A stretch of DNA of 64,000 nt, taken from assembly GCA_020073445.1 (NCBI GenBank), contig JAIQFE010000025.1, positions 1-64,000 of the forward strand. Direction: 5' to 3'. This DNA comes from Terriglobia bacterium. Lineage in GTDB: Bacteria > Acidobacteriota > Terriglobia > Bryobacterales > Bryobacteraceae. Shown here one piece after another: positions 1 to 64,000 of the stretch. The notes below the pieces were generated by a model that was not told the origin of the DNA, made no database searches, and saw only the letters and a program-made list of their open reading frames with translations. Positions within the stretch are counted from its first letter, which is position 1; each line of letters opens with the position of its first letter. Position numbers and translations under genes: made by a program.

Positions 1-417
1 GTGTTCAGCGGCATCGGCAACGCGTATTCGGACGAGATCCTGCACCGGGCCCGTCTGTCTCCAATCACTTTGACTTCGCGGCTGACAGACGAAGAGGTTG
101 CGCGGTTTCACCTCGCGGCACGCGAGGTCTTACAAGACTGGGTCGAGCGCCTTCGCGCCGAAGCCGCCAGAGGATTCCCCGAAAAGGTCACGGCATTCCG
201 CCCTGAGATGGCCGTCCACGGGCGTTACGGGCTGCCCTGCCCGCGCTGCGGCGCCAAGATCCAGCGCATCCGCTACGCTTCGAACGAGACCAACTACTGC
301 CCTGCCTGCCAGACGGGCGGACGCCTACTTGCCGATCGCGCGTTGAGCCGACTGCTGGGGAAAGACTGGCCGCGCACGCTCGAAGAACTCGAAGAACTTC
401 ATCTGCGCGCGCGATAG
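1..417 (+). CDS. Formamidopyrimidine-DNA glycosylase family protein (Fpg/Nei), 3' part only
   Basis: C-terminal 138 codons of a base-excision-repair glycosylase; the N-terminal catalytic domain lies before the window, so the GTG at base 1 is an internal codon and not a start. The visible part begins in the helix-two-turn-helix region ([11 protein letters not shown], like the family's GIGNIYADE) and ends with a zinc finger, C80-x2-C83 and C100-x2-C103. The family removes oxidised bases such as formamidopyrimidines and nicks the abasic site; the finger inserts into DNA. About 35 residues follow the last zinc cysteine, where classical Fpg stops almost at once. The 3' end overlaps the convergent cytochrome gene by 19 bp. 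Assignment to the family is firm; Fpg versus Nei cannot be decided without the N-terminus. Confidence 0.85.
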
Positions 418-1457
418 ACGCTGACGGTAGAGCGGGCTGTTCCAGTAACGGAAAGCACGGTCCCTCGCGGAAGCCGCACCGGTTCCTTGAGGATGTAAGG
501 GGTTGGCCAATCGACTGGTATGTCCTTGGCGAACAGCAGCACTTCAGTTCCACCGTCGGGCTTGCGCGCCGATACCTCGATCGATTTGACGCCGGGTTGA
601 ATGTCCGGCCTCAGCGCTACGACATACGTGTCCGCGTCGAGACGCGTCTTATTTTCGAGAACCACATCCGAAATTAAGTCCGCAGCCGTCTGATCGGCGA
701 AGAACAAGCCTAATGTTCCTTGCTCGACGACGCGCTCCTTGCCGCCGCGATAGTGGATCTCGGCCACGACATGCGAGCCCGGCGGTAATCGATAAGCGGT
801 CTCCTTAGGCAAGCTCATGAATCCATACCAGGGCGTCCAGCTGCCGATCCACTGGCCGGTTTCCTGAACCGTAAAGAACGCCGCGCGGATCACCCGGCGA
901 TCGCTCGGCATAAATTCCAGCGCGCGAATCCGGCGTTCCGAGGTCAACCCAAGATCGATCAGGCTCCGCCTGACTTCGTTAACTTCGGGATCGATCGTAT
1001 TGGCAGGTAGCTGACGCTTCAGCTGCGGCTCGCCGAGATGCCACGTTCCGAAATCGGTGTGCGCCTGCACCTCCTTGGGTCGAGCGGCTCCCGGAGTCGC
1101 CGTATTCGTGAAAACCGTCCCGGCGTTCCGTGGACCTAGGCCCTCCACCCAAGAAATGATGAACTGCGTCTCGCGCAAAGTCAGGTTGTTTTCGTTGACG
1201 AACTGGCCGTAGCCCGAAACCGCGGCCCATGGCGGCATATGGCGAGCAATCGCATCGGCGCGAATCGGCCGCTTCTGGAGCCAGGTCTGCTCATACGTCA
1301 TTAGCGGAAACGACGGACCATCCTCCGTGTGGCACATGACGCAATGCTTGTCGAGAACGCGCACGATTTCACGATCGAATAGCACCGTGGTCGTGAGCGT
1401 CTCATGAGACAATCCCACCGCCGCGAAAGCAATCAAGATCGCGACCAATCTTTTCAC
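399..1457 (-). CDS. Secreted monoheme cytochrome c with a copper-monooxygenase-like C-terminal region
   Basis: 352 residues with a signal peptide (residues 1-16), then a single c-type heme motif CVMCH at 39-43 in a Planctomycete/Acidobacteria-type cytochrome context (HMPPW follows). The second half has the pattern of ascorbate-dependent copper monooxygenase C-terminal domains ([15 protein letters not shown], followed by GLFFAD). Likely a periplasmic or surface redox protein; substrate unknown. The start overlaps the stop of the upstream heavy-metal-domain gene by 4 bp (ATGA), so the two are translationally coupled. Heme attachment is well supported by the motif; the copper domain is a resemblance recalled from the family and less certain. 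Confidence 0.7.
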
Positions 1458-2464
1458 GGCTGCACCGCCTTGAATGTGAACGCAAACGTATGAACCTTGC
1501 CGTTACGCCGGAACTGCGTCCAGGCGCGATAGTTGCCGGGCTTCGGCATCAGGCCTTCGAACGTCACGTCGGGACCGCCGCGCAGCTTCTCCAGATCCGC
1601 GCCCGGGGGAATCAGGAATACCGGCGGACCACCGTCGTCATCCGGCATCGCCAGGATATCCAGCGGGTGCGAGTGGACGTAATCCACCATGTCTTCGCTC
1701 ATGATCAGCGTGTGGCCGAACGCCCCGAGATACGTCTGAAGATCGGTGATCGGACGTCCGGTGGCCGTGTCGGTCAGATGATAGTTGAGATGACAGTAAA
1801 GCCCGACGATGCACGTCTGCGGATCGTAGGCAATGGTCGCGGTGATGTCGTCCACCGCTTTGGTCAGGTTCGTGTCCGGGATCAGGTGAGCGCTGGCGGA
1901 TTCCAGATCGCCGTTGTAACCCGCTGTCACCAGCGGCCGGGCGATAAACTGCGGCGCACCGCCGCTCGGCATGAAGTCGGATAGGACCTTGTAGTATCCA
2001 GCCTTCGGCAGCGTTATGTCGATGGTCCAGGTGCCATCGGCTTGCTCTTCCGGATGGATGTGCTGAAAGTACTCCATATCCTGGCTGATCACGAACAGGT
2101 GATATTGCTTTTCGTGCACTACCTCGAACTTCTTCACCTGCTCGCCCGTTCCGGGATGAAAAATCTTGAACCGCATAGTGGTTCTCTGGCCAGGCTTCAC
2201 CACTGCGGGCTCAGTACGAAAATCGAAGTTGTAATCGCGAACGTCGAAGGGCGCGGCGCGAACCAGATCCATCCCACAGCGAGGACACTTGCCGGTCACG
2301 TCCATCGTGTAGTCGGGATGCATGGGGCAGACCCAGGCGGTTTCCTCGTCGGGAGCGGAACCGCGCTCCAGCGAACTCTGGAAGTAAGCGATCGCGGCGG
2401 ACGAGGCGAGCAGCAGAGCAAGGGTGGCGATGATCACGATCGCCGGCAATTTCCGCCTTGGCAT
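1454..2464 (-). CDS. Membrane-anchored protein with heavy-metal-binding domain
   Basis: 336 residues. A hydrophobic segment (about 7-27) anchors or exports the protein and is followed by a short heavy-metal-binding module: CPMHPDY, then CPRCGMDL, with C46, C60 and C63 as candidate ligands. This module also occurs in copper-efflux proteins such as CusB/CopA relatives. The remaining 270 residues contain two related beta-rich segments (each with a YHLFVIS/HTLIMS-like strand and an HIHP/HSHP motif), which suggests an internal duplication and more histidine metal ligands. First gene of a two-gene unit with the cytochrome. I infer a role in periplasmic copper handling; the exact function is unknown. 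Confidence 0.6.
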   Translation of the reverse strand: MPRRKLPAIVIIATLALLLASSAAIAYFQSSLERGSAPDEETAWVCPMHPDYTMDVTGKCPRCGMDLVRAAPFDVRDYNFDFRTEPAVVKPGQRTTMRFKIFHPGTGEQVKKFEVVHEKQYHLFVISQDMEYFQHIHPEEQADGTWTIDITLPKAGYYKVLSDFMPSGGAPQFIARPLVTAGYNGDLESASAHLIPDTNLTKAVDDITATIAYDPQTCIVGLYCHLNYHLTDTATGRPITDLQTYLGAFGHTLIMSEDMVDYVHSHPLDILAMPDDDGGPPVFLIPPGADLEKLRGGPDVTFEGLMPKPGNYRAWTQFRRNGKVHTFAFTFKAVQP

Positions 2465-2551
2465 GGTGGCTCCTTCCTCTTACTCTAGCCCGATCGTGCA
2501 AATATTTTTCGAATCCTGGAAACTTTGACACCGGGCCGCAGTATTCCTACC

Positions 2552-5083
2552 ATGGGCACCCTCTGGGCCGACATCAAGTACGCCTTTCGTTCGCTGTACA
2601 AAGCTCCTATGTTCACCACCGTCGCGGTGCTGTCTCTCGCGCTCGGTATCGGTGCGAACACCGCTATTTTCAGCCTGCTGGACCAAGTCCTGCTGCGCCT
2701 GCTGCCGGTTAAGAATCCAAAGGAACTGGTCCTGTTCACCATGCGCGGCCAGCATTACGGAAGCAACTGGGGCGCGAACGCCATTTCCTATCCCATGTAT
2801 CGCGACTTCCAGGACCACAACGAAGTGTTCTCGGAGATGTTCGCGCGGTATCCGTTTACTCCGAGTCTCACCGTGGATGGCGGAACGGACCCCGTCCAGG
2901 CGGAGATGGTCTCAGGCACTTATTTCCCCTCTATGGGCATCGGGGCGGCGATCGGCCGGACCTTTACGCCCGATGACGACAAGACACCCGATGGCCACCC
3001 GATCGTGGTCCTGAGCTACAGCTTCTGGGACACGCATTTCGCGAAGGACCCGAAGGTTCTCGGCAAAAAGGTTCTGGTCAACAACACGGCGATGACCATT
3101 ATCGGCGTCGCGCAACCGGGATTCGACGGCGTGGACGTCGGCAATGCGGCGCAGATCTTCGTGCCCCTCATGATGCAGTCCGAGATGATGCCCGGCAACA
3201 AAGGCTTCCTCAAGAATCGACGGACCCGGTTTGTCAACGCCTTTGGGCGGCTGAAACCAGGAATTACGCAAATGCAGGCCCAAGCCTCGCTCCAGCCCTT
3301 CATGCATTCGATGCTCGAGATGGAAGTAAAGGAGCCCGCGTTCCGAAACGCGTCGGATATCGTGCGCGAACAATTCTTGAAGTGCTATATGGACCTGCTT
3401 CCCGGCTCCCAGGGGCGATCGTTTATGCGGCAGCGTCTGGAAGCGCCCCTGTGGGTGCTCATGGCGATCACGGGAACCGTATTGCTGATCGCATGCGCCA
3501 ATCTGGCGAACTTACTCCTGGCCAGAGCCGCTGGACGAGAGAAGGAAGTCGCAGTGCGACTGGCTGTGGGCGCCAGCCGATGGCGCATTATCAAGCAACT
3601 TCTCACCGAAAGCCTGATGCTGGCCGCTCTAGGCGGCCTGGCCGGTACCGCAATCGCGTTTGCGGCTGACAAAGCGCTTCTGGCCGCCTTCGTTCCATCG
3701 GACGCGAGGGGTTTCAAGATATCCACCACACCTGATTTCCGCATCCTGCTCTTCACATTCGGATTGACCGTAGGAACAGGATTGCTATTCGGGCTCTTCC
3801 CGGCCCTGCGGACGACGAAGCCGAACATCGCGCCCACGTTGAAGGATCAGGCGGGCGCGGTTGTGGGCGGCGGCAACGTCAAGCTTCGCAAGATACTGGT
3901 GGCGTCCCAGGTCATGTTGTCTCTCCTGCTTTTGGTGGGCGCTGGGCTGTTCGTCAAGAGCCTGAGCAATCTCAAAAATCTGGGGCCTGGGTTCCCCGTG
4001 GAGCGGCTCATCGCATTCAACATCAATCCCCCTCTGATCGGTTACGACAAGCCGCGCACGGTGCAGTTCTACCAGAGCCTCACGGAAAACCTGCGCGTGA
4101 TCCCCGGAGTACAGTCCGTAGGCCTCGCCGCGATGCGCATTTTGCGAAACAACGAGTCAGATAGCTGGATGACCATCGAAGGCTATACGCCCAAGCCGGG
4201 TGACCGTCCCGATGCTTATATGAACTGGATCGGCCCGGGTTACTTCGCGGCGCTCGGCGTGCCGATCGTCGCCGGGCGCGATTTTACGGGTCAGGATACG
4301 CAAGAAGTACTTCACCGGGAGCCTGACAACTGGGTGCCGGCGAAGATCATGGTCAATGAGTCTTTCGTGAAGAAATATTTCAAAGACCGGAATCCGCTAG
4401 GCCGGCATCTGGGCTACGGCATCGACCCCGGCACCAAAACGGATATGGAGATTATTGGGGTCGTGAAGGACATCAAATACACCAACCTTCGTGACGAAAT
4501 CCCCGACCAGGCGTTCCTTCCATACATGGCGGTCCACGGCCCCATGGGCCAGACTGTGTATGTACGTACGTCCGCGGATCCCGATTCTCTATTCCAGTCA
4601 GTGCGGGCCAAAGTCCGTGAATTGGACGCAAACCTGCCCATCGCCTCCATGCGAACGGTCCAAGAGGATCTGAGCGACACCCTCGTTACCGAGCGCATGA
4701 CGGCGAACCTGTCGGTGGTCTTCGGATCCCTGGCAACGCTTCTCGCGATGATCGGTCTCTACGGCGTAATGGCGTACTCTGTTGCTCGCCGGACCCGTGA
4801 GATCGGCATCCGCATGGCCCTCGGAGCGCTGGAAGGCAGGGTCATTTGGATGGTGATGAAGGAAGTCCTGCTACTCGTCGTCCTAGGCGTGGCGGCGGCA
4901 TTGCCCGCGGCTTTCGCGCTGACGCGCCTGGTGCGCGCTCAGCTTTACGGCGTGACTCCCAACGATCCCTGGACCATGCTGTTGGCTACGATCGGCCTGG
5001 TTCTGGTCGCGTCCGCGGCGGGATTCGTCCCCGCCTTTCGCGCCAGCCGCGTCGACCCCATTCGGGCGCTGCGGTACGAATAA
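2552..5083 (+). CDS. Large MacB/FtsX-type ABC permease (acidobacterial orphan permease type)
   Basis: 843 residues from ATG 2552; a TTG nine codons upstream is possible but ATG fits the conserved start DIKYAFRSLYKAP. The protein has two MacB-periplasmic/FtsX halves: TM1 with the family signature LGIGANTAIFSLLD, a periplasmic domain, an FtsX block near residue 310 (ACANLANLLLARAAGREKE), a second periplasmic domain, and a final FtsX block near 725 (YSVARRTREIGIRMALGA). It ends with the typical PAFRASRVDPIRALRYE. This duplicated architecture without a neighbouring ATPase is common in Acidobacteriota. Substrate unknown; MacB relatives move lipids, peptides or drugs across the envelope. It ends 3 bp before the convergent ppa gene. 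Confidence 0.88.
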   Translation: MGTLWADIKYAFRSLYKAPMFTTVAVLSLALGIGANTAIFSLLDQVLLRLLPVKNPKELVLFTMRGQHYGSNWGANAISYPMYRDFQDHNEVFSEMFARYPFTPSLTVDGGTDPVQAEMVSGTYFPSMGIGAAIGRTFTPDDDKTPDGHPIVVLSYSFWDTHFAKDPKVLGKKVLVNNTAMTIIGVAQPGFDGVDVGNAAQIFVPLMMQSEMMPGNKGFLKNRRTRFVNAFGRLKPGITQMQAQASLQPFMHSMLEMEVKEPAFRNASDIVREQFLKCYMDLLPGSQGRSFMRQRLEAPLWVLMAITGTVLLIACANLANLLLARAAGREKEVAVRLAVGASRWRIIKQLLTESLMLAALGGLAGTAIAFAADKALLAAFVPSDARGFKISTTPDFRILLFTFGLTVGTGLLFGLFPALRTTKPNIAPTLKDQAGAVVGGGNVKLRKILVASQVMLSLLLLVGAGLFVKSLSNLKNLGPGFPVERLIAFNINPPLIGYDKPRTVQFYQSLTENLRVIPGVQSVGLAAMRILRNNESDSWMTIEGYTPKPGDRPDAYMNWIGPGYFAALGVPIVAGRDFTGQDTQEVLHREPDNWVPAKIMVNESFVKKYFKDRNPLGRHLGYGIDPGTKTDMEIIGVVKDIKYTNLRDEIPDQAFLPYMAVHGPMGQTVYVRTSADPDSLFQSVRAKVRELDANLPIASMRTVQEDLSDTLVTERMTANLSVVFGSLATLLAMIGLYGVMAYSVARRTREIGIRMALGALEGRVIWMVMKEVLLLVVLGVAAALPAAFALTRLVRAQLYGVTPNDPWTMLLATIGLVLVASAAGFVPAFRASRVDPIRALRYE

Positions 5084-5086
5084 CTG

Positions 5087-5623
5087 TTAGTGGGCGCCCG
5101 CAGCAGCCCTGTCGATCGCGTCCAGGATCAGCCGCTTGGACTCCTCAACACCCACCCACTTGCCGATGTGGGTCCATTTGCCGGGTTCCAGGTCCTTATA
5201 GTGGTTGAAGAAGTGCGCGATCTGCTCGCGCATGATCTCAGGCAGGTCCAGATACGATCCAATGCCCGTATAGAACGGATGCAGATCGTCCACCGGAACG
5301 GCAATGATCTTCTCGTCGAGCCCGGCTTGGTCCTCCATCAGCAAAGCTCCCACCGGACGGCAGCGAACGATAGCGCCGGACACGACCGCGACGGGCGCGA
5401 TGACCAGCACGTCAATCGGATCGCCATCCTGCGACAACGTTTGCGGAATGAAACCGTAATTGCCGGGGTAGAACATGGCGGTGTGCAGGAATCGATCGAC
5501 GAACATCGCGCCCGAGGACTTGTCCAGCTCGTACTTGACGGGCGTACCTCCAACGGGTATCTCGATAATCGCATGCACGTCCGATGGAGGATTTCTGCCG
5601 GAGCTGATCTTTGTAACGTCCAT
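5087..5623 (-). CDS. ppa: Inorganic pyrophosphatase (family I)
   Basis: 178 residues, the usual size of soluble family I enzymes. It hydrolyses pyrophosphate to two phosphates in the cytoplasm and so drives biosynthetic reactions. Family hallmarks are visible: EIPVGGTPVKYELDK at the N-terminus, the active-site signature DGDPIDVLV, PVDDLHPFY, and FFNHYKDLEPGKW near the C-terminus. These aspartates, glutamates and lysines bind Mg2+ and substrate in the family. Convergent with the permease gene and divergent from the ABC exporter, so probably monocistronic. High confidence. Confidence 0.97.
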   Translation of the reverse strand: MDVTKISSGRNPPSDVHAIIEIPVGGTPVKYELDKSSGAMFVDRFLHTAMFYPGNYGFIPQTLSQDGDPIDVLVIAPVAVVSGAIVRCRPVGALLMEDQAGLDEKIIAVPVDDLHPFYTGIGSYLDLPEIMREQIAHFFNHYKDLEPGKWTHIGKWVGVEESKRLILDAIDRAAAGAH

Positions 5624-5674
5624 TTCTTGATCCTATCCTTGTCCGAGTCCGTGCGTTTCGCCTAATGTAAAAGG

Positions 5675-7513
5675 ATGCCGGACACCCCGCCCAGCACCAA
5701 GGGCCGCGGCCGCAGGGTCAGGAAGAACCTGAGGCAGGGGATGGGTCTCGCCTGGACCGCCTCGCCGAGCTCGCTGGTCCGCTATTCCGTGCTGGGAATG
5801 CTCAGCGCCGCGATGCCTCCCATCGCCGTCTACCTGGGCGCGTCCCTGGTCAATCGCATCGCCGAAGCGCGCCTGCATTCGCTTCGGTTCACGGACCTGG
5901 TTCCCATCCTGGTCGGATTGTGGCTCGCCACCGCCGTGCAGCGAGCCGTGGGCGCCTACATGGGCTACGGCCGGAACCTGTTCGTCCGCCGCGTGCAGCT
6001 CGAAGCCGAACGCCGATTGCTCGCGCAGGCGTCCAAGGTCGATATCGGCCACTTCGATAATTCCGACTGGCACGATCGTCTGGCGCGCGCCAAACGCGAT
6101 GTCTCCTGGCGGCCCGGCGACCTCACGTGGTCCGTGCTGGGACTCTCGGGCAACATCGTGACCGTAGTGCTGATGGCGGGATTGCTTGCCAGCCTGCACT
6201 GGGTGCTGGTGGTTCTCGCGCTGGCGGCGGCTGGGCTTTCGCTGCTGCTCGAGCGCCGCGTGACCTCTCGTCTCTACGAATACTTCTACAAAGAAACGCC
6301 GGAGGAACGCGAACGCGAGTATCTCGGCGACCTGCTTGTCCAACCGCGCTCGACCAAGGAAATCCGGGCGTACGTTCTCGCCGATTATCTGCTCGGCAGG
6401 CACGGCAAGCTGTCCGAGGATCTGTTCAAGCAACGCGAGCTGATGTATCGCTCGGCCACCCGCATCTCGATGCTCACTGGCCTGGTCGGAGGCACCACGC
6501 TCGCGCTCGCCTACGTGTTCCTTGCGATTCGAGGAGTAGCAGGTACCATCGACCCTGGGGGCGTCGTACTCGTTATTGGCGCATTCACGGCGGTCTCGGG
6601 GACTCTCGGACAGATTTCGAGCACGTTCGTCGCGGTCGATCAGCACACCACGTTCCTGGATGACTACTTCTCATTCTTATCGATCGGTTCACTGGTGCCC
6701 GTGCCGGCCGAACCGCATCCCGAGACGGCGTGGCATAACGCGATTTGCACCGCCGGAATCGAATTCGACAACGTCACATTCACTTATCCCGGCGGGACGG
6801 AGCCGGCCGTGGCGGGATTGAATCTGCACATGCGCCCCGGCGAACTGATCGCCTTGGTCGGCGAAAACGGGGCCGGAAAGAGTACGCTCATTCGCCTGCT
6901 GCTTCGTTTTTACGATCCGGATCAAGGCTCGGTGCGCGTAGGCGGCGTCGATCTGAGGGATCTGGATCCCGCGGTTCTCCGCAGCCGCATCGGCGTGCTG
7001 TTTCAGGATTACGTGAGTTACGAGCTGTCCGTCCGCGAGAACGTCGTGATGGGCCGGCCCGACGGCGAGGTACACAGCAAAGCCAACGACGAGCGCGTCA
7101 TGGAAGCCCTGCGCAACGCCCGCAGCGATTGGCTGCTGACGAAAATGCCTCGCGGCCTCGATTCCAAAGTCGGGAGGCTTTTCGAAGGCGGGCACGATCT
7201 CTCCGGCGGCGAATGGCAGAGGCTCGCTCTGGCCCGCATCATGTACCGCGACGCCGATATCTGGATTCTGGACGAACCCACGTCTTCGCTCGACCCCGAG
7301 GCCGAAGCGGCGATCTTCGCCGAGCTGAAGGAAAATCTCAAGGGCCGGATCGGCATCGTGATCTCGCATCGGTTCTCGACGGTGCGCATCGCCGACCGGA
7401 TCGCCGTGATCGCCGATGGCCATGTAACGGAACTAGGCTCGCACGAGGAATTGCTCCGTGCGGGCGGCCGTTATGCGCAACTCTTCGAATTGCAGGCGGC
7501 AGGATACCGCTGA
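5675..7513 (+). CDS. ABC exporter, fused permease and ATPase (half-transporter)
   Basis: 612 residues. The N-terminal half is a six-helix ABC exporter transmembrane domain (hydrophobic segments from about residue 33 to 330). The C-terminal nucleotide-binding domain has Walker A GENGAGKST near 395, the Q-loop LFQDYVSYE, signature LSGGEWQ near 509, Walker B DIWILDEPTSSLDPEAE near 530 and the H-loop VISHRFSTV. It should work as a homodimer in the inner membrane, but no peptide or lipid cargo gene is adjacent, so the substrate is unknown. The ATG at 5675 directly follows AAGG, too close for a good ribosome site, so a slightly later start is possible. Confidence 0.9.
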   Translation: MPDTPPSTKGRGRRVRKNLRQGMGLAWTASPSSLVRYSVLGMLSAAMPPIAVYLGASLVNRIAEARLHSLRFTDLVPILVGLWLATAVQRAVGAYMGYGRNLFVRRVQLEAERRLLAQASKVDIGHFDNSDWHDRLARAKRDVSWRPGDLTWSVLGLSGNIVTVVLMAGLLASLHWVLVVLALAAAGLSLLLERRVTSRLYEYFYKETPEEREREYLGDLLVQPRSTKEIRAYVLADYLLGRHGKLSEDLFKQRELMYRSATRISMLTGLVGGTTLALAYVFLAIRGVAGTIDPGGVVLVIGAFTAVSGTLGQISSTFVAVDQHTTFLDDYFSFLSIGSLVPVPAEPHPETAWHNAICTAGIEFDNVTFTYPGGTEPAVAGLNLHMRPGELIALVGENGAGKSTLIRLLLRFYDPDQGSVRVGGVDLRDLDPAVLRSRIGVLFQDYVSYELSVRENVVMGRPDGEVHSKANDERVMEALRNARSDWLLTKMPRGLDSKVGRLFEGGHDLSGGEWQRLALARIMYRDADIWILDEPTSSLDPEAEAAIFAELKENLKGRIGIVISHRFSTVRIADRIAVIADGHVTELGSHEELLRAGGRYAQLFELQAAGYR

Positions 7514-7616
7514 CGCTCCTGCAATCGTCCGCTCGATGACGCTCGAGGCTCGGAATCCAAGTTACCGAGCCGCGACAGTGATGGAGCGGTGTTCTGCCCC
7601 GTTTTTCAACAAGCAC

Positions 7617-8303
7617 CTAGTGACTTAAGGTGGCCTGCTGCCCTCGAACCAGACGTCCGAACAAGCCCCCGAACGCTCCCGCCGCGCTGCAGAATAGCGC
7701 GCCGACCAATAACAGGTGGCTTACTCCCGTCGCGAGATAATCTCCGATGTTGTACGCCGCTGAGTCGCCTGCTGCGGGGGAAATGTCCTGGCCTTGAAGG
7801 AACTCGGGGAAACCTACGATCAGGTAGCCCACCCCCGCGACGCCCGCGAACGCGATCAGCCCGCTGACCACGCCGCTCCAAAACCCGATGCGGGCCCCCG
7901 TCCAGGCTTGCCCGGTGACCGCGGCCCCAGTGGCACCGGCCACTGCCGGCAAAACAGCCGCGACAATCGTCGCCAGGAGCCCGATCGGCGAATGCGGCAT
8001 CAGCACGTTCCCGGCGAACGTCTCCACGATCCACGCCAGGCCGATCACCACACCCCAGCGCACGCCGTAATGCAGGACCACAAAATCCTCGCTGTTCGTG
8101 ACCTGCGTCCAGCGCACGGCCGCGAATCCATACCAGAGAACCGCGATCAGAAACAGCGGGAGAAATTTCGGAGCGGCAGGGGATCCGAGAATACCCGGGT
8201 ACCGCAAAATGCTGTACGCCACGGTGACCACGCAGATGCCGGCGCCCGCAAGGATGCCCTTCCGGAGCGCCTTATCGATCGGAGGAAAGGATGGAGTTGG
8301 CAC
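7617..8303 (-). CDS. Polytopic membrane protein of unknown function
   Basis: 228 residues with about six hydrophobic segments rich in Gly, Ala and Val (for example residues 18-36, 45-63, 80-98, 105-127, 138-160 and 193-214), and a charged start and end. No catalytic motif or family signature is recognised. The paired helices AVLPAVAGATGAAVTG and FWSGVVSGLIAFAGVAGVGYL recall glycine-zipper packing. It stands alone between two unrelated genes on the minus strand. Function not assigned. Confidence 0.6.
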   Translation of the reverse strand: MPTPSFPPIDKALRKGILAGAGICVVTVAYSILRYPGILGSPAAPKFLPLFLIAVLWYGFAAVRWTQVTNSEDFVVLHYGVRWGVVIGLAWIVETFAGNVLMPHSPIGLLATIVAAVLPAVAGATGAAVTGQAWTGARIGFWSGVVSGLIAFAGVAGVGYLIVGFPEFLQGQDISPAAGDSAAYNIGDYLATGVSHLLLVGALFCSAAGAFGGLFGRLVRGQQATLSH

Positions 8304-8376
8304 GTTCGGCTCGCCCAGTGTCGTGCATCATATCAGGACGGGGCACCGGCGTGCCAAGGGGTCGTGCCGCGGCCGG

Positions 8377-10278
8377 TTAGCGATGCGGACTCGTCGCGTT
8401 GCCCTCGTACGTCCCCGTACCAGGGCCCGGCAATTCGTTGGCTCGGGGACCCGTGTACCGAGCCACATGCAGCCCGGTCTTATTGTCGACCCAGTAAATC
8501 AATCCGTCCTTGAACACCGGATACGTCCGGACGATGCCGTGCGGAAGCGTTAGCGCGTACCCCACCTCTCGCGGGGTCTGCGGAATGGAGATATCGATCA
8601 CGCGCAGTCCGTGGCCGTACCAGGTGTTGAACACCAGATTCTTGAACACGGTCGGATTGTGATTCTGCTGGGCCACCTGTTGCCGGCGCGTTTGGCCATC
8701 CGGCTCCGTGATCGCCTGAGTGAGGCACTCGTCGAGCTGATTATCGGGAATCGAAAACGCCCCGACCATAATCGGCGTGATCTCCGATTCCACCGACATC
8801 ATTCTGGCGTAATTTAGCGGGCAGCCGCCGTTCTCGTCGGTCACCCACACATAAGCCGGACGACCCTTGGTGTTTCCCTTCACCTGCGCGGGCCGATTCG
8901 GAACGAAAACAGCGCTGTGCGTTCCCGTCGGCACCGCGTTCACCGGCGGATAAACGTCGAAGCGCGAACGCGTCAGCAGAACCAAATAGCGTTCGGCTTT
9001 CGATTGCGCCGGAGCGTTGGACGCGAGGTATGCCTTGAGTCCTGGATCGTTGTTCACCACCATGTGGATGCAATCGTTGGCCAGCGCAGGCAGCTTCGTC
9101 ACGTCGATCGCGCCACCAGCCGTGACGATGGTCGACCGTTGGTTGCACCCGGCCGTCCCCGCCGCGAGCTCCGCATTGCGATGATGCGCCACCGCGTCCG
9201 AATCGAGCACATAGAATCCCGCCGTGGTCCCGGCCACGTAGACTCGTTCGCCGTCGTCCGTAACCGACGACGAATGAAAGCGGTTCTGCTCGTTGTTCTG
9301 GAAGTTTCCGGCGCGGCCAGCGAGGTTTTTGGAATCGCTGAAGTCCAGGAACCGGCCGTCGGAGAACAATCCGGTGGCATCCGGCTTCTCATTCACCGGC
9401 GGCCCACCGACCTCTTGCAAGGTGAAACTCGCCAGCACCTTGGCTTTGGGCAGCATCTCCCCGGTGTCTTCATCCGTCACCGCCAGCGCCGTGAAGTCGG
9501 GAGTCTTCGAGCCCGGATGATCGGGATCCGGCAGCCCCGATGTCCAATTGGTCATGTAGACCAGCACTCGATTCGAATTAGCCGGATCGTGCCACAGGAA
9601 GAACTCGTGCGACTGGCCGCCGAAGTCGGTGATCTCGCTCTTTCCGACCGGCAGGCAGGTATTCATGTCGATGCGGTACGTCTCCATGCGGCCGATGGTA
9701 TTGGTCCCGGCGTTGCGAACCAGAATGTAGCGATCCTCGCCGCTGGAAGTTTTGTACACCAGCGAACGAACCTCGCGGTCGTCGAAACCCTGGTTGCCCT
9801 CGAACATGGCGGGGATCTCGCCCACCTGTACCGGAGGCTGCTTCACCGGATCAGGCTGGATTTTGAAGATGTTGATCGCGTGCTTCTTGCCCGCCCCGTT
9901 CTGATGGCCGGTGAAGATGCAATTGCCGGCGATGCCGAGACCACGCCCGTCTCCCGCCGCGTCGAGATCGCCGCCCTTCCACGCGCCGGTGGCGGAATCC
10001 TTGACGGAAGGCACCGTGAGCACCCAATGCAGCGGCTCGATATTCCTGAACAAGTGAAGCTCTTTTTCGAGCTTGGCGACGCCCGCCCGAGCCTCCTCCT
10101 CAGACGAAGTCGGGTCCACCTTGCCGTCGCGATTAACGCGCACCGAAGGCATCTGGCCGATGGGCGTATCGAAAGTCGAGGGCTGGCAGCCCGCGGGGTC
10201 TTTCGAATAATCGACGCACTGCGCCGCTGCAGTCCCGGCGGCGAGAATCAGCACCACCCCGCACACATAATTTGCCAT
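8377..10278 (-). CDS. Secreted LVIVD-like beta-propeller protein, unknown function
   Basis: 633 residues with a clean signal peptide (about 1-20, ending AAAQC). The mature part is a long beta-rich region with repeated blade-like units of the form 'name-value' phrases (GLGIAGNCIFTGHQ, RVYVAGTTAGFYVLDSD, NPTVFKNLVFNTWYGHGLRVIDIS), resembling LVIVD-repeat surface propellers. C-terminal RVIDISIPQTPREVGY is the most typical LVIVD unit. Six or more cysteines may form disulphides. Divergently transcribed from the GMC oxidoreductase pair, with only 44 bp between start codons, so the two units probably share a promoter region. No enzymatic motif seen. Confidence 0.6.
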   Translation of the reverse strand: MANYVCGVVLILAAGTAAAQCVDYSKDPAGCQPSTFDTPIGQMPSVRVNRDGKVDPTSSEEEARAGVAKLEKELHLFRNIEPLHWVLTVPSVKDSATGAWKGGDLDAAGDGRGLGIAGNCIFTGHQNGAGKKHAINIFKIQPDPVKQPPVQVGEIPAMFEGNQGFDDREVRSLVYKTSSGEDRYILVRNAGTNTIGRMETYRIDMNTCLPVGKSEITDFGGQSHEFFLWHDPANSNRVLVYMTNWTSGLPDPDHPGSKTPDFTALAVTDEDTGEMLPKAKVLASFTLQEVGGPPVNEKPDATGLFSDGRFLDFSDSKNLAGRAGNFQNNEQNRFHSSSVTDDGERVYVAGTTAGFYVLDSDAVAHHRNAELAAGTAGCNQRSTIVTAGGAIDVTKLPALANDCIHMVVNNDPGLKAYLASNAPAQSKAERYLVLLTRSRFDVYPPVNAVPTGTHSAVFVPNRPAQVKGNTKGRPAYVWVTDENGGCPLNYARMMSVESEITPIMVGAFSIPDNQLDECLTQAITEPDGQTRRQQVAQQNHNPTVFKNLVFNTWYGHGLRVIDISIPQTPREVGYALTLPHGIVRTYPVFKDGLIYWVDNKTGLHVARYTGPRANELPGPGTGTYEGNATSPHR

Positions 10279-10322
10279 GGCATGATTTTACTCCCCTCCG
10301 AACCAAATAAAGAAACAGCAGT

Positions 10323-10916
10323 ATGATTGATCGCATGAACTCCAAGGAAGAGCGCGACAGTAACGTCTCGCGCCGCGAGCTGATTCAAAGCGCCGCGTTC
10401 GTGCCATTAGCCGCTCTCACGCTATCGGCGCAGCAACCTGCCGCCAAGGGTGCTCTAACGCCCGGGCAGATGAAGACACTGGTCGCTTTCATCGATCGCT
10501 TGATCCCCCGCGATGAGCTCGGTCCCGGCGCCGTCGAATCCGGCGCGCAAATCTATATCGACCGCGTCCTGGCCGGCCCGAACGCGAACGAGAAGGCTAC
10601 CTTTATCCAAGGCCTGGAAGCGATCGACGCGTACGCCAAACGTGTTCACGGCGCCGCGCTCGCGGAGCTTTCCGCGGAAAATCGCGATCAGGTGCTTAAC
10701 GAAATGATCGATAGTCCGTTCTTTAGTCGCGCGCGCCGGTTAACACTCGAAGGCATGTTCAGCGATCCCTACTACGGCGGCAATAAGAATTTCGCCGGTT
10801 GGGACCTGATTCGGTACCCCGGTCCGCGCCCCGCGGTGGCCGCGGAAGATCAGGCTTTGAAGGCCGACGTCAAACCGTATCGCGTCTCCGCATACGGTAC
10901 GAAGTTTGGTCAATAA
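10323..10916 (+). CDS. Gluconate 2-dehydrogenase small subunit-like protein (subunit 3 family)
   Basis: 197 residues. The N-terminus has a Tat-like signal, SRRELIQSAAF then a hydrophobic stretch ending ALTLSAQQ, expected for a protein exported folded with its flavoprotein partner. The body matches the gluconate 2-dehydrogenase subunit 3 family: FIDRLIPRDELGPGAVESGAQIYID, then FFSRARRLTLEGMFSDPYYGGN and GWDLIRYPGP. These small subunits escort and stabilise membrane-bound FAD dehydrogenases. The next gene, 5 bp downstream, is the expected large subunit. ATG 10323 and ATG 10335 are both possible starts. Confidence 0.88.
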   Translation: MIDRMNSKEERDSNVSRRELIQSAAFVPLAALTLSAQQPAAKGALTPGQMKTLVAFIDRLIPRDELGPGAVESGAQIYIDRVLAGPNANEKATFIQGLEAIDAYAKRVHGAALAELSAENRDQVLNEMIDSPFFSRARRLTLEGMFSDPYYGGNKNFAGWDLIRYPGPRPAVAAEDQALKADVKPYRVSAYGTKFGQ

Positions 10917-10921
10917 AAGCC

Positions 10922-12628
10922 ATGGCCATTAATCTCAAGCCCGTCGACGTCGTGGTAATCGGCCTGGGCGCCGCAGGCGGCGTTGCAGTGCTTCCGCTGG
11001 CACGCGCGGGATTGAAGGTCGCGGGCCTCGAAGCGGGCACCTGGATGGATCCGCATCGGGACTTCCACGCCGACGAGGTGTACAACAACGTACGGCGTTT
11101 AGTCAGCAGCTCGCCCAAAGCGCAACGCGAATGCCCCACCGTGCGCGCGACGCCCTCGCAGCAAGCTCGATCCGCCGGAGTTCATCCGATGATGAACGCG
11201 ATCGGCGGCACGTCCATCCATTACTGGGCGCAGAGCTGGCGCCTGAAGCCCTGGGATTTTCGCACACGCTCCGAGTCCATCCGGCGCTACGGGCCCAATT
11301 CGATTCCCGCCGGAACGACGCTCGAAGATTGGCCGGTCACCTACGACGATCTGGAGCCGTACTACGACATCATCGAGCAGGAGGTCGGCGTCAGCGGCAA
11401 GGCCGGCAACATTCAAGGCCGCATCGATCCCGCGGGCAACGTGTTCGAAGGTCCTCGCCAGCGCGAATATCCCATGCCTCCTCTGCGCGGCGCGGGATTC
11501 ACCGACCACATGATGGACGCGGCCCGCCAGCTCGGATGGAAGCCCTTCCGTCCCCCGGCCGCCATCAATTCACAGGCGTATCGCGGTCGCGCCTCGTGCG
11601 TGTTCCACGGCTATTGCAGCGCCGGAGGATGTCACGTGGGCGCGAAAAACTCCACCGCGACCACTACCATCCCGGACGCCGTCCGCACCAAAAACCTGAC
11701 CATCTTCGACAAAGCCCAGGTGACGAGAATCGTCACCGATTCGAACGGCCGCGTCACCGGCGTCACCTACATCCGCGATCGCAAGGAATATTTTCAGCCG
11801 GCCAAGATCGTGCTCCTCGCCGGTTACACCTACGAAAACTCGCGCCTCCTGCTGCTCTCGAAATCGAAAGCGTATCCCAATGGGCTCTCGAACAATCACG
11901 GCCAGGTGGGCCACCATTATTTCGGTCATTGGACCAGCAACGTCAGCGCATTATTCCCCTACGACATCAACGTCTGGTATGGACTCCCTGCTCAGGGCGC
12001 TACCGTCGACGAGTGGGCCGACGACTCGTTCGATCATGCCGGACTCGGCTTCATCGGCGGCGCGAGCCTGCACGTCTACACGGAGCGGCATCCCATCGAT
12101 GCGGCGGCCATGAACACCTACGGCCGTGCCCCGCTGTTCGGATCAGCGTGGAAGAAATTCGTTCACGAAAACGCCGGACGCGTCGCGTCGACTTATCTGC
12201 AAACCAACACGCTCCCCTACGAAACAACCTTCCTGGACTTGGATCCGGAGGTTCGCGATCCCTTGGGCGATCCCGTATGCCGCATCACATCCGGCGGTGT
12301 TCGCGAAAATGAGCAGCGCGCACTGCAGCACGCGCAAGACAAGATGGAGCAGTGGTTCCGCGCAGCCGGCGCGATCGAGGTCACTAAACCTCCGGCCAAC
12401 GGACCGGGAATCAGTACGCACGCCTACGGCGGCACGCGCATGGGCGACAATCCCGAGACCAACGTGGTCGACCGGTGGGGATTCTCGCACGAAGCCCCGA
12501 ATCTGGGCATTCTAGGAGCGTCCGTAATGGGCTCGAGCGGCGCCCGCAACCCGACCCTCACGCTGCAGGCTCTCGCCTGGCGGACTGCCGAGCACCTGGT
12601 CCAAAACTGGAAATCCCTCGCGGGGTGA
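10922..12628 (+). CDS. GMC-family FAD oxidoreductase (gluconate 2-dehydrogenase large subunit-like)
   Basis: 568 residues from ATG 10922, which follows the small-subunit stop by 5 bp. The N-terminal Rossmann fold (VVIGLGAAGG, then LEAG) binds FAD. The middle has a GGTSIHYWAQSWRL segment and CVFHGYCSAGGCH, a cysteine cluster typical of the gluconate/sorbitol dehydrogenase branch. The C-terminal GMC region carries the active-site stretch STHAYGGTRMG and ends SSGARNPTLTLQALAWRTAEHL. It probably oxidises a sugar or sugar acid in the periplasm and passes electrons to a cytochrome or quinone; no cytochrome subunit is adjacent. The exact substrate is not predictable. Confidence 0.88.
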   Translation: MAINLKPVDVVVIGLGAAGGVAVLPLARAGLKVAGLEAGTWMDPHRDFHADEVYNNVRRLVSSSPKAQRECPTVRATPSQQARSAGVHPMMNAIGGTSIHYWAQSWRLKPWDFRTRSESIRRYGPNSIPAGTTLEDWPVTYDDLEPYYDIIEQEVGVSGKAGNIQGRIDPAGNVFEGPRQREYPMPPLRGAGFTDHMMDAARQLGWKPFRPPAAINSQAYRGRASCVFHGYCSAGGCHVGAKNSTATTTIPDAVRTKNLTIFDKAQVTRIVTDSNGRVTGVTYIRDRKEYFQPAKIVLLAGYTYENSRLLLLSKSKAYPNGLSNNHGQVGHHYFGHWTSNVSALFPYDINVWYGLPAQGATVDEWADDSFDHAGLGFIGGASLHVYTERHPIDAAAMNTYGRAPLFGSAWKKFVHENAGRVASTYLQTNTLPYETTFLDLDPEVRDPLGDPVCRITSGGVRENEQRALQHAQDKMEQWFRAAGAIEVTKPPANGPGISTHAYGGTRMGDNPETNVVDRWGFSHEAPNLGILGASVMGSSGARNPTLTLQALAWRTAEHLVQNWKSLAG

Positions 12629-12665
12629 CGGGTGCGCACTGGAACGCGCTAAAATGTTTGCACGT

Positions 12666-12752
12666 GGCGGGCTGGCGGAACTGGCAGACGCAGACGGCTC
12701 AAAATCGTCCGACCGCAAGGTCATGGGGGTTCAAGTCCCTCGCCCGCTACCA
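12666..12752 (+). tRNA. tRNA-Leu (anticodon CAA), CCA encoded
   Basis: Complete class II tRNA cloverleaf. The acceptor stem GGCGGGC (12666-12672) pairs with GCCCGCT (12742-12748, one G:U). The anticodon stem GACGG/TCGTC encloses loop CTCAAAA with anticodon CAA at 12700-12702, reading UUG. The long variable arm GACC-GCAA-GGTC marks it as leucine. T-loop TTCAAGT is at 12730-12736. Discriminator A at 12749 is followed by an encoded CCA. Single tRNA, not part of a cluster. Confidence 0.95.
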
Positions 12753-12799
12753 CTTGTCCCTGTGATGCGTTTCTTCCGCTCTGCCTGCATCACCGCCTC

Positions 12800-13717
12800 A
12801 TGACGCAAAAGTTAAGCCCGATGACCGAGCATCCGATTTTTGAGAAGTTCTCGGCTTACTCGGGCCCCGTTCCCGAAGGCTGCCAGATCGACTACCTGGG
12901 CACGCGCATGCGCTGCGAGTTTGTGGCGCGCGCCGCCCCGTCCCCATCCCAGGTCCAAATGCCCTGTCCGCCGGTCGATGAAGAGTACTTCGAATGGATC
13001 GACATTCTGGAATCGGTTTCACAGGCTCGCGATAGCTACACGATGATGGAGCTGGGCGCCGGATACGGGCGGTGGGCCGCGCGGGCCGCGGCAGCCGCGA
13101 GGCAGCGTGGAATTCAGAAATGTCATTTGATCGCCGTGGAAGGGGAGCCACTGCATTTCAAGTGGTTGCAGCAACACTTCCGCACAAACGATCTGGACCC
13201 GGCGGAACACACGCTGGTGGAGGCCGTGGTCAGCGATCAGCCCGGTACTGCGCTTTTCTGTGTCGGACGGCCGGAGGGCGGCGAAGATCGCGCCGACCAG
13301 TTTTATGGCCAGTGGATCCGGGAGTCTCGTGACAAGCCTCGGAACAAAGGTCACGAGCTCTATGAGGGCATCCCCATCGTCGAGCTCAAGAGCGGTTGGA
13401 AATCCATCGAGGTACCGGCTGTGACCCTCACGCATCTGCTGCGCGATCTCGATCGCGTCGACCTGATCGATATGGACGTTCAGGGCGAAGAGCTGAAAAT
13501 CGTTCGCTCCGCCATCGATGATCTGGACCGCACGGTGTGCCGCTTGCACATCGGGACGCACGCCCCCCATCTCGAAAAAGGCCTCAGACTAGCCCTTGGA
13601 AGCCACGGTTGGATCTGTCACTTTGACTATCCTAGTCAGTCTGCGACGGAAACTGAGTATGGACCGGTCAGGTTCGGGGATGGCGTTCAAAGCTGGACCA
13701 ATCCCCGATTCAAGTAA
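12800..13717 (+). CDS. FkbM-family SAM-dependent methyltransferase
   Basis: 305 residues. SAM-binding motif I is MMELGAGYGRW (near residue 75), followed by LIAVEGEPLHFKWLQQHF, the acidic-ribose loop of class I methyltransferases. The C-terminal part has the FkbM hallmark DLIDMDVQGEELKIVRSA. FkbM enzymes usually O-methylate sugars or polyketides. It begins 47 bp after the tRNA-Leu gene and has no obvious partner. It could belong functionally with the sugar genes 5 kb downstream, but that is speculation. Confidence 0.82.
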   Translation: MTQKLSPMTEHPIFEKFSAYSGPVPEGCQIDYLGTRMRCEFVARAAPSPSQVQMPCPPVDEEYFEWIDILESVSQARDSYTMMELGAGYGRWAARAAAAARQRGIQKCHLIAVEGEPLHFKWLQQHFRTNDLDPAEHTLVEAVVSDQPGTALFCVGRPEGGEDRADQFYGQWIRESRDKPRNKGHELYEGIPIVELKSGWKSIEVPAVTLTHLLRDLDRVDLIDMDVQGEELKIVRSAIDDLDRTVCRLHIGTHAPHLEKGLRLALGSHGWICHFDYPSQSATETEYGPVRFGDGVQSWTNPRFK

Positions 13718-13770
13718 CCGCCGGTACGCGTTTTCACGAGGACGTTCCGAGATAGAAGCCGAAGCACGCC

Positions 13771-14892
13771 CTATTTCTTCTTACCTGCCGGCGGAGCCTT
13801 CTGGCCCGCACCCTGAGGTGCCGTCGCCGGCTGCTCCTTGAGCTGATCGTCGGGGATGGGCTCGATGTCTCCGAAGGTGATGCTGGCCTCGGCGCCGAAC
13901 TTCTGGTAGAGCTTGTAATCGGCCCGGTTCGTGGTCTCCGCCCTGACCTCCTTGGAAGTCAACTCGAAGTGATAGGGGAGCACGTATTCCTGATCGGAGA
14001 TCTTGGTCGGGGCGTAGTCCAGCGTGATGTTCACTTCATGGATCGGGAAGTCGGCCGGAATCCCGGTCGTTTCCATCTTAATCCGCATCACTGTCTTGGT
14101 TTGAACGTCGGCGTAAACCAAGCCCTGGTATGCGGACGTGTACTCGCGCTTCGATTCGCCGTGATACATGCTATAGCCGTTCGATTTAGGCACCGAGTAA
14201 CCGAACACGTACATGGGTTTTCCGCGTAGTGTCGCCCAATGATCCCAGTGGAATTCGGATCCCGAGTCCGGATCGAAGATGCTGAACAACAGCCGGCCGA
14301 ACTCACCGGAGGTGACCACGCCACCGAGTTGCTCGTGCTTCAGATTGGGCTGGGACTTGCCGTTGACCATCTCGACCTTATAGGTTTCCTTGCCGTCGAC
14401 AAAACTCAGCAACTCCTGAACTTCGTCGCCTTGGGGAAGATAGCCCCGTTCGGTGGGTTCTATGCGCCGCCGCGTGGTTTGTACACACACATAGTTGGGC
14501 AGGTTCTTGGTGTAGCTGAGGGCGTATTCTCTCATGGCCGCCAGGATGGCCGCCTGCTCTTGCGCGCTGGGAGCCGGCTTGGGCGGCGGAGCCTGCACGA
14601 CCTGTGGTGCAGGCGCGGCGGGCAGGCTGGCCGAATCCTCGCTTAACTTGCGCAGTGCCTGGAGCGTCCGCGCACCCGCGCCCCGTCCTTGCAGATCCTC
14701 GACGTCGCGAATCTCGAGCTTCTGTGTGAGCTTGATGTGTTGCAGGAAATCGGCCGTTGCCTTATCGTCGCCCTTCAGCTTAATCTGCGAATCCACGAAT
14801 GCGATCACGTCGGCGACCGTCATGGCCCGCTGGGCCAACGCAGCTACGGCAAACAAGAAAAGCGCGCAGAGGAGCCGGTGTCTTGCCTTCAT
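13771..14892 (-). CDS. Secreted protein of unknown function
   Basis: 373 residues with a signal peptide (1-20, ending ALAQ). Next come a helical region (about 22-90, with regularly spaced Leu and Lys), a Pro/Ala-rich linker around 95-110, and a C-terminal domain rich in aromatic residues and beta strands (NLPNYVCVQTTRR, SFVDGKETYKVEMVNG, LPYHFELTSKEVRAET). The tail is Lys/Pro/Ala-rich. This layout, including the YVCVQTTRR phrase, is common among Acidobacteriota hypothetical proteins as I remember them, but no function is known. Divergent from the histidine kinase gene. Confidence 0.6.
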   Translation of the reverse strand: MKARHRLLCALFLFAVAALAQRAMTVADVIAFVDSQIKLKGDDKATADFLQHIKLTQKLEIRDVEDLQGRGAGARTLQALRKLSEDSASLPAAPAPQVVQAPPPKPAPSAQEQAAILAAMREYALSYTKNLPNYVCVQTTRRRIEPTERGYLPQGDEVQELLSFVDGKETYKVEMVNGKSQPNLKHEQLGGVVTSGEFGRLLFSIFDPDSGSEFHWDHWATLRGKPMYVFGYSVPKSNGYSMYHGESKREYTSAYQGLVYADVQTKTVMRIKMETTGIPADFPIHEVNITLDYAPTKISDQEYVLPYHFELTSKEVRAETTNRADYKLYQKFGAEASITFGDIEPIPDDQLKEQPATAPQGAGQKAPPAGKKK

Positions 14893-14973
14893 TCAGTACG
14901 TCCTCGCTTCTCTCCAATTATCGTACAGCCTTGAATCGATGTCGGATATTCAGTATCATCGTAACGACTTCTG

Positions 14974-17217
14974 ATGCCATCTGAACCCCTCGATAACACT
15001 CCTACTGAGGCGGAACGGCATACGGAATCGATCGACTTCCGCCATCTGTTCGAATCCGGGCAGAGCCTGCAGTTGATCCTGACCCCGACTTTCGAAATTA
15101 TTGCGGCGAGCGACGCCCACCTCCGCGCGACCATGACCGAACGGAGTCAGGTAATCGGGCGCAACGTGTTTGACGTGTTCCCGGACAATCCCGACGATCC
15201 GGGAGCTACGGGAGCTCGTCTGCTCCGTGAGTCTTTGGAGACCGTGCTTCGGACCCGGCAGCCGCATACCATGGCTGTCCAGAAATATGACATCCGCCGG
15301 CCTGAATCGGAGGGCGGCGAATTCGAAGAAAGATACTGGACTCCCGTCAATTCTCCGATAATGAACTCAAAAGGCGAGCTTATTTATATCCTTAACCGCG
15401 TCGAGGATGTGACCGAGTTCGTTCGCCTCAAGCAGGATGGCGAAAAAGCCAACCTTGCTTTGCTCACCCGTTCCGAGCAGATGGAGGCGGAAATCTTTCA
15501 GAGAGCCCAGGAATTGGCTCAGGCCAATCGCCAGCTGAGCGCTGCCAATCGCGAGCTGGAAAAACTCTATGAGCAGATCTCCTTGCTCATGACCCAGGCG
15601 GACGACGAATTCCGCACAGAGAAAGCAGAGCCCACGGACACGTCGATCTCCCCATCCCCGATCAGCGTCGAAGATATGCTGCAGCGCGTGGGCGAGCTGA
15701 TCACTGGGCACAAACGCCTGGAAGAAGAGTTGCGCCAGTCCCAGAAGATGGAGGCGGTGGGGCTGATGGCCGGCGGGATCGCGCACGATTTCAACAACGT
15801 GCTCAATGTGATCATTGGCTACTCCAAACTGTTGCTGAAAAAACTGCCGGAAGGCGATAAAGCCCATCGTCAGGTCGCCGAGATCTTCAAAGCGGGAGAG
15901 CGCGCCGCGGGCTTGACGCAGCAACTCCTGGCTTTCAGCCGGAAGCAGGTCCTGCAGCCGCGCATCGTGAATTTCGCCGATACTCTGCGCGAAATGGACG
16001 AATTGGTCCGCCGCGTGATTGGGGAAGATATCGAAGTCGCCACCAAGATTCACGACGATCTGGCCCGCGTCAAGATCGATCCCAGCCAGGTACAGCAGGT
16101 TATTTTGAATCTGGTGGTGAACGCCCGCGATGCCATGCCCCAGGGCGGCAAACTTACTCTGGAACTCAGCAACGCGAGTCTCGATGCCTCCTACGCCCGG
16201 GTCCACAACATATCGCCCGGGAGTTACGTGATGCTGGCCGTGAGCGACAACGGCTCCGGCATGACTCCTGAAGTGCGGCAGCGCGCCTTCGAACCGTTCT
16301 TTACGACCAAAGAGGTGGGCAGCGGCACGGGTCTGGGACTCGCCACCGTGTACGGGATCGTCCGTCAGAGCGGCGGCCACATCTGGCTGTATAGCGAGCC
16401 GGGCGTCGGGACAACGTTCAAAATGTTCTTTCCCAGCGTGGATGGGTGGGAGGAGGATTCGCCTGAAGTTGCCCACGAGGTCGCGCCGCGAGGAACGGAG
16501 ACCATCCTGGTCGTGGAGGATGATCCCGCGGTCCGGCTCCTGGTGGAGGACATCCTCGGCTCCGCCGGCTACCGCGTGCTGATCGCCGAAGACGGACCCG
16601 GCGCGCTCCAGGTCGCCCAGCAGCACACCGGAGAGATCGACTTGCTCCTCACCGACGTTGTATTGCCGAAAATGGGCGGCCGGGACGTCGCCGCCAACTT
16701 GACTCGATTGCGCCCGGGAATCAAAGTGCTGTTCATGTCGGGTTACACCGGACACTCAGCGGCCCAGCACGGAACTCTGGATTCGGATGTTAATTTTATC
16801 CCCAAACCCTTTAGTCCCGACGCGCTATGCGAAAAGGTCCGTGCGGTGCTCACGGCGCGGATGCCGGTCCGGAAAGTCCTGATCGTGGACGACGAGCCCG
16901 CCATTCGAAGCCTGCTCGCCGAGATTCTCAACGATTCCGGCTTTCAAACCGTCACAGCGCGGGACGGCCGCGAGGCCAGAGAGTTGATTCGCCAGAATCC
17001 GGTAGACCTGATCATCACCGATCTCGCCATGGAAGGCGAGGAAGGAATCGAACTGATCCGGGCGCTCCGAAAAGAGACCCCAAAGGTCAAAATCATCGCC
17101 ATGTCCGGGACCTTTGGCGTGGATGTCCTGGCCGCCGCCCGCGCTCTGGGAGCGGACGCGACCCTGACCAAGCCTGTGTCGCAGGCCACCCTCCTCCGCA
17201 GCATCGAAGGCCTTTAG
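14974..17217 (+). CDS. Hybrid sensor histidine kinase with PAS and two receiver domains
   Basis: 747 residues and no transmembrane segment, so cytoplasmic sensing. Order: PAS-like domain (about 15-140), coiled coil (about 150-215), HisKA with the phospho-accepting His in [14 protein letters not shown] near 270, HATPase with N-box [10 protein letters not shown] and [19 protein letters not shown] (about 350-485), then receiver 1 (about 510-620, [13 protein letters not shown]) and receiver 2 (about 630-745, [13 protein letters not shown]). The two receivers allow a multi-step phosphorelay. The next gene, an HD-GYP response regulator 66 bp downstream, is the likely output partner. Confidence 0.93.
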
Positions 17218-17283
17218 ACGGCGCCAATTAAGGTTCTTTCCAGAGGAAGCCGATCATAACCCGGGGGAATTGGTTACCGGCCT

Positions 17284-18411
17284 ATGCGAAAGGACATCCT
17301 TAAGCGCAGCAAAATCCTGATCGTGGACGATCAGAAAGCGAATGTCGACCTCCTTGAGAACATCCTGCGTGAGCATGGATTCCTGGGCATTCAGAAGCTA
17401 ACGGACGCCCGCCTAGTTCTGCCCCTATTCGCGGATTTCCAGCCCGACCTGGTAATGCTGGACCTGCGAATGCCTCACATCGACGGCCTGTCCCTGCTGA
17501 AACAACTGCGCAGCCAGATCCCTGAGGGAACCTATCTGCCGTTCGTGGTCATTACGGCCGACCTGGCACAACGCGTGCGCCAGGAGGCGCTTTCCCTGGG
17601 GGCCAAGGACTTTCTGACTAAGCCGGTCAATCACGGGGAAGTCGTCCTGCGCGTCTACAATCTGCTCGAGACCCGGTTCCTCTATCTCAAGCTTGACGAA
17701 CAGAATCGGGAACTCGATGAGCGCGTTCGGGAACGCACTCGCGAGCTGGAAATGGCCCAGGAAGAGATGCTCCACCATCTGGCGCTCGCAGCGGACTATC
17801 GGGATGACCTCACGGGGCTGCACGCACAGCGAGTGGGCTTGCTCGCCGCACTGCTGGCCGAAAAGATCGGAATTGCGCGGGAGGAAATTCGGTTGATCCG
17901 CGGAGCCGCCCCGCTTCACGATCTGGGGAAGATCGGGATTCCGGACCACATCCTGCTCAAGGCGGACAAACTCACGCCCCAGGAATTCGACGTGGTCAAG
18001 ACGCACACAGCCATCGGAGGCAAGATTCTCGCGGGCAGTAGTTTTTCGTTGCTCAAAGTGGCCGAACAGATCGCCAGGTATCATCACGAGCATTGGGATG
18101 GTTCCGGCTACCTGTCGATCAAGGGCGATAACATTCCCCTGCCCGCCCGGCTTACTTCCATCGCCGACACATTCGATATTCTGACCCACTCCCGGCCGTA
18201 CAAGCCCGCGAGCACTCTCGAAGAAGCTCTCGCCGAGATCCAGAAGGAACGCGGCCGGCAGTTCGACCCCGCACTGGTCGACGCTCTGCTGCAACTCGCC
18301 TCCGCGCGCGATCTTCTCCAGCTGGACCAAGCCCTGGAGAACGAAGGTCTGCCGGAAGCACCAATTCTGCAGGAACCCGATCAAGCCGCAACCAACGTTT
18401 CCGTAGCATAG
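17284..18411 (+). CDS. Response regulator with HD-GYP phosphodiesterase domain
   Basis: 375 residues. The N-terminal receiver (about 10-130) has phospho-acceptor Asp in VMLDLRMPHIDG and the Lys in LTKPV. A helical linker leads to a C-terminal HD-GYP domain: HAQRVG near 179, HDLGKIGIP near 211, HHEHWDGSGY near 266 and ADTFDILTHSRPYK near 295. HD-GYP domains hydrolyse cyclic di-GMP. Here the GYP position reads GYL, a small deviation. It likely receives phosphate from the hybrid kinase just upstream and lowers c-di-GMP, which would affect motility, biofilm or surface polysaccharide output. Confidence 0.92.
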   Translation: MRKDILKRSKILIVDDQKANVDLLENILREHGFLGIQKLTDARLVLPLFADFQPDLVMLDLRMPHIDGLSLLKQLRSQIPEGTYLPFVVITADLAQRVRQEALSLGAKDFLTKPVNHGEVVLRVYNLLETRFLYLKLDEQNRELDERVRERTRELEMAQEEMLHHLALAADYRDDLTGLHAQRVGLLAALLAEKIGIAREEIRLIRGAAPLHDLGKIGIPDHILLKADKLTPQEFDVVKTHTAIGGKILAGSSFSLLKVAEQIARYHHEHWDGSGYLSIKGDNIPLPARLTSIADTFDILTHSRPYKPASTLEEALAEIQKERGRQFDPALVDALLQLASARDLLQLDQALENEGLPEAPILQEPDQAATNVSVA

Positions 18412-18437
18412 ACGGTATACGATGAAAGGTCGCGAAG

Positions 18438-19350
18438 GTGTGGCTTGGGGAGGACACTTTAGTGCCGATCGGCTTCTTTCTCATGACCGAAAAAGGACTC
18501 CATGTCCTTCAAGCTGTGGTCAGCACCTTCGGTCCCGATCAAATCGAATATGTAGTGGGCGCCGCCGATAAGAACCTAGCCAAAGACTATCGTGATGAAA
18601 TCGCGGTAGTATGCCGGCAGAATGGCATCGCATATTTCGATCGCCACGATAGCGACGATAGCCAAAATCAGTTTCGCGCAACAGCGGAATATCATTTCGC
18701 GGTTTCCTGGCGCTGGCTGATCCATGACGCGAAACGATTGATCGTCCTACACGATTCGCTGCCCAAATATCGTGGATTCACCCCATTACCAACTGCATTG
18801 ATCAATGGGGAGCCGTTCGTAGGCGTTACCGCCCTGTTCGCCGGCCGAGAGTATGACCGCGGCGACATCCTGGGACAACGGAAGCTGCCCATCTCGTATC
18901 CCGTGAAGATCCAATCGGTCATATCCAGCCTCAGTGGAATACGCAACCCTCGTCGTGGACCTTTGCCAGCGCATTCGCGGCGGCGCCACCCTGACCGGCA
19001 CTCCACAAAAAGAAGAGGGAGCCACCTATTCCCTGTGGCGCGACGAAGAAGACTATCGCATACATTGGTCCGCTGATGCCGATCGGATCAAGCGATTCAT
19101 CGATAGCGTCGGCAGCCCGTATAAAGGAGCGTCGGCGTTCATTGAGGAACGCAAAGTCCGCCTGCTGGACGCGGCCGTTGAACCCGACATTCACGTCGAG
19201 GACCGTCAGCCCGGAAAGGTGATCTTTCTGCGGCAGGGGTTCCCGACCGTGGTTTGTGGCCGAGGTCTTTTGCGGATTACCGACCTGCGGGATGACGCCA
19301 CGGGTGGGACACTCCTACCCTTGCAGAAACTCCGTACACGGTTCACTTGA
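18438..19350 (+). pseudogene. Sugar N-formyltransferase, split by a +1 frameshift near 18930
   Basis: Two consecutive reading frames together form one formyltransferase-fold protein of about 300 residues. The first (18438-about 18933) has PIGFFLMTEKGL and the catalytic His in VLHDSLPKYRG with EYDRGDILGQ, as in methionyl-tRNA and nucleotide-sugar formyltransferases. The second (about 18931-19350) continues as VEYATLVVDLCQRI and ends with an OB-like region. An extra base around AGCCTCAG (18927-18934) explains the break. The start is GTG 18438 or GTG 18462. The context (aminotransferase, glycosyltransferase) suggests N-formylation of a 4-amino-6-deoxy sugar nucleotide with formyl-tetrahydrofolate. 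Either a pseudogene or a sequence error. Confidence 0.75.
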
Positions 19351-19391
19351 CCCACGCAGGCTTATTGGCACGATAGAATGAAGTTCCAAGA

Positions 19392-20378
19392 ATGACTTCA
19401 GTTTCCGTCGTCGTTCCCGTCTACAACAGCGAAGAGAGCCTGCCGACGCTCGTGAAGCGGATTCAGCCCGCTCTCGGCGCACTGCAAACTCCCTTCGAGT
19501 TGATCCTGGTCAACGACAGCAGCTCCGACGGCAGTTGGTCGCTCATTCGTGAACTTGCGCTCCAGCATCGCTGGATTCGGGGACTAAATCTGAGCCGCAA
19601 TTATGGACAGCACAACGCGCTCCTCTGTGGAATTCGTCATGCCCGGTTCGACACGATCGTAACCATGGATGATGACCTTCAGAATCCGCCGGAAGAAATT
19701 GTGCGGCTGGTCGCGAAGCTCGAAGAAGGTTTCGACGTCGTGTATGGGACACCGGACAAGGAACAGCACGGTGTCTTGCGGAACTTGGCATCGCGCGTCA
19801 CCAAAATGACCCTGGCGAGTGCGATGGGCGCCGAAAGCGCCCGCAACGTCAGTGCATTCCGGGCATTTCGTGCCTCTCTTCGCGAGGGCTTCGAGCACTA
19901 TCGGGGCCCATTCGTGTCGATCGACGTGCTCCTCACGTGGGGGACCACCCGCTTTCCCGCAGTTCAGGTCCGGCATAATACCCGTTCGGTGGGCGTCTCC
20001 AATTACACGCTGCGAAAGCTTTTGATTCATGCCGCCAACGTGATGACCGGATTTACAGCTTTGCCCTTGCAAATCGCCAGCTTGATCGGATTCGCTTTCA
20101 CTTTGTTCGGACTTGGGCTGCTGGCGTTCGTGCTGGTTCGATACTGGATCGACGGATCTTCCGCGCCAGGTTTCCCGTTCCTCGCATCCGTTATCAGCAT
20201 CTTCTCCGGCGCGCAATTGTTCGCCCTGGGCGTCATCGGCGAGTATCTCGCCCGGATGCATTTCAGAATGATGGAGCGACCGCCTTTCATGGTTCGCGAA
20301 TCGACCGAGGCTCTGATCGAAGAAGACGCCGCGATCAGGAAGACCGGCAAACACGCTGCCGGCGTTCAGAGCTCCTGA
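19392..20378 (+). CDS. GT2 glycosyltransferase with two C-terminal membrane helices (polyprenyl-phosphate type)
   Basis: 328 residues. The GT-A domain starts SVVVPVYNSEESL and has the metal-binding DDDLQNPPEE, the pattern of DPM1/ArnC/GtrB enzymes that move a sugar from a nucleotide to undecaprenyl phosphate. Two hydrophobic segments near the C-terminus (about 215-255 and 260-290) anchor it in the inner membrane. It is intact, although the genes on either flank of the cluster are frameshifted. Its stop overlaps the aminotransferase start by one base (TGATG), so the two are cotranslated. Sugar specificity unknown. Confidence 0.9.
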   Translation: MTSVSVVVPVYNSEESLPTLVKRIQPALGALQTPFELILVNDSSSDGSWSLIRELALQHRWIRGLNLSRNYGQHNALLCGIRHARFDTIVTMDDDLQNPPEEIVRLVAKLEEGFDVVYGTPDKEQHGVLRNLASRVTKMTLASAMGAESARNVSAFRAFRASLREGFEHYRGPFVSIDVLLTWGTTRFPAVQVRHNTRSVGVSNYTLRKLLIHAANVMTGFTALPLQIASLIGFAFTLFGLGLLAFVLVRYWIDGSSAPGFPFLASVISIFSGAQLFALGVIGEYLARMHFRMMERPPFMVRESTEALIEEDAAIRKTGKHAAGVQSS

Positions 20379-21532
20379 TGGCCGCGTTCCCCAGCCATTC
20401 TCCGTCGCCGATCCCCTTCAACCGGTCGCACATTCCCGCCAAGGCCTTGGAGTACATGCAGCAGGCCATGGAGAACGGCCACATCTCCGGAAATGGGCCG
20501 TTTACCCGCAAGTGTGAAGAAATGTTCAGCGCCATTCTGGGGACCAAAGCTCTGCTGACCACATCCTGTACCGATGCCCTCGAAATGACCGGCCTCCTGC
20601 TGGATGTTGGCCCCGGCGATGAGGTGATCGTACCCTCGTTTACGTTCGTCTCGACTGTCAACGCTTTTGTATTGCGGGGGGCCGGCGTCGTATTCAGCGA
20701 TATCCGGCCGGATACGCTCAACATGGACCACTCCGCACTCGACCGTTTGATTACGCCGCGTACGAAAGCTATCGTTCCGGTGCATTACGCCGGAGTCGGG
20801 TGCGAGATGAACGCCGTTCAGGACGTCGCCCGGCGGCATGGCGTGGCTCTCGTCGAGGACAATGCGCATGGACTGTTTGGCAAGTATAACGGGCAGCTTC
20901 TCGGCACCTTCGGCCGTTTCGCCACGCTGAGTTTTCACGAAACCAAGAACATCAGCTGTGGGGAAGGCGGCGCGTTGCTGATGACGCAGCCGGACGATTT
21001 CCGCCGGGCGGAAATCCTTCGTGAAAAGGGTACGGATCGCGCCCGTTTCTTCCGCGGCGAGGTAGATAAATACTCATGGGTGGATGTCGGCTCCAGTTTT
21101 CTGCCGTCGGACCTGCTGGCGGCGCTGCTATACTCCCAGCTGGAAGAACGCGAGACGATTCAGCGCGCGCGCAAGCGAATCTGGGATTGCTACGCTTCGG
21201 AACTGGCCGGATGGGCTGGCGAACACAAGGTCAGATTGCCGTTCGTTCCAGGCCACTGCGAACAACCATTCCACATGTTCTATCTGCTCATGCCATCAGT
21301 GGAGCAGCGCGACGCCTTGATTTCATTTCTTAAAACACGGCAGATCCTGAGCGTCTTCCATTACCTTCCTCTGCACCTCTCCGCTATGGCCCAGCGCTGC
21401 GCCGCCGCTGAACCCCACTGTCCGGTGACCGAAGATGTCAGCGGACGCCTGGTGCGGCTGCCCTTCTACACAGGGCTGAGCGAGAGTGACCAGATGAGAG
21501 TGGTAGATGCGGTGCACGAGTTCCAGGGATAA
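20378..21532 (+). CDS. wecE: dTDP-4-amino-4,6-dideoxygalactose transaminase (WecE/RffA-like)
   Basis: 384 residues, DegT/DnrJ/EryC1/StrS family of PLP-dependent sugar aminotransferases. The PLP-binding Lys is in FHETKNISCGEGGALL near residue 190. The region EKGTDRARFFRGEVDKYSWVD, then GSSFLPSDLLAALL and FHYLPLH, resembles E. coli WecE closely and ArnB less. The predicted reaction is glutamate-dependent amination of dTDP-4-keto-6-deoxy-D-glucose at C4. With the neighbouring formyltransferase this would give a 4-formamido-4,6-dideoxyhexose for a surface glycan. Intact frame; coupled to the GT2 gene by a one-base overlap. Confidence 0.9.
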   Translation: MAAFPSHSPSPIPFNRSHIPAKALEYMQQAMENGHISGNGPFTRKCEEMFSAILGTKALLTTSCTDALEMTGLLLDVGPGDEVIVPSFTFVSTVNAFVLRGAGVVFSDIRPDTLNMDHSALDRLITPRTKAIVPVHYAGVGCEMNAVQDVARRHGVALVEDNAHGLFGKYNGQLLGTFGRFATLSFHETKNISCGEGGALLMTQPDDFRRAEILREKGTDRARFFRGEVDKYSWVDVGSSFLPSDLLAALLYSQLEERETIQRARKRIWDCYASELAGWAGEHKVRLPFVPGHCEQPFHMFYLLMPSVEQRDALISFLKTRQILSVFHYLPLHLSAMAQRCAAAEPHCPVTEDVSGRLVRLPFYTGLSESDQMRVVDAVHEFQG

Positions 21533-21546
21533 ACAAGGAACGACGC

Positions 21547-22202
21547 ATGCCAGGCATCCTGCTAAACACCCTACACAGAGCTGCGTCCGTGGGCTGGATC
21601 TATGACTCGATCCAGACTTTAGCGGGAGTCCGATTGCTGCAGGCGCGCTTGCGACGCTGTCTTTCCGTTAGCAAGGGTCGGGTCCTCGATATCGGAGGCG
21701 GCACCGGTGCGCTGTCTGGGTTGTTGCCGCCGGCATGCATCTACTTTTGCCTCGATAACGAAATGCCGAAGCTGCAGAGATGCGCCCAACGGGTCCCGGG
21801 TGGAGCGCTCTTGGGCGATGCCACTCGAATGCCCGTCCAGTCCGGACTATCGACGTGCTGACCGTCGTCAACGTGACCCACCATTTGACGGACCATCAGT
21901 TTGAGCAAATGTTGCGGGAGTGCGCCCGCGTAATCAAACCGGAGGGATCATTCCTCCTGATGGATGCCGCTTGGAAGCCGAGCCGGCTTCCGGGACGAAT
22001 CCTGTGGGCCCTCGACCGTGGCTCATTCCCTAAAACTGCAGGGCAACTCCGCGCGGCACTCGAACGTCACTTCGCTATCCAACAGCGGAGCCAGATAGCC
22101 ATCTATCACGAGTACGTCATCAGCATGAGCCGGAAGAAAGCGGCCACAGCCCAACATTCCGCTCCCGGCCCAGCGCTCACGGCTTTCGAGCAATCGCGAT
22201 GA
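21547..22202 (+). pseudogene. Class I SAM-dependent methyltransferase, split by a one-base deletion near 21840
   Basis: The first frame (21547-21861) carries motif I VLDIGGGTGALSGLL and the second-strand acid in CLDNE, then GDATRMPVQSG, and runs into a stop after the break. The second frame (from about 21846, open to 22202) continues the same fold: TIDVLTVVNVTHHLTDHQ, then RVIKPEGSFLLMD. A single missing base around 21838-21850 restores one protein of about 215 residues. Without repair, neither half would contain a complete SAM fold. It follows wecE by 14 bp in the same direction and its tail overlaps the convergent methyltransferase by 26 bp. Confidence 0.75.
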
Positions 22203-22850
22203 GGGACGTCCCTATCGGCAAGTGTCTTCGTTTTGCCAGCCAGCGCTGTGCGAACCGCCTGTCGAGCCACATCAGCGGATACAGAGCCATCATGTATTGG
22301 CTCAAGTAGTCGATGCGATAACCGCTCTCTGTCAGCTTCGTCCTCAGATCGGGGAGTGCGTATCGCCGGCAGTGCTGGGAAGCTTCGTCGAAGTAGCTCC
22401 AGAGTTCCTGGTGTGCGGGCACAGTAAGAATGAGTGTACCCCCAGGGTCCAGGAGATCGAATGCTTCACGCAGGATCGCCCGTCATCCGGAATATGCTCC
22501 AGCACGTCAAACATTCCGATGACCTGGAACTTCTTTTGAAATGGCGCCCGGTTTACATCGGCTTGAACCAGCTGTGTAACGCCGCGTCGCCGCGCATTCC
22601 GCAGGCCCTCACCGAATAAATCCATTCCGATGACGAGCCCTTCGGAACAGGTGGCCTGTAGGAGACGCGTTACGTTGCCGTTGCCGCATCCTAATTCGAG
22701 CACCCGATATCCAGGCGCAAGACCTGCGACGGCTTGCGACACCATGGCGGCGATGACGGCGTTTCGTGAACGGAACCAGAAGTGCTGGTCTTCAGCCGCG
22801 TATAGTAACTCGTAAAAGCTGGGATCGTACCCGCCCGCGGGAACCGTCAT
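22177..22850 (-). pseudogene. Class I SAM-dependent methyltransferase, split by a one-base deletion near 22480
   Basis: The first part (22850 down to about 22480) has FYELLYAAEDQHFWFRSRN, motif I VLELGCGNGNVTRLL, and DVLEHIPDD. There the expected GACCGGG reads GACGGG. In the shifted frame the protein continues RAILREAFDLLDPGGTLILTVPAHQELWSYFDE and on to the stop at 22177. The full product would be about 224 residues, resembling bacterial methyltransferases near glycan genes. The loss of one C at 22478-22482 explains the break exactly. It faces the other frameshifted methyltransferase. Confidence 0.78.
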
Positions 22851-22890
22851 GCAACCACAGGGGCCAGAGTCATATCCTTATATCTTAGCG

Positions 22891-23184
22891 ATGCACTTCC
22901 TCCTGCTCTATGATGTGGTGGACGATTACGTAGACCGTCGCGGCCCGTTCCGCGCCGAGCATCTTTCGCTCATCCAAAAAGCCCATGATCGCGGCGAGTT
23001 GGTGATGGCCGGCGCCTTGGCGGATCCTCCCGACGGAGCCGTGCTTGTTTTCCGCGGCCCCGATCCACAACATGCCGAATCGTTCGCGAAATCCGACCCG
23101 TACGTTCGCAACGGTCTGGTGAAGGAATGGCGCGTGCGCAAGTGGACCACGGTCATCGGCGATGGAGCCTCGTTTCCCACATGA
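22891..23184 (+). CDS. YciI-like protein (YCII-related domain)
   Basis: 97 residues from ATG 22891; an in-frame ATG at 22849 would add 14 atypical residues. A small ferredoxin-like fold of the YCII family: FLLLYDVVDDYVDRR, then HLSLIQKAHDRGELVMAGALADP and AVLVFRGPDP, with SDPYVRNGLVKEWRVRKW at the end. The family keeps a His-Asp pair and may have peroxidase or hydrolase-like activity, but its role is largely unknown. The stop overlaps the start of the Old Yellow Enzyme gene by 4 bp, so the two are coupled. Confidence 0.85.
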   Translation: MHFLLLYDVVDDYVDRRGPFRAEHLSLIQKAHDRGELVMAGALADPPDGAVLVFRGPDPQHAESFAKSDPYVRNGLVKEWRVRKWTTVIGDGASFPT

Positions 23185-24263
23185 CCCGTTCTCCACAAGC
23201 TTTATTCACGCCGTTTTCGATAAAAGGACTCACCCTTCCCAACCGCATCGTCATGGCGCCCATGACACGATCCTTCTCCCCCGGCGGCGTACCCGGCGAG
23301 GGTGTAGCTGCTTACTACCGCCGCCGCGCCGAAGGAGGCGTCGGCCTGATCATTACGGAAGGAACCTATCCGCCGCATCCCGCCGCTGGATTCGACCCCA
23401 AGGTGCCGCATCTTTACGGCGAAGCCGCGCTGAAAGGCTGGCGCAACGTAGTCGATCAAGTGCATGCGGCGGGCGGATACATTTTTTCGCAGATCTGGCA
23501 CGTCGGCCTCCAAGTCTCGAGCGGGCCTCCGCCGCTGGAAGGCCAGCACCCCGTGGGGCCGTCGGGCGAGTTCGCCATGACTCAGGACGACATCGATGCC
23601 GCCATCCACGCCTACGCGCAGGCGGCTCGATCGGCGCAGGACGTGGGCTTCGACGGCGTTGAATTGCACGGAGCGCACGGATACTTGATCGACCAGTTCT
23701 TCTGGGAGAAGACCAACCAGCGCACCGACGCTTACGGCGGAGATCTGGTCGCGCGCACGCGTTTCGCCACGGAAGCGATCCGCGAAGTCCGGCGGCGAGT
23801 GGGCGCGGAATACCCTGTCGCGTTACGCATCTCGCAGTGGAAAGTCGGCGACTTCGCAGCGAAGCTGGCGAAGAGTCCCGCCGAGCTCGAGCAGTTCCTG
23901 CGCCCGCTGGTCGATGCCGGCGTGGATGTCTTTCATTGCTCCAGCCGCCGGTTTTGGGAACCGGAATTCGAGGGCAGCAATCTCAACCTGGCCGGATGGA
24001 CCAAGAAACTGACCGGCAAGCCCACCATTACGGTCGGCTCTATAACCCTCGGCGCGGATCTGATGACGTCGTTCGGCTCCGCCGACAGCATCCCCGTCAC
24101 TGGTATCGATGAGTTGTTAGACCGGCTGGAACGCGGCGAGTTCGACCTGGTGGCGGTGGGCCGCGCCCTGATCGCGAATCCCGAGTGGGCGGCGAAGGTG
24201 AAGACGGGTGCGCTGGAAACGCTGCGCCCGTTCGATCGCGGCATTCTTGCGTCGTTATACTAA
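23181..24263 (+). CDS. NADH:flavin oxidoreductase, Old Yellow Enzyme family
   Basis: 360 residues from ATG 23181, chosen because it overlaps the preceding stop (ATGA) and gives the standard start LFTPFSIKGLTLPNRIVMAPMTRS. The TIM-barrel FMN enzyme shows the family's substrate-binding motif HGAHGYLIDQFFWEKTNQRTDAYGG and a C-terminal VGRALIANPEW phosphate-binding strand. OYEs reduce activated C=C bonds of enones, maleimides or nitro compounds with NAD(P)H. Neighbouring aromatic-degradation genes suggest a detoxifying or catabolic role, but the physiological substrate is unknown. Confidence 0.92.
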   Translation: MTRSPQALFTPFSIKGLTLPNRIVMAPMTRSFSPGGVPGEGVAAYYRRRAEGGVGLIITEGTYPPHPAAGFDPKVPHLYGEAALKGWRNVVDQVHAAGGYIFSQIWHVGLQVSSGPPPLEGQHPVGPSGEFAMTQDDIDAAIHAYAQAARSAQDVGFDGVELHGAHGYLIDQFFWEKTNQRTDAYGGDLVARTRFATEAIREVRRRVGAEYPVALRISQWKVGDFAAKLAKSPAELEQFLRPLVDAGVDVFHCSSRRFWEPEFEGSNLNLAGWTKKLTGKPTITVGSITLGADLMTSFGSADSIPVTGIDELLDRLERGEFDLVAVGRALIANPEWAAKVKTGALETLRPFDRGILASLY

Positions 24264-24264
24264 G

Positions 24265-24363
24265 TCACTCATCGCGCAGGACCTGCATCGGCTCGAGCAG
24301 CGCCGCTCGGATCGCCGGGATCAAGGGCATCACTCCGAGCAGTCTTCTGTCGAGAGCGCCCCG
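24265..24363 (-). pseudogene. C-terminal remnant of an FtsX/MacB-type permease
   Basis: Reading the minus strand back from stop TGA at 24267-24265 gives about 33 codons ending LIPAIRAALLEPMQVLRDE. This matches the conserved C-terminus of the large orphan permeases; the intact copy at 2552-5083 ends PAFRASRVDPIRALRYE. No upstream permease sequence remains, because the frame runs into the 3' end of the MFS gene. It is probably the stub of a permease gene removed by deletion or replacement. It is short, so chance resemblance is possible. Confidence 0.5.
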
Positions 24364-24391
24364 TACCCGGAGGGTGGTCGGCAGGTTACGT

Positions 24392-25771
24392 TTAGTGGGG
24401 CAGGCTTTCAGTCGGCGCGCCGGTTTCCAAACCGGCGTCCACCGCGGTCCCGGTTCCCACCACGAATTTCCACGCGATCATTGCGGCCGCCGCGATCAAA
24501 GGAGGCACTGCCGCCGCCAAAAACAAATCGCGTGCCGACCATCCATGCCCCAGCAGCAGGCTGGCCAGAGTCGGTCCGATGATCGCGCCCATCCGGCCCA
24601 CGCCCAGTCCCGCGCCGATACCGGTCGATCGCAGCTCGGTCGGATAGTACGTCGCCGCAAGAGCGTTGATCGCCGCCTGCCCGCCCGTAACGCACACGCC
24701 CGCGATGAACACCACCGACGTCAGCACCGCCAGCGGAATCCAGGACTGTCCGATCATCGCGATGTTGATGCTCGCCAGCACGCCGCACGTCGCGAGAACC
24801 GGCACGAAGCCCCACTTGTGAACGAACCAGCCGAGTGTGAACGCCCCGATGGTTCCTCCCACCTGCACCATGGAGGCGACCACGGCCGCCGTAGTCTGCG
24901 GATATCCCGCGTCGGTGACCACCGTCGTCAGCCAGCCCTGCAGGAAATACAGGTTCAGCAGGTTCATGAAGTTGACGGTCCATAGCAGCAGCGTGCCCGC
25001 CGCACGCCCGTCATGCAGCAGCCGGATAAACGTGACGCCGCCTTTTTTGGGTTCGTCCGGCACCACGTACTGCGCCCCTCGCACGTCTAAAGAAGGGTTG
25101 ATCCTCAGCAGCCATCGCCCTAACTGTTCTGCTCGCCTCCCCTGCAAAGCCAAAAATTGCAGCGACTCCGGCAGCAGCACGATCATCGCCACCGCGATCA
25201 CCATCGGCACCGCCGAACCGAAGTAGAATACCGATCGCCATCCGAATCTCGGCAACAGCCACGCCGCCACGAACCCGCCCAGCGCCGCGCCCGCCGTGAA
25301 TCCGTTTGAGACAATCATCATGATGGTGACGCGCGACCGCCGCGGACTGTATTCGCCCACTAGCGCCATCGCGTTCGGCATGATCGCGCCCATGCCGATC
25401 CCGCCGATCACCCGCACGATCCGCAGCTCTTCCAGCGAGTACGCCCGCGCCGTAAGCCACGTCAGCAGCGCATAGAACAGCGTGGTTCCGATCAGCACTG
25501 GACGACGGCCGATCTTATCGGCCAGCATGCTGCATAAGATGGACCCGATCAACACTCCAAGCGGCGCCGCGCTCAACACCGGCCCCAGCTGCCCGCGCGA
25601 GATGTGCAGTTCCGCGCTGAGCGCCGGCGCGACATACCCCAGCGACTGCACGTCGAAGCCGTCCATCAGCAGACACGCGAAACACAGAAGGTAAGTGCTG
25701 ATCTGGAACGCGCCGATCCGGCTCTCGTCGATGACGCTTGTGACGTTAATCTTAGTCACGTTGATCTTCAT
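24392..25771 (-). CDS. MFS transporter, aromatic acid:H+ symporter (AAHS) type
   Basis: 459 residues with 12 predicted membrane helices. AAHS features: the acidic helix 1 motif LLMDGFDVQSLGYVAPAL, the loop 2-3 motif GSILCSMLADKIGRRPVLIG and the helix 4-5 region GGIGMGAIMPNAMALVGEYSPRR. It probably imports gentisate or a related hydroxybenzoate with protons. The start overlaps the end of the gentisate dioxygenase gene by 4 bp. The last 15 or so codons (TGTAVDAGLETGAPTESLPH) are encoded by a palindromic stretch (24419-24436) and look repeat-derived. Confidence 0.9.
   Translation of the reverse strand: MKINVTKINVTSVIDESRIGAFQISTYLLCFACLLMDGFDVQSLGYVAPALSAELHISRGQLGPVLSAAPLGVLIGSILCSMLADKIGRRPVLIGTTLFYALLTWLTARAYSLEELRIVRVIGGIGMGAIMPNAMALVGEYSPRRSRVTIMMIVSNGFTAGAALGGFVAAWLLPRFGWRSVFYFGSAVPMVIAVAMIVLLPESLQFLALQGRRAEQLGRWLLRINPSLDVRGAQYVVPDEPKKGGVTFIRLLHDGRAAGTLLLWTVNFMNLLNLYFLQGWLTTVVTDAGYPQTTAAVVASMVQVGGTIGAFTLGWFVHKWGFVPVLATCGVLASINIAMIGQSWIPLAVLTSVVFIAGVCVTGGQAAINALAATYYPTELRSTGIGAGLGVGRMGAIIGPTLASLLLGHGWSARDLFLAAAVPPLIAAAAMIAWKFVVGTGTAVDAGLETGAPTESLPH
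24419..24436. repeat. Perfect palindrome at the 3' end of the MFS gene
   Basis: GCCGGTTT-CC-AAACCGGC, an 8-bp perfect stem with a 2-base loop, lies within the last codons of the MFS gene. The adjoining GTGGGGCAGGCTTTCAG (24395-24411) is the kind of sequence that flanks dispersed repeats in acidobacterial genomes as I recall them. There is no T-run on either side, so a simple intrinsic terminator is less likely than a mobile small palindrome. Confidence 0.5.
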
Positions 25772-26799
25772 CTGGACACTTCTTCCCGCCAGAGCCCCAG
25801 CGCCTTCTGCACAGGCCGATCCGAAAAGCTGAACAGCACCGCCTCACCGTTAACCTTGTGCGACACAGGACACCACGACGGAACCACGAACACGTCATTC
25901 TTCTGCCAGGCGAACTCCGTGCCGCCGATAGTGCTCGCGCCCGATCCTTCGGCAACGCAATACACCGCCGCATCGGTCGAGCGATACCGCGCGCCTTGAA
26001 ACCCCGCCGGCAGTAATTGCAAGAACGCGCCGATCGTCGGCATCGGATATCCGCCCGCCGCCGGGTTCGCATACTGCATCTTGATCCCGTGGCATTCATC
26101 CAGCGGCCCGTTGCGATAGAGCCGATCCAGCGCTTCCCGGCTGCGCGCATAAGAGAAATTGAAAAGCACCTCCGCGCCCGCTTCCGGTCTCTTGACCGGC
26201 TGGAACTCACCCGGGTAAGACTCGGCGAAACTCGTGCCCAGCATGTTTACGATCGGAACATCCAGGCCGTCCAGCCAAATAACCGGCGAGTCTCCCGGAT
26301 TCCCATGATCGTGATACGTCCACGACGGCGTCAGCACCAGATCGCCGGGATGCATCGTGGTCCGAATGCCATCCACCGCCGTGTAACCCTTCTCGCTCTC
26401 GATCACGAACCGGATCGCGGAAGTCGCGTGGCGATGCGTTGGCGTCGTTTCCCCTGGATCCACCAATTGCAGGCCCGAATACATGCTCTGGGTGATCAGC
26501 GACGTTCCCTGCATGGACGGATTCTCGAGAATCAGCACGCGCCGTTCGGCTTCCTGCGGCGTGATCAGCTTGCCCGCTTCGAGCAGCAGCGCTCGCATCT
26601 CCTGATAGCGCCACAACGCGGGCCTTGCCGTCGGCCGCGGCTGCTCCGGAATCAGATCGCCCAGCACCTCCCACAAAGGAGCCGCATGCTTCTGCTCCAA
26701 CCGCTGATAATACTCATGCCGTTCAGCGGACGGTGCCGGCTTGGAAAAAAGGGACAGACTACTCTGTCCCTTCCCGCATGCTCCTGGCCGCGTGTTCAA
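25768..26799 (-). CDS. Gentisate 1,2-dioxygenase
   Basis: About 343 residues. It cleaves gentisate to maleylpyruvate with Fe(II) in a cupin fold. Family markers: APLWEVLGDLIPEQPRP, ALWRYQEMRALLLEAGKLI, RRVLILENPSMQG, and the iron-binding cupin motif THRHATSAIRFVIE near residue 123; a second cupin half follows (KNDVFVVPSWCPVSH). No ATG or GTG precedes the conserved region in frame. The only usual start is TTG 26799, which lies inside a palindromic repeat, so about 17 N-terminal residues come from the repeat. The end overlaps the MFS gene by 4 bp and the start overlaps the FAH gene by 41 bp. Confidence 0.9.
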   Translation of the reverse strand: MNTRPGACGKGQSSLSLFSKPAPSAERHEYYQRLEQKHAAPLWEVLGDLIPEQPRPTARPALWRYQEMRALLLEAGKLITPQEAERRVLILENPSMQGTSLITQSMYSGLQLVDPGETTPTHRHATSAIRFVIESEKGYTAVDGIRTTMHPGDLVLTPSWTYHDHGNPGDSPVIWLDGLDVPIVNMLGTSFAESYPGEFQPVKRPEAGAEVLFNFSYARSREALDRLYRNGPLDECHGIKMQYANPAAGGYPMPTIGAFLQLLPAGFQGARYRSTDAAVYCVAEGSGASTIGGTEFAWQKNDVFVVPSWCPVSHKVNGEAVLFSFSDRPVQKALGLWREEVSR

Positions 26800-26836
26800 G
26801 TGTGGGAGTGGACAGAGCTGTCTGTCCCCTTTTTCC
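26743..26836. repeat. REPIN-like palindromic element, copy A
   Basis: The ends form an imperfect inverted repeat (GGAAAAAAGGGACAGA against TCTGTCCCCTTTTTCC, one mismatch over 16). Inside each end is a small hairpin: GGGACAGA-CTAC-TCTGTCCC (26751-26770) and GGACAGA-GCTG-TCTGTCC (26810-26827). About 40 unrelated bases lie between them. The same layout and sequence recur in copy B. This copy covers the junction between the FAH-family gene and the gentisate dioxygenase gene, and both reading frames run through it. Confidence 0.85.
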
Positions 26837-27706
26837 GAACTCCTCCGCCGCGCGAACTTTCACTTCCATGCTGCCGATCTTCTCGATCGTCGCGACGATC
26901 ACGTCGCCCGGCACAATCGGGCTCACGCCCTCCGGTGTCCCAGTGCTGATGATATCGCCAGGATGCAGAGTATAGAAGGACGACGCCATCTCGATCAGTT
27001 CCGCCACGCCCAGCGTCATGTACTTCGTGTTCGAGTTTTGCTTGGTTTCGCCGTTCAATGTGATGGAGAGATCGAGCTGGCCCGGATCCGGGATCTCATC
27101 CGCAGTCACCAGCCATGGCCCCAACACCGTATAGCTGTCGGGCGATTTGCGGAAGCTGCGATCCTCCTGGCCACGGATCGATATGTCCAGGCCGATGCTG
27201 TAGCCCGCCACGTATTGGAGCGCATCCTTGCGGCTCACGTTATTGGCGCGCTTGCCGATCACCACGGCGAGTTCCACCTCGTGATCGTTGCGTCGCTCCA
27301 GGTGCCATAGCGCGATCCCCTCGCCGGGACCCACCAGAGAACTGTTCGCTTTGAGAAACAGCCCGACTTGATGGATGGTCATGCTGTGCGAGGCGTTACC
27401 CGCGCTCAGTTGGGAATCGCTCGCCACCTCGCTCAGGTGCGCAGCGTAATTGACCGGCGCGGCGACAATCTTACTTGGATTCGCCACCGGGCTAAGGAGC
27501 CTCAGGCTCTCTAGTGGTAAAAGAGCAGCGTTCGACGACACTTCGCCGATCCGAGCGATCACCTTGCCCAGGTTCGCGATCAGCGGATCATAACCCGGCA
27601 AAGGATATCGATAGGCGGGCAACACGTCGAGCGCCGCCGTCACATCTCTTACCGTCCGGCCTTCGACAAGTCCTAAACGCGAGTCCCCGAACCGGCACAA
27701 ACGCAT
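26759..27706 (-). CDS. Fumarylacetoacetate hydrolase family protein (probable fumaryl/maleylpyruvate hydrolase)
   Basis: 315 residues. FAH-fold enzymes hydrolyse C-C bonds in 2,4-diketo acids using Mg2+. The catalytic region shows KIVAAPVNYAAHL, the metal-binding EVELAVVIGKRA, SIGLDISIRGQED and the C-terminal GDIISTGTPEGV motif. Next to gentisate dioxygenase it most likely hydrolyses the ring-cleavage product to pyruvate and fumarate or maleate. No glutathione-dependent isomerase is visible, so direct maleylpyruvate hydrolysis is plausible. The last 20 or so residues (from KRGQTALST) are encoded by repeat copy A and extend past the usual family end. First gene of the three-gene operon. Confidence 0.9.
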   Translation of the reverse strand: MRLCRFGDSRLGLVEGRTVRDVTAALDVLPAYRYPLPGYDPLIANLGKVIARIGEVSSNAALLPLESLRLLSPVANPSKIVAAPVNYAAHLSEVASDSQLSAGNASHSMTIHQVGLFLKANSSLVGPGEGIALWHLERRNDHEVELAVVIGKRANNVSRKDALQYVAGYSIGLDISIRGQEDRSFRKSPDSYTVLGPWLVTADEIPDPGQLDLSITLNGETKQNSNTKYMTLGVAELIEMASSFYTLHPGDIISTGTPEGVSPIVPGDVIVATIEKIGSMEVKVRAAEEFGKRGQTALSTPTLEHAARSMREGTE

Positions 27707-27727
27707 TCAGACATCATACAACCGAAC

Positions 27728-28105
27728 TTATTGCTTCTTGTCGCCCGCCGGCATCATTCCGCCCATCATCATTCCGTGCATGTGCTCCATCATTTGCGAC
27801 TGTCCCTGCAGTTTGGTTTGCAGTTCTTTCAGGAGCTTTCCATGTTCGGCAAGTTTTTCCTTGAGCGCCGCCGGATCTTTTTCGCTTTCGATCGCTGCGA
27901 GCCCGGTCACCAGCTGATCCACCAGCTTCGCAACTTCCGCGTGCATAGCCATCATCGGCATCATCTGGCCCATCATGCCGTTCATTGGCATCCCCGCAGA
28001 TTTGTCGGCCGCCGGCGGTGCAGTGTGCCCTTCGTGCTGCGCCACGGCCCCCGTGACCAGCAATGTCCCAACGGCGAGTAAAGAGAGAGCAAGTGTGTTT
28101 CTCAT
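27728..28105 (-). CDS. Secreted Met/His-rich protein, possible copper-binding
   Basis: 125 residues with a signal peptide (1-22, ending GAVAQ). The mature part begins HEGHTAPP, then GMPMNGMMGQMMPMMAMH, a helix of charged heptads (about 50-95), and a C-terminal MMEHMHGMMMGGMMP. Clustered methionines and histidines of this type bind Cu(I)/Cu(II) or silver in periplasmic chaperones such as the CopC/CusF/PcoE groups. No known family is recognised. It could buffer copper outside the inner membrane. Divergent from the Usp/permease operon. Confidence 0.65.
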   Translation of the reverse strand: MRNTLALSLLAVGTLLVTGAVAQHEGHTAPPAADKSAGMPMNGMMGQMMPMMAMHAEVAKLVDQLVTGLAAIESEKDPAALKEKLAEHGKLLKELQTKLQGQSQMMEHMHGMMMGGMMPAGDKKQ

Positions 28106-28271
28106 ACTTCGTTAAAATGCAGGCCGATTGCCACCACTAAGCCAGTAGAATCAGTCTCTTCCTTCTGTACCTGCGCCAAATCGCGCTACCGGGCCTCGTC
28201 TTTTTACACTTTCTTGATACTGCGGACCCGGATATTAATGCCACCTTAAGACCCGTTTCCCTAGCCTGGAA

Positions 28272-28760
28272 TTGGTGTACTACGAACCCGTCCGCCTCAA
28301 ACACGGCTCCCAACCTGCGCCGCCCGATGTCTCCGAGAACAGCCGCAAGCTCGATCTTCAGGTCATCTTCACCGACCTCCCGAAAACCGCCGCCGCCCTA
28401 GCGAAGGCCCGATCCATGGCCCGAGGCCTGGGCGCCCGCATCACCTTGATGGTGGCCCGCGTTGTTCCGTACCCTCTTCCGCTGGCCGAGCCCGATGTCC
28501 CCGTGGAATTCACCGAGCACCTGCTCGAGCCCCTGGCTCGTGAACAGGACAACGCCCGGGATGACGCCGACATCGCCATCGAAATCTATCTCTGCCGCGA
28601 CCGCAGCGAAACCATCCGCCGTGCCGTGCCGCCCGATTCGCTTGTGATCGTCGGAGCGCCGAAACGGCGCTGGTGGCCTTCCGGCTGGTTTCCCTGGGAG
28701 CGCTCGCTCGCCAGAATGTTGCGCCGCGACGGACGTCGCGTCCTGGTGGTGACCGTATGA
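28272..28760 (+). CDS. Universal stress protein-like (UspA-fold) protein
   Basis: About 162 residues from TTG 28272 (GTG 28275 is equally possible). The pattern fits a Usp fold: strand LDLQVIFTD, helix TAAALAKARSMARGLGA, strand RITLMVARVV, later CRDRSETIRRAVPPDSLVIVGAPKR and a final strand RRVLVVTV. The usual ATP loop G-x2-G-x9-G(S/T) is not clearly present. It is coupled to the downstream permease by a 4-bp overlap. KdpD kinases carry a Usp domain in their cytoplasmic N-terminus, and the kinase in this operon lacks it, so this protein may supply that function in trans. Confidence 0.65.
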   Translation: MVYYEPVRLKHGSQPAPPDVSENSRKLDLQVIFTDLPKTAAALAKARSMARGLGARITLMVARVVPYPLPLAEPDVPVEFTEHLLEPLAREQDNARDDADIAIEIYLCRDRSETIRRAVPPDSLVIVGAPKRRWWPSGWFPWERSLARMLRRDGRRVLVVTV

Positions 28761-31036
28761 ATCCGGCCCAGACCTCCCCGCAAACCGATGGCGGCGCGCC
28801 CAACGGGATAACAGGCTCCGGCACCACCACAAAAGTAGTCGTTGCCACCACCGTCGCGCTCACCTTCATCTCGGTCTGGCAAGCCGGCGCCGTGGTGCTG
28901 AACGACATGGCCTCCACCATGTTCTACATCGGAGGCATCGCCGAGCAGGCCATCGGCAAGTCCGCCCCTTGGATGGTGCTGGCCGTGATGCTGTTCAGCT
29001 ACCTGGTCCGTTCCGTGTACATGGAAAGCTCCAGCATGTTCGTGCGCGGCGGCGTGTACGTCGTGGTGCGCGACAGCATGGGACCCACCGTGGCTAAGCT
29101 TTCCGTCTCCGCCCTGGTGGTCGATTACATTCTCACCGGTCCCATCAGCGTGGTCAGCGCGGGGCTGTATCTGGGGAGCCTGCTGAATGAGCTGAGTGCA
29201 GCTTTCCACCAAGCCTGGCACACGAATCCTAATTATTTTGCGGTCTTCTTCAGTGTCATCGTGACCTGTTATTTCTGGTGGTCGAACATCAAGGGCGTCC
29301 CCGAATCCAGCGACAAAGCCCTGCGCATCATGCAGATCACCACGGTCATGGTGGTCATCCTCCTGATCTGGTGCCCGCTCACTCTCGTAATGAATGGTTT
29401 CTTTCAGGGCAAGGTGCCGCTGCCGCCTCTGCCCACGCCTTCCAACATCCACCTGACCAACGAATCGCTGGGATGGCTCAGCGGAACCTTCTGGGCGCAG
29501 ATTTCCTTCGTCGTGCTGATCGTAGCCTTCGGCCACTCCATCCTCGCCATGAGTGGATTCGAGACCCTCGCCCAGGTGTACCGCGAACTCGCCTATCCCA
29601 AGCTCAAGAACCTGCGCCTCACCGCCAACATCGTATGCACCTACTGCCTGATCTGCACCGGAGTGATCTCCATTTTCGCCGTGATGATCATTCCCGATGC
29701 GGTCCGCAGTAAGTATTACGACAACCTGATCGGCGGCGTAGTGGACAACCTCGTCGGACCCACCGTCGTCAAGCTCGGGTTCCACATCTTCATCGTCATC
29801 GTGGGCGTGCTGATTCTGGCCGGCGCCGTGAATACGTCCCTCATCGGCGTGAACGGCGTCATGAACCGCGTGGCCGAAGACGGCGTATTGCTCGACTGGT
29901 TCCGCCGTCCGCACAGCAAGTTCGGCACCACCTACCGCATCCTGAACCTGATGGCCGTGCTCCAGATCCTGACCATCATCGCCAGCCGCGGCGACGTTCT
30001 GCTGCTCGGCGAGGCCTACGCCTTCGGCGTGGTCTGGAGCTTCGCGCTCAAAGCCCTCGGCGTCCTGGTGCTCCGCTACCAGCGCCATGACCAGGAGTAT
30101 AAATTCCCCGGGAACATCACGATCGGTAAGGTGGAAATCCCCCTCGGCCTGGCCGCGACCACTTCGATTCTCTTCCTGGTCGCCATCGCCAATCTATTCT
30201 CGAAAAAGATCGCCACCATTTACGGCGTCACGTTCACCGTCATCCTCTACACCCTGTTCCTGGTCTCCGAACACATCAACGCCCGCAAGAAGAAAGAACA
30301 TCGCGCAGATCTGGAAAAGTTCAATCTGGATCACCAGGCCGAAATCGGCACCGATACTCTGCACGCGCGCCCCGGCAGCATCCTCGTGGCCGTTCGCGAT
30401 TCCCGCCGCCTGTGGCACCTGAACAAGGCTCTCGAGAGGACCAATATGCGCCGTCACGACATCGTGGTGATGACGGTACGCCAGCTTTCTACCGGCGCCG
30501 GCGAATACGATCTTCGCGACGAGCAACTGTTCGCGCACGACGAGCAGGAGCTGTTCTCGCACGTCGTCTCCGTCGCGGAAAAGGAAGGCAAGAGCGTCGA
30601 GTTGCTGGTCGTCCCGGCCATCGATCCCTTCGATGCCATGGTGCAGACGGCAGCGCGGCTCCAGGTGTCGAAGCTCGTGGTCGGCGTGTCCGCCCGCATG
30701 GCTTCCGAAGAACTGGCCAGCCGCATCGGCCTCGCCTGGGAAAACCTGCCCGAGCCCCGCCACGCATTTTCGCTCGAAATCACCAATCCGGATCGCCCGT
30801 CGATCTACGTGAATCTCGGGCCTCATCCACCGCGCCTATGGCCGGAGGACGTCGACCGCTTGCATCGCATCTGGCTGCGGCTCTGCGCGCAGTCGGGCGT
30901 AGGTTCCCGGCTCCACCACCGCGACGTCGTCGGCGTGGCGCTCCAGCGGCTGGAAGACGATCTCGAAGGCGGCCGTTATGAAGACGTCCTGGATTCGCTC
31001 GAGCAGGAAATCCATAAGCCCCATACCGACAAATGA
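28757..31036 (+). CDS. APC-superfamily permease with cytoplasmic Usp-like C-terminus, KimA-like
   Basis: 759 residues from ATG 28757, which overlaps the upstream stop. About 12 membrane helices occupy residues 25-510. Motifs such as RGGVYVVVRDSMGP and VVDYILTGPISVVSAG resemble the KimA/YdaO potassium importers within the APC superfamily. The C-terminal 230 residues are hydrophilic and look Usp-like (RPGSILVAVRDSRRLWHLNKAL, ELLVVPAIDPFDAMVQTAARLQVSKLVVGVS). The next two genes are a KdpD-like kinase and a KdpE-like regulator, which in other bacteria control K+ uptake. I infer K+ transport, but an amino-acid permease is not excluded. Confidence 0.7.
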   Translation: MNPAQTSPQTDGGAPNGITGSGTTTKVVVATTVALTFISVWQAGAVVLNDMASTMFYIGGIAEQAIGKSAPWMVLAVMLFSYLVRSVYMESSSMFVRGGVYVVVRDSMGPTVAKLSVSALVVDYILTGPISVVSAGLYLGSLLNELSAAFHQAWHTNPNYFAVFFSVIVTCYFWWSNIKGVPESSDKALRIMQITTVMVVILLIWCPLTLVMNGFFQGKVPLPPLPTPSNIHLTNESLGWLSGTFWAQISFVVLIVAFGHSILAMSGFETLAQVYRELAYPKLKNLRLTANIVCTYCLICTGVISIFAVMIIPDAVRSKYYDNLIGGVVDNLVGPTVVKLGFHIFIVIVGVLILAGAVNTSLIGVNGVMNRVAEDGVLLDWFRRPHSKFGTTYRILNLMAVLQILTIIASRGDVLLLGEAYAFGVVWSFALKALGVLVLRYQRHDQEYKFPGNITIGKVEIPLGLAATTSILFLVAIANLFSKKIATIYGVTFTVILYTLFLVSEHINARKKKEHRADLEKFNLDHQAEIGTDTLHARPGSILVAVRDSRRLWHLNKALERTNMRRHDIVVMTVRQLSTGAGEYDLRDEQLFAHDEQELFSHVVSVAEKEGKSVELLVVPAIDPFDAMVQTAARLQVSKLVVGVSARMASEELASRIGLAWENLPEPRHAFSLEITNPDRPSIYVNLGPHPPRLWPEDVDRLHRIWLRLCAQSGVGSRLHHRDVVGVALQRLEDDLEGGRYEDVLDSLEQEIHKPHTDK

Positions 31037-31082
31037 GCCGACCTGATACTGTTGACCCTTGAGGTCCTTACGGGAACCACTC

Positions 31083-32567
31083 ATGGCGATCGCCATTGTC
31101 GCAATCGCCACCATTGCCTCGGTGGCTTTGCGCGACACTCTGGCTCCCACCAATCTCGCCATGATTTACCTGGGCGGCGTGGTGGCAGTCGCCATGCGCT
31201 GCAGCCGCTGGGTCTCCGTCACATCGTCCTTTCTTAGCGTCGCGGCCTTCGACTTTTTTTGCGTGCCGCCTTATCTGACCTTCGCCGTCTCCGACTATCA
31301 GTACGTCTTTACCTTCGCCGGGATGCTGGTGGTCGCCCTGGTCATCAGCACCCAGACCGCCCGCCTGAAGGAACATGCCAGCCACGCCGCAGTGCGCGAG
31401 GCCCGAACCGAAGCCTTGTACCGCTTGTCGAGCAAACTCGCCGGCGAAACCCGGGTTTTTGAGGCCGCCCGATCCGCCGCCACGCTTGCCGAGGACGTGT
31501 TTGGCGCCCGCGTCGTGATCTTTCTTCCCGAGGACGGAAAACTCTCCTTCCGCCGCCGGACCTCCGATCTGCTGCCCGTGCCACCCTCCGAGGAATCCGT
31601 CGCCCAGTGGGTCTTCGATCATGGCCACAAGGCCGGACTCCGCACCGATGCGCACTCCGATGCCACCGCACTCTATATTCCCCTTCGCGGCGCACGCGAA
31701 ACCTTCGGCGTTCTCGCCGTGCTGCCCGATGTCGTGTCCAATGTGGGGAATCGCATCTTCGCACCCGAACAGCAGCAGCTGCTCGAAGTCTTCGCCAGCC
31801 AGACCGCGCTCGCCATCGAGCGAACCTTAAGCCAGCGATCCGCCGAAGAAACCCGCGTCCACATGCAGACCGAACAGATGCGCAGTTCTCTGCTGAGTGC
31901 CATGTCTCACGACCTCCGTACTCCGCTCGCCTCCATCACCGGCGCCGCCTCCACGCTCCGCACTCAGAACGACCGTCTCCCGCTCGAAACCAAGCAGGAA
32001 CTGCTCGAGAGCATCTCCGATGAAGCCGAGCGCCTGGGACGCCTGGTCGGCAACCTGCTCGACATGACAAAGTTCGAGTCGGGCGGCGTGGAGTTGCGCC
32101 GCGACCTCTATCCGCTGGAGGAAATCGTCGGCACCGTGCTCCAGCGCATGGAGCCGCAGCTCGAAGGCCGCGCGGTTTCCACCGACCTGGCCGAGAATCT
32201 GCCCCCCGAAGATCTACCAATAATGGTGTTCGTGGACGACGTGCTCTTGGGGCAGGTACTGTGGAATTTGCTCGAGAACGCCACCAAATACACGCCGCCC
32301 GGCACGCCTCTCGAACTCGCCGCTTTCAAAGAGGAGGGCGCGGTCATCATCGAAGTTCGCGACCGTGGCCCCGGCATTCCTCCTGGTGAAGAAGAGCTGA
32401 TTTTCGAAAAATTTTACCGGGGCAAATCGAAGAACATCCGCGGCGCCGGCCTCGGCCTGCCCATCTGCCGCGCCATCATTCAGGCGCATCGCGGAACCAT
32501 CCAAGCCTTGCCGCGCGAGGGCGGTGGGACCACGTTTCGGATCTCTCTTCCTATCCAGTCCACATGA
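31083..32567 (+). CDS. KdpD-like sensor histidine kinase lacking the N-terminal KdpD/Usp domains
   Basis: 494 residues from ATG 31083 (a TTG at 31059 would add eight). It begins directly in a four-helix DUF4118 membrane domain (IVAIATIASVALRD, then FDFFCVPPYLTFAVSD), then GAF (about 120-260), HisKA with SAMSHDLRTPLASITGAAS near 275, and HATPase with NLLENATKYTP, DRGPGIPPGE, GAGLGLPICRAII. These match the C-terminal two thirds of E. coli KdpD; the cytoplasmic N-terminal part of about 390 residues is absent. The response regulator gene overlaps its stop by 4 bp. Confidence 0.88.
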   Translation: MAIAIVAIATIASVALRDTLAPTNLAMIYLGGVVAVAMRCSRWVSVTSSFLSVAAFDFFCVPPYLTFAVSDYQYVFTFAGMLVVALVISTQTARLKEHASHAAVREARTEALYRLSSKLAGETRVFEAARSAATLAEDVFGARVVIFLPEDGKLSFRRRTSDLLPVPPSEESVAQWVFDHGHKAGLRTDAHSDATALYIPLRGARETFGVLAVLPDVVSNVGNRIFAPEQQQLLEVFASQTALAIERTLSQRSAEETRVHMQTEQMRSSLLSAMSHDLRTPLASITGAASTLRTQNDRLPLETKQELLESISDEAERLGRLVGNLLDMTKFESGGVELRRDLYPLEEIVGTVLQRMEPQLEGRAVSTDLAENLPPEDLPIMVFVDDVLLGQVLWNLLENATKYTPPGTPLELAAFKEEGAVIIEVRDRGPGIPPGEEELIFEKFYRGKSKNIRGAGLGLPICRAIIQAHRGTIQALPREGGGTTFRISLPIQST

Positions 32568-33253
32568 AGCCCCTCATCCTCCTGATCGAAGACGACGCCC
32601 AGATCCGCCGCTTCCTGCGCGCCGCGCTCGACGCCGAGGGTTATCGGCTTCAGGAATCGATCACCGCTGAGGAGGGCTTGGCGCAAGCCGCATCGCGCCA
32701 GCCCGATCTGATTCTGCTCGACCTCGGCCTGCCTGATCGCGACGGACTGGAAGTGATTCAGAAAATCCGCGAATGGGGCAAGATCCCGATCCTGGTGCTC
32801 TCCGCCCGCGGCCAGGAAAAGGACAAAATCGCCGCACTCGACCTCGGCGCCGACGATTACGTCGCCAAGCCCTTCGCGGTGGGCGAGCTGCTGGCGCGGA
32901 TTCGCGCGGCCCTTCGCCGGTCCATCACCCGAGTGGACGGCGCAGGCTCGCTCGTGCATTTCGGTCCGGTCGAGGTCGATCTCGAAAAACGCGTCGTCCG
33001 CGTCGACGCCAAGGAGGTCCACCTGACGCCTAACGAATACAAGCTGCTTCAAGTTCTGATCCAGCACGCCGGGAAAGTGCTTACCCAGCGCCAATTGTTA
33101 AACGAAGTCTGGGGCCCTCAGCACACCGAACAAGCCCAGTACCTGCGCGTCTACATCGCCCAGCTGCGCCGCAAATTGGAGCGTAACCCCGCCCGGCCCA
33201 AGTACTTACAGACCGAGCCCGGCGTCGGCTATCGGCTTGTGCCGGAGGAGTGA
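32564..33253 (+). CDS. KdpE-like response regulator, OmpR/PhoB family
   Basis: 229 residues. Receiver domain with the acidic pocket IEDDAQIRRF, phospho-acceptor Asp near 52 in LILLDLGLPDRDG, and DDYVAKPF; then a winged-helix DNA-binding domain (about 130-228) with LTPNEYKLLQVLIQHAGKVLTQRQLL and YLRVYIAQLRRKLE. ETEPGVGYRL-like ending (TEPGVGYRLV) is typical of KdpE. Coupled with the kinase by a 4-bp overlap. No kdpFABC genes are present in the window; the likely target is its own operon. Confidence 0.93.
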   Translation: MKPLILLIEDDAQIRRFLRAALDAEGYRLQESITAEEGLAQAASRQPDLILLDLGLPDRDGLEVIQKIREWGKIPILVLSARGQEKDKIAALDLGADDYVAKPFAVGELLARIRAALRRSITRVDGAGSLVHFGPVEVDLEKRVVRVDAKEVHLTPNEYKLLQVLIQHAGKVLTQRQLLNEVWGPQHTEQAQYLRVYIAQLRRKLERNPARPKYLQTEPGVGYRLVPEE

Positions 33254-33302
33254 CACCGCGGGAAATTCTTCCGCCCTAAGTTACAATAGGCTTAAGCGCC
33301 GA

Positions 33303-34328
33303 ATGATGTCTGTCCCTAGCCTTCCCAGTTCGCAGGCCTCCCTAGAAGTGGAGTTTCCCTCGCTATGCCTTCCCGAGCGCAATTGTGAAGCTTGGACCCG
33401 CGCCGCAGACGCGCTAACGTTCCCCAACTACCACGATCTGAACGCCTGGAATGCGTTTCGGCGAGCCTCCGTAAATCTAGCCCTGCGGCATTTACCCGAA
33501 CACTTCGCCGAGGCCCTGGAAGAGTTTTTCACCCCCACCGGCATTCCAGCTCTCATGTTCGAAAACCTGCCGGTCGATCCCGAGCTGCCTCCCGTCCCGA
33601 CCGATGGAACGCGGCCTCGCAACAAGCAAGCCGTCTCCGAAGCAGTCATCTGCGGCTTGGTCGGCACACACGGGGAGATTCTGTCCTATCTGAATGAGAA
33701 ATCCGGCGCACCCATCCAGGAAGTCGCACCGATCCAGGGCATGGAGCGGATTCAATCCAACGCCGGACGCGTGCAGTTCGGCTTTCATAGCGACAACGCT
33801 TTCCTGCCGAGGCGCTTTCGCCAGAACGGGATCTTGCTCTACGGTCTCAGCAACCGGGACGCGGCGACGCTGGTTCTTACCGCTGGCCAGATTATCGAAG
33901 CGGCTCCGGCCGATCTTGCGGCGTCTCTTGCCAAGCCCATCTACCGGCACGCTTGTCCCGCAAGTTTTTCCTTGCCCGGAAGCGCGGCGCTTTCCGCTCC
34001 CTGTCCCATCCTGTGGCGCGATGAACTGGGCTTGGCGCGTGTGTCCGCCGCCAGTTCTTCCATCGAACCGCTGACACCGGAAGCCACCGAGGCGCTCAAC
34101 CGCTTCCGAGAGCTGCTCATGTCCTTGGAACCCGCGCGCGTCGTGGTCCGCCCCGGAACAGCCCTCTTGTTCAAGGACGATCGCGTGCTTCACGGGCGCG
34201 ACTCCTTCGCCGGATCGCGCTGGCTGCAGCGAGCTTACTTCACCGACTCCCTCGATCCCCTCCGGAGAGCCACCCGGTCGGACCCGAATGCCTTCGCCTT
34301 CGACGCCGGCGCCCTACTCTGCGCCTGA
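33303..34328 (+). CDS. Fe(II)/2-oxoglutarate-dependent oxygenase, clavaminate synthase/TauD-like
   Basis: 341 residues from the double ATG at 33303/33306. The iron-binding HxD is in FHSDNAF near residue 161. The distal His is in VLHGRDSF near 296, and the 2OG-binding Arg follows in SRWLQRAYFTDSLDPLRR. This C-terminal pattern (HGR, then RWLQR) is that of free amino-acid hydroxylases such as VioC, OrfP and AsnO. The enzyme would hydroxylate a small molecule, perhaps an amino acid, with O2 and 2-oxoglutarate. No biosynthetic partners are adjacent. It starts 49 bp after the kdpE-like gene and may be cotranscribed. Confidence 0.78.
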   Translation: MMSVPSLPSSQASLEVEFPSLCLPERNCEAWTRAADALTFPNYHDLNAWNAFRRASVNLALRHLPEHFAEALEEFFTPTGIPALMFENLPVDPELPPVPTDGTRPRNKQAVSEAVICGLVGTHGEILSYLNEKSGAPIQEVAPIQGMERIQSNAGRVQFGFHSDNAFLPRRFRQNGILLYGLSNRDAATLVLTAGQIIEAAPADLAASLAKPIYRHACPASFSLPGSAALSAPCPILWRDELGLARVSAASSSIEPLTPEATEALNRFRELLMSLEPARVVVRPGTALLFKDDRVLHGRDSFAGSRWLQRAYFTDSLDPLRRATRSDPNAFAFDAGALLCA

Positions 34329-34434
34329 GCCTTCTGCGCTTCCCCCTGTGCGCTCCGACATACAGACAAACCAGTAGTTGATCATGGGATGAGAGTAGAA
34401 TGAGGCTCAGCGGATTTGACGGCATGGAGGGTGC

Positions 34435-35265
34435 ATGCGGCGTGTGGACATAATCGCTTCGATCATCATCGCGGTATTGGGCGCACCGGCTGCCGGCTTC
34501 GGACAGTGGGTGCACTATCCGACCGCCGATGTGCCGAGAAAGGCCGATGGGACTCCGGATTTGACCGCCCCAACACCACGGCTTTCCGATGGAAAGCCAG
34601 ATTTCTCTGGCATCTGGCACACTGCGGTCATCAATCGGTGCGATCCGAAGACAGGCCAATTCTGCAGCGCGGAAATTGGGGGCTCCCCGCTCGCCCTCAA
34701 CATCGGTCAAGACCTTCGCGGCGGTCTCCCGTATCAACCCTGGGCGGCCGAGCTCGTGAAGCAAAGGTTCAGCAAAGACGATCCGCACGTGCGATGTCTG
34801 CCGGACAATCCTCCCCGGACATGGGGAATGCCGCACTTGACGAAGGCCCTGCACACGCCGCGACTGCTGGTGCTGCTCTACGAAGTGAACGCAATGTACC
34901 GGCAAATCTTCATTGACGGACGCCCTCAGCCCGACGATCCCAATCCCTCGTGGAACGGGTACTCGACGGCCGCCTGGGACCGCGACACACTCGTGATCCG
35001 AACCACCGGCTTCCGAGACGATCTGTGGATCGACATGAGCGGCGCTCCTATCACCAGCGCCGCCACCATGACCGAACGGCTACGCCGCCCTAATTACGGG
35101 ACGCTTCAGGTAGAAATCACTGTGGACGATCCCAAGGTCTACACGCGGCCGTGGACTATATCGATGAATCAGGAACTCATGCTTGATACGGAACTGATTG
35201 ACGAGATCTGCCTCGAGAACGAGAAGTCGTGGCAGCATATGCAGACGCCCCAACCGGCCAAGTAG
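34435..35265 (+). CDS. Secreted protein of unknown function
   Basis: 276 residues with a signal peptide (1-23, ending GFGQ). The mature protein opens with two copies of a short motif, PRKADGTPDLTAP and RLSDGKPDFSGIWH, then PYQPWAAELVKQRFSKDDPHVRCLPDNPPRTWG, and later NGYSTAAWDRDTLVIRTTGFRDDLWID. The last segment is typical of a large, uncharacterised family very abundant in Solibacter-like genomes as I remember it. Two or three cysteines may form disulphides. No enzymatic motif. It precedes the convergent TonB-like receptor gene by 9 bp. Confidence 0.65.
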   Translation: MRRVDIIASIIIAVLGAPAAGFGQWVHYPTADVPRKADGTPDLTAPTPRLSDGKPDFSGIWHTAVINRCDPKTGQFCSAEIGGSPLALNIGQDLRGGLPYQPWAAELVKQRFSKDDPHVRCLPDNPPRTWGMPHLTKALHTPRLLVLLYEVNAMYRQIFIDGRPQPDDPNPSWNGYSTAAWDRDTLVIRTTGFRDDLWIDMSGAPITSAATMTERLRRPNYGTLQVEITVDDPKVYTRPWTISMNQELMLDTELIDEICLENEKSWQHMQTPQPAK

Positions 35266-35274
35266 GCTGGCACC

Positions 35275-37773
35275 CTAGAATACGAATCCGATCGCCGTCT
35301 GGTACGCCCGCGGCTGTATGAAGTGCGTGCCGCTGAAGGTCGAGAGGAAATTGTACAGCGCGTCCTTGTTTGTGAAGTTGGTGACGGCTAAACGCAGTGT
35401 CGTGCGGAAGCGCTCCTTCTTGAACAAGTTGTCGGTCCCCACACCGATATCGAACACGTGACGCGGCGCGATGCGCGGCGGATTGTGGTCGTCGTTCTCC
35501 GTGCCCGGAGCAGGAATCACCAATCGAGTCGCACCGTAGTTCGAAGGTGTACATTGGGCGCCGGTGAGAGGTGTGGAGATCGTCGGGCGCGCGCTCCCGC
35601 AGAAGAATCCGATCGCCGCCTGCTGAGCCCCGGTGAGCGCCAGGGCGTCGTCCAGGCTGCCCACCGACCCGGCCACCAGGCCGCTGTCATACCGCCAGGT
35701 CCACGAAACCCAGGGTCCCGTCTTTCCGAGCTGATACCGCAGCTCGGTGGTTTGCTGGAATGCCTGGTCGTGATCGATGCGGAAGACAGAACCTCCTTGA
35801 CCAGTGTCTCCGTTGAACACCAGGCCGCCGGTCTCCGTCGGAAAGTATCGCGCCCGGGTGTGGCCCATGGTCGTGGTCCATTGAAAGCCGTGTAGATTGA
35901 TGCTTCCGATGCGCACGGCCACGCCATCCAACTTCGATTTGTCCCAGGCTATCGGGAATGCGATCGGCGTATTGAACAGCACCCCGAAGTCGTAGGCGTT
36001 GTTGGTGTACTTCCAGAAGTAGTCGGCGCTCGCCACCAGCCACCTTCCGAAGGACTGTTCCAGCCCGGCATTGTACTGATTGCGAGTTCCCGGCTGCAGC
36101 GGCTCGCTCACCGCTCCGAAAACATTCGAAGCAAGACCACCCACGCCCGTGGCGCTCGATAGGATCAGGTTCTCGTTATACGGGGTCTCAAACGTGCGCG
36201 AGTACGAGGCGCGCAGCACTGTGCCGGTCGGTTTGATCAGGTAGGAGAATCCGATGCGCGGCTGGGCGCTCGAATCCGAGACAATTCCGTGATACACGTC
36301 CACCCGCAAACCCGCCTGCACCTGAAGCTTGCCGAACTGGATGTTGTCCTGCGCGAAGAAGGCGTACTGATTGATATTCGCGCTCTGATCGAACCGGAAT
36401 AGCGTCCCTCCGGGCCGGGTCAAGTCATAGGGAATCAGTCCCGGCAGGAAGTTTCCGTTCACATCCTGGAATGCGGGATCGGTTGGATCGGTGATCCCAA
36501 ATCCAAACTGCTCGTGGAGGCGCGTCTGCATCAATTGGGTGCCGGCCTTGAAATTGTGCCGGCCTTTGACGATCGACAGGTCGCCTTTCACGCCCCAGTT
36601 AGTCAGAGTCCGATGCTGGCTGATAGTCGCCGGCGTGTCGAGCGTGATGTCCGGACTCGGATAGTAGTTGACGTGGTCTTGCCGAAAGAAGGGATTGATC
36701 GTCAGCAGTGTGCTCGCGCTAAAGATGTGCTGATATCCCGGAGCGATATTGAAGGTCGCGATCTTCTGACGTTGGTCTTGCCCTAGCTGGTCGTAGGTGT
36801 TGGGGATCTGAAACCAGTTCCGTGCTCCCAGGATGTTCAGGTGGAAGATATCCTTGCCGTTCGGATTGTAGTCGAAGTGGTCGAAAATAGTGCCGCTGGT
36901 GCCAATGTCGTGGATCGGCTGAAGCTCGGGGGTATCGAGGAATCGTCCTGAACGAAGCGTGTTGACCGCAAGAAAGTTTCCCAACTTCGCCCCGCCGAAA
37001 CCCAGCGTAGCCTCCTCCGAATATGTCGCGAACGAACTGCGCTGAGCTGTGAAACTCCCGTTAGGCTTTTGACCCAGGCCGGACCGCGTGACCGCGTTCA
37101 CGATCAGGCTGGTCTTATCGCCGAACTCGGCCGGCGGAGTCCCCGTGATCAATTCCATCGATTGAATCGCGTCCAACGGGATCTGGGTCGAGAAAGCCTT
37201 GCTCTGCTGATCGCCGATCGGCTGCCCATCCACCGAAAAGCTGGTTTGCGCGTGATCTCCGAGCGGGTGGAAGAATCCATTGGAATCGGCCGCCACGGCC
37301 CCGCTGCTCAGCACGACTGCGTCGCTCACGCCGGCGCCCGGCGAAGAGACCGAAAGCTTGGAGAGGCTCGAAATATCCACGTCGTTGTGGGCATAGGGAA
37401 CGTTCTCCAGAAGGTCCGCACCGTTCGCCTCCACGGTCACCGTCTGCGCCGCTCCAGCCACCATGAGTGCGATCTTCAAACTCACCGGCACAGTGCTCCG
37501 AACGTCGACGTCCTGCGCCGAGATCGCAAAATTAGGCGCGCTCACCTCCACGTGATACGGATTCGGAGGAATGTTGGTCAGGCGAAACGCGCCTTTGCTG
37601 TCCGTGGTTGCCGTCTGCTGATAGTTGGTGACGCGATTGACGATCGTAACTTTCGCGTTCGGCAGGATCGCGCCCGACGGATCTGTCACCGTGCCTTCGA
37701 TAGTCCCGGCATTTCCGAGCGCTTGAGCGAACACCGAGGCCGCGCAGCAGAGCAAGACGAGCAGTCGCTTCAT
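35275..37773 (-). CDS. TonB-dependent receptor-like outer membrane protein with carboxypeptidase-regulatory domain
   Basis: 832 residues. A signal peptide (1-18) is followed by a carboxypeptidase-regulatory-like beta sandwich (TIEGTVTDPSGAILPNAKVTIVN, about 24-105), a plug-like region (FSVDGQPIGDQQSKAFSTQIPLDAIQSMELITG, about 190-225), and a long beta-barrel rich in alternating aromatic strands, ending in GFVF with a terminal Phe as expected for outer membrane insertion. No TonB box is obvious. This architecture belongs to the Oar-like/CarboxypepD-TonB family of Acidobacteriota, though many members exceed 1000 residues. Ligand unknown; a LytTR regulator lies just upstream. Confidence 0.85.
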   Translation of the reverse strand: MKRLLVLLCCAASVFAQALGNAGTIEGTVTDPSGAILPNAKVTIVNRVTNYQQTATTDSKGAFRLTNIPPNPYHVEVSAPNFAISAQDVDVRSTVPVSLKIALMVAGAAQTVTVEANGADLLENVPYAHNDVDISSLSKLSVSSPGAGVSDAVVLSSGAVAADSNGFFHPLGDHAQTSFSVDGQPIGDQQSKAFSTQIPLDAIQSMELITGTPPAEFGDKTSLIVNAVTRSGLGQKPNGSFTAQRSSFATYSEEATLGFGGAKLGNFLAVNTLRSGRFLDTPELQPIHDIGTSGTIFDHFDYNPNGKDIFHLNILGARNWFQIPNTYDQLGQDQRQKIATFNIAPGYQHIFSASTLLTINPFFRQDHVNYYPSPDITLDTPATISQHRTLTNWGVKGDLSIVKGRHNFKAGTQLMQTRLHEQFGFGITDPTDPAFQDVNGNFLPGLIPYDLTRPGGTLFRFDQSANINQYAFFAQDNIQFGKLQVQAGLRVDVYHGIVSDSSAQPRIGFSYLIKPTGTVLRASYSRTFETPYNENLILSSATGVGGLASNVFGAVSEPLQPGTRNQYNAGLEQSFGRWLVASADYFWKYTNNAYDFGVLFNTPIAFPIAWDKSKLDGVAVRIGSINLHGFQWTTTMGHTRARYFPTETGGLVFNGDTGQGGSVFRIDHDQAFQQTTELRYQLGKTGPWVSWTWRYDSGLVAGSVGSLDDALALTGAQQAAIGFFCGSARPTISTPLTGAQCTPSNYGATRLVIPAPGTENDDHNPPRIAPRHVFDIGVGTDNLFKKERFRTTLRLAVTNFTNKDALYNFLSTFSGTHFIQPRAYQTAIGFVF

Positions 37774-37873
37774 TGCGCCAGTATTAGCGAGATCGGCGCC
37801 CGGACCTACAGTATTCTTGCAACCGGCTAAGTGTCGCCAATGAGCGGACTAGGATAGAGGGCGAGCGGGCCGC

Positions 37874-38620
37874 CTACCAGCGCAGGACATTTCGGATATT
37901 GTGGGCCTGCCGCTTGCTGACCACCACTTGCAGGGCATTACTGAGCGTCACCAACCAGCGCTGGCTGCTCAGCGCGCTCATCTTCCGGACGTGGTTCACG
38001 TTGACGATTGCGTTGCGGTGCACTCTGCGGAACTGTTGTTCCTTCAGGTGATTCTCGATCACCCGCAGGGATTGCGTCGCCAGGAAACGTTGTTTCGCGG
38101 TGACGATCCACACCAGTTCTCCCTCCGCCTGAAACGCCAGGATTTCGTCCGGGTCCAGCAGCACGTATTCCTCACCGTTCCGGCCTACAATCTTGCGGGT
38201 CTCAACCGAAGCGATCCTCGCAACCTCATCGGCCACCGCGGAAGGGCTCTCACTTAGCTTGCGAGCCCGTTCCACAGCCCTTCTGAGCTGCTTTTCGCCG
38301 ACCGGTTTCAGCAGATAGTCCACCGCTCCGGCTTCGAAAGCCTCGATCGCATGCTGATCGAAGGCGGTTACGATGACGACCACCGGCAAGTGTCCCCCGC
38401 CCAGCTTCCGCACCACTTCGAAACCGCCCATGACTGGCATCTGCAGGTCCAGCAACACCAGGTCCGGCCGGAGCGCGGCGATCTGCTGCAAGGCTTGTTT
38501 GCCGTTCTCGGCTTCCCCCACAATGATCACGGCTGGAACCGTTTCCAGCTCCTCTCGTAACACGCGCCGCGCGATCGGCTCATCGTCCACGATAAGGGTC
38601 TTCATCACGCGATGATCCAT
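37874..38620 (-). CDS. LytTR-family response regulator
   Basis: 248 residues from ATG 38620; ATG 38605 (KTLIVDDEP) is also possible. Receiver domain with DDEPIARR, phospho-acceptor in LVLLDLQMPVMGG and LLKPV; then a LytTR DNA-binding domain (about 140-247) with IVGRNGEEYVLLDPDEILAFQAEGELVWI, RRVHRNAIVNVNHVRKM and LSNALQVVVSKRQAHNIR. LytTR regulators bind direct-repeat sites and often control secreted or surface functions. No sensor kinase is adjacent; it lies 100 bp upstream of the TonB-like receptor gene on the same strand. Confidence 0.93.
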   Translation of the reverse strand: MDHRVMKTLIVDDEPIARRVLREELETVPAVIIVGEAENGKQALQQIAALRPDLVLLDLQMPVMGGFEVVRKLGGGHLPVVVIVTAFDQHAIEAFEAGAVDYLLKPVGEKQLRRAVERARKLSESPSAVADEVARIASVETRKIVGRNGEEYVLLDPDEILAFQAEGELVWIVTAKQRFLATQSLRVIENHLKEQQFRRVHRNAIVNVNHVRKMSALSSQRWLVTLSNALQVVVSKRQAHNIRNVLRW

Positions 38621-38749
38621 GCTCAGTCAGATTTACACCAACTCTCCTGAATATTGGAGAAAACAATCGCAAGCGGACTGATAGCGGCTGCGAGCGGGAT
38701 CGATTAGGAAGTGACCGGAACTTGGCCGCGCGGTCTCAAACTGGGTTTG

Positions 38750-39712
38750 CTATTTGATGGCGACCGCGTTGGGTGGCGTGGCGATTCCGCCTTCCAAGAC
38801 CATGGGTGCCGAAACCACCATGAATTCGTAACGCCGGTCGCGCGCGCAATCGTCGGCCAACGGCGCCAGGACAAACAATTCACCCAAGGGCAGCCCCAGC
38901 AAGGGCAGCGCCCGGTAATGCAGAATCCCCGGATCGGAGAAATCGGCGGGCAGCGGCTCCACCCCCGGGCTATCGGTTCCGATCGCGGCGACGCGCTGGT
39001 TCCACAACCAGGCGGCCATTTCCCGCGTCGCCTCAATCCCCACGGCTTTCACGTTTTCAAACGACGTCAGAGGACGTTTCTGTTCCGGGGTGCATTGTTC
39101 ATAGCTCTCCATCCACCCCGTGCGGACTAGTAGAATCGTGCCCGGCTGGAGCGTCGTGCCTTGAGATTCAAGCGCGCCCTTCAGATCGGCGAGCGTGATG
39201 ACGTCCCGCTCCAGGGGACGGACGTCGCGGCCCTGGGCCTTGCGGAACCCGAACGCGTCTATCAGGACACCCCGTCCCACGAATCGCGCGGCCCATTGAT
39301 GGATGCTGAGTTTCCCGCCCGGACCGATTTCGCTGGATTGGACGCCGTTGTAATAGCGCTCCACCCACCGATGGCCCACGTGCGCCAATCCATCCCACTG
39401 GCTCCCTTCCTGCGTGTTGAAGTTGTCCACCACATCGTCATTGGCGAACGGGCCCAACGGAACCACCTTGTGGGCGACGGTTGCGCGGCCGAAGAGCGTC
39501 GGCTTGGCGAAACCGATTTTGGCGTCCAAGCGGAACACCTTGCCATTCTGCACCAGGCGTGCGGCTTCGACCACGCCCTGAGGCGTCAGGAAGTTCAGAC
39601 AACCGAGCTGATCGTCATCGCCAAACACTCCCCAGGAGGATTCCGGCGGAGCGCCCTCTCTGACCGGCAGTTGATCGAAGTTGGGGATCTTGTCCCAATC
39701 GAGATTTTTCAT
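38750..39712 (-). CDS. Cyclase family protein (kynurenine formamidase-like hydrolase)
   Basis: 320 residues, PF04199 cyclase type. Members are metal-dependent amidohydrolases, some of which act on kynurenine or isatin derivatives. Visible features are WGVFGDDDQLGCLNFLTPQGV at the N-terminus, the metal-site region GSQWDGLAHVGHRW (His/Asp cluster near 110), LLVRTGWMESY and VAAIGTDSPGVEPLPADFSD in the C-terminal half. There is no signal peptide, so cytoplasmic. The protein is longer than the classical KynB (about 210 residues) and belongs to the larger subgroup. Substrate unknown; nearby genes concern aromatic compounds. Confidence 0.85.
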   Translation of the reverse strand: MKNLDWDKIPNFDQLPVREGAPPESSWGVFGDDDQLGCLNFLTPQGVVEAARLVQNGKVFRLDAKIGFAKPTLFGRATVAHKVVPLGPFANDDVVDNFNTQEGSQWDGLAHVGHRWVERYYNGVQSSEIGPGGKLSIHQWAARFVGRGVLIDAFGFRKAQGRDVRPLERDVITLADLKGALESQGTTLQPGTILLVRTGWMESYEQCTPEQKRPLTSFENVKAVGIEATREMAAWLWNQRVAAIGTDSPGVEPLPADFSDPGILHYRALPLLGLPLGELFVLAPLADDCARDRRYEFMVVSAPMVLEGGIATPPNAVAIK

Positions 39713-39760
39713 TTTTCAACGATAGCTCATCGGCGTTGCGTTCAGGACTAGAATGATTTC

Positions 39761-40315
39761 ATGCGCACAACGGTTCTAGCTGTGCCCGTAATGCTCGTGG
39801 GTTTGGTCCGGAATCTGCCAGCGCAAACACCTTCGAAAGGCGTGGATCCGCCCAAACCGGCAGCCGTGACGATGCAGGTTCAGACCGATCTGAACCGGTT
39901 GATGCGGGGCGTCCTCTATCCGGCATCCAATGTGGTCTTCTCCGCGCAGACCGACAATCCAGGGGACGTGAAATTTGTCCCCGGCAAGGATCCCTCGCTG
40001 GCCACGGATCCCTTGGAAAGCACCTTCGGAGGTTGGCAGGCGGTAGAGAACGCGGCACTGGCTCTAACAGAATCCGCCAATCTACTCTTGATCCCGGGAC
40101 GAAAGTGCGCGAATGGCTTGCCCGTTCCGATCGATAATCCCGACTGGTCGAGATTCGTTCAAGAACTTCGGGATGCGGGAATCAAAGCTTACCAGTTAGC
40201 TCAGTCCAAGGACCAAGACAAGATGGTCGAGGCCGCCGATATACTCTCCGCAGCATGTGCCGGTTGCCACCGGAAGTGGCGCGAAAAGCCGAGGCTCGCG
40301 GACCGCTGCAAATAG
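39761..40315 (+). CDS. Secreted cytochrome c'-like monoheme protein
   Basis: 184 residues with a signal peptide (1-22, ending LPAQ). The single heme motif CAGCH lies close to the C-terminus (166-170), followed by RKW, which is the arrangement of cytochrome c'/c2-type four-helix-bundle proteins. Helical segments fill the preceding 120 residues (VQTDLNRLMRGVLYPASNVVF, WQAVENAALALTESANLLL). Such proteins bind NO or CO or carry electrons in the periplasm. Divergent from the cyclase gene. Confidence 0.85.
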   Translation: MRTTVLAVPVMLVGLVRNLPAQTPSKGVDPPKPAAVTMQVQTDLNRLMRGVLYPASNVVFSAQTDNPGDVKFVPGKDPSLATDPLESTFGGWQAVENAALALTESANLLLIPGRKCANGLPVPIDNPDWSRFVQELRDAGIKAYQLAQSKDQDKMVEAADILSAACAGCHRKWREKPRLADRCK

Positions 40316-40333
40316 CGGCACCCCCGCACGGGC

Positions 40334-41230
40334 CTACTCGTAAAACTCCGGCGCGATCTTACGTTTGATACCCGCGGTGTAATCGTGCTGGATCCACAAC
40401 TGGGCCTTGTTCTTCTTGACGAACTCTTCGATCATGGCCCGGCTCTTGGCCGTCTGTTCCTTGTCGGAATCGAAGGATGGGATGCGCTTGTAGGTGATCT
40501 CTTCGGGATAGTGATACAGATCGCCCGACAGCAGCACCGGCCCCGTCTTGGCCAGCTTCAGGAATAGCGACTGGTGGCCGGGCGTGTGCCCGGGCGTGAA
40601 CTTGATCACCACGGTGCCGTCGCCGAACACATCGTGATCCTCGCCCTTGAGCAGCATGGTTTTGCTCTTGGCCAGATCGGTGAAGTAGGCCGGATCGCCG
40701 ACGCCCCCCAGTTTCCCCTTCGTGTCGGCGCGCGGAGCGAAGATCGCATCGCGGTCGCCCTGCTGCACGATCCAGGTGGATCCGGCGAATGCGTTGGCGT
40801 TGGCCACGTGGTCGCCGTGATAGTGCGATAGCGCCAGATACGTGATGTCCGCCGGCGTGTAGCCGATGGCGGCGAGCTGGGGCAGCAGCGGGCGATCCAC
40901 CGTGAACGCGCCCGCCGTCTGCGGCGTGACGCCGCTCTTGAACGCGCTATCGGGTATCTCGCCGGTGTCCCATATCATGCTGCCGCGCGGGTGCACGATC
41001 AGGAAGCACGGCGTGACCATGTTGGACGTGGCCAGCTCGCCCGGCTTGAACCCCATCGAGTCTCCGTTGGCTACCGTGATCCTCCCGCAATCGAGGACAT
41101 ACAGCCGCAGCGACTTCGGCGGCGTGGGCTTGCGCGTTTGCGCGTTGGCGGAGGGCCAGGCTGCGAGGCCGATCAACGTGGCGGTGGCGAGGACAAGATT
41201 CATGGTCCGTTGGATCATGCTGGACAGCAT
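40334..41230 (-). CDS. Secreted MBL-fold hydrolase, N-acyl homoserine lactonase-like
   Basis: 298 residues from ATG 41230, just outside repeat copy B; the open frame extends back through the repeat but has no coding character there. Signal peptide 1-31 (ending SANAQ). The metallo-beta-lactamase motif SHYHGDH lies near residue 137, with GHTPGHQSLF and LLSGDLYHYPEE contributing the other zinc ligands. The layout and YVLDCGRI opening match the AiiA/AttM lactonase branch. It may open acyl-homoserine or other lactones in the periplasm, but quorum quenching is not proven. Confidence 0.85.
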   Translation of the reverse strand: MLSSMIQRTMNLVLATATLIGLAAWPSANAQTRKPTPPKSLRLYVLDCGRITVANGDSMGFKPGELATSNMVTPCFLIVHPRGSMIWDTGEIPDSAFKSGVTPQTAGAFTVDRPLLPQLAAIGYTPADITYLALSHYHGDHVANANAFAGSTWIVQQGDRDAIFAPRADTKGKLGGVGDPAYFTDLAKSKTMLLKGEDHDVFGDGTVVIKFTPGHTPGHQSLFLKLAKTGPVLLSGDLYHYPEEITYKRIPSFDSDKEQTAKSRAMIEEFVKKNKAQLWIQHDYTAGIKRKIAPEFYE

Positions 41231-41246
41231 ACCACCGCCGCTTGAA

Positions 41247-41348
41247 TGCTGAAAAAGGGGACAGACTACTCTGTCCCCAGACGCAAAGCCTTGATCCGGT
41301 GAAGCGCGGTCGCAGTGGACAGAGCTGTCTGTCCCCCTTTTTTCAGCA
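41247..41348. repeat. REPIN-like palindromic element, copy B
   Basis: Long inverted repeat: TGCTGAAAAAGGGGACAGA at the left end against TCTGTCCCCCTTTTTTCAGCA at the right, differing by two inserted bases. Inner hairpins are GGGGACAGA-CTAC-TCTGTCCCC (41257-41278) and GGACAGA-GCTG-TCTGTCC (41317-41334), with 38 bases between them. The hairpin sequences, loops included, are almost identical to copy A while the central spacer differs, as in two REP sequences in opposite orientation. It sits between the lactonase start and the gallate dioxygenase end; the right hairpin plus T-run could also terminate transcription. Confidence 0.88.
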
Positions 41349-41397
41349 ACCTCCTTCAGTCCGTATAGGAGCCTCGCCCGCCGGGCGCCCTCCGCGG

Positions 41398-42720
41398 TCA
41401 CCCTTTCGCCGAAACCAAAGCAGTCTTATCCCAGGCCAGTCCGTCTCCCTCGTTCCCCGCGACCGAGTACAGAGCCCCGGGAGCATTGCGAGTCTTCTGA
41501 AACTCCTCCAGTGTTTGACCGCGCATGGCGGCATAAATGTGCAGATTCGAAACGCCCACCACCGCACCCAGTTTTTCCAGCATGAAGAAGATGACGCCGT
41601 AGTGAATCATCGCGCGCCAGTCCCGCCGCCGGACGATATCGCGTTCCTCCGGAGTTAGCTTGGCGTCCTCGAACGCCGCTTCCGGATCCGCCAGGAAGTG
41701 GTGCCGGTGATCCGGGTCCGTTAACGCGTGAAGGAATTTGTTAAGCCGGTACGCTTTCACGCTGGTTTTCAGAGTAAAAGGATAGGTGCCTTGCAGCTGT
41801 TCGATGCCCTCCAGCTGGTGCTGCATGTGCCTTCGGTAATCGCTGGTCGTATCCGCCATCGGCTCGCCGGCGATCGATTGGATCGATTCATTTTCATAGA
41901 TCGCCGTAGCCAGGCCGGTCATCGTCGGCAGGTAGTAAGTCTGATGGACTTTCTTGACGTTTGCGGACAGCGCGCCCCGCATGATCAGCCACATGATGAC
42001 CTCGGCGCCTTCCAGCCCGCCGAGCCGTGCGTAGTCGGCATGCGTCAGCTCGGTGAGCTTCTCCGGATCTTTTTCGATCAGCTCCAGAAACTGCATGTCC
42101 CACGCGGTGTTGTTGAATCCGGCTCGCTCTCCATGCACCTGGTGCGACAAGCCTCCCGTGGCGACAATGACCACCGAGAGATCCTCCGGATAGCTTTCGA
42201 TCGCACGCCGCAGCGACTGGCCCAACCGGTAGCAGCGCCGCGCCGTCGGTATCGGAAAGAGCAGGACACCGACCTGCAAAGGAACAATCGCGCCGGGCCA
42301 ATCCGGTTCATGGGGCCACAGCATGGACAGCGGCGAGAAGCAGCCATGGTCAAGAGGTTTGTCCTGGAAGAAAGACATGTCGAATTCGTCGGCCGCCAGC
42401 GCGGATCCGATATGCTGCGCCAGGTCCGCGTGCCCCCGGACGGGAGGCAATGCGCGGGGCCCGCCCCCTTCGTCCGCAACCGAATACGAATCGCCGATGC
42501 CCAGAGCGAAATGCGAGTAGTGATCAAAAAAGAACGACGTAACGTGGTCGTTGAAAATCAGGAACAGGACATCCGGTTTCTTTTCGGCGAGCCACTTGCG
42601 CACCGGCTGGTAGGCCTCGAAAATCGGCGCCCACGCCGGATCGTCCTGCTTTTGCCGGTCCAGCGCGAAGCCTATTGTCGGTGAATGGGACGTGGCGATG
42701 CCGCCCAGAATTCTGGCCAT
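41398..42720 (-). CDS. Gallate dioxygenase / LigAB-type extradiol dioxygenase (fused)
   Basis: 440 residues. The N-terminal LigB-like catalytic domain has iron-ligand histidines at H12 (GIATSHSP) and H59 (IFNDHV), the spacing known for gallate dioxygenase DesB. ATGGLSHQVHG supplies a further active-site His. The C-terminal 130 residues are a LigA-like domain (YRLNKFLHALTDPDHRHHFLADPEAAF, LTPEERDIVRRRDWRAMIHYG), so both subunits of protocatechuate 4,5-dioxygenase are fused, as in DesB/GalA. It would open the ring of gallate or protocatechuate at the 4,5 position. Upstream by 21 bp is a diheme cytochrome gene on the same strand. Confidence 0.88.
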   Translation of the reverse strand: MARILGGIATSHSPTIGFALDRQKQDDPAWAPIFEAYQPVRKWLAEKKPDVLFLIFNDHVTSFFFDHYSHFALGIGDSYSVADEGGGPRALPPVRGHADLAQHIGSALAADEFDMSFFQDKPLDHGCFSPLSMLWPHEPDWPGAIVPLQVGVLLFPIPTARRCYRLGQSLRRAIESYPEDLSVVIVATGGLSHQVHGERAGFNNTAWDMQFLELIEKDPEKLTELTHADYARLGGLEGAEVIMWLIMRGALSANVKKVHQTYYLPTMTGLATAIYENESIQSIAGEPMADTTSDYRRHMQHQLEGIEQLQGTYPFTLKTSVKAYRLNKFLHALTDPDHRHHFLADPEAAFEDAKLTPEERDIVRRRDWRAMIHYGVIFFMLEKLGAVVGVSNLHIYAAMRGQTLEEFQKTRNAPGALYSVAGNEGDGLAWDKTALVSAKG

Positions 42721-42741
42721 GAATAAGGACTCCTGATCGAA

Positions 42742-43905
42742 TTAGGGTTTGGTAAACTTCGCCGCTTGAACCGGGACGTTTACTTTGATGTCGCTGATCG
42801 TGGCTGTGAACCGGCCGTCCAGCCACAGGAACGAGTATTTGAACGGGAACTTGATTCCATTCACGTCCCGATAGTCGTCGAAGTCTTGCTGGATCGAAAT
42901 GCGGCCTACCGGCGACGGGGTTTGCCGGACGTAGCGCAGCATCAAGTGGCTTTGCTTGTCGAAGTAGAACGTGCCCAATAAACCGCCGGGGCCGCTGCCC
43001 TGGACGACGTACACCGCGCGATCGTGGAGAGTATCCTCCTGGCCCACGCGCCAGTTCGGAAAGGCAGTCTTGATTTGGCCCGGAAAGGCGAGCACGGAGT
43101 CGAGTTTCGCGCCGGCCAAGTCGCTTCCGGTCAACTCCCACACTCCGAGAAGGGATCGAGGCTGACTGATCCAGCCGGCTTTTCCGTCGTAGGTCCAGGA
43201 GCCGATCCCGCGGTCCGGGTGATCCGGAAAGTTGATCCACATGCCGCGGCTATCGGGAGCCTGGGCGAAAATCTGGAACGCGGCGTTGCCGCCCAAACCG
43301 GCATAGCCTTCGCTGTGTCCCGTGGCGATGAAACTCTTGAGGGTGCTTAATTTCTGGGCTCCGCCCATGGCCTGGATGTACTGGTCGAGAATTTGCGCGG
43401 CCGGCGGCACTCCCTGGCCCGTCGCGACAATGTCCCGCTTCTCGTCGTTGGGTTCACCGTACAGCTTGTCGAGAGCGACCGAAGTAGTGGGCAGATCCAG
43501 TCCGTGATGGCAGGTCCAACAGGTCACCTGCTGGGCGCCGCTGAAGTTCTGTTTGTTGATGGCGGCCACCATCTCCACCATCCTGCGGGCGGTCTTCTTT
43601 TGCGGAATCCTGTCGGTCACCCAATCGAATTTGTCGGTGCCCGCGCCAGGGTGGCAGTTGGAGCAGTCATAACCCACGGCGGCGGTCATCACGCCCATGG
43701 CTCCCAGGAAATCGCTCGGGGTGAGTCCCTTGAGCGTGCTGCTGGTCACATTCTTGAAAAACTCCCCGGCCGTGAGGCCTTTAGCCGTGGCTGCCTTGGC
43801 CGCTGCGACTTCGGCCTGCGGCGCTGACTGGCTCTGCGCGCCCGCCGGAACCAACAAGGCGATACCGGTCAGGCATATCACGAGTCTTCTGAGACGAAAG
43901 TTCAT
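42742..43905 (-). CDS. Secreted diheme cytochrome of the photosynthetic reaction-centre cytochrome c family
   Basis: 387 residues from ATG 43905; a start 10 codons upstream (43935) is less likely because MNFRLRR begins a normal signal peptide (1-24). Two heme motifs, CSNCH at 81-85 and CWTCH at 129-133, lie in the pattern of PF02276 (LGVMTAAVGYDCSNCHPGAG, then KKTARRMVEMVAAIN before the second). The C-terminal 200 residues form an outer-membrane-lipoprotein-sorting-like or esterase-like beta domain without heme. This non-photosynthetic family is widespread in Acidobacteriota. Probably cotranscribed with gallate dioxygenase; partner unknown. Confidence 0.85.
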   Translation of the reverse strand: MNFRLRRLVICLTGIALLVPAGAQSQSAPQAEVAAAKAATAKGLTAGEFFKNVTSSTLKGLTPSDFLGAMGVMTAAVGYDCSNCHPGAGTDKFDWVTDRIPQKKTARRMVEMVAAINKQNFSGAQQVTCWTCHHGLDLPTTSVALDKLYGEPNDEKRDIVATGQGVPPAAQILDQYIQAMGGAQKLSTLKSFIATGHSEGYAGLGGNAAFQIFAQAPDSRGMWINFPDHPDRGIGSWTYDGKAGWISQPRSLLGVWELTGSDLAGAKLDSVLAFPGQIKTAFPNWRVGQEDTLHDRAVYVVQGSGPGGLLGTFYFDKQSHLMLRYVRQTPSPVGRISIQQDFDDYRDVNGIKFPFKYSFLWLDGRFTATISDIKVNVPVQAAKFTKP

Positions 43906-44070
43906 GTCGTGCGATATAAGCACGATGCACGCCATTCCGTGACCGTGCGAGCGCAGAGCATAAGTGGAGGCCTATTCACAACTTATCGATGTTTTGCCGT
44001 TTACGAAAGGATCGACGCCATGCGTGGCATCTGTGTGTTTTCACGCAGCCGCTGAGTGGCTGGACTCAAC

Positions 44071-44183
44071 AGGTGAAAGCGAAGGCGGGGACTGGCTACA
44101 CTGCCCCGAGCGCACTCGACTGCTTCCTTCGCCAGATCGGCGCTAGCGCGAGCGGGCAGTGCTGCCTGTCCCCTCTCTTTCAA
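44071..44183. repeat. REPIN-like palindromic element, diverged copy C
   Basis: Left unit GGGGACTGGCTACACTGCCCC (44087-44107) and right unit GGGCAGTGCTGCCTGTCCCC (44154-44173) align with both hairpin units of copies A and B with several substitutions and one missing base. The ends GTGAAAGCG and CTCTCTTTCA retain the A-run/T-run edge. The spacer of about 46 bases is unrelated. It lies in the 292-bp gap between a YHS-like gene and the diheme cytochrome gene; I see nothing else in that gap. Confidence 0.6.
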
Positions 44184-44197
44184 GCCCGTGCAGGAAC

Positions 44198-44461
44198 CTA
44201 AAACTTGTCCCGGCACTCGGCCGAGCAGAAGTAGTACGTCTCTCCGCCCTTGGTCTTTTGTATGGCCGTGGCAGTCGATACGAAAGTCCCGCACACCGGA
44301 TCCTTCTTCAGTGATTGCGGAGCCTGACCGCGCGGAGCTCCCGCCGCCGGCGGGGATCCAGAGGACGACGCGCCCGAGAACGCCTTGCCGACCGCCTCCA
44401 GCACCGATCGCAACAGGGTCAAAATAACGACCCCGACGATCACGTAGAGGATCAGCCGCAT
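44198..44461 (-). CDS. Small membrane protein with YHS/TRASH-like metal-binding domain
   Basis: 87 residues. A single N-terminal transmembrane helix (about 3-20), a Ser/Gly/Pro/Ala linker, then a compact YHS-like domain: DPVCGTFV, then TYYFCSAECRDKF, with C58, C80 and C84 as likely metal ligands. YHS domains bind copper or other soft metals and are often appended to P-type ATPases or multicopper proteins. Here it is free-standing and faces the side of the membrane opposite the short N-terminus. It begins 9 bp after the TPR gene on the same strand. Confidence 0.8.
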   Translation of the reverse strand: MRLILYVIVGVVILTLLRSVLEAVGKAFSGASSSGSPPAAGAPRGQAPQSLKKDPVCGTFVSTATAIQKTKGGETYYFCSAECRDKF

Positions 44462-44470
44462 GACGGCGCG

Positions 44471-45637
44471 CTACTTCGATTTCTTTTGATTGCTCTTCGC
44501 GGGTTGCTTCGCGCCGGGACGCTCAAAGCTGGTCTGAACCGTGGTGCCCAGCTGCTCCAGAATCGCCTTCGCGCCTTCCGCGTTTGCGCCATCCGGCTTC
44601 AACGACAGGTATTTCTGCAGCGCTTCGATGGTGCCCGCAGGAGCCTGCATCTTCCCGTCTTTGTCCAGAGTGACCTTGTTCATCAGAACCAGGGCCTTTT
44701 GGTAATACGCGTCGGCATACGTCGGATCCAGCTCGATGGCTTTATTGAAGGCCGTTTCGGCGGCGTCATTCTGCTGCGTATTCACGTACACGGCGCCCAG
44801 ATTGTAGTAATACTTGCCCGCCTGCAGCGGATCCAGTTGCGCGGCTTTGGTCAGCTCGGCCTGCGCCTGTTCCATCTTCTTGCCCTTGGCCAGCGCCAGC
44901 GCATAGTTATTGTGATAGTTGGGATCGTCGACCTTGATTTCGACGGCCTTAGCGTATGCGCCAATGCCCTTCTCGACGGCGGCCTGCTGATCGGCGCCCG
45001 TTTTGGTATCGCTCAGACTGATATAAGTTTCCGCCAGTTGCGCCCACACCACGTGCTGGGTCGGGGCCATCGTGCTGGCCTTCTCGAAATTCTCGACCGC
45101 CACGGCATAGTTCTTGGCGTTCTTGGCTTCCATGCCGGCGTTGAAGGCGTCCTGAAGCGCCTTGTCCTTCGCCATGGCCTCTTCCTGTTCCTTCAGCTTT
45201 TTCTCGTACTCAGCGCGCTGCTCCTTGGTCATCCCGGCGTCCGACTTGGGTGGCGCCTGGCCTGGCGCACCTGGACCTGCTGCAGCAGCGGCAGCCGCCG
45301 CCTCGGCCATCTTCGCAAGATCGAACTGGAGGGGCGGGTTATCGCCCTGACGGGGCCGCACGTTGTTCATCGTCCCCATTTCCTTGCCGCCCACCACGAG
45401 GGTGACGTTATACACCCCGGTTGGCAGGTTGGCGTAAAGGAAATGTCCTTTTTTGTCGGTCTTGACACTAAAGCTCTGTTTGATGTCGGTCCGGTCGAGC
45501 TTGATCTGTGCGCCCTGCAGCGGCTTGCCGTCTGTGCCCATCACATCGCCCTGGATGTTCGAGGTTTGCGCGAAGCCAACGGCGGCAAACAAAAATACAG
45601 GAGCGGCGGCGAAAAGTTTACGAAACGAGGTGAACAT
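44471..45637 (-). CDS. Secreted TPR protein with carboxypeptidase-regulatory-like N-terminus
   Basis: 388 residues. A signal peptide (1-23, ending GFAQ) is followed by a short beta sandwich (QGDVMGTDGKPLQGAQIKLD, about 28-95), an Ala/Pro-rich linker and a Lys/Glu coiled coil (about 110-165). At least four tetratricopeptide repeats (about 165-350) follow, best seen in DAFNAGMEAKNAKNYAVAVENFEKASTMAP and YYYNLGAVYVNTQQNDAAETAFNKAIELDP. The tail is Lys/Gln-rich. It probably acts as a periplasmic protein-protein scaffold. Upstream of the YHS-like gene by 9 bp, so the two are probably cotranscribed. Confidence 0.8.
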   Translation of the reverse strand: MFTSFRKLFAAAPVFLFAAVGFAQTSNIQGDVMGTDGKPLQGAQIKLDRTDIKQSFSVKTDKKGHFLYANLPTGVYNVTLVVGGKEMGTMNNVRPRQGDNPPLQFDLAKMAEAAAAAAAAGPGAPGQAPPKSDAGMTKEQRAEYEKKLKEQEEAMAKDKALQDAFNAGMEAKNAKNYAVAVENFEKASTMAPTQHVVWAQLAETYISLSDTKTGADQQAAVEKGIGAYAKAVEIKVDDPNYHNNYALALAKGKKMEQAQAELTKAAQLDPLQAGKYYYNLGAVYVNTQQNDAAETAFNKAIELDPTYADAYYQKALVLMNKVTLDKDGKMQAPAGTIEALQKYLSLKPDGANAEGAKAILEQLGTTVQTSFERPGAKQPAKSNQKKSK

Positions 45638-45737
45638 TTGTTGAAAGGGCCTCCAGCAATCTGGTTGGGGATTCCATGTTCAGCATACTACAAGGCGCCG
45701 ACATGATCAAAAAGCCGAACACGGTCCTATCGCGAGC

Positions 45738-46547
45738 TCATTGGCCAGGATCTCGATCCTCCAGCCGCCGACCGATCTCCCGGTCGCTACGGGCGCCGGA
45801 GACGTCGCCGACCGCCTCTCGGGATTTCGCCCGAGCCAGGTACCCCATCGGACTGCTGGGAAAAAGGGAGACTACCTGGTCCAGATCGGCGATGGCTTTG
45901 CGGTGGTCCTCCATCGACTGATACGTCGTCGCACGCTGGAAGTAGGAGTCCAGACCGGGTGCGAGTTCCACGGCACGGTTGAAATCCTCCAGCGACTTTG
46001 GAAGGTTACCCAGTTCTCGGAATGCCCTTCCGCGCAAAGTGTACGCATAGGTGAGTTTCGGGTCCAGGCGGATGGCCTCCCCGCAATCCGCGATAACCGC
46101 TTGGTAATTACTGACTGCTAAATAGATTGCGGCGCGCTCCACAAAAGGTCCCGGGGTGGCAGACTGGAGCTGGATGACCTTGCCGAAATCCTGGATGGCG
46201 GCTTCGGTGTGGCCCAGGGCCGCGTGTGCACGCGCTCGGAATAGATACGCATCCGCCTGACGGCTGTCGGCCGCCACCGCACGATCCAAGGATTGAACCG
46301 CCTCCGCATAACGCCCCGCTTTCAACATCTGTGCGCCGTCGTTGAGCGCTTTCCGGCTATCTTGCGAAGTCGTGGATCTTTCGTAAATACCAATCCCCAC
46401 CACAATCGCCAGGAGTGCCGCGCCCAGCCATTTGAACACGATCCGGCGCTTCGCCCGCGCGAAATCCTCCGCCGATACAGGTACCAGGGGTGCCCGCTTG
46501 AGGCTCGAATCGGTTTCGTTACGCAGAGTTTCCTGAGACACACCCAT
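45738..46547 (-). CDS. Membrane-anchored TPR protein
   Basis: 269 residues from ATG 46547 (an open frame extends 22 codons further but the sequence there is atypical). A cytoplasmic N-terminus of about 40 residues, one membrane helix (WLGAALLAIVVGIGIY), then about five TPR units (GAQMLKAGRYAEAVQSLDRAVAADS, AYLFRARAHAALGHTEAAIQDF, AYTLRGRAFRELGNLPKSLEDFNRAVELAP). The C-terminus is rich in Arg, Asp and Glu. Role unknown; TPRs suggest assembly of a membrane complex. Separate from the next TPR gene by 100 bp. Confidence 0.8.
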   Translation of the reverse strand: MGVSQETLRNETDSSLKRAPLVPVSAEDFARAKRRIVFKWLGAALLAIVVGIGIYERSTTSQDSRKALNDGAQMLKAGRYAEAVQSLDRAVAADSRQADAYLFRARAHAALGHTEAAIQDFGKVIQLQSATPGPFVERAAIYLAVSNYQAVIADCGEAIRLDPKLTYAYTLRGRAFRELGNLPKSLEDFNRAVELAPGLDSYFQRATTYQSMEDHRKAIADLDQVVSLFPSSPMGYLARAKSREAVGDVSGARSDREIGRRLEDRDPGQ

Positions 46548-46797
46548 ATCATAGCGGGGAAGCTGTGGAAAAACTATGGGCCGGGCCACTGCGGCAAACG
46601 ACTCTTCCGGCATCTGTCTGCCCTATGGCTTGATGAGGGCAATTCGCTCAAAAGGCGTTATTTTTCCACATAGTACCAGTACCGTATACCCGTCTGGAGG
46701 GGTCACGAAATGATTGCTTTCACCTACATGAACCGGGTAGACTGATTGCAGTAGAGACAGACACGAAAACATGATTAGATCGACGGAGGATACGAAA

Positions 46798-47604
46798 GTG
46801 AGAGCTTTAAGCACGACGCTGTTGTTAGGGCTGTGCATTGGATTGGCGCCGTCCCTGCACGCCTCTGTGTCTTTTGCCACGGGCAACGGCACGGTTAATG
46901 GAAGCTCTATCGTTTTCAACGGTGGTACGTTTACCGCCACGGCGACCGCGTTCTCGACGACCGGTAATTCGAATACCACCTTAGCAACGGCAACGTTGGG
47001 GCAGTATACGTATGGATTGGGCGTTTGCAACTCCAACGAAAATGCTGGCGGCTGCACCACCAGCGGCCCGCCGGAACATGCGGTTAGCAACCAAACGGAC
47101 ACGGGTGTATTCCCGAATGTTCAGAACTTTGATTTTGTGCTGTTGCAGTTTAGCGTGCCTCTCAGTAGCATTCAGTTGACGCTGAGTCCGTTTGGCACGA
47201 CAGAGGACATGGACGCGACCTACTTCACTGGAAACTGCACGGGCACTTGCACTGCGACTAACTTCCGGACAAACATCATCGGCAAGACAGACACCACTTC
47301 GGTTAGCACCGGCTTGGCCGCAATCACCGGAGTCAGCGGAGTTTCCACCGGCAGCTTTACATCGCCCACGACCAATATTAGCCAAAGCTTTACTCTGAAT
47401 AATGCGGGCCCGGTGAATTGGGTCTTGATCGGAGCCAGCACTGCCGCCAACTACGGCGGTAACGGTGTCGCGGACTATTTCAAGCTTTACAGCATGGACG
47501 GCAGCACGGGCGTTCCTGAGCCTGCGACCTTCGGTATGGCGGGCGCCGCCCTGGCGGCCCTGGGACTGCTCCGGCGCAGAAAGCGGCTCTCGGCCAACAG
47601 CTAA
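46798..47604 (+). CDS. PEP-CTERM sorting-domain protein
   Basis: 268 residues from GTG 46798. This start is chosen because a strong Shine-Dalgarno GGAGG (46785-46789) lies 8 bases before it; an ATG at 46771 lies upstream of the SD. Signal peptide 1-22 (ending SLHA). A Thr/Ser/Asn/Gly-rich beta domain follows. The C-terminus has the exosortase signal VPEPATFGMAGAALAALGLLRRRKR: PEP motif, hydrophobic helix, basic tail. Exosortase would cleave there and attach the protein to the cell surface or matrix. No exosortase gene is in the window. Followed by a good terminator at 47634. Confidence 0.92.
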   Translation: MRALSTTLLLGLCIGLAPSLHASVSFATGNGTVNGSSIVFNGGTFTATATAFSTTGNSNTTLATATLGQYTYGLGVCNSNENAGGCTTSGPPEHAVSNQTDTGVFPNVQNFDFVLLQFSVPLSSIQLTLSPFGTTEDMDATYFTGNCTGTCTATNFRTNIIGKTDTTSVSTGLAAITGVSGVSTGSFTSPTTNISQSFTLNNAGPVNWVLIGASTAANYGGNGVADYFKLYSMDGSTGVPEPATFGMAGAALAALGLLRRRKRLSANS

Positions 47605-47633
47605 CTACTAGCTTTTCGTTTGATCTACCAAGA

Positions 47634-47664
47634 ATCCCGTCCGGACCTCCGGGCGGGATTTTTC
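47634..47664 (+). terminator. Rho-independent terminator of the PEP-CTERM gene
   Basis: An 11-bp stem ATCCCGTCCGG / CCGGGCGGGAT (one G:U pair) with a 4-base loop ACCT, directly followed by TTTTC. Starts 30 bp after the stop codon. Confidence 0.9.
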
Positions 47665-47743
47665 TGTTTGTACCGGTATAACTTGCATCCTGCTGGGGCT
47701 CCGCCGCGTCCAAATTGATATAGAATACGTACTACAGGGTGTG

Positions 47744-48604
47744 ATGCGGGGATTTCTTGTATTTTTATTGGCGCTAGCGGTGTGGGCTGGATCCATTTCG
47801 GCCAAGACACCCGAATGGGACCGCGCCCACGAGCTTTATCAGCGCACCGAGTACGCTCAAGCGCTCGCGGTACTGAACCAGGTCCCGAATAAGGACGTGG
47901 ATACGCTCCAGCTCATTGGCCAGTGCCGCTTCATGCAAGGCGATTACAAACAAGCAGGCGATGCGTTTGAGAAGGCCCTCGCGCTAGCGCCCCGCAGCTC
48001 CGAGTTGCATCGTCTTCTCGGCAACGTCTATGGACGCCGCGCCGAAACCGGCAGCATGCTGACAGCGCCAGGAAATGCGAAAAAGGCGCGCCAGTATTTC
48101 GAGCAAGCCGTCGAACTCGACCCCAACAATCGCGAGGCGGCCGCCAATCTCTTCGAATATTATCTGGAAGCTCCCGGCTTCCTGGGCGGCGGTCTCGATA
48201 AAGCCGAGAGTCTGGCCAAGCGCATCGCGACTCTCGACACGCCGGCCGGACACCACGCCTTGGCGCAATTGGAGCGCAAGCAGAAACGCTACGATGCCGC
48301 CGAGCAGCAGTTGAGAAGCGCGGTTGCCCTGGCTCCGCGCCAGATCGGACGTTTGGTCGACTTGGCGAGATTCCTCGCCGACCGCGGAAGGGTCAAAGAG
48401 AGCGATGAGCAATTCGCGGAAGCCGCCCGCATCGCGCCCAAAAGCCCGGAACTGCTGTTCGCCCGCGCCGAGACCTACATTCAGCAGAAGCGCAATCTTA
48501 AGGACGCCCACGAGTTGCTGGAGCGCTACCTGGCCAGCCCGCTGACGCCCGACGATCCGCCGCGCCAGGAAGCCCGCACACTGCTCAGCCAAACGGGGAA
48601 CTGA
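47744..48604 (+). CDS. Secreted TPR protein
   Basis: 286 residues from ATG 47744 (GTG 47741 is adjacent and also possible). A signal peptide (1-20, ending SISAK) precedes TPR-like helical pairs through the whole protein: HELYQRTEYAQALAVLNQVP, GDYKQAGDAFEKALALAPRSSELHRLLGNVYG, ARQYFEQAVELDPNNREAAANLFEYYL and AEQQLRSAVALAPRQIG. It is probably periplasmic and mediates protein contacts. The stop overlaps the start of the MacB-like permease gene by one base (TGATG), so the two products probably work together. Confidence 0.8.
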   Translation: MRGFLVFLLALAVWAGSISAKTPEWDRAHELYQRTEYAQALAVLNQVPNKDVDTLQLIGQCRFMQGDYKQAGDAFEKALALAPRSSELHRLLGNVYGRRAETGSMLTAPGNAKKARQYFEQAVELDPNNREAAANLFEYYLEAPGFLGGGLDKAESLAKRIATLDTPAGHHALAQLERKQKRYDAAEQQLRSAVALAPRQIGRLVDLARFLADRGRVKESDEQFAEAARIAPKSPELLFARAETYIQQKRNLKDAHELLERYLASPLTPDDPPRQEARTLLSQTGN

Positions 48605-49812
48605 TGTCGTCCGCTGAGGTGCTCCGATCCAGTATCGAGGCGCTAAAGGCGAACAAATTTCGCGCCTTCCTGACTGCCCTCGGGCTCGTGATCGGCAATG
48701 CGTCGGTCATCCTGGTCGTCACCATTTCCCTCACCAGCCGCGATTACGTGCTGGATCAGATCCAGGCCATCGGATCCAACATGATCTATGCGCAATTCGA
48801 CGGCGGGAATAATCCCGCCATGGCGGTAGCCGATGCCGATTACCTTAAGATCGCCGATGTCCAGGCCGTGCGCGATCAGCTTGGTTCGCGCATTGTGGCC
48901 GCCACCGGTGTCATGAATAATTTCGACCGGATGCAGATCGAGGGGCGCGAGGAAGACGTCTCCATCATCGGCGCCGACCAGTACTATCCCCAGGTGCGCA
49001 ATCTGGCCTTGCTGGCCGGACGATTTGTAGATGCCGGCGACATCGAGAGCCGCAATCACGTCGCCATGCTCACCGAGCGTCTGGCGAAGCGCCTGTTTCT
49101 TGGCCAGTCTCAGGCCATCGGACAAACCGTAAAGCTCCACGGCCTGCAGTTCGACGTGATCGGCACTTTTAAGGAACGCACCACCAGCTTCGGGCAGTCG
49201 GAAATCACCGGCGAAAACGTGATGATTCCGATCACGGTTCTGAAATACTTCGCGCCGCTCGAACGCATCGATCCCCTATATGTGCAGGCACACTCTACCG
49301 CCGATGTGGACACCATAACGCAGCTTGTCCGGACCGTGATCGAGGGCCGCCACCGCGCCGGCGCCCGCTACAAAGTCGAGAATCTCTCGGAAATCCTGAA
49401 CGCCGCGAAGAATATCGCCAAGATCATGACTGTGGTGCTCATCCTGGTCAGCGCGATTGCTCTGATCATCTCGGGCATTGGCATCATGAACATCATGCTG
49501 GTGACGGTGACCGAGCGGACGCGCGAAATCGGCCTGCGCATGGCCGTAGGCGCCGCGCGTCGCGATGTGCTGGAGCAGTTTCTTTCCGAAGCCGTAATAA
49601 TCAGCCTGGCTGGCGGCTTGGCGGGAGTGGCGCTGGGCGTCGCGGTGCCGCTGGCCGTGAACCACTACGTCGACGACGTCTCAATCCCCATTTCATGGGT
49701 TTCGATCGTGGTGGCCCTGGTCGTATCGATGCTGGTCGGGCTGGTGTTCGGCCTGCTGCCCGCCAATCGGGCAGCGAGGTTGAATCCGACCGAAGCCTTA
49801 CGTTACGAGTAA
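48604..49812 (+). CDS. MacB-like ABC transporter permease (single-module)
   Basis: 402 residues with the MacB layout: TM1 within AFLTALGLVIGNASVILVVTISL, a large periplasmic domain (about 65-265, with GRFVDAGDIESRNHVAMLTE), and three C-terminal helices with the FtsX signature VTERTREIGLRMAVGAARRDVLEQFLSEA and an ending NRAARLNPTEALRYE. No ATPase gene is adjacent. Unlike the duplicated permease at 2552-5083 it has one module of normal length. Coupled to the upstream TPR gene. Substrate unknown. Confidence 0.88.
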   Translation: MSSAEVLRSSIEALKANKFRAFLTALGLVIGNASVILVVTISLTSRDYVLDQIQAIGSNMIYAQFDGGNNPAMAVADADYLKIADVQAVRDQLGSRIVAATGVMNNFDRMQIEGREEDVSIIGADQYYPQVRNLALLAGRFVDAGDIESRNHVAMLTERLAKRLFLGQSQAIGQTVKLHGLQFDVIGTFKERTTSFGQSEITGENVMIPITVLKYFAPLERIDPLYVQAHSTADVDTITQLVRTVIEGRHRAGARYKVENLSEILNAAKNIAKIMTVVLILVSAIALIISGIGIMNIMLVTVTERTREIGLRMAVGAARRDVLEQFLSEAVIISLAGGLAGVALGVAVPLAVNHYVDDVSIPISWVSIVVALVVSMLVGLVFGLLPANRAARLNPTEALRYE

Positions 49813-49862
49813 CAGAGCCCCGTCCTTACAGACGAGGCTGGATCGTAACGACGCCCCACCAG

Positions 49863-49882
49863 CCCCGCCGGTCACGGCGGGG
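49863..49882. repeat. Perfect GC-rich hairpin between the permease and next gene
   Basis: CCCCGCCG-GTCA-CGGCGGGG, an 8-bp perfect stem, 50 bases after the permease stop. No T-run follows, but it may slow polymerase or protect mRNA ends. It lies 19 bases before the proposed start at 49902. Confidence 0.6.
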
Positions 49883-49901
49883 GAAGATAATAGGGGCATC
49901 A

Positions 49902-50651
49902 GTGAAGCTGTCAATTCCAACGCTCTTGGTGTTCTTGGCCGCATACGCGGGCGCGCAAGCAGTCCCGCGCAAAGACCTGCCCAAGTTCATGGGCCGCGAA
50001 GTCACCATCACTGAACCGGAGAAGGCTGATGCCGATGGGTTTTTCCCGAAAGGTCCCGCGTCAGTCTGCATTGAAGCGCCGCCGAAACGCCAGTGTTATA
50101 CCGCTCCTGAAATGTTTGGGAACAGTCCCACAGTAGAGCTGGTCCAGCTGACGAAAGACATGCCCGCACTCCTCTTCTCAGCGGAGAGCCCTGGAGTCAG
50201 TGGCTGGGGGATTCATTTTGCTCTCCTTCGCCCTGGAACCGGAGAGAACTTGCAGGACCTATTAATAGCCGACGGATCAGTCTCAAATCAAAGCCAGCAC
50301 GTAATGTGGAATGATTCCGCGATCTCCGATGCACCGATTTTTCTGACGGCCGATTTCATCTGGGGCTCCGACGAGGGCCACTACGGCGAGCACCGATACG
50401 TAATCTCTGCGTATGTCATGAAGCGCGCTTCGATTGCGGATGACCCGACCTACTATCTGGAAGACCGATTCATGACCCTCCACAGGTACGACTACGAAAA
50501 GGTGGATATCCTAACGTCCGAGAAGCAGGAGATCCTCGCACGTCTCGCGCGAGTTAAGGCCGAAACCGAACGCCAGAAGCGAACGCGCCTCGTTAGTATT
50601 GCGTTCATTCGCGTTCATTTGCGGCTAGGATTGTTAGCGGCTACGTTCTAG
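49902..50651 (+). CDS. Secreted protein of unknown function
   Basis: 249 residues from GTG 49902, chosen because a signal peptide (1-20, KLSIPTLLVFLAAYAGAQA) starts there and AGGGGC precedes it; the longer open frame upstream overlaps the permease and is not coding-like. The mature protein (FMGREVTITEPEKADADGFFPKGPASVCIEAPP, AISDAPIFLTADFIWGSDEGHYGEHRYVISAYV) is beta-rich with no recognised family. The last 25 residues (RLVSIAFIRVHLRLGLLAATF) are encoded by a repetitive stretch, GCGTTCATTCGCGTTCATTTGCG, and may be a foreign tail. The end overlaps aceE by 11 bp. Confidence 0.55.
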   Translation: MKLSIPTLLVFLAAYAGAQAVPRKDLPKFMGREVTITEPEKADADGFFPKGPASVCIEAPPKRQCYTAPEMFGNSPTVELVQLTKDMPALLFSAESPGVSGWGIHFALLRPGTGENLQDLLIADGSVSNQSQHVMWNDSAISDAPIFLTADFIWGSDEGHYGEHRYVISAYVMKRASIADDPTYYLEDRFMTLHRYDYEKVDILTSEKQEILARLARVKAETERQKRTRLVSIAFIRVHLRLGLLAATF

Positions 50652-53331
50652 CCGGATCTTTCCGCTCTGGATCGAAACCCAATTCAGCAACCGCCGCAGC
50701 GGCCTTCTGCGCGTCGATCTTACCCTCGCGAGCCAGCGCCGACAACGTAGCCTGGACGATCGCCTCGGCCGAGATCTCGAAGAACGCCCGCAGATGCTCG
50801 CGATTCTCGCTGCGCCCGAACCCGTCCGTCCCGAGCGAATGCAGCCGGCCCGGCAACCACTGAGCGAGCTGATCCGGGATGATCTTCATGTAATCCGACG
50901 ATGCGATGACCGGACCGTTCGACCCTTCGAGCGCCGTTACGATGTACGGCGTCTTGCGAGACTCCGCCGGATGCAACCGATTCCAGCGCTCGGTCTCGAG
51001 AGCGTCGCGGCGCAGTTCGTTGTAGCTGGTCACCGACCAGACATCCGTCGCCACCTGATAGCGCTCGGCCAGAATCTGCTGGGCTTTCAGCGCCTCATTC
51101 AACATGGGACCGCTGCCGAACAACTGAGCGACAGCCGGACCGTTCGCCGCAGGCTTGTACTTGTACAGCCCCTTCAGAATGCCTTCGCGAATGCCTTCGC
51201 GCTCCGGCATCGGAGGCTGGACGTAGTTCTCGTTATAGACGGTCAGGTAGTAGAAGTGATCTTCCATTTCCTGATACATGCGGCGGATGCCGTCCTGCAC
51301 GATCACCGCCAGCTCATACGCATACGCCGGATCGTACGTGATGCACGTGGGCACGGTGCTGGCATGCACTGGACTGTGGCCGTCCTGGTGCTGCAGTCCC
51401 TCGCCCAGCAGCGTCGTGCGCCCGGCCGTGCCGCCCATCAGGAATCCCTTGCCGCGCGAATCGGCGAACGCCCAGATCAGGTCGCCCACGCGCTGGAATC
51501 CGAACATCGAATAGTAGATGAAGAACGGGATCATCGGCACGCCATAATTCGCGTACGCGGTGCCCGCGGCGATACACGAAGCCATTGACCCGGCTTCGGT
51601 GATGCCTTCTTCCAGAATCTGCCCGTCCTGGGCTTCCTTGTAATACAGCAGGACGTTCGAGTCGACCGGTTTATACTTCTGGCCCTGGCTCGCATAAATG
51701 CCGCGCTCCCGGAACAGCGACTCCATTCCGAAAGTCCGGGCTTCATCGGGAACAATCGGCACCACCAGCTTGCCGATCTCGGTCTTGAATAGCGCTTTCA
51801 GGATGCTGACGAAGGCAGCGGTAGTAGAGGCCTCGCGGTCGCGCGAGCCGCCCAAGGCATCGCTGAAAATCTCGAGCGGCGGAGCCTTGATCTCGATCGG
51901 CTTGACCTTGCGCTCGGGCAGGTATCCGCCCTGGGCTTCGATTCGTCCCCGCAGATACTTCATCTCCGGAGAGTCCTCCGCCGGACGGTGAAAATCAATG
52001 TGCTCGCAGTTCTCGTCGGTGAGAGGCAGATCGAAGCGGTCCCGAATCTTCATCAAGTCGGCGCCGCTGAGCTTTTTCTGCTGGTGCGCCGTCATCCTGC
52101 CTTCGGCGACTTCGCCGAGCCCATAGCCCTTGACCGTCTTGGACAGGATCACCGTGGGCTGGCCCTGGGTCATCATGGCGCGCCGGTAGGCGTTGAATAC
52201 TTTTATCGGGTCGAGACCTCCGCGGCGAAGACCCCAGACTTCGTCATCGCTCATGTGCTCCACCAACTTGAGCAGCTCCGGATACTTGCCGAAAAATTCC
52301 TTTCTAACGTACGCGCCGTCATGCGCGCGGAAGCTCTGATATTCGCCGTCGACGCACTCATGCATGCGCTTGATCAGCAGTCCGCTCGAATCGCGGGCCA
52401 GCAGCTCATCCCAGCCCGAGCCCCAGACCACCTTGATGACGTTCCAACCGGCGCCCAGGAACGCGGCTTCCAGCTCCTGAATGATATGCCCGTTGCCGCG
52501 CACCGGACCATCCAGGCGCTGCAAGTTGCAGTTCACCACGAAGATCAGATTGTCGAGCCTCTCGCGCGCACCCAACGTGATGGCTCCCAGCGATTCAGGC
52601 TCGTCGGTTTCACCGTCGCCCAGGAACGCCCAAACTTTGCGGCCGGTTTGAGGGATGACGCCACGATTCTCCAGATACCGCATGAAGCGAGCCTGATAGA
52701 TGGCCGCGATCGGGCCGAGTCCCATCGACACGGTCGGAAACTGCCAGAAGTTCGGCATCAGCCAGGGGTGCGGATACGAGGACAGCCCGGGATGATCCCG
52801 CAGCTCATGGCGGAAGTTTTCGAGGTGCTTCTCGCTCAATCGGCCTTCGAGATACGCGCGCCCGTAGACTCCCGGGGAAGCGTGCCCCTGGAAGTACACG
52901 AAATCGCCCGGCAATTTGGTCCCGTCAGGACCCGGATACGAGCCCCGGAAGAAGTGGTTGTACCCGACCTCGAGCATGGTCGCCAAAGACGCATAGGTCG
53001 CCAGGTGCCCGCCGATGTTGGCGTCGTATTTATTGGCGCGAACCACCATGGCGGTGGCGTTCCAGCGGATCAGGCTCTTGATGCGGCGCTCGATGGCGCG
53101 GTCGCCCGGATAGGCGACTTCTTCCTCGGGCGGAATGGTGTTGATATACGGAGTATTCCAACGCAGGGGAACTTGGACGCCGAGGTTTGCGGCGCGTTCC
53201 ATCAACCGCTCAAGCAGGTAGCTGGCCCGGTCAGGCCCTGCCTCGTCGATCATCTCGTCGAGGGCTTCCACCCACTCGGAAGTCTCCTGGGGATTGAGGT
53301 CGTCAGGAGCGTCTACTTTGGCTTTCAACAT
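50641..53331 (-). CDS. aceE: Pyruvate dehydrogenase E1 component (homodimeric type)
   Basis: 896 residues from ATG 53331, seven codons inside the longest frame (53352), as MLKAKVDAPDD fits a normal cytoplasmic start. It uses thiamine diphosphate and Mg2+ to decarboxylate pyruvate and acetylate the lipoyl group of E2. Family markers: the ThDP motif GDGETDEPES to VVNCNLQRLDGPVRGNG, the PDH loop GHASPGVYGRAYLEGRL, and GGTAGRTTLLGEGLQHQDGHS in the C-terminal half. The length is close to E. coli AceE (887). No aceF or lpd is adjacent. Confidence 0.97.
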   Translation of the reverse strand: MLKAKVDAPDDLNPQETSEWVEALDEMIDEAGPDRASYLLERLMERAANLGVQVPLRWNTPYINTIPPEEEVAYPGDRAIERRIKSLIRWNATAMVVRANKYDANIGGHLATYASLATMLEVGYNHFFRGSYPGPDGTKLPGDFVYFQGHASPGVYGRAYLEGRLSEKHLENFRHELRDHPGLSSYPHPWLMPNFWQFPTVSMGLGPIAAIYQARFMRYLENRGVIPQTGRKVWAFLGDGETDEPESLGAITLGARERLDNLIFVVNCNLQRLDGPVRGNGHIIQELEAAFLGAGWNVIKVVWGSGWDELLARDSSGLLIKRMHECVDGEYQSFRAHDGAYVRKEFFGKYPELLKLVEHMSDDEVWGLRRGGLDPIKVFNAYRRAMMTQGQPTVILSKTVKGYGLGEVAEGRMTAHQQKKLSGADLMKIRDRFDLPLTDENCEHIDFHRPAEDSPEMKYLRGRIEAQGGYLPERKVKPIEIKAPPLEIFSDALGGSRDREASTTAAFVSILKALFKTEIGKLVVPIVPDEARTFGMESLFRERGIYASQGQKYKPVDSNVLLYYKEAQDGQILEEGITEAGSMASCIAAGTAYANYGVPMIPFFIYYSMFGFQRVGDLIWAFADSRGKGFLMGGTAGRTTLLGEGLQHQDGHSPVHASTVPTCITYDPAYAYELAVIVQDGIRRMYQEMEDHFYYLTVYNENYVQPPMPEREGIREGILKGLYKYKPAANGPAVAQLFGSGPMLNEALKAQQILAERYQVATDVWSVTSYNELRRDALETERWNRLHPAESRKTPYIVTALEGSNGPVIASSDYMKIIPDQLAQWLPGRLHSLGTDGFGRSENREHLRAFFEISAEAIVQATLSALAREGKIDAQKAAAAVAELGFDPERKDPART

Positions 53332-53448
53332 GGGGTAATTCCAAGGTACCATCCCTACCGGCCAGCCCGCGATACGCCTTCCGGCGGCCCCAAACCCGCC
53401 ATCACCTTAGAGTGGTGGCATACACTGACTTGTGCATAAACTGTATAG

Positions 53449-53859
53449 ATGCGCGCCCTGCAGATTATTCTCGGTGTAGTTCTGGTCGGGGGCTTGATCG
53501 CTACCGTCTGGTTCATGCTCACCGCGCCAACCACGCCGCCGGCTCCGGCCCCGAAGGCGGTGCCCGTCGAAACCGCACCACTCCGGACCGACATCCCGCC
53601 GCCGGAAACCATCGTTTTCGACAACAAGTACGGCAAGTCCACGTTCACCCATAAGCTGCACTATGAGCGGGTGAATGGCGATTGCACCGTCTGCCACACC
53701 AAAATCTTTCCGCAGTCCCGGGCTCCCATCAACTACGGAAAAGCCCTGCACCGGGCGGCCGAGGCCGAAGGAACCGCCTGCGCAAGCTGCCATCGGGTGG
53801 GGGGAACTTCCTTCGCCGCTGACAGCCACTGCGTTAAGTGCCACGAACCAAAGCAGTAA
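53449..53859 (+). CDS. Membrane-anchored triheme cytochrome c (c7/c3-like)
   Basis: 136 residues. One N-terminal membrane helix (5-23), a Pro/Ala linker, then three heme motifs: CTVCH (79-83), CASCH (111-115) and CVKCH (128-132). FTHKLHYERVNGDC, with histidines as distal ligands, is typical of the cytochrome c7/c3 superfamily (three hemes, bis-His). It likely carries electrons on the periplasmic face. First gene of the 14-gene run that contains the sigma factor and the ccm genes; the sigma gene starts 40 bp downstream. Confidence 0.9.
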   Translation: MRALQIILGVVLVGGLIATVWFMLTAPTTPPAPAPKAVPVETAPLRTDIPPPETIVFDNKYGKSTFTHKLHYERVNGDCTVCHTKIFPQSRAPINYGKALHRAAEAEGTACASCHRVGGTSFAADSHCVKCHEPKQ

Positions 53860-53899
53860 AGTCCAAGGGGTGTAGAGTGGAGGTGTAGCGTGGCCTCCC

Positions 53900-54568
53900 A
53901 TGCCTCCCAACGAAAAACAAGGGAAGAAACCTCCGGCCTCCGGCGTCATACCAAGTGATTTAGGCATGGTCCTGGACTTGGGTCACCGCGACGTGAATCA
54001 CCTTGATGTGATACAGGCCTGTCAACGTGGTGACGAGGATGCCTTTCGTGTGCTCTTTGAAACTCATAAGGATCGGGTCTACTCCATCGCGCTTCGTTAT
54101 GCGGGGGATTCGGCGGCCGCGATGGATATCGCCCAGGATACGTTCCTGAAGCTTCTATCGAGCATCCAGCAGTTCCGGGGGGATGCGAGCTTCGAATCCT
54201 GGCTGTACCGGCTGGTGGTGAACGCTTGCCTGGATTATCACCGCAAGCGGCGGCGGTTTTTGCCCTTGTTGGACGACGCGCTCGACGTGTTCCGTGCGCC
54301 CCGGGAAAGCACTTTGCATGACCTGCTCCGGGAAGAGCAGGAGGAACGTGTCCAGCAGGTAGTGGCCCAGTTGCCCGAAGAACAGCGGATCGTAGTGGTG
54401 ATGCGTTATACCGAAGGCCTCTCGTATGAAGAAATCGCGGACGCGTTGGGTTGCCGCAGAGGCACCGTAGCGTCGCGTCTGAACCGCGCCCACAAGGCGC
54501 TGGAGCGGCGGCTATCGAATCTTCGAAAGGTAAGACAGGGACAGGGAACGGTAGAGCAGGAAAGGTAA
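53900..54568 (+). CDS. ECF-type RNA polymerase sigma factor
   Basis: 222 residues. Region 2 (about 38-110) has DEDAFRVLFETHKDRVYSIALRYAG, DIAQDTFLKLLSSIQQFRGDASFESWLYRLVVNACLDYHRKR; region 4 (about 150-205) has LPEEQRIVVVMRYTEGLSYEEIADALGCRRGTVASRLNRAHKAL. The 30-residue N-terminal extension is unusual but hydrophilic. It directs transcription of a small regulon. The gene 7 bp downstream is a membrane protein in the position of an anti-sigma factor. Target genes could be the flanking cytochrome and ccm genes. Confidence 0.95.
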   Translation: MPPNEKQGKKPPASGVIPSDLGMVLDLGHRDVNHLDVIQACQRGDEDAFRVLFETHKDRVYSIALRYAGDSAAAMDIAQDTFLKLLSSIQQFRGDASFESWLYRLVVNACLDYHRKRRRFLPLLDDALDVFRAPRESTLHDLLREEQEERVQQVVAQLPEEQRIVVVMRYTEGLSYEEIADALGCRRGTVASRLNRAHKALERRLSNLRKVRQGQGTVEQER

Positions 54569-54575
54569 GACGGCA

Positions 54576-55196
54576 ATGAAGAACGACTGGAACGAGCCCG
54601 AACTGAGCCGGCATCTTGGCCCGGTCAAGGCGCCCGACGAGCTCTGGGACCGCGTGCACGGCGCCCAGACAGTTCATCAGTTGCGGCCTAGCCGTGGAAT
54701 GACGTGGCAGTGGGCCGCAGCCGCGCTGGCAACCGTAGCGGTCGTCGCGGGAATCACGGTCTGGCAGAATCGCGACCTCAGCGGTGAGGAACGCGCTGTC
54801 CGAGCGTTGAGCCGCACGCCGGAGCAATTGGAATTTCGCTCGGAAAACCTGACCGAGGTCCGAACCTGGGTTAAATCCGGAACCGGTCTCGATGTTCCCA
54901 TGCCGGGTCACACTTCCCCGGCGGTCCGCATGATCGGAGCCCATGTAAATCGTGCCGGCGTCCCGACGGCGGAGATCGCCTATCGGGTGGGCGATGCGGA
55001 CGTGTCGCTGGTGGTATCCAAGATCCCCATGGACGGCGATGGGCGGCATCAGTTCGTAAAGAGCGGTTCCTACCACGGGTCCAGCTTCCAGTCCTGGACC
55101 ATGCGTGGCCAGATGTACACTATTGCTTCGGCCGATGCCAAGGTGGGATGCCTCCTGTGCCATAGCGCGGGAGCTCCCCGGACGAGCGTGAACTGA
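54576..55196 (+). CDS. Putative anti-sigma factor with extracytoplasmic c-type heme motif
   Basis: 206 residues. A short cytoplasmic N-terminus with APDELWDRVH (a motif I associate with acidobacterial anti-sigma proteins), one membrane helix (43-63), and an extracytoplasmic domain (64-206). That domain is beta-rich and has no zinc-anti-sigma HxxxCxxC motif, but ends with a canonical heme-binding site CLLCH (192-196) followed by SAGAPR. Heme would be covalently attached after export by the Ccm machinery encoded downstream. Position after an ECF sigma gene and single-span topology support the anti-sigma role; heme as the sensed group is inference. Confidence 0.7.
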   Translation: MKNDWNEPELSRHLGPVKAPDELWDRVHGAQTVHQLRPSRGMTWQWAAAALATVAVVAGITVWQNRDLSGEERAVRALSRTPEQLEFRSENLTEVRTWVKSGTGLDVPMPGHTSPAVRMIGAHVNRAGVPTAEIAYRVGDADVSLVVSKIPMDGDGRHQFVKSGSYHGSSFQSWTMRGQMYTIASADAKVGCLLCHSAGAPRTSVN

Positions 55197-55253
55197 TGAC
55201 GTTAAGCGGTATACTGGTATCGATCGAAGTACGTACTGGGCGAGGGATTTCCG

Positions 55254-55685
55254 ATGCATAAGAACATCAAGTTTGGCCTGATTATCGTCGTGATTCTGGG
55301 CACCCTGGGATGGCTCGCGGCCGGAGGCATCAGCCAGACCGCCAGCTACTACAAGGAAATCGCCGAGCTGAATAAACTCGCGCCCAGCGAAAAGGTCGAC
55401 AAGCGCCTGCGCGTGGGCGGGGACGTCGAGCTCAACTCGATCAGCCGCGAGGGGCGTGACGTGCATTTCGTCCTGGTCCAGGAAAAAGACGGCGTGAAGA
55501 ACCGCCTGAACGTTGTCTACAGCGGAATCGATCCGCTGCCCGATACGTTCAAGGACAACGCACCGTGCCAGGCTCTGGTCGATGGCAAGCTCGGCTCCGA
55601 TAACGTGTTTCACGCCACCAAGCTCCAGGCGAAGTGCGCTTCGAAGTATGAAGCCAAGCCGGTGGCTCCGCTCACTCGCGGTTAA
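55254..55685 (+). CDS. ccmE: Cytochrome c-type biogenesis protein CcmE (CxxxY variant)
   Basis: 143 residues. CcmE is the periplasmic heme chaperone of System I, with an N-terminal membrane helix (6-25) and an OB-fold beta barrel (RLRVGGDVELNSI, HFVLVQEKDGVKNRLNVVYSGIDPLPDTFKDN, GKLGSDNVFHATKLQAKCASKYE). The residue that binds heme covalently is normally His in HxxxY (E. coli H130). Here the same place has Cys128 with Tyr132, the CxxxY variant known in archaea and some Desulfovibrio. Followed 22 bp later by ccmF. Confidence 0.92.
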   Translation: MHKNIKFGLIIVVILGTLGWLAAGGISQTASYYKEIAELNKLAPSEKVDKRLRVGGDVELNSISREGRDVHFVLVQEKDGVKNRLNVVYSGIDPLPDTFKDNAPCQALVDGKLGSDNVFHATKLQAKCASKYEAKPVAPLTRG

Positions 55686-55707
55686 ACTTTTCTTCGGAAT
55701 CTAAACT

Positions 55708-57747
55708 ATGGAAAATATCGGCGCGTTGGCGATTCTCCTCGCGTTCTGTTTCGCCGTGTACGCGATCATCGGATCGCTGGTGGGGAAATGGGCGAAGCGT
55801 CCGTTCCTGGCTCTGAGCGCGCAGCGCGCGGTCTACTCGGTGTGGGCCCTGCTGACCTCGGCGGTCGGGATTCTCCTCTACTCGCTGATCAAGGGCGATT
55901 ACCGGATGGCCTATGTGTGGGCCACCAGCAATCACACCATGGAGCTGCAGTACAAGGTGGCGGCCTGGTGGGGCGGCCAGGAAGGCTCGCTGCTGTTGTG
56001 GTCCTGGCTGCTGGCGACCTACAGCGCGATCATCGTCTTCCAAAACCGCCGCAAGTTCCGCGACATGATGCCGTACGTGGTCGGGGTGCTGATGTTCACC
56101 CAGACCTTCTTCCTGATCCTGAACGGATTCGTGGCGAGTCCCTTCAAGATGATCGCCGCCGGCCGCGGCATCGTCGATATCGGCGACGGCCAGGGATTGA
56201 ATCCGCTGCTCCAATACTGGACCATGGTGATCCATCCGCCCATGCTGTATCTGGGCTACGTCGGATTCATCGCGCCGTTTGCGTTTGCGATCGCGTCACT
56301 GGCCACCAAGCAGCCCGGAGATGAGTGGATCAAGACCACCCGCCGATGGACGCTGGTCACCTGGATGTTCCAGACCACCGGCGTTCTGCTCGGTATGGGC
56401 TGGGCATACGCGGTACTCGGATGGGGCGGCTACTGGGGATGGGATCCAGTGGAGAACGCTTCGCTACTACCTTGGATTACAGCGACTGCCTTCTTACATT
56501 CAGTCATGATGCAGGAAAAGAAGGGCATGATGAAGGTCTGGAACATGGTGCTGGTTTCCTCCACCTTCTTCCTGTGCATCTTCGGAACATTCCTTACCCG
56601 TAGTGGCGTGGTCCAGTCGGTACACGCATTCTCGGAAGGCCCCATCGGGAAGTATTTCGTCGGCTTCCTGGCAATCGGCATCACTTTGACGGTGTACCTG
56701 ATCCTCAGCCGCCTGGAATACCTCAAGAGCGAATCGCAGATGGAGAGCGTTCTCTCCCGCGAATCGAGCTTCATGTTCAATAACCTGATTCTGCTCGCGG
56801 GTTGCTTCGCGGTGCTCTGGGGCACTCTGTTCCCGGTGATCACCGAAGCCATCATGGGCGAGAAGATCAGCGTCGATAAGCCGTTCTTCAATCGCGTGAA
56901 CATTCCCATCGGCATGTTCCTGCTGCTGCTCACCGGAGTCGGTCCGCTGATCGCCTGGCGCCGCAGCTCGTTCGAAAGCCTGAAGCGGGCGTTTATGTGG
57001 CCGGCCCTCTCGGGCTTGTTCGTGTCCGCGGCCTTGTTCGCGGCCGGGATCCGCAGCTTCTACGCGCTGATGTCCTTCGGGCTGTGCGCGTTCGTGCTGA
57101 TTACCGTCGCGATCGAGTTCTTCAAGGGCGCGAGAGCGATCAGCGGCAAGAGCGGAAAGAACCTGCTGGTCTCGATGTTCGAGCTGACGCATCGCAACAC
57201 ACGCCGGTACGGCGGGTATCTGGTGCACGTCGGCATCGTGATCCTGTTCGTGGGATTCACGGGGGCGGCTTTCAATCAGGACACCACCGTGGAACTGCCG
57301 CAGGGCGGATCGATGACCCTGGGCGCATATACGCTTAAGGTCGTCGGATTCGAAGAGGGCGAGAACGAGAACTACAGCTGGGGCCGGCCTAAGATCGCGG
57401 TGACCAAGTACGGCGAAGAGCTCCCCATGATGATGCCGGAGCAGCGCTTCTACTTCGCATCCCAGACGCCGACGCATGAAATCGCTCTGCGCCGCCGCCT
57501 GAACGAAGACCTCTATATCAACTACGCCGGGCCCGGAACCAACAACAGCAACGTCATCCTGCAGGTGTACGTGAATCCGCTGGTGAGCTGGGTGTGGATC
57601 GGCTACTGGGTGGTGCTGTTCGGCACCATCATCTGCCTGATCCCGAGCAAGACCAAGCTGGTGTTCCCGAGAACGGAAGTCGTGGGCATGACCAGCAAGC
57701 ACGCAGGCAAGCCCGCGCAAGTCGGAACGAATGAAAACGAAAGCTAG
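55708..57747 (+). CDS. ccmF: Heme lyase CcmF
   Basis: 679 residues with about 14-15 membrane helices. CcmF ligates heme to apocytochrome CxxCH motifs. The WWD heme-handling signature is in GGYWGWDPVENASLLPWITATAFLHS near 238-260. Conserved WGGQEGSLLLWSWLLATYS near 87 and the GIVILFVGFTGAAF segment near 510 also fit. A soluble loop before the last helix (about 530-630) matches the family. The 3' end overlaps ccmH by 17 bp. Confidence 0.96.
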   Translation: MENIGALAILLAFCFAVYAIIGSLVGKWAKRPFLALSAQRAVYSVWALLTSAVGILLYSLIKGDYRMAYVWATSNHTMELQYKVAAWWGGQEGSLLLWSWLLATYSAIIVFQNRRKFRDMMPYVVGVLMFTQTFFLILNGFVASPFKMIAAGRGIVDIGDGQGLNPLLQYWTMVIHPPMLYLGYVGFIAPFAFAIASLATKQPGDEWIKTTRRWTLVTWMFQTTGVLLGMGWAYAVLGWGGYWGWDPVENASLLPWITATAFLHSVMMQEKKGMMKVWNMVLVSSTFFLCIFGTFLTRSGVVQSVHAFSEGPIGKYFVGFLAIGITLTVYLILSRLEYLKSESQMESVLSRESSFMFNNLILLAGCFAVLWGTLFPVITEAIMGEKISVDKPFFNRVNIPIGMFLLLLTGVGPLIAWRRSSFESLKRAFMWPALSGLFVSAALFAAGIRSFYALMSFGLCAFVLITVAIEFFKGARAISGKSGKNLLVSMFELTHRNTRRYGGYLVHVGIVILFVGFTGAAFNQDTTVELPQGGSMTLGAYTLKVVGFEEGENENYSWGRPKIAVTKYGEELPMMMPEQRFYFASQTPTHEIALRRRLNEDLYINYAGPGTNNSNVILQVYVNPLVSWVWIGYWVVLFGTIICLIPSKTKLVFPRTEVVGMTSKHAGKPAQVGTNENES

Positions 57748-58195
57748 TCTACTGGTGCTCCTGGCCACGGCCCTGTGCCTGGCCCAGAGCGCCACCGAAT
57801 ACGAAAGTCCGGCGGTGAATCACATCGCCGGCATGCTCAACTGCAATTGCGGATGCCATCTGCGCATGGACTGCGTAATGCCGCCCACGGGAATCTGCCC
57901 GGTGTGTAAGGCCGCCAAGATTCGCATCGCGAACATGAAGAAGGAAGGCAAATCGGACCAGCAGGTCCTGGACCAGTTTGTCGCCGAAAACGGCGCCAGC
58001 GTTCTGGCGGTTTCGCCTGGCCCGTTCGGAAACGCGGCCCCCTATCTCGCGCTCGCCCTAGGGCTGGGCGTAGTGTTATTGGCGATCCGGTATTACCGCC
58101 ACGTTCGCCCCGCACCGGCAGTTCCCGCCGGAGACGATGCCGCGCTCTCGCGTTATCATGATCAAATCGAAAAAGATCTGTCCAAGCTTGATTAG
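57731..58195 (+). CDS. ccmH: Cytochrome c-type biogenesis protein CcmH, atypical cysteine motif
   Basis: 154 residues: signal peptide or membrane helix (1-19), a periplasmic three-helix-bundle domain and a C-terminal helix (about 97-117), then a short basic/acidic tail. CcmH normally has LRCxxCQ; here the site reads MLNCNCGCHLRMDC with C38, C40, C42, C48 and then CPVC (C56, C59). The EGKSDQQVLDQFVAENGASVLA segment is typical. It should keep apocytochrome cysteines reduced for ligation by CcmF. The extra cysteines may form additional thiol pairs or bind metal. Confidence 0.85.
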   Translation: MKTKASLLVLLATALCLAQSATEYESPAVNHIAGMLNCNCGCHLRMDCVMPPTGICPVCKAAKIRIANMKKEGKSDQQVLDQFVAENGASVLAVSPGPFGNAAPYLALALGLGVVLLAIRYYRHVRPAPAVPAGDDAALSRYHDQIEKDLSKLD

Positions 58196-58229
58196 GATCG
58201 GGCTGGAATAAAGGGCAAGCTGGACTAGT

Positions 58230-59480
58230 ATGCCGTTCCGCAGCGAGTTCATTTCCGGAGTGTGCGCAGCCACATGGTTGGCCGCTCTGGGAGCCGCTCC
58301 AAGTGTGGCGCAAGGTGTGGCGCAACCGGCGCGTAAGGATCCCGTCAGCCGACTGGAGACGCGGCTCGAACGCGGGGAAGCGGCTTTGCATTTTCATCCC
58401 GGGAGTGGAGGATATCTGCCCAACCTCCTCCGAGAATTGGATATCAACGTCGACTCGCAAGTGCTGGTTTTTTCCAAGACCAGTCTCCAGCAGGACCACA
58501 TTTCGCCGCGAAATCCGCGTGCGATTTACTTCAACGACACCGTCTCCGTAGGATCGGTCCCCGGCGGCAAACTCCTGGAACTGGCGTCTCTAGACCCCGT
58601 CCGCGGAGTTGTGTTTCACACCCTCGACGTGCAGGAATCCGCCGAGCCGCGATTCAAGAGCAAAGTTGAGGAATGCACTATGTGCCACAACTCCGTCAGC
58701 ACTTTTGCTCCCGGGTTGATGGTTGCGACAGTGTATCCCGGGCCGGATGGAGCCCCCATTTATCTGGGAGCGAAATCCCTTTTCAACACCACGGATGATC
58801 GATCCCCTTTTGAAAGCCGCTGGGGCGGATGGTACGTGACGGGGACTCATGGGTCACAACACCATATGGGCAACACGGTGGCGATTGATTCGAGCCATCC
58901 GCTCGAAATGGACGAGGCGGGCACGCAGAATCGCCGCACGCTAACGGACAAGATCGATGTGAGCCAGTATTTAACTTCGACCAGTGACATCGTGGCGCTG
59001 ATGACACTGGAGCATCAGACTCAGATGACCAATCTGATCACCAGTATTGCCGCGAGAACTCGCGCGCAAAGTGTTAAGCCCAACGTCAAGTCCGATGCGG
59101 GGATGACCGCAGCCATCGAAGAACTGGTGAATTATATGCTCTTCATCGACGAAGCTCCCCTGCGCGAACCTGTAGCGGGCGTATCGACATTCACAAAAAC
59201 CTTCCCCCAGCGAGGACCGCGCGACCGCCAGGGCCGATCCCTGCGCGATTTCGATCTTCAGCGGCGCCTGTTCCGGTATCCTGTCAGCTACATGATTTAC
59301 TCCGAGTCTTTCGACGCGCTTCCCGATCCCATACGGGAGCAGATACTCAAGCGGGTTTTCGATGTCCTGGCCGCGGACGAAAGCGGTGACCGGCGCGCCG
59401 CTTTGGAAATTCTGGTGGATACCAAGCCGAATTTGCCCGAGTATTGGAAGAGCGCCAGCCTGAGGCATCCGACAAGATAA
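58230..59480 (+). CDS. Secreted monoheme protein of unknown function in the ccm cluster
   Basis: 416 residues with a signal peptide (about 1-28, ending SVAQG). A single heme motif CTMCHN at 149-153 is placed in EECTMCHNSVSTFAPG. Other notable segments: AIYFNDTVSVGSVPGG, LGAKSLFNTTDDRSPFESRWGGWYVTGTHGSQHHMGN, and a helical C-terminal half (TSDIVALMTLEHQTQMTNLI). No known domain beyond the heme site. The stop overlaps the next start by one base. It may be a substrate or an accessory factor of the maturation machinery. Confidence 0.7.
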   Translation: MPFRSEFISGVCAATWLAALGAAPSVAQGVAQPARKDPVSRLETRLERGEAALHFHPGSGGYLPNLLRELDINVDSQVLVFSKTSLQQDHISPRNPRAIYFNDTVSVGSVPGGKLLELASLDPVRGVVFHTLDVQESAEPRFKSKVEECTMCHNSVSTFAPGLMVATVYPGPDGAPIYLGAKSLFNTTDDRSPFESRWGGWYVTGTHGSQHHMGNTVAIDSSHPLEMDEAGTQNRRTLTDKIDVSQYLTSTSDIVALMTLEHQTQMTNLITSIAARTRAQSVKPNVKSDAGMTAAIEELVNYMLFIDEAPLREPVAGVSTFTKTFPQRGPRDRQGRSLRDFDLQRRLFRYPVSYMIYSESFDALPDPIREQILKRVFDVLAADESGDRRAALEILVDTKPNLPEYWKSASLRHPTR

Positions 59481-59872
59481 TGCTGCTCGCCGCTGCCATC
59501 CTACTCATCGCGGTCACCGTGCTGTTCACATTTTCCATTCGCGATAAGGACATGCCGGCTCCCGAGCCGCTCTCCCCTACCCGTCACCTGGATGAGCGCC
59601 GCGCCGCGATCTATGAGAACCTGCGCGATCTGCAATTCGAATATCGCGTCGGCAAACTCTCCGACGCGGATTATCAGCAGACCAAGGTCGGGTTGCAGAA
59701 GGAACTGGCGGGAGTGCTGGCGGAGATCGAAAAGGTGAGTTCCGGTGCTCCGCCGACACCAGTGAAGGTGGAGACTCCTAAAGTTACGCCTGGAACCGTC
59801 TGCCCGCATTGCAGTGCGACTTTTCCCCAACCTTTGAAGTTCTGCGGCGAGTGCGGCAAGGAGATGTCATGA
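59480..59872 (+). CDS. Small membrane protein with C-terminal zinc ribbon
   Basis: 130 residues from ATG 59480, which shares one base with the preceding stop. One membrane helix (about 2-18), an alpha-helical region (HLDERRAAIYENLRDLQFEYRVGKLSDADYQQTKVGLQKEL, about 35-80), a Pro-rich linker and a zinc ribbon CPHC...CGEC (C108, C111, C122, C125). The helical part resembles the CcmI/CycH N-terminal motif (DLEFDYRVGKLSEEDY), so it may be a reduced CcmI-like assembly factor. Overlaps the next gene by 4 bp. Confidence 0.75.
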   Translation: MLLAAAILLIAVTVLFTFSIRDKDMPAPEPLSPTRHLDERRAAIYENLRDLQFEYRVGKLSDADYQQTKVGLQKELAGVLAEIEKVSSGAPPTPVKVETPKVTPGTVCPHCSATFPQPLKFCGECGKEMS

Positions 59873-60864
59873 GGTTCCGCATAGCAGCATTCTGTCTCCT
59901 GACTCCTGTCTCCTGTCTGTTCGGAGCCATCGAAGGCACCGTAATCAACGGAACCACCGGCAAGCCGGAGCCTTCCGTCAAAGTCTCGCTGGTCCAGCCT
60001 GGCGCAGGCGGGATGCAGGCCATCGCCACGAGCATTTCGGATGCGAACGGCAAGTTCAGCATCGACCACGATCTTCCGCCGCCGCCCGCGCTGCTGCAGG
60101 CTGACTACAAGGGCGTCCAATACACCCAGGTTCAGCCGCCCGGACGTCCGACTACGGGAATCCAGTTCCAGATATTCGAAGCCGCCGCGAAGCAGCCGCA
60201 AGGGTATCAGATGGCGCATCTGATCATGATTGAGCCGAGTCCGACCTCGCTCGAAATCAGCGAAACGTTTCTGATCCGCAACGAATCCACCGTCACGTTT
60301 CAGGATTCCTCCAACGGCACGGCCCTGTTCTATCCGCCCAAGGGCGCCGGCGACACGGTGCAGGTGAGCGTGACGCCGCCCACGCAGATGACGATCCAGC
60401 GGCAAGCTGTGAAAGCCGCCAAGCCCGGCTCGTTCAAGATCGACTATCCGGCGCGGCCCGGCGAGACACGTTTCGACATGCACTACACGCTGCCGGCATC
60501 GGACAGCTTCTCGACCAAGGTCGTCCAGGGCGATCGCCCCACCATGGTGGTCACTCCGGTCTCCGTTCACCTTACGGGCGAAGGCATTAAGGAAGCCGGC
60601 GTCGCACAGGACGTGCAAGCCCGGCTGTATGAAGTGATGGGGACTTCCTTCGACGTCAAGATCGACGGCACCGGGTCGATCCGCGACCGGCAGCAGAGCA
60701 ACGCGCCCGAAGAAGACACGGGCCAGCCCAAGACCACGGAAATCCTGGCGAGGATCTACGATCAGGAGCTCTTAGGTGTGCGGACGATGTACTGGGTACT
60801 GGGCCTCACGTTCGGAATTCTGGCGCTGGGCGGCACACTTCTCTTCCGCAAGGGCGCGGCGTGA
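59869..60864 (+). CDS. Secreted carboxypeptidase-regulatory-like membrane protein of the ccm cluster
   Basis: 331 residues from ATG 59869. Signal peptide (1-19, ending CLFGA), then a carboxypeptidase-regulatory beta sandwich (IEGTVINGTTGKPEPSVKVSLVQ, about 20-115), a second beta region (LEISETFLIRNESTVTFQDS, about 135-285), and a C-terminal membrane helix (about 305-326). No catalytic motif. It overlaps the zinc-ribbon gene and ccmA by 4 bp on either side, so the three are tightly coupled and presumably act in one process. Function not known. Confidence 0.7.
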   Translation: MRFRIAAFCLLTPVSCLFGAIEGTVINGTTGKPEPSVKVSLVQPGAGGMQAIATSISDANGKFSIDHDLPPPPALLQADYKGVQYTQVQPPGRPTTGIQFQIFEAAAKQPQGYQMAHLIMIEPSPTSLEISETFLIRNESTVTFQDSSNGTALFYPPKGAGDTVQVSVTPPTQMTIQRQAVKAAKPGSFKIDYPARPGETRFDMHYTLPASDSFSTKVVQGDRPTMVVTPVSVHLTGEGIKEAGVAQDVQARLYEVMGTSFDVKIDGTGSIRDRQQSNAPEEDTGQPKTTEILARIYDQELLGVRTMYWVLGLTFGILALGGTLLFRKGAA

Positions 60865-61559
60865 ACGCGTTAGAGATCACTGACGTCTGGAAATATTACG
60901 GCGACTTCCCTGCCCTCCGCTCGGTGGGTTTGAACATCGCGCCCGGGTCCACCATGGCGCTGCTTGGCCGCAATGGGGCCGGCAAGACCACTCTCTTGCG
61001 GATCATTGCCGGACTTTCCCGGCCTTCGCGCGGGTCGGTCAAGATTCAAGGCGCTGATGCCCGCGATCAGGCGACACGGCAGCGTATCGGAGTGCTCGGG
61101 CATGGAATCGCTCTGTATGAAGAGCTTTCGGCAATCGAGAATTTGACGCTGTTCGGGCGGCTGTACGGATTACCCGACACCCGCAAGCGCGCGGACGAAA
61201 TGCTGGAGCGAGTGGGTCTCGCGCGCGTCCGCGATGGCCTGGCCCGCGAGTTTTCCCGCGGCATGCGCCAGCGCCTGGCCGTCGGCCGGGCTTTCTTGCA
61301 CGATCCCGAAGTCCTCTTGCTGGATGAACCGTTCACGGCGCTGGATGACCGGGCGATCGCGGTACTCCAGTCGATGATCCAAAGCATGCGCGATCGCGGG
61401 CGGACGATCGTCATGTCCACGCACCAGCTGCGCGAGGCCCTGGAGCTGGCGTCGCACGTCGCGCTGCTGCAGCGCGGCCAGATCGTGCATACAGGCGAGC
61501 GCACGCCGCAGATGCTCGAGGATACGGGATGGTTGTACAGGACCTATGGCGACAACTGA
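60861..61559 (+). CDS. ccmA: Heme exporter ATP-binding protein CcmA
   Basis: 232 residues from GTG 60861. ABC ATPase: Walker A LLGRNGAGKTTLLRI near 34-48, Q-loop region IGVLGHGIALYEEL, signature region EFSRGMRQRLAVGRAF near 132 (a divergent LSGGQ), Walker B VLLLDEPFTALD near 155 and switch His in STHQ. With CcmB and CcmC it powers release of heme-loaded CcmE. Assigned as CcmA because it lies directly before ccmB/ccmC. A 129-bp palindromic region separates it from ccmB. Confidence 0.9.
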   Translation: MNALEITDVWKYYGDFPALRSVGLNIAPGSTMALLGRNGAGKTTLLRIIAGLSRPSRGSVKIQGADARDQATRQRIGVLGHGIALYEELSAIENLTLFGRLYGLPDTRKRADEMLERVGLARVRDGLAREFSRGMRQRLAVGRAFLHDPEVLLLDEPFTALDDRAIAVLQSMIQSMRDRGRTIVMSTHQLREALELASHVALLQRGQIVHTGERTPQMLEDTGWLYRTYGDN

Positions 61560-61563
61560 CGGT

Positions 61564-61674
61564 GGTGGCGCACGCACTCGTGCGTGCCGCGTCGAGACTC
61601 TTCTCGACGCCTGTTGCGCCGCACGGAGAGGTATCGACACGAGTGTCGATACGGCACGCACCAGTGCGTGCGCC
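61564..61674. repeat. Array of four palindromes between ccmA and ccmB
   Basis: Four perfect hairpins in about 100 bp: GCACGCAC-TC-GTGCGTGC (61570-61587), GCGTCGAGA-CTCT-TCTCGACGC (61589-61610), GTATCGACAC-GA-GTGTCGATAC (61631-61652) and GCACGCAC-CA-GTGCGTGC (61654-61671). The first and fourth have identical arms, so the whole block can also fold as one large inverted repeat. No coding potential. It interrupts an otherwise tight operon. Confidence 0.85.
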
Positions 61675-61688
61675 GCGGGGGACGAATA

Positions 61689-62357
61689 GTGTTCCTCCGT
61701 CAGGTGTGGACCATCGCCGCCAAGGACCTGCACTCCGAACTGCGCACCAAGGATGCCTGGAACGCGTCCATCGCCTTCTCCGTGGTGATCCTGCTATTGT
61801 TCAGCTTCTCCTTCGACCCGTCCTCCGAACAGGTGCGCGAATTCTCGGGCGGCCTGCTGTGGATGACCTACGCCTTCGCCGGCGCGCTGGTGCTGAACCG
61901 AAGTTTCGCCCGCGAAATGCAAAACGATTGCCTGGACGCGTTGATCGCCTCGCCCGTTTCCTCCGCCGCATTGTTCGTGGGCAAGTCGCTGGCGAACTTC
62001 GCGCTGCTGTTCGCGGTGGAGCTGGTCAGCCTGCCGGTGTTTGTGCTGTTTTACAACTTGCAGTGGGGCGCGGCACAGGTGGGACCCATGCTCCTGGTGC
62101 TGGTGATGGGTACCTGGGCGCTCACCATCATCGGAACGCTGTTCAGCGCGCTCACCGTGAACCTTCGTTTGCGGGAACTAATGCTGCCGACGCTCGTCTA
62201 TCCAATGATGATTCCGGCGCTGATCGCGGCGATCACCGTCACCACCAACGTGCTGGCGGGAAGTCCTCCCGGCCTGGGAATACGCCTGCTGGCAGCCTTC
62301 GATATCATCTTTACGTTGCTGGCCGTAGTTTTTGTGGATACCGTTCTAGTAGGATGA
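61689..62357 (+). CDS. ccmB: Heme exporter permease CcmB
   Basis: 222 residues from GTG 61689, chosen because VFLRQVWTIAAKDLHSELRTKD is the family start; the open frame further upstream runs through the palindromes. Six membrane helices follow. Conserved segments: LLLFSFSFDP, GGLLWMTYAFAGALVLNRSFAREMQNDCLDALIASPVS, and LPTLVYPMMIPALIAAI. It forms the membrane part of the CcmAB complex that drives heme release from CcmC to CcmE. Ends 6 bp before ccmC. Confidence 0.93.
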   Translation: MFLRQVWTIAAKDLHSELRTKDAWNASIAFSVVILLLFSFSFDPSSEQVREFSGGLLWMTYAFAGALVLNRSFAREMQNDCLDALIASPVSSAALFVGKSLANFALLFAVELVSLPVFVLFYNLQWGAAQVGPMLLVLVMGTWALTIIGTLFSALTVNLRLRELMLPTLVYPMMIPALIAAITVTTNVLAGSPPGLGIRLLAAFDIIFTLLAVVFVDTVLVG

Positions 62358-62363
62358 ACAAAC

Positions 62364-63047
62364 ATGCGGGAAAAGATCATTGTCGGATTGGCGCTTTTCG
62401 CCGGAGCACTTCTGGCGTGGAACATGAATACGATTTTCACCGCGCTCCCCGATGAACTGAATCAGGGCGCTATCTACCGGATCATCTATTTCCATGTCCC
62501 GGCGAATATCCTGGGCATGCTGGGCTTCGGCCTGGGGATGTTCCTCAGTATCGGCTACCTGGTTACCAAGGACCTGCGCTATGACGCGCTGGCGGCCAGC
62601 GTCACCGAAGTCGCGCTGGTGTTCGCTTCCATCGGCTTGGCCACCGGCAGCATCTGGGCGCGGATCATTTGGGGAGTCTGGTGGGCCTGGGACGTGCGCC
62701 TCACCTCCTGGCTGGTCTGCTGGCTCATCTTCGGCGGCTATCTGATGCTGCGCCGCGCCGTGGACGAACCCAACCAGCGCGCGCGCTTTGCGGCGGTGGT
62801 CAGTGTCCTCGGCAGCGTCAACGCCTACATTTCCTACAAATCCATCGAGTGGTGGAATACACAGCATCCTCAGCCCGTGCTTTCCATTCGCAACGGTGGT
62901 GGCATGGCTCAGGGCATGGAAGCTCCTATCTGGTGGAACCTGCTGGCGCTGGCGTGCTTTTCCACCATCCTGGTGATGGTGCGGATGCGCCAGGAATCGT
63001 TCGCCCGTGAAATTGATACTCTTCGCAGGATGGCACACGCTCAGTGA
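62364..63047 (+). CDS. ccmC: Heme exporter protein CcmC
   Basis: 227 residues with six membrane helices and the WWD motif WGVWWAWDVRLTSWLVC near residue 105-120. The heme-ligand His in RIIYFHVPANILG near 45 and in WWNTQHPQPVLSI near 174 match those of the family. CcmC presents heme to CcmE at the periplasmic face. Standard length. Between ccmB (6 bp) and ccmD-like (13 bp). Confidence 0.95.
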   Translation: MREKIIVGLALFAGALLAWNMNTIFTALPDELNQGAIYRIIYFHVPANILGMLGFGLGMFLSIGYLVTKDLRYDALAASVTEVALVFASIGLATGSIWARIIWGVWWAWDVRLTSWLVCWLIFGGYLMLRRAVDEPNQRARFAAVVSVLGSVNAYISYKSIEWWNTQHPQPVLSIRNGGGMAQGMEAPIWWNLLALACFSTILVMVRMRQESFAREIDTLRRMAHAQ

Positions 63048-63060
63048 TCTGGAGAAAAGA

Positions 63061-63210
63061 GTGAATCGCAACGTCCAATACATGCTCCTGGGCCTCGGCG
63101 CCGCGTGGTTGATTATGTTCATCTACGTGATCCTCATCACGCTGCGCGAGCGCAAGCTGCGCAAGGAGCTCGACCGCGTCCGCCGCATGGTGGAACAACC
63201 GAACAAGTAG
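63061..63210 (+). CDS. CcmD-like small membrane protein
   Basis: 49 residues from GTG 63061, supported by GGAG 8 bases upstream; longer readings run inside ccmC. One membrane helix (MLLGLGAAWLIMFIYVILI, about 7-25) followed by a strongly charged cytoplasmic tail (LRERKLRKELDRVRRMVE). Size, topology and position right after ccmC are those of CcmD, which helps release holo-CcmE from CcmABC. The sequence itself is poorly conserved in the family. Confidence 0.8.
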   Translation: MNRNVQYMLLGLGAAWLIMFIYVILITLRERKLRKELDRVRRMVEQPNK

Positions 63211-63236
63211 TCGTTAGTCCCGCTACACTGGGCGGT

Positions 63237-64000
63237 ATGAAAGCCCTTGCCGTCTTCTTTCTGTCCGCTCTGTGTGCAGCCGCCGAAATCCGCACGCTAA
63301 CTTTGCGCGACGCCCTGGATATCGCGCTGAAGCAGAATCCCGACGTGGTTCTCGCGCGCCTCGATCAGCAGCGTGCCCGCGCGCAAGTCACCATCGAGAA
63401 GGATGCGTTCGTTCCCAAGGTGTTCGCCGGCAGCGGCGCCGCTTACACCAACGGATTTCCGATGAGCATCGACGGCAACGCGCCGGCCCTGGTCCAGGCC
63501 AAAACGCAGATGGCGATCTTCGACCGTCCGCAGAGCTTACGGGCGGCCCAGGCCAACGAAACGGTTCGCGGCACGGAATTCGATCTTGGCTTACGCCAGG
63601 ATGAGGTCGCTTATCGAGTGGCGTCGCTGTTTTTCGACGCCGACCGGGCCTCTCGCAGCCTGACTGCGGTGGAGCAGCAATTGCAAAGTCTCACGCGTGT
63701 CCGCGAATTGACCGCCGTTCGCGTGAATGAGGGCCGCGAGCTTTCCATCGAATCCAGCCGAGCCGATCTCAGGGTGCTGCAGGCCCAGCAGCGCCAGGCG
63801 GAGCTCGCCGACAGCATCGCCGACACCGAAACTTCCCTCGCTCAAGTGCTGGGCTTCAATCCCGGAGACCGGGTGCAACCGGCGCAGGAGGATCGCCGCG
63901 TGACTAGCCAGATCGATTCGGAAGAGGCCGCCATCCAGCAGGCTCTCGATAGTAGCCGCGAGATCAAACGGCTGGAATCCAACCTGCAAGGCAAGAATCT
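63237..64000 (+). CDS. TolC-family outer membrane efflux protein, 5' part
   Basis: At least 254 codons from ATG 63237, running off the end of the window. Signal peptide (1-16, ending CAAAE). The mature part has the TolC/OEP start LTLRDALDIALKQNPDVVLARLD and long amphipathic helices (FDADRASRSLTAVEQQLQSLTRVRELTAVRVNEGRELSIESSRADL) typical of the periplasmic helical barrel. TolC proteins form outer membrane channels for efflux pumps. It follows the ccmD-like gene by 26 bp in the same direction; an export pump may follow beyond the window. Confidence 0.9.
   Translation, partial: MKALAVFFLSALCAAAEIRTLTLRDALDIALKQNPDVVLARLDQQRARAQVTIEKDAFVPKVFAGSGAAYTNGFPMSIDGNAPALVQAKTQMAIFDRPQSLRAAQANETVRGTEFDLGLRQDEVAYRVASLFFDADRASRSLTAVEQQLQSLTRVRELTAVRVNEGRELSIESSRADLRVLQAQQRQAELADSIADTETSLAQVLGFNPGDRVQPAQEDRRVTSQIDSEEAAIQQALDSSREIKRLESNLQGKN

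Follow-up and report, generated by a model that had tools for sequence, protein, structure and literature searches.

A predicted anti-sigma factor of Acidobacteriota that carries a c-type heme attachment motif next to cytochrome c maturation genes

Why should a membrane protein encoded directly behind a sigma factor gene carry a heme attachment motif? We met this arrangement in a stretch of 64,000 nucleotides (the window, meaning the whole of the DNA that was analysed) from a soil bacterium of the phylum Acidobacteriota. We know of no precedent for a c-type heme cofactor on an anti-sigma factor, and to our knowledge it is a largely open matter how bacteria sense the production of c-type cytochromes or the oxidation of heme proteins in the periplasm. 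A preliminary description of this DNA had proposed that heme occupancy or redox state on the membrane protein reports on cytochrome c maturation and feeds back on the sigma factor. Its observation was borne out, its interpretation in part. An ECF sigma gene is followed after 7 bp by an ORF for a one-helix protein of 206 amino acids, CLLCH stands at residues 192-196, HxxxCxxC is missing, and ccmE and ccmF, both matched by Pfam, lie immediately downstream (Table 1). The coordinates given there were correct save for the start of the sigma gene.

By Pfam, the sigma protein of the window has sigma-70 regions 2 and 4 only, as an ECF sigma factor should. Because the conserved promoter ahead of this gene falls within the listed ORF, we placed the start at M23; translation most likely begins there rather than at the ATG at 53900, and the resulting start, MVLDLGHRDV, fits those of relatives such as L010, L065 and L066. 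A strict pattern for the promoter matched once in the window and never in 100 shuffles. With a relaxed pattern, the motif was found ahead of the sigma gene in 30 of the 34 loci of the window's class, here class A, and had no match at the other four (G004, G079, G156 and G103). Its presence at so many loci points to autoregulation, by a sigma factor that would transcribe its own sigma/anti-sigma operon.

Table 1. Features of the locus, with positions in the window
Feature	Position	Strand	Basis
Triheme c7-type cytochrome	53449..53859	+	Pfam Cytochrome_C7 E=4.5e-9; NCBIfam TIGR04257 E=3.5e-11
Sigma promoter, ECF-type	53921..53953	+	GGGAAGAAA-N-CGTCATA; conserved in relatives
ECF sigma gene	53966..54568 (listed ORF from 53900)	+	Sigma70_r2 E=8e-22, r4_2 E=6e-18
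Class-A anti-sigma-like membrane protein, 206 aa	54576..55196	+	One helix, C-terminal CxxCH
N-terminal putative sigma-binding segment	54576..54710	+	L..HLG.V.AP..LW..V; retained in 80-103 aa minis
Transmembrane helix, residues ~46-64	54711..54767	+	Hydropathy; AF2 helix 47-64, low confidence
Extracytoplasmic helix + beta domain	54849..55130	+	AF2 model; weak RseB/MucB fold match
His158, candidate second axial ligand	55047..55049	+	Inference; invariant in 7-row alignment
CLLCH, predicted c-type heme attachment site	55149..55163 (residues 192-196)	+	Invariant positions
TATACT, -10-like element ahead of ccmE	55210..55215	+	Conserved in 6 relatives
ccmE, CxxxY variant (KCASKYEA)	55254..55685	+	Pfam CcmE E=1.3e-19
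ccmF heme lyase	55708..57747	+	Pfam CcmF_C E=1.5e-61
CcmH-like protein	57731..58195	+	Pfam CcmH E=3.3e-4, below cut-off
CcmI-like protein	59444..59872	+	NCBIfam TIGR03142 E=1.3e-4, below cut-off

If the motif matters, it should be conserved in orthologues, and this expectation of the preliminary description survived the check. With the sigma protein alone as query, a search of 150 genomes of the family returned 29 places, spread over 27 genomes. A script found a C-terminal CxxCH in the product of the next gene at 24 of these places, and G149 has it as well, the right ORF there ending CKLCHSL. Among the 26 places with a sigma identity of at least 56%, 25 have the motif; the remaining one is G094, where two contigs each carry a part of the protein and Ns cover the motif. 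The three places that lack it have the most distant sigmas (48-52% identity). Their next genes encode a zf-HC2/FecR anti-sigma factor in L072, a protein that is FecR-like by eye in L071, and one with neither a Pfam match nor CxxCH in L070. The 34 class-A places, in 34 genomes, comprise sigma-selected places and genus members found with the anti-sigma protein as query; CxxCH is present in 33 of them (32 by script plus G149, the script's match in G094 being in a wrong frame). When we searched with a profile, 30 loci were found, 29 were translated and 21 of these had CxxCH. The eight without it include the broken G094 gene (L032) and the distant sigma place L070 again (L036). The other six (L034, L037, L039, L040, L042 and L043) were rejected as class members, being weaker profile matches to other proteins.

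We then considered which part of the class-A protein is held constant. The window protein has neither HxxxCxxC nor a Pfam match to zf-HC2, the marks of a ZAS protein, and its NCBIfam antisigma match (E=1.3e-4) is below the cut-off. From the position of the helix, CxxCH is predicted to lie on the exported side; in the window protein ten residues follow it to the C terminus. An alignment of 11 rows, which share 32-76% identity with the window protein, has 14 invariant positions, C192, L194, C195 and H196 among them; the exported region outside CxxCH is highly variable among class-A proteins. Six relatives of 80-103 amino acids, which we call minis, consist of the N-terminal segment, one helix, a short tail, CxxCH, two residues and a stop. 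As the minis retain only these parts, CxxCH, and not a domain, appears to be the indispensable exported part. At least one additional His was found in each of the 32 class-A tails measured, and exactly one in all six minis; such a residue is a possible second axial ligand.

An AF2 model built from seven sequences (mean pLDDT, 61.9) has a beta domain and a final helix, 188-195, that contains most of CxxCH and where confidence drops to about 48. The N-terminal 66 residues score below 50, and the blocks of residues 71-190 score 71-87, except for 60 at 151-160. Foldseek against the PDB gave no match at E<=0.001 for this model. Its best match was RseB/MucB, the periplasmic sigma-E regulators (probability 1.00, E 0.016, TM 0.32), and the resemblance of the beta domain to that fold is suggestive only. 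Unlike RseB/MucB, the domain here is built into the membrane protein, which has a CxxCH tail.

Ordinary anti-sigma factors served as controls. Exported CxxCH occurred in none of 18 zf-HC2 anti-sigma frames of the window's genome, of which 12 pass the Pfam cut-off. One of the 18 contains CSTCH, but inside the zinc motif. A set of outgroup sigmas came from matches in 10 of 396 phylum genomes, two in the window's genus and eight outside the family. None of eight outgroup sigma loci had a CxxCH tail (L142 runs off its stretch). Their anti-sigma factors are zf-HC2 plus FecR over the cut-offs in six cases, zf-HC2 plus VIT/VWA in one and FecR below the cut-off in one. A promoter motif similar to that of class A was found in seven of the eight, L138 and L144 being the most divergent.

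Could these cells load heme onto such a tail? CcmF was found in 41 of the 48 genomes with class-A or class-B members (class B is described below), including all 34 of class A, and ResB in the other seven; four CcmF genomes tested for ResB had none. With one or the other in 48 of 48 genomes, all should be able to attach heme to a CxxCH on the outer face. PMC3884852, citing Braun and Thony-Meyer 2004, states that even short CxxCH peptides receive heme from System I.

The preliminary description had also proposed to check whether the sigma/CxxCH pair co-occurs with ccm genes. It does so at 16 of the 34 places, in four genera; at 17 others no ccm gene was found next to the pair. ccmE follows the class-A gene in 14 places, with ccmF next in 13; in G010 the contig ends. 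In G146 and G098, both carrying minis, ccmF follows without ccmE. A fifth genus is added by G094 if a probable linkage is counted: the gene's second half sits there on a different contig, with ccmF after it. Another CcmF is encoded elsewhere in both the G098 and the G094 genome, which would fit a dedicated copy. The contigs of G103 and G104 stop about 400 bp past the pair, and their ccm regions, located elsewhere, contain no sigma or anti-sigma match. The order sigma, anti-sigma, ccmE, ccmF, ccmH, ccmI is kept in six loci (L111-L116, on the same contigs as L002-L007). The triheme cytochrome, once proposed as partner or target, did not hold up as a component of the system: it was not found in the sigma neighbourhood in L114 and L116 and stands apart from sigma in L115, and in the window it lies upstream of the sigma promoter. 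It is probably a neighbour outside the system.

The best explanation of the locus, to which we give a probability of about 0.5, is that the window protein is a membrane anti-sigma factor and that c-type heme, bound at the C-terminal CxxCH, gates it. We take the heme to be the sensory part because an exported CxxCH is kept amid loss of the rest, on one-helix proteins linked to sigma genes, with ccm or peroxidase genes as neighbours. What we read from sequence is the pairing, the predicted topology, the conservation of the motif, the promoter before the sigma gene and the synteny. In the mechanism we propose, the N-terminal segment would hold the ECF sigma factor in the cytoplasm, and after export c-type heme would be attached to CxxCH on the tail and serve as the sensory input. 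The state of this heme on the outside, attached or missing, intact or oxidised, would decide whether sigma is held or freed, the direction of the switch being our inference. Freed sigma would transcribe its own sigma/anti-sigma operon and, where the genes are linked, add read-through of ccmE-F-H-I over a basal ccmE promoter. For class A, we think the most likely signal is a tail that does not receive heme or loses it, meaning that the capacity for cytochrome c maturation is short.

A second class of proteins bears on what is sensed. Three seeds (L011, L031 and L033) combine a zinc-finger anti-sigma domain with a C-terminal CxxCH, and a profile of this class B, made from CxxCH-bearing rows and thus mildly biased, matched 12 places when 297 phylum genomes were searched; they lie in 11 of these genomes, and all 12 end in CxxCH. 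Separately, L037, the weaker match mentioned above, has an N terminus that looks like HxxxCxxC by eye and lacks CxxCH. Classes A and B are homologous by hhalign (E=1.4e-15) across the helix, the beta domain and CxxCH, with the N-terminal segment outside the match. zf-HC2 was detected in all nine class-B rows scanned, of 15 loci; the tenth row of that alignment was the window protein, without zf-HC2. With a match to RsiW in the PDB as well (E=2.8e-8), class B is clearly predicted to be an anti-sigma class. The class-A and class-B searches covered Acidobacteriota genomes, and one class-B query protein found no relatives on plasmids at E<=1e-5.

A heme peroxidase gene is divergent to the class-B sigma gene in nine of 15 loci (6/12 profile matches and 3/3 seeds), seven being di-heme CCP/MauG-like and two KatG. 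Two of the seven are CCP_MauG; the other five form a family of 465-486 amino acids with two CxxCH. Four members of this family had no Pfam match and the fifth only matches below the cut-off; NCBIfam gave MauG scores below the cut-off in all three members tested, and one member matched the di-heme peroxidase 1iqc in the PDB (E=1.3e-7). By eye, the class-B peroxidases have signal-peptide-like starts, so we read them as exported. The same queries found no peroxidase in 18 zf-HC2 loci, 11 related sigmas with other anti-sigmas and 25 class-A loci (0/54 in total), in stretches of about 2.4-3.1, 3.3-3.6 and 5.2-12.6 kb, respectively, compared with 5-9.5 kb for class B, where all nine peroxidases already lay within shorter loci of 3.5-3.9 kb. 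A promoter of the type GGAAT(A/T)-N-GTGT(T/G) faces the sigma gene in nine of the 15 loci, the divergent gene in eight (all eight peroxidases) and both in six. Of 22 matches to this pattern in 124 kb, 17 fall within these regions, against a shuffle expectation of 0.025; the pattern was derived from the same regions, so the count is not an independent test.

Microperoxidase reacts with peroxide, and the peroxidase neighbours and shared promoter would suit a heme tail that acts as a natural microperoxidase and senses redox state or peroxide; an oxidant would then free sigma from it to express peroxidases in class B or, as repair, the heme attachment operon in class A. We regard this as possible, with the odds against it, given that no class-A locus has a peroxidase, that six of the 15 class-B loci lack one, and that the linkage could also mean heme supply to di-heme peroxidases. 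The neighbours do suggest that class B, at least, may respond to the redox state of the heme or to peroxide. Within heme gating, we favour absence of heme, and so maturation, for the window's class, and heme chemistry (redox, peroxide) for class B.

Would sigma control the ccm genes directly, as first proposed? This part of the proposal was weakened. TATACT or TATAAT stands 26-44 bp ahead of the ccmE ATG in the window and six relatives; no full two-hexamer sigma-70 site was found in 53300-55800. Because ccmE has this conserved -10-like element of its own, sigma may only add read-through transcription. Half of the class-A places are unlinked, and control of their ccm genes in trans gained no clear support. 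Two candidate promoters before unlinked ccmF, in G107 and G075, were rejected because they lie inside ccmE and encode KIQAKCASK (frame by eye). After removal of these two artefacts, promoters preceded ccm in two of 12 class-A regions (G112 and G177) and one of 20 controls, no clear enrichment, in counts that leave out four of 16 class-A and two of 22 control regions with no located ccm start or less than 250 bp upstream, as well as the regions L208, L211, L213 and L214. No sigma or anti-sigma match was present in the ccm regions L195-L212.

Genome-wide, the promoter pattern gave 18 matches compared with 15 for the reversed pattern, and in a second scan 23 compared with 35. The lack of a clear excess suggests a very small regulon or a pattern that is not strict enough; seven of the 18 are the sigma promoter itself. 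Two genomes (L098 and L099) also have the pattern before a gene for a small monoheme cytochrome, and two (L101 and L102) before one for an exported methyltransferase-like protein. With totals so close to those of the reversed pattern, or below them, these are leads only. Nor can the matches be assigned to the window sigma alone, as the promoter type also stands before related sigma genes whose anti-sigma factors are of the zf-HC2/FecR kind.

Alternatively, CxxCH could be a thiol/disulfide switch or a metal site, and the anti-sigma factor a periplasmic thiol sensor. Bradyrhizobium OsrA needs a periplasm-exposed Cys for release of a sigma factor by peroxide, according to PMC3420878. A CxxC switch would need neither the His nor the fixed spacing, yet both are kept in 25/26 class-A and 12/12 class-B places, and the linkage to ccm and di-heme peroxidase genes and a heme attachment system in all 48 genomes also count against it; we consider this reading unlikely. 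That the protein is instead a small membrane protein with a heme tag that carries electrons or assists Ccm, placed by chance after a sigma gene and not an anti-sigma factor at all, would fit its weak anti-sigma model score and the ccm linkage, but is very improbable for a gene that directly follows or overlaps a sigma gene in 33/34 places, ccm-less loci included (the other being the split G094), and whose homologues in class B have a clear zf-HC2 domain and the RsiW match.

A heme-gated anti-sigma factor would share much with known class I anti-sigma factors of the RsiW, RseA and RskA type: the order sigma then anti-sigma, an N-terminal cytoplasmic segment, one helix, an extracytoplasmic part and a conserved promoter before the sigma gene. 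It differs from them in an exported part that ends in CxxCH, and class A lacks the zinc motif and the minis any sensor domain. The main text of a review (PMC8103513) and a study (PMC7406223) of class I anti-sigmas does not contain the words "heme" or "cytochrome". c-Heme sensor domains occur on kinases and chemoreceptors (PMC12889525, accessible part). One of them, sCache_heme (DUF3365/Tll0287; Geobacter GSU0582), is likewise an extracytoplasmic sensor that acquired CxxCH, but with another fold and other outputs, and the word "sigma" is absent from that part of the paper. In E. coli, the lack of covalent heme on a c-type protein acts back on transcription by way of apo-TorC/TorS autoregulation (PMC10845959); there a histidine kinase works with a separate cytochrome, whereas here the motif is on the anti-sigma factor itself. 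HasS/HasI and HxuR/HxuI also connect heme to an ECF sigma factor via an anti-sigma factor, but heme is sensed by an outer-membrane (TonB) receptor, and no covalent heme on the anti-sigma factor is described in the accessible parts of PMC11442138 and PMC12670364. A c-type heme-bearing anti-sigma factor was not found in the literature searched, as far as accessible, which left out most subscription journals. Membrane anti-sigma factors are a known kind of protein, and the predicted c-type heme on one is, to the best of our knowledge, a new feature.

More tentatively, and rather against the odds, covalent c-heme on anti-sigma factors may be a general periplasmic sensor in Acidobacteriota: a microperoxidase-like tail whose loading or oxidation would free ECF sigma factors, one class directed to cytochrome c maturation and a homologous class to heme peroxidases, with a minimal form of 80 residues made of a sigma-binding segment, a helix and a heme tag. 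Thanks to the natural minis, the idea could be tested on a protein only some 80 residues long. In class B, the peroxidase link and the single promoter type that faces both genes at six loci offer a ready prediction of regulon and inducer. If true, gating of an anti-sigma factor by covalent heme would directly explain, at the molecular level, how cells can sense the making of c-type cytochromes or the oxidation of periplasmic heme proteins.

The cytochrome c maturation genes behind the sigma/anti-sigma pair depart from the textbook forms at two sites. CcmE of the window carries a cysteine at the position of the heme-binding histidine, the residue that usually binds heme in the canonical motif, and reads KCASKYEA, with the pattern CxxxY. 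In CcmH a simple redox CxxC motif is expected; the CcmH-like protein has NCNCGCHLRMDC at that site, and it matches the Pfam CcmH family below cut-off only. When we searched the 416-residue product of a neighboring ORF against Pfam and NCBIfam, there were no matches at E ≤ 1, and no counterpart was matched in the six loci with sigma, anti-sigma, and ccm genes in order (L111 to L116). One of these acidobacterial loci, L116, sits in a record titled Bordetella parapertussis (CALQCC020000001.1), probably a mislabelled MAG.

Features of the window in the ccm region
Feature	Coordinates	Remarks
ccmE	55254-55685	
ccmH-like gene	57731-58195	
416-aa ORF	58230-59480	between ccmH and ccmI; single CxxCH (CTMCH)

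At three related loci (L081 in genome G146, L084 in G098, and L092 in G094), ccmF without ccmE lies 3′ of a mini (80 to 103 aa) or split anti-sigma gene. G098 and G094 encode a second CcmF elsewhere, and the ccmF behind the anti-sigma gene is possibly a dedicated heme lyase.

A promoter pattern of the ECF type, like that of the sigma genes, also precedes other genes. In two genomes (L098 and L099), its first base lies about 36 to 37 bp before the start of a gene for a small secreted monoheme cytochrome; an IscA-like gene, labelled by eye, adjoins this gene. In two genomes of one genus (L101 and L102), it stands 38 and 55 bp ahead of an exported methyltransferase-like gene, also labelled by eye.

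Next to genes for class-B anti-sigmas, the zf-HC2 homologues ending in CxxCH, L158 and L159 encode a KatG that is perhaps exported, since its N-terminus resembles a signal peptide by eye.

Sigmas akin to that of the window are accompanied by zf-HC2/FecR anti-sigmas at L137 to L144, L072, L172, L186, and L187. The window promoter type precedes the sigma gene at L137 to L141, L143, L144, and L186 and lies directly 3′ of the anti-sigma gene at L172 and L187. Compared with the window pair, the sigma at all these loci is related, but the sensor is different.
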